From assembly GCA_014526335.1 (NCBI GenBank), contig JACTAT010000094.1, forward strand, positions 1-64,000: 64,000 nt of DNA, written 5' to 3'. The stretch comes from Chrysaora quinquecirrha (taxonomy: Eukaryota; Cnidaria; Scyphozoa; Semaeostomeae; Pelagiidae). A program made the position numbers and the translations under genes. Of this stretch, positions 1 to 64,000 are shown one piece after another. Position 1 is the stretch's first letter; each line of letters opens with the position of its first letter. The notes beneath the pieces are model-generated. The model was not told where the DNA came from, did not search any database, and worked only from the letters and a program-made list of their open reading frames with translations.

Positions 1-643
1 AAAAAACAGTAGATAAGAGTTTTATGGACTAGGGGTGTATCAGTCAGGGGGCAGCACTGTAATGGAGTAATATGGAGAATGACACTAAAGACATATACCT
101 ACAGCAAAATATAGAGGAAACCTGATTTCTCAAATTTGCTTAACTTGTGAATGAGATAGAGCACACTAACCAAGGAAATTAGAGAGAGAAAGAGGTAAAG
201 ATAAGGAGGCAAGAGAAGCGACAGGGGGACAACAATTTGTTTCATCAGAGGCAGTCCCGTCTATCTAAAATTAGGTGGTGTACAATATCATACACAGAAA
301 GTGCTTAATTGATTGTAAAACAATAGGCATGGGCGGGACTGTTATGAGGCCCGCGTTACACAACTTCGGATTGATCTCAACTTGTCCTCAACAATCCGAA
401 GCAATCCACCAATTAGATTACGCGACTTTAGATTGCCTTCGATCGACCCTTTTATCTTCCTGTTACAAACCGTTGGGTATGCTACGCAGGGGAAAACCGG
501 TGATTCGTATTTTTGCGGAGGGGTGATTCTCTCCAGTTGGGGATTTCGGAGAGAAAATAACTTCAGAGTTAAGAATCAAATTGCCTGATGTCGTGTAACT
601 TAAATCCAGGCCCGTACAACGGTGGGGGGGGGGATATACTTAC
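1..643. other. Left-edge segment, no gene recognised
   Basis: By position this is an intron of the ABCC4-like gene downstream of the 644-769 exon. It holds a run of G at about 622-633 and no open frame with ABCC or other protein similarity on either strand. Confidence 0.4.
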
Positions 644-23693
<23,050 letters not shown>

Positions 23694-25573
23694 TTCGCCT
23701 TGAAGCTTTAGTTTTAACTACAGCGTCAATAAAATCGCCTAGATTTATTGCTTGAGTCGTTAGTTTCGTTTCCTTTGAGTTGGAAAGAAAAGTTTCTTTA
23801 AATAAATTAGTGTGTACAACTTAACCATTCACTTGGGCTAGACTTCTTGAGTCGTCCACCACACCAACACCCCGCTACAACTACCAGTTTGAGCGATCTC
23901 ATTTTAGTGTTGGCCTCGGTCTCATGAGCGATAACAGGGACTCAGGTAATAAGTCTACTTAATTGAAGCGACCTTTCATCTTATCCTGAGGCGCACGCGC
24001 AACGTAACGGCATTGAGAGGCAGAGAACAATTTTTGATTAAAATCATGATGAAATGTAAATGGTAAAACGATGTAGAATATATATAGAAATTTCTATTGT
24101 GCAGTTATGTGCAAAACCCATGAAATCACAAATTATAAGATATATTTATTTGATGAAGATTAGAAAAATAAAATTTCATATCTATTTTACTTAGAAGAGA
24201 GATATTCGAAAAATAATTATTAAAACTAAATTCTAATAAAATATTTAGTTAATAATCATTCACATCATGCTATCAGATTGATCAAATATTTGAAGCGATT
24301 TTGACTCTTGAGGGGGATGTCACGTAACTGATCAGATCTTTTACGCTATATCTTCAAGAATGGGTTAAATTGAAGTTATCTAAGAAAATATGACTCACCC
24401 TACACGCTTTTTTATAACGAACCACTATATAAGGAGCCCACATCACATGTTGAAGGCCGAAAAATTTTAAGAGCTTATACTACTAAAGACAAAATCGCTA
24501 AGGAACTTTTCATTTTGATTATTAGTATCCCTTTAAACAATCAAGAATTAGAAAAGTCGCGCAGTCAAAAGTCGTACAGATTGTATGTTACGCTTGCATC
24601 AATTGTTTTATCGAGTAGTTTCCTTGCTTACATACAAGTGTCTCTGAAAAATAGTCACGACACTAAATGTGGAGTTAACTACTAAGGAACTTTTTGTAGT
24701 ACAATTTTTAAAAAAGCGGTCCAAAAATACGGAACTTTAGAAACTAGGACTTGAGCTACGTTCTCTATAAAATAAAAAGCGTGTAAGGACAAAGCGTTGC
24801 TCGATTAACGTGGGTTAGACCCACAACAGCGACGACACACATAAAGCATTGACAATAGACGGGCTAAGCAGATATATCCTTCAAGTGACTTCCTATCCCT
24901 TCCCTTTTTGATCAAGATACATCTTATATACTAAAAGCTCTACCTCTACCTAAAAACCTATGAAAATCATTTAAAGTTGCAATCAAAATGTTATGAATTA
25001 CTGCTATAAAGTCGATTACACGCACTCTTTATCAGGAAACTTGGGTATGAACAAGATAGGAGAGATTCTTAATTTCGGAATTTGATTTGCATAATTTATC
25101 AATATTCCTAACTGACTTTTCTTCCTGAATTCTGCTATTACTTCTTTCTTTCTAATTTTTAAGGAGGGCCGTCTAGGGGTTCTAGGGAACGTGGGAATTA
25201 GAAGATTAAAAGGGAATAAGGGTACTAAGAACATCTTCAACGCGATTTTAACACTATTTCGTCTCAAATAAAGTGGAATTTCCTTTTTTTCTTCCATTTT
25301 CTTTCCTCTTATATATGAGATTTTGGTAAATCATACCCATGTTTAGAGAATTTCAGCACCCAGAGCCCACCCATTTGGGCGGCACATCGGTACCCAAATC
25401 ATATTAAGTGACCTGCACTTAGTACCATTCGGCTTTCAGGAAGGTAGTTTCTTACAAAAAATGCATGTAATGATTCAAAATCAATGATAAATCAAATAAA
25501 CTATCATATAGACTCTATTTTATCAAACCAGAGAGTAAAAATGCATTAAAGTCCAGTGATAAAGACCAGTTGA
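23694..25573. other. Intergenic region upstream of ABCC4-like, downstream of SSUH2
   Basis: Holds the presumed promoter of the ABCC4-like gene (no TATA box identified), a palindromic dispersed repeat at about 23880-23965 and a TA-flanked inverted-repeat element at 24401-24785. No gene is recognised. Both neighbours are on the minus strand, head to tail. Confidence 0.5.
24401..24785. mobile_element. TA-flanked CACGC inverted-repeat element
   Basis: Ends TACACGCTTTTTTATAACGA and its approximate complement ATAAAATAAAAAGCGTGTA. Same family as 59348-59849. Non-coding. Confidence 0.8.
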
Positions 25574-28500
25574 TCACAAGATGGAGCAACCACAACAGCA
25601 CTGTTGGGGGTAATCAGGACAGTATACTTTCTTCTCGATACCATAAACCCAGAAACGATATTCTTTGTCCTGCCAAGAAACGACGGCCTCGTTCACAGGA
25701 ACGACACGCAAATTATGTCTCTGAAAATATCAAGAAAAAATACCATGTAAGCATTGAGAACCACTGATAGACTCACTACAAAAGTCGTAGATTCGCTCCC
25801 AGCCCCCCACGCAACACAGCCCGCTCATACCATTAACAACAGCAACAACCTTTTTTTTTTGTTTTACATTTTTTGAATGAATTGAAGTGAGGTGAAGGCA
25901 GCGAGAACTACGACTCATGTAGTAAGTCTAAACCACTGAGTTATTGAAAGGGTTACACCTAGACTTGCTTCCCAAGTCCCTAACTTTCGCTCACATTGAA
26001 TTGAATTGATGTTGTTGTTGTTCGCTCAGTTAGTTTGAGCGTCCAGCAATTCAATTCAATAGCGATAACCACGACTCATGTAGTAAGTCTAGGTTACACC
26101 CTGGCCAAGCGATCAAACATTGTTGGTCAAACATTTGAAACTTGCTTTTCCAGCAAACTGTTGACCGTTTGGCCAAGTCCAAAAACACTGCCTCTCAAAC
26201 ATTTCTTTTGTTTTTAAAGTGCGCAACAGCTTGCAAAATTTCAGCACCTAGCAATATTTCTTAGCAACCGGGTGTTCGCAGTTGCGCATGCGCTGTTCCA
26301 AATATTGAACAGCAATGTTTTCCGACGTGGCAAAACGGTCAAACATTTGTCTTTGATGGTTTGGCCAGGGCATTAGATCACGATTGGCTTTGTAATTGAT
26401 ATCTTTATACCGTACATAATTTAGGTAGAATTTTCGACAATGGAGATTTACCGTACATAAATGTAAATATTGGCAATTTGTGTGTAAGGCACTGTATCGG
26501 CAAAATCCAGCTTCATTCAACATTCAACTGCCTATTCATTCTTCAGCACTACAGTACATCCCCGCATATAAGATCCTTTGAGTTTTTATTCAGGGTATTG
26601 TTTAAGAAACAATAGGCTATTGTCTAGTCCATTGCTTTCTCCAAAAAATCAGCCTGAAGGTTCTTATTTTGTTGGTTCTTATATGTGGGGATCTACTGTA
26701 TTTTGCAATTTTGCTTACCATCAAGTTCACGTTTAAAGCGAAAGAAAGGATTCGAGTCCCAGTTTTTCTGCCCTAGGAGGCATTTAATCAAGAATTTTAC
26801 TTTTTGTGAGTTACTTGCATCTTGTTTCCAGAGTTTCTACAGATATTCATAACATTTACTGTTACAGATTCCTTTTCTCTCTTCTTTGTCTATCATTATT
26901 CGTGATTTAGAAATCAAATCCGCTGCATTACCTCTCCTAAAGCAACAGCAATCAAGGTTGCACGCGGAGAGATTCCCTTACTCAAGATATCTACCATTTC
27001 CCAGAAAAATGTCGCGTCGACCTAGACCTCCTTTTAAATTGCGAAGAAGAGGCTCCTTTCAGATATAAAATTTTTCGTGACAGGTTTCTTACAAAAACAG
27101 GTTGATAAATGTTTTCTCACCTGGCGATGTATGATATTCTCATTTGCATAACGACTGTGATCATTCACAATGCGCTGCGAGGCAGCATTTATTTCTTGGA
27201 CAAAGAAAGAGGTCAGTGGAAAAACCTGGAAAAACAAAACAAAAGTTTTACCATAAAATGCCCACATTCATGGTCTAAAATGCTTTGTTATAAATAGCTT
27301 TGGATAAGAAATAAACTGGACAAAGGGGGGGGGGCTAAAAGGCCAAAACAGCCTATTAAACCCTTCCTCACTGAATTAAGTCCGTTTAGAATATGCAGAT
27401 CAATTCTATAATATACTTGTCATCATAAAGCTTGTCAAAAACTTTACCGCTTCGGTACTGACTACACATCGGGTAAGCTGTTTGACGCTTTGCAATATTT
27501 TGCGTCTAATCAACAGCCCTCATCAAAAAAGCCTCTAAACAAATGCATGAAGAGTAAGAACAATCATATCTCCCTCCAACTCCCTTGCAAGTTCTGCACC
27601 CCAGTGGTAAAACCTGGTCTCACAGCTCTTCCTTCTTCTGCAGATCTGGAAGTTACCCCAGTTACTATATTTCCCTGAAAGGTATAACCTTTCGAAATTT
27701 TAAAAAACGCGTAAATAAACTAGATCTTTCTCCCTTTCACAAATCTATCTCCTTCATTGTAGGGGCTGTTCTTGACCCTTGGTGGCCTTTTCCTTACATC
27801 GCCAGTTTCCTCGTTTTATCGTGTTGCTATTTAAGTTTTAATTGATCGATAAAGTGATCATAGCAATTATGAGCTCTGGTATTGCTTTTTTTATTCAAAC
27901 ATCTTGAAGAATCTGTATCTGGAAAAAATCTATTGATAAAAAATCTCTGACGTACTCTTGGATATTCTTGTCCAAATATTTGAGTTCCATTAACTTGGGT
28001 GATAAGTTGATCAGGTAGGGCAGTTCTTTCATCAACATGTTCTCCAAGCATGATTTTCCTAGAAAAAATTCAATACACATAAACTAAACGACAGACCTGT
28101 TCCTCATAGACAAAGGGTTGGCAGTTACAATCACATCTATTGGTCTTCTTGCTGAATCCGCGAGCTGGCTCGTGTTTAAAACGCAATACCAATTCAGCTT
28201 CCCTTTCTTAGTGGTGCATTTCGATCCGCATCTGGGTATAAATTCCACCAAAGCAATGGTTTCGGTATGTTTCTGACTCTTATGTGTACTCTGAGAAATG
28301 TCAGATGAAAAAGATTCTTAAGTAGTACCTGCGCTTGTATCAAAGAGATTTCTCCTAGTAGCGTAATGGAATTTAGTGAGATTGGGTCCTTATGCAGTTA
28401 CGGCGAAGCGAATCGAGCCTTGAAGGTGCTGTGGCGTCGTGGTGTAATCCAGCTGACTCGTGGTGTCAGAAGCTCAGTGTGGTCAGGGTTAGAGCCCAGC

Positions 28501-30588
28501 CACGGTAGCGTCACAGCCATGGTCGAGGTTTCGATTAGCAAACCTACTACTGAGATCCTAGCCACTGGCGCTAAAACACCATTTCACCTTCACCTTGAGT
28601 GAGAGAACATTTTTAAAACATTGTTTATGGGATGAATGGTCTTAGGAAGCCTTCTAGCATACAATGGCTGTCAAATCTAGTTGGAACGTCCTAGGATTTG
28701 CGTATGAATCACTTAAATTTTCGGAAAATCTAGCATATTCAAGAGAAAAGCCCCCCCCCCCCCTTCTCAAACAATGTTGAGACTATTAATGATTCTCTTA
28801 GCAATCGTGTGAGGGAGGAAAGTTTAGTGCTAAACAACATTGTTCATTGGGAAGGAAGAGGAGAGTGAAGCAATAGCAGGCAATAAAAGACAATTGCTGC
28901 ATAGCCGTTCCAATAATTCTGGCAGCCATTGTAGTATGGCCAAAACGCACACAATACGAAAAATTTTTCGGGAGACCCTTTGGTCGGGGGCCCTTAGTTA
29001 TTGAACTAAGGGAGCCTACACTGCGTTACGCCATTGCCTTCTCCTCTTCCTCTGTATCCTGAAATTTTTGTAGAAATCAGACACTATTTACTGTCTTATA
29101 TTAATTAAATCATGTTAGATAAGAATGATCCAAAACAAAGTCTTACCACTCAACAGTGAGTCTAATATACGTCTTCACTCTACCATTGCCTTTGCATTCA
29201 TTGCAAACGGTTTCACCACGACCATGACAGTGAGTGCAACTAAAAGCATAAAAAATCAGAAAATATGTTCTACCACTTCCGAATAGTCATAATTACTAGA
29301 AAACATAATATGAAAAGAAGTATCGTCAGATAACGCAGAACATCTCAGCTCAAAACATCTGAAGACTTTTCGGAACAATTCAATGAGATAGCTAGCCCCC
29401 CCCCCCCGAAAAATTACAATTTCACACCAGTCATCCAAGGGAATATTATTTCTATAAGGGGGATGAAATTTCTTATACACCACTCAAATGAAAAAAGACC
29501 TACCTTTTGTGACCATGACCATTGCATGACAGACAGGTTTCACGGACATCACCCATATGCAAATGACCATCGCCATGGCACCTCGTACAATCTTCCTGCA
29601 TTAAGAACATGAAAATATAAGAATCGATACACCAGATGACAGTGGATTGAATTTTGTCCAGAACTCGAACATAGTCTATACTATGTATCGTATTTCTTCG
29701 AAAAAGCGTCCTTCCTCGAATACCGTAAATCATCGAATTAGCCCCCTGAGGGCTTAATCATTTGTCATTATTTTGGAGGGGGGTTTATTCGAAGCGGGGG
29801 CTTATTCGAGGTGGGGGCTTAAACGAGGGGGCTTATAAAATTATTCACCAAAGTATGACTTATCATCGACTTGTAGAATGCATTTTTCTGTCATGACTCG
29901 ATAAAGTACCAATATGGGGGGCTCAAAAGGCTAACACCAACAGTGTCAGGGGTAGGGACTTATTCATAGAGGGCTTATTAAAAATTTCTCGCTCTAGGGT
30001 AGGGGCCAATTCGAGGGGGGCTTATTTGAGGATTTACAGTAGGCACCCTCTTTGGATTGAGGTGCCTATTACTGACACTGACATCCCTTAACTAATGTAT
30101 GTGCAAGCTGTTGATGGGAGAATCAAGAAACACCTTCTGCCATTTATAGCAAAACTCACTTTTCATCAGAACGTTTGTTTAATCATAAATACTCGAATGG
30201 TTTCTACACTTCGAAACGGATTTATAAATAAGCACCCCGGGCACTTAATCAAGGAGATATGGTACATACAGTCGAACCTCGATATCTCTCAAACGCCCTA
30301 GTGGACTTGAAATTTGCTCAGAAAATTGTTCAAGATAACTTGGCAAGTAAAAATTAGGGGAGACAGAAAAATATTCGACACTTCGCTAAAGCCATACCCT
30401 TCCCTTTCCATGACAATGCTTGCATCTTATGTGGCCTTTTCCTCTGCACATATGACAGCTCTAGGAAATATAAACAAAAAACATAAACAAAGACATCAAT
30501 AGAATAATAATAATAATCAAAAGCAGGAGAACAAGAAAAATTAAAAGAAGACGAAGAAGAAGAAGAAGAAGAAGAAGAAGAAGAAAAA

Positions 30589-30619
<31 letters not shown>

Positions 30620-33600
30620 AAGAAGAAAACAAGAAAAACAAGAAGAAGAAGAAGAAGAAGAAGAAGAATAAGAAAAAGAAGAAGAAGAAGAAAAAGAAGA
30701 AGAAGAAGAAAAAGAAGAAGAAAGGATGAGACGAAGATGTACTAGAATAAGAAGGGAAAGAGGAAGAACAAGACAAGAACAAAAAAGATGAAGATAAAGA
30801 TAAAAATAAAGATAAAAATAAAGACAGGAAAGAAGAAAAATCAGCCCAAGAAGAGGAAGAAGAAGAAGGAGAATCAGAATATGAAGCAGTAAAACATAGA
30901 GGATGTGAATAAAAAGAAGAACAAGCAGAACAATATAAGGAAAAATAATAGAAATAAGACGAACAACATAAAAAAACATCGCTATGAAGAAGGAAAACAA
31001 GATAAAGATCAAAAGGGCCTATATATAACAAGAGCAAGATCAAAAATGAAAACAATCTGATGAAATGTAATACCAAGAATAGGAATAAGAAGATTTGGAT
31101 GATAAAAAGAGAATATCGCAAATAAAAAGAAGAAGAAAAGAATTAGCATAAACAAAGACACAAACAGAAGAAGAAGAATAATAAAAGCAAAAGAAGAAGA
31201 AGAATTAAAAGCAGAAGAAGGAGGATGAGAAGAAGAAATAGAAGTAGAATAGAAGAAGGATTAGACGAAGATAAAGTAGAAGAAGAGTGGGAAAAAGAAA
31301 GAGGAAGGACAAGCATAACATGAAGACGAAGAAGAAGAAGGTAAAAAGGAAAGAAGATAAAAGTTAAGAAGAAGGAGACAAGTAGAATACAAAGAATAGC
31401 AATAATAAGATTGGGTTGGTAAAAAAAGCAGAAGAAGGAAAGATTCAAAGAGCCTTAAAGATGACTAAGGAACCTGCAAATTATTGCCTAACCTGAGAAT
31501 AAAAATTACGCATATTTCATTTTAAGGCCTTTCATATGTGCACTAAAATTAAATTATTTCTGAAGCACAAGTAAACAGACTCTTACCTTAACACTTGCAG
31601 TGTGAGGAATTTCTGTATGCAGTTTTGTGGGCTGAAAAGGTGGAGGATGCTGAACTAAAATTGACCATGGCATTGGAGCAGGTCCATTTTGTGGTCCATC
31701 AATCGCTCCACCAGTGTAGGGTTCTTGATGCCAGTTGAAAGTTCTTGATTCAATGAATGTTTCCAACTTATACTGTGGATTTGAAATTATTGTTTATTTG
31801 TGATTATTATAATCATAATTGAAGATTATTAAGCCTATAATAACTGTTTCCGATGGCAATAGCAGAAAATATTAACCCGAAGCCGTCACAAAACCGAGCT
31901 CTCCTAATGATTGCAAAACTCGTAGCGTGTTTAAAGATATTACAACGAAGCCATTTGGTGCTGCATTCTAAATCCATAAATTTCGAACGTTTAACGTAAT
32001 GAGCAGGCATTACCGGATAATAATGTCCTATCATTACGTCGCATTCGAACGTTTTCAGCCAATCAGATTGCATAAAAGAAGTTGCTGCCCTGATCATAGG
32101 GTAATAACATATTATAGTACAGTGACAAAATGATGCAAGCGAATGTTTCACGAAAGTGCATAATGAAATTACCCTGGGTGCAAAACCACTCCATGTGTAG
32201 AAGTCTAACATGACAAGTTCGCCATTGCCTTAGAAAGAACCATCTAAACAACATGCTTCCTCCAAAGAGCCTCGGGTGTGCTTATTAAATTTTCAATGGT
32301 TTTTGGGGGGCACACACATTCCAAAAATCAACAAACTTGAAAACAGCAATTTAACATACATGGAAAGCACTAGATGCTTTCATATCTTTAATAACCATGT
32401 CATGCGCAGGACTCTTGCCATAGCAACAGTTTTCAGCTACGAAAAGTTGCAAAGCTTCTTTGGCCTGATCATCAGAAATAGCTGCAGCTCTAAAGAAAGA
32501 CGTATACTTAAGATCTATAAACAAAAACCTCTTAAACGGGAGGGTAACCTTGGGCTGTGTGACTTGGAGAGTTGCTTGACGATTTCATTGAGCTCTGCTC
32601 AATGGAAAAGTTGCTCCTCGTTGGCTCCCTGGCCATGCAGCCCAGATTCGAGTCCCACTTATTGCGGTATGCCACTGGTGGAAAAATCTATCCTAGTGTT
32701 TGCTCGGTTTGCTATTCATGACAAATAGATATAAACCACTAATTTATACCCTACTGAAATCGACAAAACGTTTTTAACATTCGGGTAAGCCTTGGGGTCA
32801 GAAAATTTGGGTTTATGGGCTTTTCATCAAGGATTGCTTTGTTGTTTAACGACCTTGTAGGCTTAGCATTATATTTGGCTTCATTTAGGAAAATAGGGTA
32901 ATGCTTAAGCTTAGAAGTGTGAGTGTTAAGCTATGGCTAAACTGGGAGACTTGCGCATGCGATACTGCATTCGGCGTGTCCCCTAGGGTGGCCAAACATG
33001 CGAGTGATAAGCAAGTAACATGTCCCCCGAGTCGCGGAAATAAGAAATGTTTCTGTTGTCTCCACAAAACATTTGCGTGTCTCTTGCTACAAATTTTGTC
33101 GCGCGCTTCAAAGTTTCTGAGGTGGCTAAACGAGGAGACACGGAGGGGACATCAAAGTCACGCGCGACATGTCTCCTAGTTTAGCCAAGCCTTTAGCGTC
33201 AGTAAATGTTAGCTAATAGACCCTGGCCAAACAATCAAAATCAAATATTTTTCGTCAAACATTTGAAATTTGCTTTACAGGCAATGTTTGACCGTTTGGC
33301 CACGCCACAAAACACTGTTTGACAAGTAAAATGGATTTAAAATCTTGTATCATGTATCAGCAAAATATGTTTGATAAGCAATGTTTTGTCATGTAGACGA
33401 ACGGCGAAACAACATTGTGTTTGACGTTTACAAGCAAGTTTGAAATGTTTGAAAAACAATGTTTGATAGTTTGGCCAGGGCCTTTGAGTTAGCACTTGAG
33501 TTATACTTAGCATAATTAGCGTGTATGAATTTTTAGCCACATCATAAAGCATTGCTTGTCCAATACTTTTTGCCGGCTATCTCTAAATCAGGAACATCGG

Positions 33601-36333
33601 GAACAAAGGGAACAAAGCGAGAACATCGGGAACAAAGCGGGAACATCGGGAAATAAGCGGGAACATCGGGAACAAACCGATGTCCCCGCTTTGTTCCCGA
33701 TGTTCCCACTGTTCCTGATTTTAGAGAGATAGCCCTTTTTGCCCGACACAAGCATAAAATGCTTGCATAGCAAATCTCAAATGTTTGACCAACAATGTTT
33801 GATCGTTTGGCAATAGTCTCAGAGTCAGCATTAGATACTTTTAGCATTATTGCTAGCTTTAGCAATAGGGTTAGGCTTAAGCGTTATTAACATTAGGGAA
33901 GCAAATTACCTTTAGGATAGGCATAAGAGTTGGTTTAGTGTTGATTGGTGTTAGCCTTTTTGTTGGGTTCAGCGTTAGAGTTAGCATTAGAATTTGCTTT
34001 TGCGTTAGAATTATCGTTCGGGTTAGCATTATAGAGTTAGCCTTTCAATTGACGTTAGGGAAAGCATTAGAATTGGCCTTAGCTTTATTATTACCTTTAG
34101 GATAAGCATTAGGGTTCGTTTTAGCGTTAATTAGTGTTAGTCTTTCAGTTAGCTGTAGTGTTAGGGTTAGAATTATGGCTGGTTTTAGCGTAAGAATAAC
34201 TGTTAGAGTTAGCATTAGAGTTAACATTTCAATTAGCGTTAGGGTTAGCCTTAGAATTGGCCTTAGCGTTATCATTGCCTTTAGGGTTAGCATTCGAGTT
34301 GGTTTAGCGTTAATAAGTGTTAGCCTTTCAGTTGGCTTCAGCGTTAGGGTTAGCATTAGAATTCGCTTTAGCGTTAGAATAACTTTCAGGGCTAGCATTA
34401 GAGTTAGCATTCATATTAGCGTTAGGGAAGCATAAGAATTGGCTTTAGCTTTATTACTACCTTTAGGATAAGCATTAGAGTTAAGCGTTAATTTGTGTTA
34501 GCCTTTCAGTTATCTTTAGCGTTAGATTTAGCATTAGGATTTGCTTTAGCGTTAGAGTCACTGTTAGGGTTAGTATTAGAGTTAGCATTTCAATTAGCGT
34601 TAGGGTTAGCCTTAGAATTGGCCTTAGCGTTATCATTACCTTAAGTATAGCCATAAGAGTTTGCTTAGCGTTAATTAGTGGTAGTCTTTCAGTTAGCTTC
34701 AGCGTTAGGGTTAGCATTAAAATTTGCTTTAACGTTACAATAACTTTTAGGGTTAGCATTAGAGTTAGCATTCCAATTAGCGTTAGGGAAAGAATAAGAC
34801 TTGGCCTTAGCGTTATTAATACCTTTAGGATAAGCATTAAAGATCATTTAGCGTTAATTAGTGTTAGCCTTTCAGTTGGCTTTAGCGTTAGGGTTAGCAT
34901 TAGAATTTGCTTTAGCGTTAGAATCACTGTTAGGGTTAGCATTAGAGTTAGAATTCATATTAGCGTTAGGGGAAGCATTATAATTGGCTTTAGCGTTATT
35001 ATTACCATTAGGATAAGCATTAGAATTTGCTTTAGCGTTAGAATAACTTTTAGGGTTAGCATTAGAGTTAGCATTCATATCAGCATTAGGGAAGCATAAG
35101 AATTAGCAAGGTTTAGTGTTCGGATAAATTAGCATTATAGTAAGCTTAAGCATTAGACATTTATCTTTTTCATAATCAGTTGCTTAATTTGTGTATGTCT
35201 GAGTCATTGCTCTGGCAATTGTGCATTCTAAAAAGAAAACTGTCTTACTTGTCAAAATGCTCAACTGGTCTTTCAGTTGGTTGGTCAGCAGGCTGGTATG
35301 CAGGTGGAGGTCCAGCAGCAACTGTTAAAATAGCAAATCAATCATCCATTTCAGACCAAGTTTTTCCACGGAAATTGGAAGAAATAAAGTAGCTATGGCA
35401 TACAGAGAAAGTTCACATGAAAAAACTCAAACAAATATGTATGCTTCAAAAATCAATTCAACATACCTCCATTGAAACCACTTGCATTTTCATATCCAGA
35501 AATCTTATCAAATGAAGGAGCACTTGGCATTGCCTGTCCAAGATTTGGATCTCCTGTCATAGAAAACGCAAATTTAAATACAGGTAATAGTTCTTGTAAT
35601 ACCTGTAATAGTGTTAGCCTTAGAGAAGGTAGGAATGCAAAAGGGGGGCTGTGGGGCAGCTCACACCTTTACCAAACGAAAATTTTTATAAATCATTAAG
35701 TTTTCACGGTTCTGAATCTGCCCTCCTTTACCCCAAACTGTTTTGGGCATCACTTGAAGCACGCATTTGCTCCTGAGGATATCAAAGCCAGAGGCGCCCG
35801 AAGCAGTTAGGGACAAGGAGGGTGGAATCCTAATAATAAGAGTAAAAGTAGGAAAAAGAAAAAATGATGTTCATTTGAGCAATAGAACTTTTCAAAGAGG
35901 TCTGTATCGGCATGACACATTCATGGAAGATGGCACACATCTGGGGTAAGGAAATCCTCTCTGTGTGCAACAACCTGTCTCTCTCTAAGAAACTGCAATC
36001 CCAGTCACTGCATGGCTAGAGGATTCCTTTACTCAACATTCTGCCATCTTCCAGAAAAATGTTATGCCAAAAATGTGATTATTTCAACTTTTATGACAAC
36101 ATTGCAATTTTTTGCAATTTTTGCACTTCCACTCATCAATCTGACAGCAAAGAAAATTACAAGTCATAATTACCTGAAGGGGGATAACCTCCTGCAGCCG
36201 ATGGCATGTGTTGGCCTGGGGGTTGATATCCAGGTGCTTGTTGTGGTTGAAATCCTTGATTAGCAGGGTATCCTGCACCAGGGTAACCTCCTGGGCTCAT
36301 GGGAGGACCTCCTTGGTTATAACCTTGATTCAT
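25574..36333 (-). CDS. SSUH2: SSUH2 homologue, complete
   Basis: Eleven exons: 36174-36333, 35467-35553, 35249-35321, 32360-32489, 31587-31772, 30398-30460, 29504-29595, 29147-29239, 27956-28058, 27121-27225, 25574-25720, all in consistent phase, giving 412 residues. The N-terminus is a Gly/Pro/Gln-rich low-complexity tail ([19 protein letters not shown]). Then come [20 protein letters not shown] and [15 protein letters not shown], then six CxxC knuckles in DnaJ-like CxxCxGxG form ([48 protein letters not shown], residues about 214-285). The C-terminal domain has [19 protein letters not shown] and [17 protein letters not shown]2 family proteins are poorly characterised; a tooth-development role has been reported in vertebrates. 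The end CCCGCSIL resembles a prenylation box. The start is the first Met after an apparent 3' splice site. Confidence 0.93.
26097..26371. mobile_element. CCCTGGCCAAACG inverted-repeat element
   Basis: Ends ACCCTGGCCAAGCGATCAAA and TTTGATGGTTTGGCCAGGGC. The interior has AAACATT repeats. It lies in the last intron of SSUH2. Confidence 0.75.
26680..27060. repeat. Dispersed repeat copy
   Basis: Shares ACTTGCATCTTGTTTCC, GATTCCTTTTCTCTCTTC and TTGCACGCGGAGAG with the copy split at 9560-10330. Non-coding, in the last SSUH2 intron. Confidence 0.5.
27300..27890. other. SSUH2 intron segment, nothing recognised
   Basis: Contains a G run at about 27326 and short open frames without recognisable motifs. 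Possibly degraded transposon sequence. Confidence 0.3.
28120..28335 (+). mobile_element. Penelope-like element tail, diverged
   Basis: Shows GGTGCATTTCGATCCGCATC, TGGGTATAAATTCCACC and a degraded ACTCTGAGAAATGTCAGATG, AAAAAGATTCTTAAGTAGTA. The hammerhead core is mutated. Confidence 0.7.
28400..28600 (+). repeat. Possible tRNA-derived SINE-like segment
   Basis: A GC-balanced 200-bp block with TGGTGTAATCCAGCTGAC (A-box-like) and GGTTAGAGCCC (B-box-like, imperfect) about 45 bp apart. No poly-A tail or duplication was seen, so the call is weak. Confidence 0.25.
29721..30041. mobile_element. CCGTAAATC inverted-repeat element
   Basis: Begins TACCGTAAATCATCGAATTA and ends GAGGATTTACAGTA. The interior repeats GGGGGCTTATTCGAGG. 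The same family lies at 48807-49591 and 61405-61651. It lies in an SSUH2 intron. Confidence 0.8.
30535..31445. repeat. Kilobase purine/pyrimidine tract with GAA core
   Basis: The plus strand is almost entirely A and G, with a GAA microsatellite core at about 30548-30735. It is the intron between SSUH2 exons 5 and 6, so the transcript is C/U-rich and runs to within about 75 bp of the exon 6 acceptor (30461). Leu/Phe/Ser-only open frames through it are composition artefacts. Confidence 0.92.
32934..33188. mobile_element. Inverted-repeat element with TGGCTAAACT ends
   Basis: Left TGGCTAAACTGGGAGAC with CATGCG, right GCGACATGTCTCCTAGTTTA GCCA as complement. The interior mentions GTGTCCCC and GAGGGGACA in inverted order. 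Non-coding, in an SSUH2 intron. Confidence 0.65.
33221..33482. mobile_element. CCCTGGCCAAACG inverted-repeat element
   Basis: Ends CCCTGGCCAAACAATCAAAA and GATAGTTTGGCCAGGG. Internal AAACATTTG and TTGACAAGTAAA blocks. Confidence 0.78.
33540..33812. mobile_element. CCCTGGCCAAACG-family copy carrying a GGGAACATC tandem
   Basis: The right end AACAATGTTTGATCGTTTGG is the family terminus; the left end is diverged. Its centre (about 33585-33715) holds tandem GGGAACA-type units (AACATCGGGAACAAAGCGGG) that turn over into their complement, forming a hairpin. Confidence 0.55.
33843..35110. repeat. TTAGGG-like degenerate minisatellite with ~182-bp higher-order period
   Basis: Hexamer-like units GTTAGG/GTTAGC/ATTAGA over 1.27 kb. 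A landmark TGTTAGCCTTTCAGTT recurs at about 33951, 34136, 34318, 34496, 34679 and 34862, giving spacings of 178-185 bp. It lies in the SSUH2 intron between exons 3 and 4. Open frames on both strands are periodic and not considered genes. Confidence 0.9.
35760..36065. repeat. Dispersed repeat copy
   Basis: Shares CTTTTCAAAGAGGTC and GGAAGATGGC, and the inverted CCATCTTCCAGAAAAATGT, with the copies at 9560-9840 and 26980-27020. In an SSUH2 intron. Confidence 0.45.
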
Positions 36334-37670
36334 ATTGTTGATGTTTCCTTCAATAAAAAATTGGATGAACATTTCTTTATTTCATTCTGAAAATTTTGAT
36401 ATTGACTGGGTAGATTGAAACTTCATTTTGGTTCATGATAGCAAACCAATATGTACTAATGGGCCAGGTCAAAAAGTTGGACTTCTCAGAACAGTTCTAA
36501 TTGTCTGACTTTCTCTCTGACCTACATTTTGCATTTCTCTCATGCTCTGTTTGGAAAGTCGGACTTTTTGACCTGTGGCCTGCGCCAGTGTGCAGATACA
36601 CACTACTCTGGTCCCTATAAACTGACATCACTGTAATCAAATATAGCAATCTGCAAAAAGAGCCCCCCACTTATTCCGATCCCCCCCACTTATTTCATTT
36701 CACCAAATTTTCCAACCACCCCATGGGTCCTTAAGTAACATATCATCATTTCTGGGGTATGTTATAAATGCATCCATAAGCTAGGATCTAAGAATTCTTC
36801 AAGAGCTTGCTTTGCGAACAAATGCACAATACCTCCTAGTCCTAGTAGTACAATTGGTCTTTGGAAAACAAGGACCATGCACATGCTCGTTTTGCTGGGG
36901 GAGGGCGGAGGGGGTGCTGTTTTTGCAGATTGCTTTTGCAGATTGCTCAGCAAAACGAATTAAAGCTTTCCTAATACAATTTACTTACCTAAAATCTAAA
37001 TTACCTTCAAAATTTCCACGAGCAGCAGCAAATCAAGACAGAAGACACCAAAGACTCAAGAGGGCAGAGGCGGGACGCAGCAAACACAGCATGAAAGGAT
37101 TCTGCGCAGTGTTGCCAGATCCAAATTTGGAAAAATCCCAAATCGAGGCCCAAAAAATCCCAGAATTCAATGGTTTTTCTCAAAAAATCCCAAGGTCTAT
37201 TTTTAGTTTAGAAATGACGTCATTTTTGCCAGGAAAATGTGTTTTTCATAGAAACAGCTGCGGGGCTAGACTCATTACATGATTCGTAGTTATCGCTATT
37301 CAAATGAATCGCCTGGACGCTCAAACTACGACTCATAATCGAACGGTTATCTTTCTGGACTTACTTTTTCTGCCTCGTTTTCAAATTACCATGGTGACAA
37401 TGATGTCAACGGTAAGTGTTTGTAATGGCCTAAATTTACCGTGTCTAAAACGCGGTAAAAAACAATCTTTCTTTGTATTAAAACTCAACTCACTATTTGT
37501 TTTGGAGAAAGCTCTTACCAACTCAGCTTTTTCGATATTTGTTTCAAACTTTTAGCGACATTTAGTACTAAATCGGCTGCCAAATAGGGCTCGTATATTT
37601 TGCTGTGACGATGCAGCGGACCTGCCTCGTTTCCACGGGGAACAATTTTTTGTTCCCGCCAGTCTCAGAA
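36334..37670. other. Intergenic region between SSUH2 and the split-repeat element
   Basis: Presumed SSUH2 promoter and 5' untranslated exon. A 3' splice site (TTTATTGAAG) lies about 13 nt upstream of the start codon, so an upstream non-coding exon is expected. It also holds a palindromic dispersed repeat piece (about 37262-37335) and a GGGAACAA..TTGTTCCC hairpin at 37637-37658, just left of the element. No gene is recognised. Confidence 0.45.
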
Positions 37671-37925
37671 AATGTACCGTTAGACATAAAGTTTAGACGG
37701 GGGTTAATGGACGGAAGATTAAGACTGTCCCAATAAGATAAACGGGACAAACAGTCCCCCCGTGTGCTAGAACAGGTCATACCGGTCTTACCGGTTTTAT
37801 TCATAGTGGGCATGTGCAGAAGCACATGTCGAGAGCTGCACTCACCTCAGTCTGATCACTCGGCATACGCCTCTTCGAAAGCAAGAACAGTGGAGGACAT
37901 GGAAAATCAAAGATTTCACAACTTT
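37671..37925 (+). repeat. Split repeat A1
   Basis: 255 bp starting AATGTACCGTTAGACATAAA and ending GATTTCACAACTTT, identical to A2 (45012-45266, offset 7341). It contains a CATGTGC-agaa-GCACATG hairpin and a GGGAC..GTCCC pair. Confidence 0.95.
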
Positions 37926-40900
37926 TGGAGGAGGACGATATTGGTGAATCTCGAGGGACTTTCATTGTATTGGATCTCTATACAGATGACAATAGCATCT
38001 TGGGTGAGGAATTTCCAATTACTTTGCTTCAGTTAGGTACCTGTACCGACCTTTACCTTTTTCTTGGCCACGAGGTCGAAAGTCGCTTTAGGAAGGCGGA
38101 AGAAGTGGACGCTATGCTTTCCACTTTTTCTTGCATCGTCTTCGTTGATCCTCAGGTTATTTCGACGCAGATATTTGCGCTACCCCTTCTTTCTTTTCAA
38201 AAGCTTTTAATTTTCATACTGCAATGATTTAATCCTAATCGCGTGGTTTCTTTTCAAACTCGACAATCACACCCCATGCGGCTACCCTAGCATGGCCTAG
38301 GGCCTAAAACTCGTTACCTATAGCCTTTTTGCCTGGATATAAAGAATAGACGTCGCATAGAAATATATGATTTTCTATCTGTGTGCTACATTTGTTTTAT
38401 ACTAATGTTTTTGAATATTAGCAGATTAGTTTTTGAAAGCCACCTAATCACTGTCGTGCAATAATGCATGTCTTCTCAACAGAGGAGATACGCCCATTCA
38501 AATAGCATGCTGTGAAGCAGCGCCAAACGGGAGTACAAAGGTCGCCTGGCGGGTAGACCTTTGAACGATGAAATGTTTTTGCTTAGTGTTCTTGGGGTAC
38601 CTTACCCTGGTTTGTTTTGAAGCCTTGGTCCATTTTTGAAAGTATCAATAGTCTGCCTTGTTTATGGTTGGGAGCCTTTGCAGTCTCTCTCTACGGAGCC
38701 CACTGCCCACATCCTTATTACCTAGGGTTTAACCCCATGATTGGGCACATGAGTGCCGAAACACAACTTTGCTGCTGCCCCTGTTAGCAGACCCAATGAT
38801 TCCTATCAGTGCACACATAGGGTGCTTGTGTTATCATGAAAATGGTGTATTAGTCCGTCCATTAAGATTTTTTAATCTTGGCGCTTATCTTGATTGCACC
38901 CACCGAACATGGTGGTCTTTTGGCAGTGTTGTAAAAATTTTTATGCTAGTATTTTAACATGTTTTTAACAAATGTTACTGGAACTGCTCTACAGTGGGTC
39001 ACTTCACAACATCGGGGCATCTGTTTTCATACCTAGACTTGTTACCCATGCTATGACAAGTTATGAAATAGGTTCCAACTGCTGAGATTGTGCAAGTAAT
39101 ACCTAATACAATGTCAAATGTAGTGTCCCTACAGTAAGGTGTGGTAGTTTATCGTCATCTAAGAGGATTTTATCCAGCTTGGCATAAGGAATGTTACTGG
39201 GTACCAGAATAATGATATAGCAATTACCTACAACATGATCCTATATTGGTCGTATGTGATCCATGTAATGATCCTATCATATATGAGCATAAGATCCTAT
39301 TAAGTCCTGGTTTGGAACACAGTCAGTTTCATCACCCATACTCTGTTTCCTTAGCACGCCTATACTATAGTAGGCAAATACTTTTGCATGATTATTAATG
39401 TTACTGTTGCTGATCCATCAGGGTATGCATGGTGCCCTGCTATTTCCCCAATTGCTTAGATTAGGGGCAAATAGTTTTATATCAGCTGATTCCATCCGCA
39501 ACTAGAGTTGTTTTTTGGATACAAATTGATTTGTAGCATGCTCGTTTTTGCTGATTCTGTCAAAATCCGCAGTCTTGAATTCAGGTCTGCTTATCAAAAA
39601 GTTACAATGTTACATGTTTCAATGTGATTGGTGGAATGGTTATCGTTACTGCTTCTGTCAGCATTGGCAGTTAGAAGATTCAGTTTTTTCCATACAAAAG
39701 TTACAAATTTAACCCATGTTTAGCATGTTAGGTAAAGTGTTCGTTGTTGCAACCTCTGGCAGCACTTGCAGTTTTTTAGTTTGGTTTTGCTAACAAAAAA
39801 GTTAGAAATGTGACCCGTGTTTTCAGCTTGATTAGTAGAATGCTTGTTTGTAGTTTTGAATTAAAATTTTTTCTTAACCAAAAGTTACATTGTAACCCCT
39901 GCTTCAGCGTGCTACGTGGAATGTTTGTTTTGATGCCTCCGTCAGCAATTACAGTTCTTAGACCAATTTCGCTAACAAATATGTTAGAAGGCTACCCATG
40001 TTTTAACTTGAGTAATATAATGCTTATTTGCAGTTTTGGGTTTAGTTTGCTAACCAAAAAGTTACAACCTACAAATGAGATTTGAAAATGTTGGGCGATG
40101 CACACGGGCAACTTTCTTACATTCTTCTAGGCATTTAGCGAGTTTACACCTCGCTGCGCCGTGTGCATGGTCGATTTTGGTCGATTTTCTCGAGAACGTT
40201 CTCAAGAACGGATGAAAAGGACCGACTAATAAAATTGAGGACCTCTGGAAGGTCCTTGATTTTCACAAGTCGATTGTTTTCTTCGCGGTTTCTGTCATCA
40301 GGGATTAACGCTCCCCTCACTCTCTCGTCTACCATGGAATCGTGGACCTTCGGAGGCATGTTTTCATTAGATTTGCAATAGGAAATCGTGCGTTTTGATA
40401 AAAATAAAATTTAACTGATTCCTGGAGATGATAGGTTGTCATGAACGTCATTAAATGAAATGAAAAACTTAGTAAAACGCAATGGAAACAGCAACGAATA
40501 ATGCTCTTTTTGCCTTCTTTCCCATTTGGTTGCTACCCAGAGACGCAAAACGGCTGTTTAACCCATGAAATATATCAAAATGAATTAATCAAAGATTTCC
40601 AAGGTCTTTCAAAACCTATCTCTGAAATTTTTGCAAATGCGGTACAAATTTTCACGGGAATCATTTTGTTTTGATAGAAATTTCTTTAGCTTTTTCGGCC
40701 AGTGATTTTTCCATTGAAGTTGTTTGGATCCAAAATAATTAACAGTAATGTCAACAGAAATTACTGTAATTGGCATCTGCTGTTACATGTCCATTTCAAA
40801 AGTAAGAAGGAAACTGAGGAATTTAGAATTTAGAGGAATGTTGCCTGCTGTTTTAAGAAAGTTTCAGTGCTCGTGTGCATCGCCCTTTTTGTTCGCAGTT

Positions 40901-43900
40901 TTGGATTCAGTTTGCCTACCAAAAGTTATAACTTTTACCGATGTCTCAAAGGAATTTGTAGAATGTTATTCTGCTGCTTTGGTCAGCACTTCCAGTTTCG
41001 AAAACTAACTTTTTACTAACCAAACATTTACAAAATGTTACCCATGTTGCTGCTTTGTCAGCATCTGCAGTTTGGACTCCTGTTTTGCATGGTTTTGCTT
41101 ACCCAAAATATTGAAATGTTACCCATGTTTTCACTTTTCAGCTTGATTAGTAGAATGCTTAATGGCAGTTTCGAAATAAGTTTTTCGGTTTTTCCTAACC
41201 AAAAGGTTACCAATGTAACAATGTAACCCATGTTTCAACGTGCTAGGTGGAATGGTCATGGCTGCTGCCTCCGTCAGCACTTGTTTACCCCTGTCTCAAA
41301 TGAGATTTGTTAAATGCTTATGATCGCTGCTTCCGTCAGTGCTTACAGTTCGCGAATTCAGTTTTGATGCCCAAAACGTTACCGAATGTTTACCTTTTTT
41401 CAACGTGATTTATGGAATCTTTTTGTTTGCTGTGTCCGTCAGCAATTGTGGTGTCTAATACAGGTTTGCTAACCACCAGTTGGTACAAAATACTGCCCAC
41501 GTCTTTCAGCTTCATTTGTAGAATGCTTATTTGCAGTTTTGGATTCAGTTTGCTCACTGCAAAGTTACAACTTTTCCCCATGTCTCAAAAAGATTTTTTA
41601 GAATGTTTATTCTTGCTGCTTCGCCAGCACTCGCAGTCTCCAATTCAGTTCTTGCTAGCCAAAAAAAGGTTACAAAATATTACGCTTTATTTCAAGACAA
41701 TTTGTAGCTTGCCTATTTTGCTGCGTCCATCAGTCATTTGCAGTGTCCAATACAGTTTTTCCAACCAACAAGGTACAACTGCTACCCATATTTCAATGCG
41801 AGTTATAGCATGCTTATTACAGTTGCAGATTCAGTTTGCTAACCGAAGTTACACAATTTGCCGATGTCTCAATGAGATTTGCAAAGTCGTTAGTGTTGCT
41901 GCTTTCGTCAGCACTTGCAGTTTTGAATTGATTTCACTAACCAAAGAGGTTACAAGCGTTACTCTTGTTCCAACATAATTTGTAGCTTGCCTACGTTGCT
42001 GCGTGCGTCAGCCCTAACAGTGTCCTATACAGTTTGGCTTACCAGCAAGGTACAATTGTTACCCATATTTCAACGTGATCAATAGAATGCTTATTGCAAT
42101 TTCAGATTCAGTCTGCTAACTAAAGTTACAACTTTTGCCGATGTCTCGATGAGATTTGAAAAGTCTTTATTGTCACTGCTTTCACCAGCACTTGCAGTTT
42201 TGAACTCATTTTGCTAACCAAAAAGGTTACAAGCGTTACTCTTGTTCCAACATAATTTGTAGCTTGCCTACGTTGCTGCGTGCGTCAGCCCTGACAGTGT
42301 CCTATACAGTCTTGCTCCAGCAAGGTACAATTGTTACCCATATTTCAACATGATTAATAGAATGCTTATTGCAATTTCAGATTCAGTCTGCTAACTAAAG
42401 TTACAACTTTTGCCGATGTCTCAATGAGATTTGAAAAGTCTTTATTGTTACTGCTTTCACCAGCACTTGCAGTTTTGAACTTACTTTGCTAACCAAAAGG
42501 GTTACCCAATGTTACTCTTGTTCCAATATAATTTGTAGCTTGCCTACGTTACTGCGTGCGTCAGGCTTGCCAGTGTCCTATACAGTTTGCACCAGCAAGG
42601 TACAATTGTTACCCATATTTCAACGTGATTAATAGAATGCTTATTGCAATTTCAGATTCAGTCTGCTAACTAAAGTTACAACTTTTGCCGATGTCTCGAT
42701 GAGATTTGAAAAGTCTTTATTGTCACTGCTTTCACCAGCACTTGCAGTTTTGAACTCATTTTGCTAACCAAAAAGGTTACAAGCGTTACTCTTGTTCCAA
42801 CATAATTTGTAGCTTGCCTACGTTGCTGCGTGCGTCAGCCCTGACAGTGTCCTATACAGTCTTGCTCCAGCAAGGTACAATTGTTACCCATATTTCAACA
42901 TGATTAATAGAATGCTTATTGCAATTTCAGATTCAGTCTGCTAACTAAAGTTACAACTTTTGCCGATGTCTCAATGAGATTTGAAAAGTCTTTATTGTTA
43001 CTGCTTTCACCAGCACTTGCAGTTTTGAACTTACTTTGCTAACCAAAAGGGTTACCCAATGTTACTCTTGTTCCAATATAATTTGTAGCTTGCCTACGTT
43101 ACTGCGTGCGTCAGGCTTGCCAGTGTCCTATACAGTTTGCACCAGCAAGGTACAATTGTTACCCATATTTCAACGTGATTTATAGATTGCTGACTGCAAT
43201 TTCAGATTCAGTCTGCTAACTAAAGTTACAACTTGTTCCAATGTCTCCATGAGATTTGCAAAGTTTTTATTGTTGCTGCTTTCACCAGCACTTGCAGTTT
43301 CGAATTCACTTTGCTAACCAAAAAGGTTACAAATGTTACCCTTGTTTCTACAAAATTTGTAGCTTGCCTATGTTTGCTGCTTAGCATTGCAGTTTCGAAT
43401 TCAGTTTGCCAACCTAAGAGTTATGAAATGTTACATGTGTTATTTGATTTGTGGAAAGTTTATTTTGCTGCCTCCGTCAGTACCTGCAGTCTCGAATTCA
43501 ATTTGATGCCCGAAAGATTCAGTTTACTAACTACAAAATTACAACTTTTACCCATGTTTGCATGAGATTAGTAAAATGTTATTGTTGCTGCTTCCGTCGG
43601 CATTTGCAGTGGCGAATTCTGTTTTGCTTACCAAAATGGCTACAAAATGTTAGCCTGGTTCCAACATAATTTGTAGCATGCCTATTTTACTGCTTGCATC
43701 AGCACTAGCAGAGTATAGTACAGTTTTGCCAACGAACAAGGCCCGAATTGTTACCCAGATTTCAACGTGACTTATAGAATGCTCATTGCAGTTTCGGATC
43801 CAGTTTGCTAACCAAAAGCTACAACTTTTGCTCATGCGATTTGCAGAGTCTATTGTTGCTGCTTTCACCAGCATTTGCAGTTTCGAATTTACTTTTGCTA

Positions 43901-45077
43901 ACCAAAAAGGTTACAAATGTTACCCTGGTTTCAACATGATTTAGCTTGCCTATTTTATGCTGCTTCTGCTTCTGTAAACACTTGCATTCTGGCCGAAATG
44001 GCGTATAACGTTGTTTGCCCTTAGAAGTTACCAGATGTCAACTTTGTTTCAACATGTTTTGCGGATTACTTATATTTGCTGACTCCGTCAGCAATCACAA
44101 GTTTGAACATAGTTTTGCTGACTAGCAAATTCCACATGATACCTACGTTTCAACGAGATTTTAAAGATGCTTATTGTTGCTGTTTCTATCAGCACTTGCA
44201 GTGTGGACTACAATGGCACATAACCGTGTCTTGCGGATCAAAGTTACCAATGTGACTCATGTGTTTAACATGATTTTAAAGCTTGTTGCTGCTGATTTCG
44301 TCAGCACATGTATTTTTGAATGTAATGGTGCCACAAAACGATGTAGCACCTGATCAATGTCATGGAATGGTACCTCTGTCGCTACAGGGTACGCAGAATA
44401 CATTGAATGTGGAATGAAATGATGGTGGGAGTCCTGTTCGGTCATCCGACGACTATTGAATTTCCCAGCCATGTTACACATGGTGTTGTGGACTGAATTT
44501 TAACAAGCCAAGACATTGTCGTGGCTCAATGATTGTTTGCTACTTGTTTCATCAGCATAGTGCATTTTTCAATGAAGAAGGAATAGACACCTCTGCGCGG
44601 TGTGACGTGTATGAAGTGAACGACCCGCGTCTTGATATGACGTGGATATGGTGAATGATGCTTATTTGTACTGCTAGCACATGCTTGATGGATGTTCTTC
44701 TCCTCTCGCCTTGACAGAGCGTCTTCTGCAATTGCTTTTCTTTTCTTAACTTACATTCCACTTCCTCCTCTTACTTCTTTCTCTGCCTGTTCCTTCATCT
44801 GCCCCAACAGGATGGACCACAGACTAGGAAGAAAAGATACATACTCAAGAAGAAAGGAGAAGATGTAGTGGTGATTGGCCGTAACCCTCCGGGTACTGTG
44901 GCCGGAAATGATTTTCCCTGGCCAATCACCTGCTGTAAAAAGGTTTATTGCGCAGGCAAACCGGGCAATGCACTTGAATGCCCAATTTTCCTGCTTAAGG
45001 GTCCGGACATTAATGTACCGTTAGACATAAAGTTTAGACGGGGGTTAATGGACGGAAGATTAAGACTGTCCCAATAA
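37856..45077 (+). CDS. Candidate two-exon gene inside the split-repeat element
   Basis: The first open segment (37856-38155) reads GTFIVLDLYTDDNSILGEEF and FLGHEVESRFRKAEEVDA and ends at a CAG/GTTATT donor in phase 0. The second (44811-45077) follows a strong pyrimidine-rich acceptor ending CCCCAACAG and reads KKKGEDVVVIGRNPPGTVAG, then CCKKVYCAGKPGNALECPIF, stopping at TAA. Joined in phase they would give about 188 residues with a 6.65-kb satellite-filled intron. The second exon runs through the B1/A2 joint. I do not recognise the protein. No clear start codon is present in the first segment, which begins after an in-frame TGA, so another upstream exon or a different frame may be involved. 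Confidence 0.35.
40093..40885. mobile_element. GGGCGATGCACACG inverted-repeat element inserted in the satellite
   Basis: The left end GGGCGATGCACACGGGCA is complemented at the right by TGCTCGTGTGCATCGCCC. A minus-strand open frame at 40144-40359 starts MPPKVHDSMVDERVRGALIP (71 residues, no family recognised) and may be the remnant of an element protein. A partial copy lies at 16197-16330. Confidence 0.7.
42081..43180. repeat. Exact 550-bp tandem duplication within the satellite
   Basis: The segments 42081-42630 and 42631-43180 read the same by eye, with offset 550 (for example TTATTGCAATTTCAG at 42091 and 42641, TGTCACTGCT at 42171 and 42721). Each holds two ~275-bp subunits that differ from one another. 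Confidence 0.9.
44901..45016 (+). repeat. Split repeat B1
   Basis: 116 bp starting GCCGGAAATGATTTTCCCTG and ending GGTCCGGACATTAATGT, identical to B2 (offset 460). It overlaps A2 by the shared AATGT. Confidence 0.95.
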
Positions 45078-45266
45078 GATAAACGGGACAAACAGTCCCC
45101 CCGTGTGCTAGAACAGGTCATACCGGTCTTACCGGTTTTATTCATAGTGGGCATGTGCAGAAGCACATGTCGAGAGCTGCACTCACCTCAGTCTGATCAC
45201 TCGGCATACGCCTCTTCGAAAGCAAGAACAGTGGAGGACATGGAAAATCAAAGATTTCACAACTTT
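45012..45266 (+). repeat. Split repeat A2
   Basis: Identical to A1. It follows B1 directly, with AATGT shared, and is followed by a 94-bp spacer before B2. Confidence 0.95.
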
Positions 45267-45360
45267 CCCACCCACCCAAGTTCCCTCTTTTATTTCTCTG
45301 GTTGCTTTTCTCTTCTTCTTACTCTGCGGCACTTTTCGCCGGAGAATAGGTGCGTTGCCT

Positions 45361-45476
45361 GCCGGAAATGATTTTCCCTGGCCAATCACCTGCTGTAAAA
45401 AGGTTTATTGCGCAGGCAAACCGGGCAATGCACTTGAATGCCCAATTTTCCTGCTTAAGGGTCCGGACATTAATGT
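45361..45476 (+). repeat. Split repeat B2
   Basis: Identical to B1. Its AATGT end is followed by CCG, making the perfect 16-bp palindrome CGGACATTAATGTCCG at the right junction. Confidence 0.95.
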
Positions 45477-45483
45477 CCGTAAT

Positions 45484-45570
45484 ATTATGAGTCCCAGTTT
45501 GAGCGATCTCGGTTTGGTGTAGTCTCGGTCTGGTGAGCGATAACTGGGACTCAGGTAATAAGTCTACTGC
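45484..45570. repeat. Palindromic dispersed repeat
   Basis: GAGTCCCAGTTTGAGCGATC pairs with GAGCGATAACTGGGACTC, followed by GGTAATAAGTCTACT. Related pieces lie at about 23880-23965, 26020-26095, 37262-37335 and 51985-52050. Confidence 0.6.
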
Positions 45571-45954
45571 GGGACCCCGCGGGCGGTGAATTTTTTTTGT
45601 GTTTACGAAAAAATAAATTTCAAAATTATAGAAAATAAGTGTATTTGGTATACCAGAGAGTGTTAAGAGTGAAAATACAGTGCAAAATCGGACTTAAACC
45701 TCCATATTTCATATAAAAACAATGTATTGAAAATTCTCTAAAATTCCCAAGATTTTTCCCAAGATTTTTTCTCAGAAAAAAAATCCCAACAGCCTTAAAA
45801 ATTCCCAAGATCTTGGGATAAAATCCCAAGTCTGGCAACACTGATTCTGCGGTTTCAAAAAGAATGTGTTGACATTGCAGTTTTTTATTGTTGTTGTGGT
45901 TGTGCAGTATTAGCATGAATACGAGGCGCAAGTTTGAGAGAAGAAAAAATAGCA

Positions 45955-47644
45955 ATGGCGACCGAAGCACAAGGAAGAGTGCAGCAAGCTGTGGAAAATA
46001 TGCTGAATGATGTCGAAAGGGACAGGCTGAGACCACTATTGGTAACGCATTTTTTTGAAAAAAAGCTAGAATCTTTTTTTATCTGTTTGCAAGTTAAAAA
46101 GCTGTCATTTAGCGTAGGTGTCATTTTTCATACTGACTGGTGGTGGATGGTGCATTTCACTTCACAGGCCTAAATAAAGGCCTAAGTGAGTGGAGTGTCG
46201 CATTTCGTTTGGGCTATTGACTAATTGAATTATATAAAGTCAAGTCAAGGTTAATTGTGCTTTATTCTTGTCTTAGAAAACAGGTTTCAGGTGGAATTGA
46301 CCTCTGAAACCTGGGTCCTGAATGGCAGTCCCCAGATGCAAGCACAAAGCAAAGGCTTTATTGTTTTCCAAACAATAGAGGCATTGTCTTCTATTGTTTA
46401 GACCAAAAAGGTGCATGGGAAAAAAGTTTCCCGGCAGGCTGTGTTCCAGTCTGGAGAGTATGTCAGATCTCAATGGAACCTTTTGCATTCAGAAGCATAT
46501 TTCAATTGTTCTTTTCTATTGTTCTATTGTATATCTGAAGCATGCACATACCACATTCTGGAGACTGGGCTGTGATAGCCATCTCCTCAACTTCCATTTT
46601 TGCTATAGCTTGCTATCCCAGGGCGGAAACCCACACCAAGAGTTTCTACAGTTTTCAATTTGGACAAATAGCTCTTTACATCCCTGCCTCTAATGCTTGA
46701 TTTTTTCAGGCTGAGTCTCACATGTGTGCTGCGAGATGTTATGACAACAAAATATCTGGCAAAGCGCAATTAGAGCAATGTGTCCAAAGTTGCTTTGGCC
46801 CTGCACAGCAAGTTCAAGAATTCATTGGAAAGGAACTAAATAATTTCCAGGTGACATATCATTTGTAGCACACCTAAGTGACCAGGGGAGGTTTTTGCCA
46901 AATCATAGCTGGCACTTGCTGTTTGAGTTAAACAGCAAACAGTGGTAGTGACAGGGGGAATAGAGGCAAAATCATAAAGCTCCAGAAACACTATGCAGGA
47001 ATGATGTTGCCCTGTTTTGATTTTCATGCCATCTTGAGATTTTGCCTTTTAATTATTATAGGAAAATGGGGTTTTTGATATTGGGGTTATTATACTGTGC
47101 TGCCCTGTGCTGTCTTGATGGTCATATCAACTCTGGAGCACAATGATTTTCAAGACGATTATTGGAATATCTTATACCAGACTGAGTTATTATTTATTGT
47201 GAGACTGAAAGCCCTGTCTGGTACAGAATTCAAGACAAGTATCTTCTTTGTTAAACAAAGAAAATACCTGCTTACAAGAATGCGTAATTCATTATCAACC
47301 AAAGGCTCTGGCCCAAGGTTCTTGAAAATGCACACCCTGGTGTAATTTGATTATTTATTAGTGCAGGCTTTTGACTGCCATGCAGCAATTTACAAAGAAA
47401 ACTTAATCTTTTGCAGGATCGTCTTGGCCGTTGTGCCAGGCAATGCCAAGATGAAGTACAAGATAAGGTAGATTCAAGTACAACACATGCAGAAGTTACA
47501 TCACTTCAACAGCAATTAGACACTTGTGTCGTAAAATGTTGCAATAATCATGTGGATCTTGTACCAAAGATCATGAGTAGGATAAATGAACTTTTAGCAA
47601 AATTTTCAAATAATCAAAACAAGAATTTAAATAACATAAATTAA
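45955..47644 (+). CDS. FAM136A: FAM136A homologue
   Basis: Three exons: 45955-46041, 46710-46850 and 47417-47644, all phase 0, giving 151 residues. Exon 1 reads MATEAQGRVQQAVENMLNDV. Exon 2 carries CAARC and CVQSC, and exon 3 CARQC and CVVKC: four CX3C motifs arranged as the twin pairs typical of FAM136A, a small helical protein of the mitochondrial intermembrane space, where such cysteines form disulfides after import. Length is close to the human protein (138). The tail KFSNNQNKNLNNIN is Asn-rich and lineage-specific. Acceptors TTTTTTCAG and TTTTGCAG and GT donors are clear. The start lies in a plausible context after AGAAAAAATAGCA. Its 5' end begins about 480 bp right of the split-repeat element. 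Confidence 0.95.
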
Positions 47645-47799
47645 CCATTGGTAGGTTTATTTATCTCTTACTTATAATGCTCCAACTGATGTTTTTAATA
47701 ATGTAGAATTTGTTTGATGATATATAGCAAATTTCAAAAACAGATGTTTATTATCAATGCAACAATTGGGCAAATAAGAACAATGCTACAATACCAAAC

Positions 47800-48300
47800 A
47801 ACAACCCATGCTTAAGAGTGACATTGCCATAGGACAGCATTAATTAACTGGATAACAAAGATTACAGCGGTGATTTCTTTTGATTACTTGGCAAGAAAAG
47901 GTTTTCGTTTTATTGAAGCGTTTTCTCGCCTCTTAACTAATTTGTCATCCAGTTGTAGTCCGTAAGCTGATTGGTGGTCAAAACACCAGAACCCAGAAAA
48001 TTCTGAAACCTTCCTCCAGTTAGAAATACCAGTGGCTAAAAACCTTTCCACTTAACAATGGAAAAGAGGGGCATGTGGGTGTGGCAAAAGATATTCCTTT
48101 GTTCTAATAGACCTTCCTCTGTTCAACAACCGTGTGACCGTTACTTTTTCCTGACTCTGCAAAACACGATACCAATCCAGTTTCAATTTGCTTATAGTTG
48201 CAAATAAATTCCACCTTAGTCAATTGTGTCTTTCTTTTTCTTAAGTTTTACTCAAATGAGTTTCTGATCAAAAAACCTTTTAAGTGTGGTCCAAGACGTA
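47800..48300 (+). mobile_element. Penelope-like element remnant, strongly diverged
   Basis: Recognisable pieces are GCCATAGGACAGCATTAATT, GTCCGTAAGCTGATTGGTGG and AATTCCACCTTAGTCAATTG in family order. The terminal CTTTTAAGTGTGGTCC corresponds to the AAGTATGCCCG tail. Confidence 0.6.
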
Positions 48301-48806
48301 GCAAGTATCTGATGCGAGTACCCCCAGTCAGGCAATAAAGTAGCTCTTAAGAACAAGCTCAGAAACACTCCGGCAATTTCAAATCAAATAAAATTGAACT
48401 ATAAATGGTTTTAAACGCTACCTTATCACCAAAAAACAGTACAACTCAATTAAGACTACCGAAATTACAAATCTAAAAGTAACAAAATAAGAACAAATAC
48501 CAACTTGTTAAAAAATCAACGTTTGCTAATTGTTCCAAAGGCTATATATTCATATCACGATAAAAGCATAGTAATTATCTAAATATTTCAGCTAAGATAT
48601 GTTTAACCTGCGTAGATATTATAGCAATCAGTAGTTGTTTTGAACAATACAGACGCTGTCGGAAAACAGTCCGGTTTAAGCGGAGGTTTGAGCTCGCGAA
48701 ACGAATACTGTATATTTTCTCCAGTTGCTTTACGAAGATGATTTAGTGTAAACATGAACCAATGGATCTTTCCGTCGTCTATTTTTATCAGTTGAGCAAT
48801 TTTAAG

Positions 48807-49591
48807 TACCGTAAATACTGCTTATTTGCAAAAACGATTTTTTTGGTGGGGGCTTATTCGACGGGAGGGCTTATTTCAAAGTTCAATAGTTCCAGTGTGT
48901 TTTCGACAGAATAGGAGAGAGAAAAAAGATAACTTTGTGTTCTATAATCAAAATTAGCTGCTAACCAACAGCCAATGACTGATTATTGGTTAAATTCATA
49001 GTAAAAGCTGTCCGCACTAGCTTTTTCAGGGTCTTACACACTTTTTTTTTATAAGAATACCTTATTTTTTGCCGAGCCTCGATTATTCTTAAGCTTATTC
49101 GATTTTGAGCCTGAAAATATTCTTAAATTATTCTTAATCATCAATGTTGTAAATTGGCCTGAAGATCAAGAGAAATAAGTCAAATCTTTGTCATTTGTTA
49201 TTTTATTAATAAAAAGAGTTACTGTATCAAAGGGTCAGACAGGATGTATGCATTTCAAAACAAATACAGTTGCCTGACAATCACACTTATTGTGCAGTGT
49301 AAAAAACGCAGAGAAATAAAAATGATCCTCGTCAAGCTTGAGCCTCAGATTATTCTTAAATAATTCTTAAATTTCAGCAATTTTGAGCCTGAATATTCTT
49401 ATAGACTGTATTCTTATAAAAAAAGTGTGTAGTTGGTTGAAAGATGCAAAAACAAATTCATAAGTCCTTTGAATAATTCCCCATGGGGGGTTATTCGAGG
49501 GGGGAGCTTACTTGCAAAAATGAATATTCAGGTGAGGGCTTATTCGAGGGGGGCTTATTCGGAGGTGGGGCATATTAGAGAATTTACAGTA
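48807..49591. mobile_element. CCGTAAAT element interrupted by a CACGC-family element
   Basis: The outer ends are TACCGTAAATACTGCTTATT and GAGAATTTACAGTA, with the interior GGGGGCTTATTCGA. The inner block 49035-49431 has ends TACACACTTTTTTTTTTATA and AAAAAAAGTGTGTA. The inner one is therefore the younger insertion. Confidence 0.75.
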
Positions 49592-50648
49592 TTTCAACAA
49601 CAGCCAGGGAAGCGATAAGTCAGAAGTCAGCGTCTCAAAAGTTTTCAAAGATCTCCATACCCTGGTTCTCAAATATCGGAAACTAGCAGTGATCATGGCC
49701 TTACGATGCTTGCGATTTACGAGAACTTGAATATTCAATGATCGGCGACCATCGGCGACCATCGGCAACCGTCTCCGATGAACCAAAAAGTTCTTTCTTC
49801 GCGATCAACAGCGATGGAAAATCCTCATAAGAGCATCATCGAAATCATTTCTGGGATATATCAAAACAAGATTCTTCGTTTTTTTGGGTCACACGTGACA
49901 GCCCAGGGGACGGAGGATAAACGATCACCAAGAACAAGCAGCATTATGTTCGCCGACTGTCTGCGATTAGGCTTGCGATAGCTGGCGATACGTGTAGTAA
50001 CGGCAACACCTTACTGTCGCGTTCTGATTGGTCAATCAAAACAAGTCGGGCTGATTTGATTGGTGGAAATTTATCTGGTTCAGATAAAGCGTGGATGCAG
50101 TTTAGGCTAAGTCGAAACCAACACTCTTGAAAAGTCAAGCGTCCTTGAAATTATGCTTTAGAATTAGCTATTACGAAAATGTGCTTTCAGTCTGACAAAA
50201 TCATATAGCTACACTATGGACCAATCAACGTTAAGGAATTTCCAGCGCGGCTAATTGACGTTATCTCTCTCCAAGAAGGCACAAAACTAAATATGCTGCT
50301 TACGATATGAATTCAGAAATATATATTCTAAGATAAGCTAACCCTAAGTGCAATAAACATCAAAATTATACAACTAACTACAACATCCCTTCTACACAGA
50401 CATTTCTCGACTATATGGTATACATCAAGGCAAGGGAAAATATATCTTAAAAACAAATGAAAATTGTAATAAAAAAAACACAAAAATCAAATTAAAAGCG
50501 AAAAAGTCTCTAAAATGAAAACAAATTAAATGAAAACTTACATTGGAATAATGGTATACATCGAAATGTCATGAGATAATCTGCTGGCCATTTTTAGGTG
50601 CTTTTGTTCAATTTCCAATATTAATATTGCAACAGAAATAGTCCTAAG

Positions 50649-52720
50649 TTAGTAACTGTGAATTTCATCGAACATTTTCTGGATCTCGCTGCTTAGGTAT
50701 CTTGTTTTGGAGCGTACCAGCTCAATTTCATCTAAAAGAAGAAAGGAATAACTTAAATATTAAAGGCCCTGGCAAAACGATCAAACATTGTTTGCATAGT
50801 TGTTTGTTGTTTGTCAAACATTTGAAATTTGCCTCGAAAGTAATATGTCTGACTGTTTTGCCACGTCGAAAACAATGCTTGCCAAACATTTTTTTGCTTG
50901 GTCCTTTTGCTTGTGTCAAGAAAAAGTGTTTTTGAAAATATAGCTTACTTTTGCAAAAGCGATGCTTTGTGAAGTGCCCAAACGATCAGACATTGCTTGT
51001 AAAGCGAATCTCAAATGTTTGACCAACAATGTTTGATCGTTTTGCCAGGGCTTATTATCACAGAACAGTTTTTCTTAGCATTCTGTCAGTTATTGCTCTT
51101 TGATGCTTCTAGTCGCTTTTTGAATGCGTCTAAGGCTCTCCCCGAACGATCAAACATTGTTCGTCAAACAATTGAAATTTGGCCACGTCGCAAACCATTG
51201 CTTGTCAAACATTTTTGCTTGTGAGATGCAGAAAATGTTTTTGAAGTTTTTCAGCAACATTGCTAAGCAATTACGCTTATCATGCAATGTTTGCGACGTG
51301 GCAGATAGGTAAAACCTTGCTTTTAGAGCAAATCTCAAATTTTTGACAAACCATGGTTTCCTTGTGTATAAATATCATCTGTTTTGCGACAGTTTTGTGG
51401 GAGATACGTCTGCAGACGTCTCGCTGCCGACTGACTTCTCCTTTAACTCAGCTAGTAGTTTTTGAGCAGTACAAAAGTTCAAAATTGTGAGAAAGAGCGA
51501 AAACATCTTTGGGCATACTTAAAAGCTTTTTCGCCTTACACTCCACAGAGTACGAGGGTCGGAAACAAACCGAAACAATAAACTAAGGCGGTATTTATAC
51601 CCAGACGCGGATCGAAATGCGCCAATAGAAAAGTGAAGCTAGAAGAAAACTGTATTTTGAAAATCAATCAGCTCGTGGGATACAGCCAGAAGATCAATCA
51701 AATTAATTGAAGAGTCCAAGTGAGAAACCAAACTATTTCTGTTTACACAGAACCGGCCTTTTGGTTTTGATATGGACAAATTCCGAAACGCTTAAATGAA
51801 ACAATGATCTAGCTTTGCCAATTATTCGAAAATAATCCTCGATGTAATTTTTTACGCAATTTCTTAACCCAGCTATTTTCTACCTTTCCAGGACGTTTTT
51901 CTTTCGTTTTCCTTATGGCCCTTATGAATTACCTTGAAAAAAACAGTTAAACTTCTAGACTTATCCCTATTGAGTTCAACTGCTGGACGCTCAGTTTGAA
52001 CGATCTCGGTTTGGTGTTAGTCTCGGTTTGATGAGAGGTAATAAGTCAAGTAAACTTCATAAAGAATTTAATACCTTGTAAATTTTCTTTCACTCTTGAT
52101 AAAGTCTTCATTTTATCATCACTTAGAAACCATCTTTCTTGGGCTCCTCTAAGCCGATCAGCTAAATACCTCATCTCATCCTCCAACTCAATTTCACGAT
52201 CGGTTGACGAGATTTCTTTTCGTTCCATTTGTCGCAGCTGCTGACCAGCATGATCAATCTCCGAGTCGAAAAACTCGGCCTTTTCTTTCGCCTCGTTGCA
52301 TCTCCTCTCCGATTTTTCTAAATCGGCAATAAGAACACTTTCTCGCCTCTTCGCTTCATCCAGCAATTGCTTTCGCTCCTCGAAATTAATTTTCGCCACT
52401 CGCAAGCGATCTTCCAGCACGGTTAATCGGTCATCGTGATCATTTTCTCGTTTCTCGAGCACCTTTCGTTTGCTTTCGTTAATATCAATGTTAGTCTCGG
52501 TGTCTTGTAGTTTCTCCAAGGATTCTTGATACTGCTCCTGGGTCTGCTCGATTTTTTTCAAAACATTTTCTATTTTGCGTTCCATGGATTCCCGTTCCAA
52601 GAGACACGATTCCAGCCTTTGTTTCTCCATTCTTACGTACATTTCGATGTTCTTCGCCTTCTCATCTGATTCGTCAATTTCTTGACGAATTGTGTTTAGT
52701 TTTTGCCTCACAGCTTCCAT
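50649..52720 (-). CDS. Tropomyosin, short (242-residue) form
   Basis: Coiled-coil actin-filament side-binding protein. Coding exons 52075-52720 (646 nt) and 50649-50731 (83 nt) join in phase, giving 242 residues. It begins MEAVRQKLNTIRQEIDESDE, matching the tropomyosin start, and ends EIELVRSKTRYLSSEIQKM with FDEIHSY, matching the conserved tropomyosin C-terminus. The whole length is charged heptad coiled coil without prolines. Vertebrate muscle forms have 284 residues; about 240 corresponds to a six-period form of the kind reported for cnidarians. The start has an in-frame TGA four codons upstream, and a 3' splice site (TTATTCCAG) about 40 nt upstream implies a non-coding first exon. The single long exon is unusual against the many-exon bilaterian genes. 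Identity as tropomyosin is strong; the isoform is not determined. Confidence 0.9.
50764..51051. mobile_element. CCCTGGCCAAACG-family element
   Basis: Ends GGCCCTGGCAAAACGATCAA and TTTGATCGTTTTGCCAGGGC. It lies in the tropomyosin intron, starting about 35 bp from the last exon's acceptor. Confidence 0.78.
51135..51360. mobile_element. CCCTGGCCAAACG-family element, diverged
   Basis: Starts CTCCCCGAACGATCAAACAT and continues with TTGGCCACGTCGCAAACC blocks. Degraded right end. In the tropomyosin intron. Confidence 0.5.
51485..51800 (-). mobile_element. Penelope-like element tail fragment
   Basis: The reverse complement reads GTACTCTGTGGAGTGTAAGG, CGAAAAAGCTTTTAAGTATG, CCC. The core here is CTGTGGA instead of CTGAGGA, which would disable a hammerhead. 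In the tropomyosin intron. Confidence 0.72.
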
Positions 52721-53514
52721 TTCGATTCAAGCCTCACGAGTTCTTTCTTTTCAAGATAAACCTGGAATAAAATCAAAATAAAGATTACTCGGATTTCACG
52801 CTAGCGAGTCTATACGCACTACTGTGGTGGATATGCACTAATGCACTCGCTCCACAATATACTCTCAGGTGCTTGATACAAGTCTTGGGAAGCTTATTAA
52901 TGATCAGGTTTTTCTGATCATGATGGGCATCACTAAGACCCCTCACGTATTAATTTCAGTGGCAGAAAGTGCCCCAATTAAAAACAAGCAAGCATTTATT
53001 TTGGATGTTTGTGCATTCTCTGTCTGTTTCTTGGTATAGTTTACAGTTGTTATAGCATTAAATTTGCTCATTAATGAATAATAAACCTGTGAGCTTCCCG
53101 TTCATTTAAGTTTAAAAAAATTCCAACTAGTAAGACCCTGCTTGTATTAAGCAACTGTGGGTGTTATTGTTGATGGAATTTTTTCTGAGTTTTGTTTGAC
53201 TAAAACATTGTTCACGAGACAGAGCCACCTGAATGAAGTTTCCGAAATAAGTTTTTCCTCCCTCCCTTCCATGGGAAAGGGAAGGTCTGTGATGACAGAT
53301 GCATTGGCAGGAATTTCATTTTTCTTGGCAATCACCAACCAAAAAAGGGTTATTGCTTTTGCGAATGCATCAGTGAATAAACAAAAGATCACTTCCTGAG
53401 CCAGGTGAGCATTAACCATTCATAACCCTTCAATAAATGTCTCTAGAATGAAGGAAATCCTATCCACAAAATATCAGAAATATGTAAGTCATAAGAAAAA
53501 TGTCTTTCTTTTGA

Positions 53515-53690
53515 TACACATTTTTTTTAATAAGAAACCTAGCTAAAGCCTCACTAGTAAAAGTTTCTTAAATTTTGTATTGTTTTCTATTGTTTTAAGA
53601 AAACAAAAGAACAAAAGAATCTATTGTAATTTGCCAGAAAACTTACTAGTGGGTTTCTTATAAAGTGGTTTCTTATAAAAAAGAATTTAG
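53515..53690. mobile_element. CACGC-family element, short diverged copy
   Basis: Left TACACATTTTTTTTAATAAG, right TTTCTTATAAAAAAGAATTT. The last terminal bases are lost. Confidence 0.55.
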
Positions 53691-54062
53691 GGCTATTCAA
53701 TATTGTAGAGCACATTTTTTGTTCTAAACAATGGTTCTCAAACATGAACTTGAACAATGGAAATAATAAGGAGATTTAGCTAAATCTGTAAAGAATTTGC
53801 TAAAAATGGATTTGTCATTCATGAAATGGTTCTTTCACATAGTTAATCCACCACAAAATGTCACACATGGTGTATGGGATTACAGAACAATGATTTTGAA
53901 TCTCAAATGATGTGAGATGTGAAAATGAAAATGTTCTAATGCTGATGTCCTAACTAATTTAAAAGCTCCTGAAGTGTTTTTGTTCTAATTTCACATAAAG
54001 CAGTGAGCTTTGTCAACTCTAAAATCAAATGCCAGATATGTTTTCCCAACTAAAACTCTGAA

Positions 54063-54299
54063 TACACGTTTTTTTTATAAGAAACCTGGCTCGGGGCCTA
54101 GTTCTAAAAGTTTCGTAATTTTTGACCGAATTTTAATTCTAAAAGTTTCTCGACAGTTTCTTAATTTAATGGAACAAATCGCAGTAAAACGATAAAAAAA
54201 CGTGAATATAGCAAGCAAATTATTAATATTATTGTATTACAAAGAATTAGCCATCCATTCTAGGTTTCTTATAAACCAGTTTCTTATAAAAAAGGTGTA
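54063..54299. mobile_element. CACGC-family element
   Basis: Left TACACGTTTTTTTTATAAGA, right TTTCTTATAAAAAAGGTGTA. Non-coding. Confidence 0.75.
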
Positions 54300-55974
54300 C
54301 AGCATCCTACTGTATTTCGTCAATGAATGGCCCCCTTGTTTTAAAGACCTCCTTTAATCAATTTCCACTCTTAAACTTGAATAACATAATAAATGTGGAG
54401 ATTATATCTGCAGATAAAAATTGCAAGTAATGTAGTCAATCGTTGATCTTTGCTTGCTTCTCTTTCCTCAAATCAAGGGGCCATCGACTTTCAATTTTCG
54501 TATTTTTTAACAGCATTTGGCCATGAAGATCAGAATGATTAAGAATGGGCGTTACCCACCTTCTCTGGGCATTCGAAGAGATTTGAAGTGTGTGGCCCCT
54601 AAAAATTTTCCTGGGGCTACATCCCAAGAAAATACCCCATAAATTTCCATCTACCCCAGTATTTTCAGCGTGAGAACATCACTGTTTGGCACTACTGAAA
54701 CCACCTTTCATATCTAGGCTGGCATTCTCCATAAAATTAACATTATAACCTGATGAGACCTGACAGAATACTACAAAACTCTGTAAACAGCAGGTTTTGG
54801 CTCTAATACAAATTTGGAATATTGTTGAAAGCCAAAGGAAAAATTCTTTTAAGGCAAACATAAGTTGAATATCCTTGTTAATAAAAACTGACTATTGAAT
54901 AAATTGTATTAACAGTCCTACCAATTCTCATAATAATCTTGTCAATTATTAAACATATTTAAAACCACTAGTCAGCTGTGTTTTAAAGTCTTCTGCAGTG
55001 CATCCTGACTTTAGCTTTACTTTTTCTGGGTTATATCCCTTAACTTATATATGCATCCCTTATTCAGCGTTAGACCAAGTTCTGTCAAGAGAGAGTGACA
55101 AAAAATTGCAATTCTTTGAATGCATTCCCCTAAAAGCCTCCTAAGGGCCCAGTACGATTACATTACCATGGGGCTTGCTTTGCCTCCTTAATTGTCCTGG
55201 CTAGACTAAGGTAGGCTAAGGGCTCTCAGTTTTCCTGGGTAACAGGTTTTTCCTCAAAAACATGCAGCAAATCGCTAAAAGGCTCAAACTAACAAAACTT
55301 GTACATATTGTACTTTGTTTATCTCTAAGAGATGAGCGAAAACTGTCAAAAATTATCGGATTAACAAATGAAAATAAGACCCTAACCAAAGCCAGCTCTC
55401 TTTGTTTATACGCTCGCAGGCTCATGCAGCAAACGCCTGTCCATCAACTGCCAACCTCAAATTACCCAAATCTTGCCCTTCTGGCAAAATGCACGTTTTG
55501 CAAGTCAATTCAAGCGCAAATGAACTTTCTCGAATTTTCAAACTACCTGAATGATCCAAAATAGCATTATTCTGCAAATTAATATTGCATTTTTGAAAGG
55601 ACAGATGCAATAGTCCTATGCCCAAACTTGGGCGTCTTTCAGAAACTGAATCAGACACAACTAAACGGGCCTAAAAATCCTCAACGACCCTAACCTCTCA
55701 AGCTTTAGGATGCAACTTTAATGAAGATTAAAATAAAAAGATATACCTAATAAATCTTTGTTATTTACGAGACCAGCATAAATGTTGTTTATGTTGTTTA
55801 TTTCTGCTGTAAATTCACTAAATTCTTGTCTACTTTCAACTTTCTTTGTCTTCTTTCTTCTAAAGATTTTGATTCCGCCCAGTCGCAAAACAGAAGACAC
55901 ACAAATTTGGAGGACAACGCTGCCCGCGCTTCAAGTCCACAGTCTGCGGATTAAACGCGGGTGTGTAAGGCGTT

Positions 55975-56217
55975 GGCCACCAAACATTGTTCATGTTTTT
56001 CAAACAATGTTTCAACGTTTGGCTACGTCACAAACATTTTTGGCTTGCCCAAATAAACAGAATTCTTTGCAATTTGTTTTTGCAAAAGTTCAACAACATT
56101 TTGTGCTTGACGCAAATAAAAAATGTTTGATGAGCATTGTTCTGCGACTTTGCCAAACGGGAAAACATTTTGTTGAAAATCAATTTTAAATCTTCAAATG
56201 TTTGTTCGTTTGGCCAG
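55975..56217. mobile_element. CCCTGGCCAAACG-family element, diverged
   Basis: GTTGGCCACCAAACATTGTT at the left and TTTGTTCGTTTGGCCAGAG at the right, with internal AAACATT blocks. Confidence 0.6.
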
Positions 56218-56974
56218 AGTTTTACAGTTCTTCAAAGCAGGGCTTGTCATTGTCAGTGGACTGGACACGATCATGACACGTTCGACGTTCAAATTCGCGC
56301 AATTCCAAAAACTATTAATAAATTTTGCAAGAATTCTTCTCCAAACTTGCGTGTTTCCAGAGCCAAACAAATTCCCTATTTCAGCAAAACCCCAAAAATT
56401 AAAAACCTTCAATTTTGCTCTGAAAACAAATGAAAACAATTTTGGAACCTGTCATGTAATGTCCAAATATGGATGACGCTTGATATGATGTATGATGACA
56501 TGATGACAAAACCAGAAGATGACGAAACTGTGCTAAAAATAGCAATTACGTTATGTTTTCAAGCTGTTTGACTCAAAATTTGCTCCCCCTGGAAAATGAA
56601 TTTATCAAATACAAATGCAGAAAGAACACCATTTGAAAACGGGGGCTAACGAAAACACTCCAATGAAAAAGCGGCGGGAAATAAAAGTCAGACTTGCTGT
56701 GGGAGAAATCAGAATTTTTTGCTGATGTCGGTTGATCGTTGTTCTGTTCATTTTTAGTGGAAATTAGACAAAATTATAACATAGACTTCATCCTAAGCTG
56801 CTATAAATCGACTTTTCGGATCTAAAAGTCCAGCTTTACCTCTTACTCTAAGATTATAGAGCTTACAAAGGCAAGGTGTAAAGTTAGGCTCGTTAAACTT
56901 AGGCCCCTTGTGGTGGAAAAACTCTTCGTGAGAAGAAGTCTAAAAAGAATTATTTGGCAGAGGCTAGAGGCGAA

Positions 56975-57607
56975 ATGAGTTTGTTCAGCAGTATTTTTGG
57001 CTCTTCAAAAGCAAAGGAAAATACTCCTACAACAACGGAAGCAATCTCAAAATTAAAAGAAACCATGGAACTGCTAGAGAAGAGAACGGCTTTTGTGGAG
57101 AAGAAAGTTGCAGCAGAAATTTTAACAGCCAAACAAAATGCATCAAAAAACAAAAGAGTTGCACTTCAGGCATTAAAAAGAAAGAAAAGATTGGAAAAAC
57201 AATTAAATCAAATAGATGGGACTTTATCAACACTGGAATTTCAAATAGATGCCCTTGAAAATGCAACAACAAATTCAGAGGTGGTTCGGTCAATGAAATT
57301 TGCTGCTGATACTATGAAGAAAGCACAAATGGATCCTGATGATGTTCATGATATTATGGATGATATAGCAGACCAAAAAGAGTTAACGGATGAAATAGGT
57401 GAAGTGCTTTCATCATTCGGGCAAAGTAATGCTGATGTTGATGAGGATGAATTGGAGAAAGAATTATTAGAATTAGAGAATGAGGATGTTGATTTGGAGT
57501 TGGAGGAGTTACCCGAGGCACCAAGTACAAAATTACCATCTACTAATAAGAAAGCAAAGATTGAAGATGAGGAAAGCATGAAAGAACTAGCTGCTTGGGC
57601 TTCTTAA
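56975..57607 (+). CDS. CHMP4: CHMP4 (ESCRT-III, Snf7 family), intronless
   Basis: ESCRT-III subunit that polymerises into the membrane-constricting filament in multivesicular-body formation, cytokinesis and membrane repair. A single 633-nt frame gives 210 residues. It starts MSLFSSIFGSSKAK with the short amphipathic N-terminal helix. The basic core has KNKRVALQALKRKKRLEKQL and IDGTLSTLEFQIDALENA, the Snf7 signature. An acidic tail (DVDEDELEKELLELENEDVD) follows. It ends MKELAAWAS, the ALIX-binding helix typical of CHMP4 paralogues. The usual family length is about 205-230. The ATG at 56975 is preferred because the frame upstream has no other ATG before it. Lack of introns could mean an ancestral state or a retrocopy; the frame is intact and the sequence looks constrained. 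Confidence 0.95.
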   Translation: MSLFSSIFGSSKAKENTPTTTEAISKLKETMELLEKRTAFVEKKVAAEILTAKQNASKNKRVALQALKRKKRLEKQLNQIDGTLSTLEFQIDALENATTNSEVVRSMKFAADTMKKAQMDPDDVHDIMDDIADQKELTDEIGEVLSSFGQSNADVDEDELEKELLELENEDVDLELEELPEAPSTKLPSTNKKAKIEDEESMKELAAWAS

Positions 57608-58310
57608 AATAATGAAAAACACTCAAATTTCTTTATTCTATTCTATTATCAAAATAATGAAATTCTTTAAATTCAAGGAATGTAAGTTGAGCAATGTAGC
57701 ACTTTGAGCTTTGAAGCCTGAAGACTTATTTAAAGCTCTAACATAATCAATAACCCCTTACTGACATGGCTGTTCTTGAAAGATTTTCCAAACTAAGGGG
57801 GTTTGGCTGCAACTCTCAGCCCCAGCTTTGCTGCCTCTACACCGATGATCAGTCATTGGTGCTTGTGTATGTGGGCAGCAGGGGTAGTTGACCCTTGCAC
57901 CTCATCCTTTTTGGTATTTCTTTAGTCCCTGTAGGACATTAAAAATGACAGGGGAACTTTATGATACTCCCAACCCCCCTAGTTATTTCTAATTTGGATT
58001 CGTATGTAATGATCTGCAGTTTGAGGTCTGAGCAATGATAAGTAAAATAGCAATAGGGTTTGTTATAGTTAAACTAAAGCACTGCTGAAAGCTACTTTAA
58101 TTAATGGAAAAAGCAAATTGGTGTTTAATTATTTTGCTGAAAAATTTCATGCAACTTTAAGAATTTAAATTCCAAAAAAATTTGTTTTTAAATATAACTA
58201 AAATTATTTAGTGTAATCAGCGTCGTAAAATTAAGATAAATGTTTAGTGTGTGTTGTATACATATATAAATAAGTACCTATGTTATGTAAAACATTAGTT
58301 TCTTGCCAGT
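57608..58310. other. Region downstream of CHMP4, nothing recognised
   Basis: AT-rich 3' flank, no recognisable gene or repeat family. Confidence 0.4.
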
Positions 58311-58311
58311 T

Positions 58312-58720
58312 AATTAGACATTGTTTGTCAAACATCTGAAATTTGCTTGTCAAAACATAATTTTTGGCCATAAGTCTGGCCATGTTGCAAAACATTAATC
58401 GATAAGCAAAAGTTAACAAATAAACTGAAATCGTTGGGCGAAAAAGTTCAAAAACATTTTATTCTTGCCGCAAGGGAACATTGTTTGAAGAGCATTGTTT
58501 AGCGTCGTGGCCAGTCGGTAAAAAACAATATTTGAACGTTCGGCCACGTCACAAAACATTGTTTGACAATCAAAATTTGTTACGTTTTAAAACATTTGCT
58601 TGACACAAGGAAAGAATGTTTGACGAGCAATGTTTTGCGACGTGGCCAAACGAAAACATTTTCCGCGAAATGCAAATTTCGAATGTTTGAAAAACAATGT
58701 TTGATCGCTTGATCAGGGAA
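58312..58720. mobile_element. CCCTGGCCAAACG-family element, diverged
   Basis: Repeated AACATTGTTTGACAAGCAAA-type blocks and TTGGCCACGTCACAAAACAT, with the right end AACAATGTTTGATCGCTTGA. The left terminus is eroded. Confidence 0.6.
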
Positions 58721-58822
58721 ATGAAATTAAAATTAAATAAAATAAAATAAAATAAATTCTTGTGCATTGAAATTAAATGAAACAGTGATGCATATTGAAG
58801 GGTAATTTTGTGATGTAACTGA

Positions 58823-59053
58823 ATGAAATTATGTATTTTGTCTTTTGTTGCATTTATACTTGCTTTCCATGCAAAAACTGCCGTGCAAACTCAGCTCAGC
58901 AAACACGCACAGACTTACATTTATTTCTCTCGCGGTACATGCGCACGAGTTTGGCGACGTTTGCACGATCATACCCTAATGAATGCAATGAATCACGAAC
59001 AATTCCAAAAGACAATCAAAAAGCTTTTTTCTATTTTATCTTATAAAAGGTGA
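58823..59053 (+). CDS. Possible small secreted peptide (76 residues)
   Basis: Open frame from ATG starting MKLCILSFVAFILAFHAKTA, which looks like a signal peptide (charged start, hydrophobic core, small residues at a cleavage site). It is followed by a basic region ending IKKLFSILSYKR. No family is recognised and no splice evidence was found. It could also be the first exon of a longer gene (a GT follows the SRG codons) or chance. Confidence 0.25.
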   Translation: MKLCILSFVAFILAFHAKTAVQTQLSKHAQTYIYFSRGTCARVWRRLHDHTLMNAMNHEQFQKTIKKLFSILSYKR

Positions 59054-59347
59054 TAAACTTATCCTCGATAAAGACCGATGCATTACAAGCGGTCTAAAAG
59101 AGGAAAGACCCCCCTGCATCCCTTCCGGCACCCCTGGTTCCTTGTTCGGAACAATGCGCTGCCCTGCCATGTTTCCGTTATCCCTGTAAGAAACTCCAGG
59201 ATCCGGGGGTAAAACCCAAGAGAAGGACGGTCTAAACAACAAAGGTCCATATAACAAATAAGAACCCATCGTATTTCCCCCCAAACTCAATTTATACTCA
59301 AAGTAGCTAAGAAAACGACGCAAATCTAATATAACTCAGATATTACC

Positions 59348-59849
59348 TACACGCTTTTTTTATAAGGAACCTACCCCAAGGCCTAGTTCTTAAAGTTCCT
59401 TATTTTTTGACCTCTTTTTAGGCAATTGTAGTTCTAAAAGTTCCTTAATAGTTTCTTAATTTTAAATGCACATACAGTGGTCTTAACAATAAATGAGAGA
59501 CACTTGCATGTGAGCAAAGCTCGAGACTATTCAAAGAAACATTAGCCTGCGCACAGCCTCAAAACTTTCCTCAGGTCAAGTGTAGTCTACACTTGACCTT
59601 AGGAAAGTTTTGAGGCTGTGCGCAGGCTAAGAAACATTGGATGCATGTTAAACGTACAATTTATGTGATTTTCGACTGCAAATGAATGGAACCGGCTTTC
59701 TAATTCTTGATTATTTGCAGCGATAAAAGTATTCAACATTCAAAAGTTCCTTAATGATTTTCTCTTTAGTAGTATAAGTTCTCTAAATTTTTGGGCCTTC
59801 TACATGTAGGTTCCTTATAAAGTGGTTCTTTATATAAAAAAAGCGTGTA
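59348..59849. mobile_element. TA-flanked CACGC inverted-repeat element, best copy
   Basis: Starts TACACGCTTTTTTTATAAGG and ends AAAAAAAGCGTGTA, with TTCCTTATAAAGTGGTTC inside the right arm. It contains a younger 85-bp hairpin insertion at 59544-59628. Non-coding. Confidence 0.85.
59544..59628. mobile_element. 85-bp hairpin insertion with 10-bp target duplication
   Basis: A near-perfect palindrome whose arms start AGCCTGCGCACAGCCTCAAA and meet at GTAG/TCTAC. It is flanked by AAGAAACATT at 59534-59543 and 59629-59638. The duplication length is in the range seen for Mutator-like elements, but the ends are too short to assign. Confidence 0.75.
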
Positions 59850-61404
59850 TGGTGTTTTCTTTTGTCCGAAGTAATAAGGTACATTCTCTCTCTTCTGTAC
59901 ATTGTAAATGCCTAATTTTTACACACCAGCTGTTCAAAAATGCCCAAAGCAAAAGGAAAACGGATTTGTAGGGTGAAATATTTGTGTCTTTTCTCAAACA
60001 GAAGAGAACCCATTTTATATTGCAAAAAAAAAACAAACAAAAAACTGGTATTTTACCTTGGTGCGTTTATGGTCTCAGAAAAGAGCACATTCAAGAATTT
60101 TCAAAACTTTTTCTTCCTAAGTCATGAGCGAAAAGGGACTTCCAGATTAATTTTACCCATATACTCATAACAGTATCATTCTACGTTTCATGTTGGACAT
60201 TTGAAGTCGATAAGTTCAAAAAATGGTCAACCACATTCCACAAGTTGGCTTTTGCAAAACCTTTATGCAAATTAAAGGTGTATAACATTGCACTGTTTAC
60301 GGAGAGGGAATTTGCAAACCTTTAGCAAGAGCTAACACAGTTCGGTAACGCTGGCCCAGCTCTAGACTTTCCCTAAGATATATTCCAAATGTCCAAATTC
60401 AAGAATCCCATTCAACAGGTCAAATATTCTGACAGATATGATGTTGCTTATTATCCATTGCTCTTGACCTCTGAGCAATGGGGATCCGAATCTGGAATGG
60501 TGGACCTGGGGAATGGGAATCTGACATGCAACTACATTTGAGAAATAGACTTGGAGTAAGTTTAGCCAAGGAGGGGCATCCAAAAGGCCTGGTTTACAAT
60601 CTCTTTACGCGGATGGCTGTCGTTGGGTATCTGCTTAGTTTTGTAAAATGTCCTGGAGACTGTTTGAAACACTCATTCAGTGGCAGCTAGCGACATTAAC
60701 ATATCAGGAACAGCATTTTGTTAAGTCACTGGAAATCCAGCGATTAAGTTAGCGACCTTAAAACACAGTGGCATCCACTGCAAACACAAATTTCAAACAC
60801 ACCATTATCTATGGAGCTAAACGAACAAGCAAAGTTGGGGCTGGGATTTGTCAGCAACAAGAACAACAATTCGAGCTTCTGTTGATGGGTTAGATTAAGC
60901 TGGTCGGTAAAATTCAAACAAAACTTTTAGTTTATATCTCACACATCTGGAAAAACACATCTAGAAACCTGTAGTTTTAAATTCACATCTCGCTTAGGTT
61001 ACTTACTATAAAATATATTACTCTCTAAAGTAAAAAATATCTTCGTTTCTACCATTTCACACTAATATCACACTAATTATCCGCAAAAACTTCACAACAC
61101 CAAGTAGCTTTATATAAACGTAGCTTATTTCCCTCTGAAATAACAAATATTTACAAGCAAAACTAAATATCGACATTGACTTTTAGTATGAAAAGGCATT
61201 TTTCTCATCTTATATATCCGTCCGTCCGTGAGCGAAGGAAATTAAATATCTTTAAAAAATAAAGAAAAACTAAGAGGACTCCCTATTAGGGCCTCTTTTA
61301 AGGGACCTTACAGTAACCGGGACGGTATTCTTTTGTTACAGTTTTTTAATAAGAACAAGCTTACAGCTGGCTGAAAATCGGGTAAACATCTCTGAAACTA
61401 CCTA
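59850..61404. other. Intergenic, nothing recognised
   Basis: AT-rich with short frames lacking motifs on both strands. Confidence 0.35.
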
Positions 61405-61651
61405 AAACCTCGAAAGAGCCCACTGGGGGCTTGACTATTTTTCATTTTTTTGGTGGGGCGTATTCGAGGTGGGGCCTTACACGATGGGAGGGGGCTTATA
61501 AAATTATAAAGCCTTATAATGCCTGACAACAACACGCCAGGGGAAGGGGCTTAATCGAAGGGGGTCTTACTAACAACTTCTCGCTCTAGGGTAGGGGCTA
61601 AATCGAGGGGGGCTTATTCGGGGGGGGGGGGCAATTCAAGGATTTACGGTT
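61405..61651. mobile_element. CCGTAAATC-family element, left end eroded
   Basis: GGGGGCTTGACTATTTTTCA, GGGGCGTATTCGAGGTGG and the right end AAGGATTTACGG match the 29721-30041 copy. Confidence 0.7.
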
Positions 61652-62127
61652 TTTGAGAACAAGCCCTTGCTTGGAAACGTACCGTAAATATATTGTTTTG
61701 ACTATGAGAGACACTCCGAGGCTGAGAGACTTCGCAGGGAAATTTTTTCCAAATCAACTTCTCATAAGTCTTCCGTTTCTCAAGAAAGTGCGGTTTTTGG
61801 CGCCTGGAATCGGAAGCCTCCGAAGTCTACTTTTGACGCAAAAGAACGTACCCTTCATGACTTTGAAGTCTACAATTTTCAGAATTTGGCAGGCTTTGCA
61901 TTCCCAATGCAATACGCCCAATGACTCAGAGCTCTAGTGATCCAAAATTGGCACAAAGTGCATTTTTGCAAAGGTAATTGGGGTATACTTCTTAAAAATG
62001 ACACCTGTTATGGGGTTATGTTTTCAGAAGGACACCCCATTCATTGCCCCTTACAGGACTATCAAAGGCAAATGCATAACTTATTAAATATATAGGAGCT
62101 ACTCCATGGGCCTAGAAAAAACACACT

Positions 62128-62398
62128 CTAAGGTTCATCACTTCGAGACATTACAGTGTCTTTACCAATCTTTCTTCCCGCGGGTGACTGCGGTAGATGA
62201 TCAATAAGCTGCGTTACGAATTGTTCTTGACGCGAGAACAACGCGTCATGCAATGCTTCGAATTTGTTATCAAGATGTCTGGATAACTCTTGCATTTTCA
62301 AATCGATTCTTCCAATAAGCCTTTCTTCCATTGCGTAAATGTTAGTTGTTATTGAATTGTAAACCGTCAGGCAACCAGGACAGCCGCAATCTTGGCAC
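62128..62398 (-). CDS. Candidate terminal exon, unassigned coiled-coil protein
   Basis: After a possible acceptor (AATCTCAAG) the frame reads CQDCGCPGCLTVYN, then MEERLIGRIDLKMQELSRHL, DNKFEALHDALFSRQEQFVT, and stops after VMSRSDEP. A Cys cluster followed by a short amphipathic helix is plausible as a real C-terminus. It needs phase 2 from the previous exon, which does not match the exon at 62956-63155, so another exon would lie between. No family is claimed. Confidence 0.4.
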
Positions 62399-62955
62399 CT
62401 TGAGATTTAAAGGTAAAAATGCACTAGATCTGGTAAGGGGGGTTACTCCATTAGAGGGATTGGTATACATATGCCTGCCCAAGTTTTAGGTTAGTTTTCT
62501 TTCAAATAATTACTCGGAGAACTAATGGAAAAGGTTTCTGATGATGCCAACATGAACCGTGCGTTGTCTTAAAGGGAATTTCATCAGAAATGCAAATTTG
62601 GCTATTTATAATACACAGCATCGATCGGTCGCAGATGGTCGTAGAGTCCAACCATGAAAAACAAGGCCCTGTCACCCTGTCAGAAGAAGAAAATTGATAC
62701 CCTGTCCTGGAGTTGAAAATCTGAAAACGATACCCTGTTCGGCATCACGTCCTCGTATGTATAAACATATGAGTACCCCCCCCCCCGGTTAGTTACCCCC
62801 TATATAGCAAAATCGAGAATCGCTACAACGATCCCATCAAAAAAATAATTGAAACTCTTCTTGACCCAAAAAAGTAAACTGATCCCCCCTGTCCTAGTTT
62901 TTTCAAGTGCCCTCCTGCGCTAAGATGTAAGACTAAGAAGTAAATCGAAACTCAC

Positions 62956-63155
62956 CTTTTTGTGTTTGCTGGCAGTTGGCTTGAAAATGCTTTGGCCCGT
63001 CTTCACTTTCACTGAGTTGTCTCTGGAAATCTCGATCGGATGTTTCACTGAATGAAAATGAGGCTGGTCTGGATGTTTGTGGTGTGAAAACTGAATTTGA
63101 TTTCGATCCAAACCTTTGGCTCTTTCGCGTCTTAGATCTTCGCAAAGGATCCCTC
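62956..63155 (-). CDS. Candidate internal exon, unassigned
   Basis: Bounded by TTTCTCTCAG and GTGAGTTT. Two frames are open: one gives RDPLRRSKTRKSQRFGSKS with a Ser-rich continuation, the other gives RRERAKGLDRNQIQFSHHKH ending KPTASKHKK in phase 0. I cannot decide between them. It may belong to the same minus-strand gene as 62128-62398, which would start right of the window. Confidence 0.35.
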
Positions 63156-63759
63156 CTGAGAGAAATCAAGAGTGCAAAACTAAGACCCGTGTAATAAGTC
63201 TAATGAGTACGTCCTAAGGCACTCATTCTAGAGAATAGCAGTAGGCAGTGACTTAGTCAGGGGTTTAATATTAGAGGGTCGACGAAAGTTAGGGGGCAGT
63301 TTTAAGAAAAATAAGCAGGATTTTTCCTATGTCATTTTTACCCCAGTTTAAGACTACAAAAACCACTTATCCCGCCGATGATTGAAGGGGGGGGGGGGTG
63401 ACTGCACCGTGTCTTGGCTACATAATGGTCCGTTTATACAAAGCTACTTACTTGTTCGCTTATGACTCAGACAACAAGATCTGTTTAAGACCTAAGATCA
63501 TGTTTTAATCATATTACAACACTGGTATTTTAAAATGACTGGCATGTCTGGTTGACATCTTGATTACTGAACAAAGACAGATTAGACGAAAACCAGAAGG
63601 CTTGCAACGAAAGAAAGATTGGCTTTTGGTGTTTCAACACTACACTAGAAACTACTGAAGATAGAAGACTAAGGAAAAATAATGAAAACATTGATGGAAT
63701 GGTTTGACTAGGTAACTTCTAACTCAAAACAGAAAGTGCTGCCATACTAGATAACTTAT

Positions 63760-63925
63760 ACTGCATTCACACTAACACGATATAAAACTGGTTTTATTCA
63801 AAACCAGGTTAAATTTCAACCAATCAAATCAATTCGAAACACTCAACTGACCGATCAAAGCGCAACATTTATTAAACTGGTTTAATTTAAACCGGTTTTA
63901 CTTGCAGTGTGAACGTGATGGTATT
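63760..63925. repeat. Possible inverted-repeat element with CAGTGTGAA ends
   Basis: ACTGCATTCACACTAACACG at the left and GCAGTGTGAACGTGATGG at the right are approximate complements. The centre repeats AAACTGGTTTTA/AACCGGTTTTA. It is followed by two copies of TCTTCTCTTAAACAAG near 63940-63972. Confidence 0.4.
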
Positions 63926-64000
63926 ATACCTTACACAGTCTTCTCTTAAACAAGGCGTCTTCTCTTAAACAAGAGGGGGGGGGGGGTCTTAAGCGGAGTA

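Follow-up and report, generated by a model that had tools for sequence, protein, structure and literature searches.

What is the 7.8-kb segment at 37671-45476 of the jellyfish (Chrysaora quinquecirrha) DNA analysed here, how did it come to lie where it does, and does the satellite that fills most of it belong to it? The original prediction, made from this stretch of 64,000 nucleotides (hereafter the window), saw in it the A1-B1A2-B2 layout of tyrosine-recombinase (YR) retrotransposons. The repeats on which that reading was founded lie at exactly the coordinates then given: A1 and A2 are maximal repeats of 255 bp (255/255 identical), and B1 and B2 are maximal repeats of 116 bp (116/116 identical), which for each pair is far beyond chance. 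The pentamer AATGT, said to lie at all three joints, is present at each of them. At 45012-45016 it is the overlap of the end of B1 with the start of A2, and it also opens A1 and closes B2, the two outer occurrences being partly a coincidence of the insertion site. The order of B1A2 and then B2 holds with one addition, a spacer of 94 bp between A2 and B2. The interior, described as a satellite array, does contain the array, together with non-array regions of 1.6 and 0.55 kb and a nested transposon of 0.8 kb (table 1).

Table 1. Features of the window element, of its host transposon and of two coding elements with the same repeat plan
Feature	Position	Strand	Remark
Host: hAT-like non-autonomous transposon split by the element	37107..45843	.	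Halves 37107-37670 and 45477-45843
A1, left terminal repeat, 255 bp	37671..37925	+	255/255 identical to A2
Left internal non-array region, 1.6 kb	37926..39520	+	Present in L009 at 98.5% and in L010 at 96.2%
Satellite array, higher-order unit of 275 bp at 41519-43380	39521..44350	+	Array also in L009 (3.9 kb) and L010 (4.0 kb)
Nested 0.8-kb inverted-repeat transposon inside the array, foreign to the family	40093..40886	.	No match in L009 or L010
Right internal non-array region, 0.55 kb	44351..44900	+	20 genome matches (20/20 candidates scored)
B1, 116 bp	44901..45016	+	Identical to B2
A2, 255 bp, sharing AATGT with B1	45012..45266	+	Identical to A1; exact joint at 7 genome places
A2-B2 spacer, 94 bp	45267..45360	+	Also between A and B of solo copies
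C-rich tract CCCACCCACCC, start of the 94-bp spacer	45267-45277	+	C-rich tract at the matching point in two coding elements
B2, right terminal repeat, 116 bp	45361..45476	+	Identical to B1
Coding element C442	C442:907093-912200		A 168 bp, B 94 bp, both pairs identical; spacer 65 bp
Coding element C2	C2:828669-834136		A 187 bp, identical; B 598-599 bp, 99.5%; spacer 46 bp

In the two further complete copies of the element (L009 and L010) the sequences that flank the nested transposon are separated by 411 and 494 bp, which indicates that some 0.4-0.5 kb of array has also been lost from the window copy at this point. The ends of this small transposon read GGGCGATGCACACG. Its kin occur at or beside the A repeat of L029, L030, L031, L037 and L043, and by the A repeat of several solo copies they sit at about one common position.

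The element shows no recognisable protein. Seven frames of at least 100 aa overlap it, and a Pfam search returned no significant match for any of them (best E 0.46 among four frames, no match for three), in keeping with the earlier statement that no reverse transcriptase (RT), RNase H or recombinase frame lies inside. Two frames of exon-like appearance (37856-38227 and 44715-45077) were considered as coding and rejected, both being without a Pfam match. Indels between copies also disrupt the frame at the left end (37856-38227), and four of those aligned lack the AG that precedes ATGGACCAC, so an exon reading was dropped. Between 37000 and 46500 there are no inverted repeat pairs (minimum 40, seed 15) that could serve as DIRS1-like inverted termini, and an Rfam search of the window returned nothing at the gathering threshold. 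Elsewhere in the window, frames at 3224-4316 match RT at 23.7 bits, which is below cut-off, and GIY-YIG weakly; we take them to be the remnant of a Penelope-like element. A degenerate array of TTAGGG/TTAGCG type with a 183-bp unit occupies 33905-35040. A Snf7-family frame (56903-57607; E 1.4e-40) and a tropomyosin-type exon (52046-52726; E 1.2e-25) would be fitting for an animal genome.

The two flanks of the element are the halves of another non-autonomous transposon, hAT-like to judge by the features of that group, with 13-bp inverted ends (CAGTGTTGCCAGA/TCTGGCAACACTG) and an 8-bp target duplication, ATTCTGCG, at 37099-37106 and 45844-45851. The family of this host transposon looks abundant (1796 first-look candidates in the genome, 40 of them scored), and all 40 scored places span the insertion point uninterrupted. 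The eight relatives fetched all read AGAAAATGT followed directly by CCGTAATATT, with a single AATGT. An empty site had been anticipated, and AGAAAATGTCCGTAATATT is found letter for letter in 8/8 fetched relatives; these are paralogous copies of the host transposon, not alleles of the window locus.

The genome search with A and B that the original prediction recommended reveals a mobile family of dispersed copies. In the assembly of 328 Mb (740 contigs), there are 40 matches to A (44 candidates, 40 scored) and 41 to B (140 candidates, 40 scored). Outside the window, 38 A matches are held by 36 loci, of which two, L009 on C429 and L010 on C289, are complete copies like that of the window on C675. 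Internal non-array sequence is kept in seven others (L013, L019, L021, L023, L028, L039 and L040), and L013, L054 and L039 belong to one 12-kb element on C290. The most frequent form, at 17 of the 36 loci, is a solo A-spacer-B unit of 465 bp, free of internal sequence within the stretch fetched. One locus (L017) has A and B without a spacer match, and nine are fragments, including L035, which adjoins array-like sequence. Several solo copies share flanks (L015/L017, L016/L018 and L025/L029/L030/L031), so the independent solo insertions number fewer than 17. Another solo copy, L011, has an A repeat without differences from that of L010 in the bases compared. C173 carries a second subfamily, in which A starts differently. 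At L033, L034 and L041 an A-like sequence stands behind a different B-like end (AAGTATT/AATGAACC or GGCCATT/AATGAACC), and these loci perhaps represent further subfamilies; Cys-rich repeated frames adjoin L033 and L034.

Within complete copies the paired repeats are nearly or wholly identical. The window copy has no differences in either pair. In L009 the A repeats are identical over 250 aligned bases, with a 10-bp insertion at the A1 end, and the B repeats differ by one substitution; in L010 the A pair differs by one indel and the B pair is identical. Variants of A are common to both A repeats of one copy and differ between copies. This pattern would be expected if both repeats were made from one template at each insertion, and gene conversion could equally produce it. 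The core of the earlier claim, a non-autonomous satellite carrier with a split-direct-repeat YR-retrotransposon layout, recently inserted through a circle-type joint, is supported by the tests run, with conversion as another possible source of the identity of paired repeats.

The junctions were compared wherever the ends of a copy could be read. In such copies A starts with TG(T/A)ACC and B ends with ATTAA beside unrelated flanks, and the B/A joint is the direct apposition of the two. This indicates that AATGT is part of the element's own joint, the window target having happened to match it, partly by coincidence. Both ends could be read for 11 insertions, and if the joint is counted as part of the element, no target duplication among them exceeds 1 bp; the window copy, which formally carries AATGT at both ends, is explained in the same way. 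The insertions at the B/A joint are therefore without target duplication. Around the crossover the target matches the joint over five bases in the window, four in L016 and eight in L032, and over no or one base in the other 8 of 11. Matches of at least five bases, expected at about 1% of positions, were seen in 2/11 (binomial 0.006), and matches of at least three bases in 3/11 (binomial 0.058), few data in both cases. A joint-like target may be favoured but is dispensable, and since most targets mismatch the joint, the recombinase would need to tolerate mismatches. Insertion into TTAA, as by piggyBac-like elements, was considered and rejected, because the left flanks read are not TTAA. A preference for a small hairpin repeat carried by the host transposon was also considered; several loci adjoin such a repeat, some of them being duplicates or truncated.

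The exact B/A joint, with zero mismatches, is found at seven places in the genome. Allowing up to three mismatches raises the number to 119 places, compared with 14 when the pattern is reversed, and most of those listed among the 119 belong to an unrelated inverted element end. In this connection, TCATTAATGTACTGTTAGAAA recurs many times, often in inverted pairs about 1-10 kb apart, and forms the termini of a different, abundant element, which are similar to the joint.

The distribution of the satellite bears on whether it belongs to the element. Searched for across the genome, the 275-bp unit has 54 matches (18/18 candidates scored), which fall into 10 clusters, and eight of the ten are element loci with a B/A joint, on C675, C429, C289, C290 (two), C257, C158 and C302. 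The clusters on C279 and C434 lie outside recognised copies; neither has A, B or spacer within the 1 kb fetched on one side, or a right internal region. The array-like matches beside the A piece of L035 were missed by this search, so divergent pieces can escape it. A free genomic satellite is opposed by the eight clusters in element loci, with C279 and C434 remaining contrary, and on the genome-wide pattern the array is a regular part of the element family rather than a widespread satellite. The proposal of a non-autonomous satellite carrier is borne out to this extent, the satellite being mainly in the element family. The window copy, L009 and L010 each have an array of about 4 kb with the 275-bp higher-order unit; in the 12-kb element on C290 the array comprises some 50 tandem units of 75 bp with 98% matches (L054 2541-6320).

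Are there elements in the same genome that could supply the missing proteins? The recombinase survey comprised 88 listed Phage_integrase matches, from which 26 loci were fetched (L057-L077 and L081-L085), plus one in the flank of L013. DIRS1-type inverted ends of about 76-89 bp are found in most of L057-L067 and also in L071, L072, L073, L074, L075, L077 and L083. Split direct repeats occur at two of the 26, L069 and L076; L068 is truncated by another element, and L070, L081, L082, L084 and L085 have neither inverted nor split direct repeats within the short stretch fetched. Tandem arrays lie downstream of the recombinase frames of some other YR elements, with periods of about 197 bp (L065), 58 bp (L082 and L084) and 173 bp (L085). 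The broken YR frame in the flank of L013 (C290:12094684-12095163) lies about 0.5 kb upstream of A1 and by eye resembles that of the inverted-ended L075; a second YR match, C290:12005774-12006061, lies near an inverted duplicate of the L013 region.

The two loci with split direct repeats are coding elements, on C442 and C2, and have the plan A1-internal-B1A2-spacer-B2 with gag, RT and YR between the repeats. The C442 element, whose B1 and A2 overlap by one base, encodes a gag with a zinc knuckle, an RT (RVT_1, E 2e-19) and a YR, and has RNase H and Dam-type methyltransferase matches that are both below the Pfam cut-off. The C2 element encodes a gag with a zinc knuckle and a YR, its RT match is below the Pfam cut-off (24.3 bits, E 2.9e-5), and the pieces given to Pfam hold no methyltransferase match. 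Coding elements of both the Ngaro kind (C2) and the PAT kind (C442) thus seem to be present in this genome. Over the stretches compared, no more than chance similarity to the A or B of the window element was found for either. Nor did comparison by eye of the 88 listed YR matches with the places of A, B and the joint (40 of 140 B candidates scored) find a coding partner sharing A and B. With regard to the autonomous relatives that had been foreseen, gag-RT-YR elements of the same plan are present, and among the matches compared none was found with the same A and B. The joints of the window element, C442 and C2 read ATTAATGT, ATAAATGC and GTTAATAC, respectively. All three are rich in C at the boundary between A2 and spacer (12, 13 and 12 C per 20 bases, in the same order), and 20-mers with at least 12 C make up 0.1-0.3% of those three sequences. 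The 11-mer CCCACCCACCC has a single occurrence in each of the window and the C2 stretch, located at the boundary (within 5 bases) in both, and is absent from C442. Shared by three families, the C-rich tract may be a functional signal, perhaps for priming or termination.

Taken together, we consider it very probable that the window element is a non-autonomous split-direct-repeat YR retrotransposon of Ngaro/PAT-like kind, which we infer to move through an RNA step and a circle with the aid of a helper. The arrangement A1...B1A2...B2 with near-identical pairs, which defines the class, recurs in L009 and L010. The layout recognised at the outset thus extends beyond the window, its joint being found in further copies and its plan in coding elements. 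The enzymes of an autonomous member (RT, RNase H and YR) were not recognised in the window element, which cannot be classed as such a member; non-autonomous kin need not encode them. As it shows no protein, Ngaro and PAT cannot be told apart here. The anatomy, the dispersed copies, the empty site, the absence of target duplications, the link between satellite and element and the coding elements of the same plan are all observed. Against this reading could be held that no partner with the same A and B was found, that 8 of 11 targets match the joint over no or one base, that the C2 RT is below cut-off and that conversion is possible.

The layout could also be read as a pair of circle-integrating, Crypton-like DNA elements in tandem, a long A-internal-B and a short A-spacer-B, one of them inserted at the junction of the other. 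A-spacer-B does occur alone, and for Cryptons movement in circular form has been proposed and non-autonomous derivatives are described (passages of PMC3212892). However, A-spacer-B follows the long unit in all three complete copies, the joint recurs at seven places, and the two gag-RT-YR elements have an identical plan and boundary tract. No long A-internal-B without A2 was identified, most partial copies not being read to both ends, and Cryptons have no long direct repeats whereas here there are repeats of 255 and 116 bp. We regard a tandem pair of this sort as unlikely. Another alternative would be an ordinary satellite locus whose flanks are repeated by chance and which spread by ectopic recombination or segmental duplication. 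The arrays on C279 and C434 outside recognised copies would suit it, as would the copies that are segmental duplicates of one another, but the exact empty site in an unrelated transposon and the unrelated flanks of other copies leave it very little probability.

Still less probable, and to about the same degree, are an error of assembly and an LTR retrotransposon. The order of A and B is repeated on three contigs (C675, C429 and C289) and the joint at seven places, which argues against an artefact even though arrays can presumably mislead assemblers. If the element were a non-autonomous LTR retrotransposon whose LTRs were the 465-bp A-spacer-B units, the solo copies, which resemble solo LTRs, would be accounted for; the left end, however, consists of A only, without spacer or B, and 0/11 insertions have a target duplication above 1 bp. 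The same long repeat at both ends and the target duplication of 4-6 bp that mark LTR retrotransposons and TRIMs are accordingly not seen.

For the preferred reading, that of a non-autonomous Ngaro/PAT-like element, we propose the following cycle. An RNA spanning the element would be copied by the RT and RNase H of a coding element, and the internal B1A2 block would serve as template, rebuilding the ends and closing a circle with the joint ATTAA/TGTACC. A YR acting in trans would then recombine the circle joint with a target, producing no target duplication; in the present case the target would have read AATGT. The satellite array would be carried along as an integral non-coding part of the body, and the 465-bp solo A-spacer-B units would arise from recombination between repeats or from YR resolution at two B/A joints. 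The array period varies between copies and arrays are found in some other YR elements, which leads to a bolder idea, namely that satellites are generated by the split-direct-repeat cycle. In that case the array would have arisen from the cycle or would assist it, instead of riding along as a passenger, and the C-rich tract at the boundary would be a general signal for priming or termination. We offer this tentatively, and consider it doubtful at present.

TOC1 of the green alga Chlamydomonas reinhardtii is non-coding; its terminal repeats are split in an unusual manner, and inside it lies a tandem array of about 76-bp units. The window element, from an animal, is likened to it by description and not by sequence; if this description of TOC1 is right, an internal array would not be new in itself. 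Ngaro elements, for example those of Cafeteria burkhardae, are given as A1-[ORFs]-B1A2B2 in passages of PMC8547959, where isolated AB repeats are likened to solo LTRs. The window element resembles them in repeat order, in the position of B1A2 near the right end and in its solo AB copies; unlike the window element, which has no recognised frame and is mainly satellite, Ngaro encodes gag, RT/RNase H and YR (PMC8547959, same passages). Criteria for Ngaro, PAT and DIRS1-like elements are set out in part of PMC4157794, which places Ngaro and PAT in the cnidarian Nematostella, and the split-repeat definition is repeated in a section of PMC9210276. With PAT-like elements the window element shares split direct repeats and a B1A2 block near the 3' end (PMC4157794, in that part); the weak methyltransferase match of C442 recalls PAT elements, whereas the window element is without proteins. 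SIRE, the A2-B2 part of VIPER in Trypanosoma cruzi (an excerpt of PMC6681497), resembles the 465-bp solo copies in being a short A-spacer-B unit that occurs separately from full elements, but has no internal body, and the likeness is one of description, not of sequence. Cryptons, in the relevant passages of PMC3212892, are YR DNA transposons with a proposed circle intermediate and non-autonomous forms; the window element is like them in the proposed circle, YR insertion and non-autonomous state, and unlike them in its long direct repeats. Among literature titles and the starts of abstracts, no satellite-bodied non-autonomous Ngaro or PAT element of an animal was found, which does not prove its absence from print.

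The window element would thus be an animal case of a split-direct-repeat retroelement that depends on a helper and consists largely of satellite, and a single genome offers its complete and solo copies, its exact empty site and coding elements built on the same plan. How B1A2 rebuilds the ends of such elements becomes testable, with the shared C-rich tract as a candidate signal, and so does whether such elements seed or expand satellite DNA.
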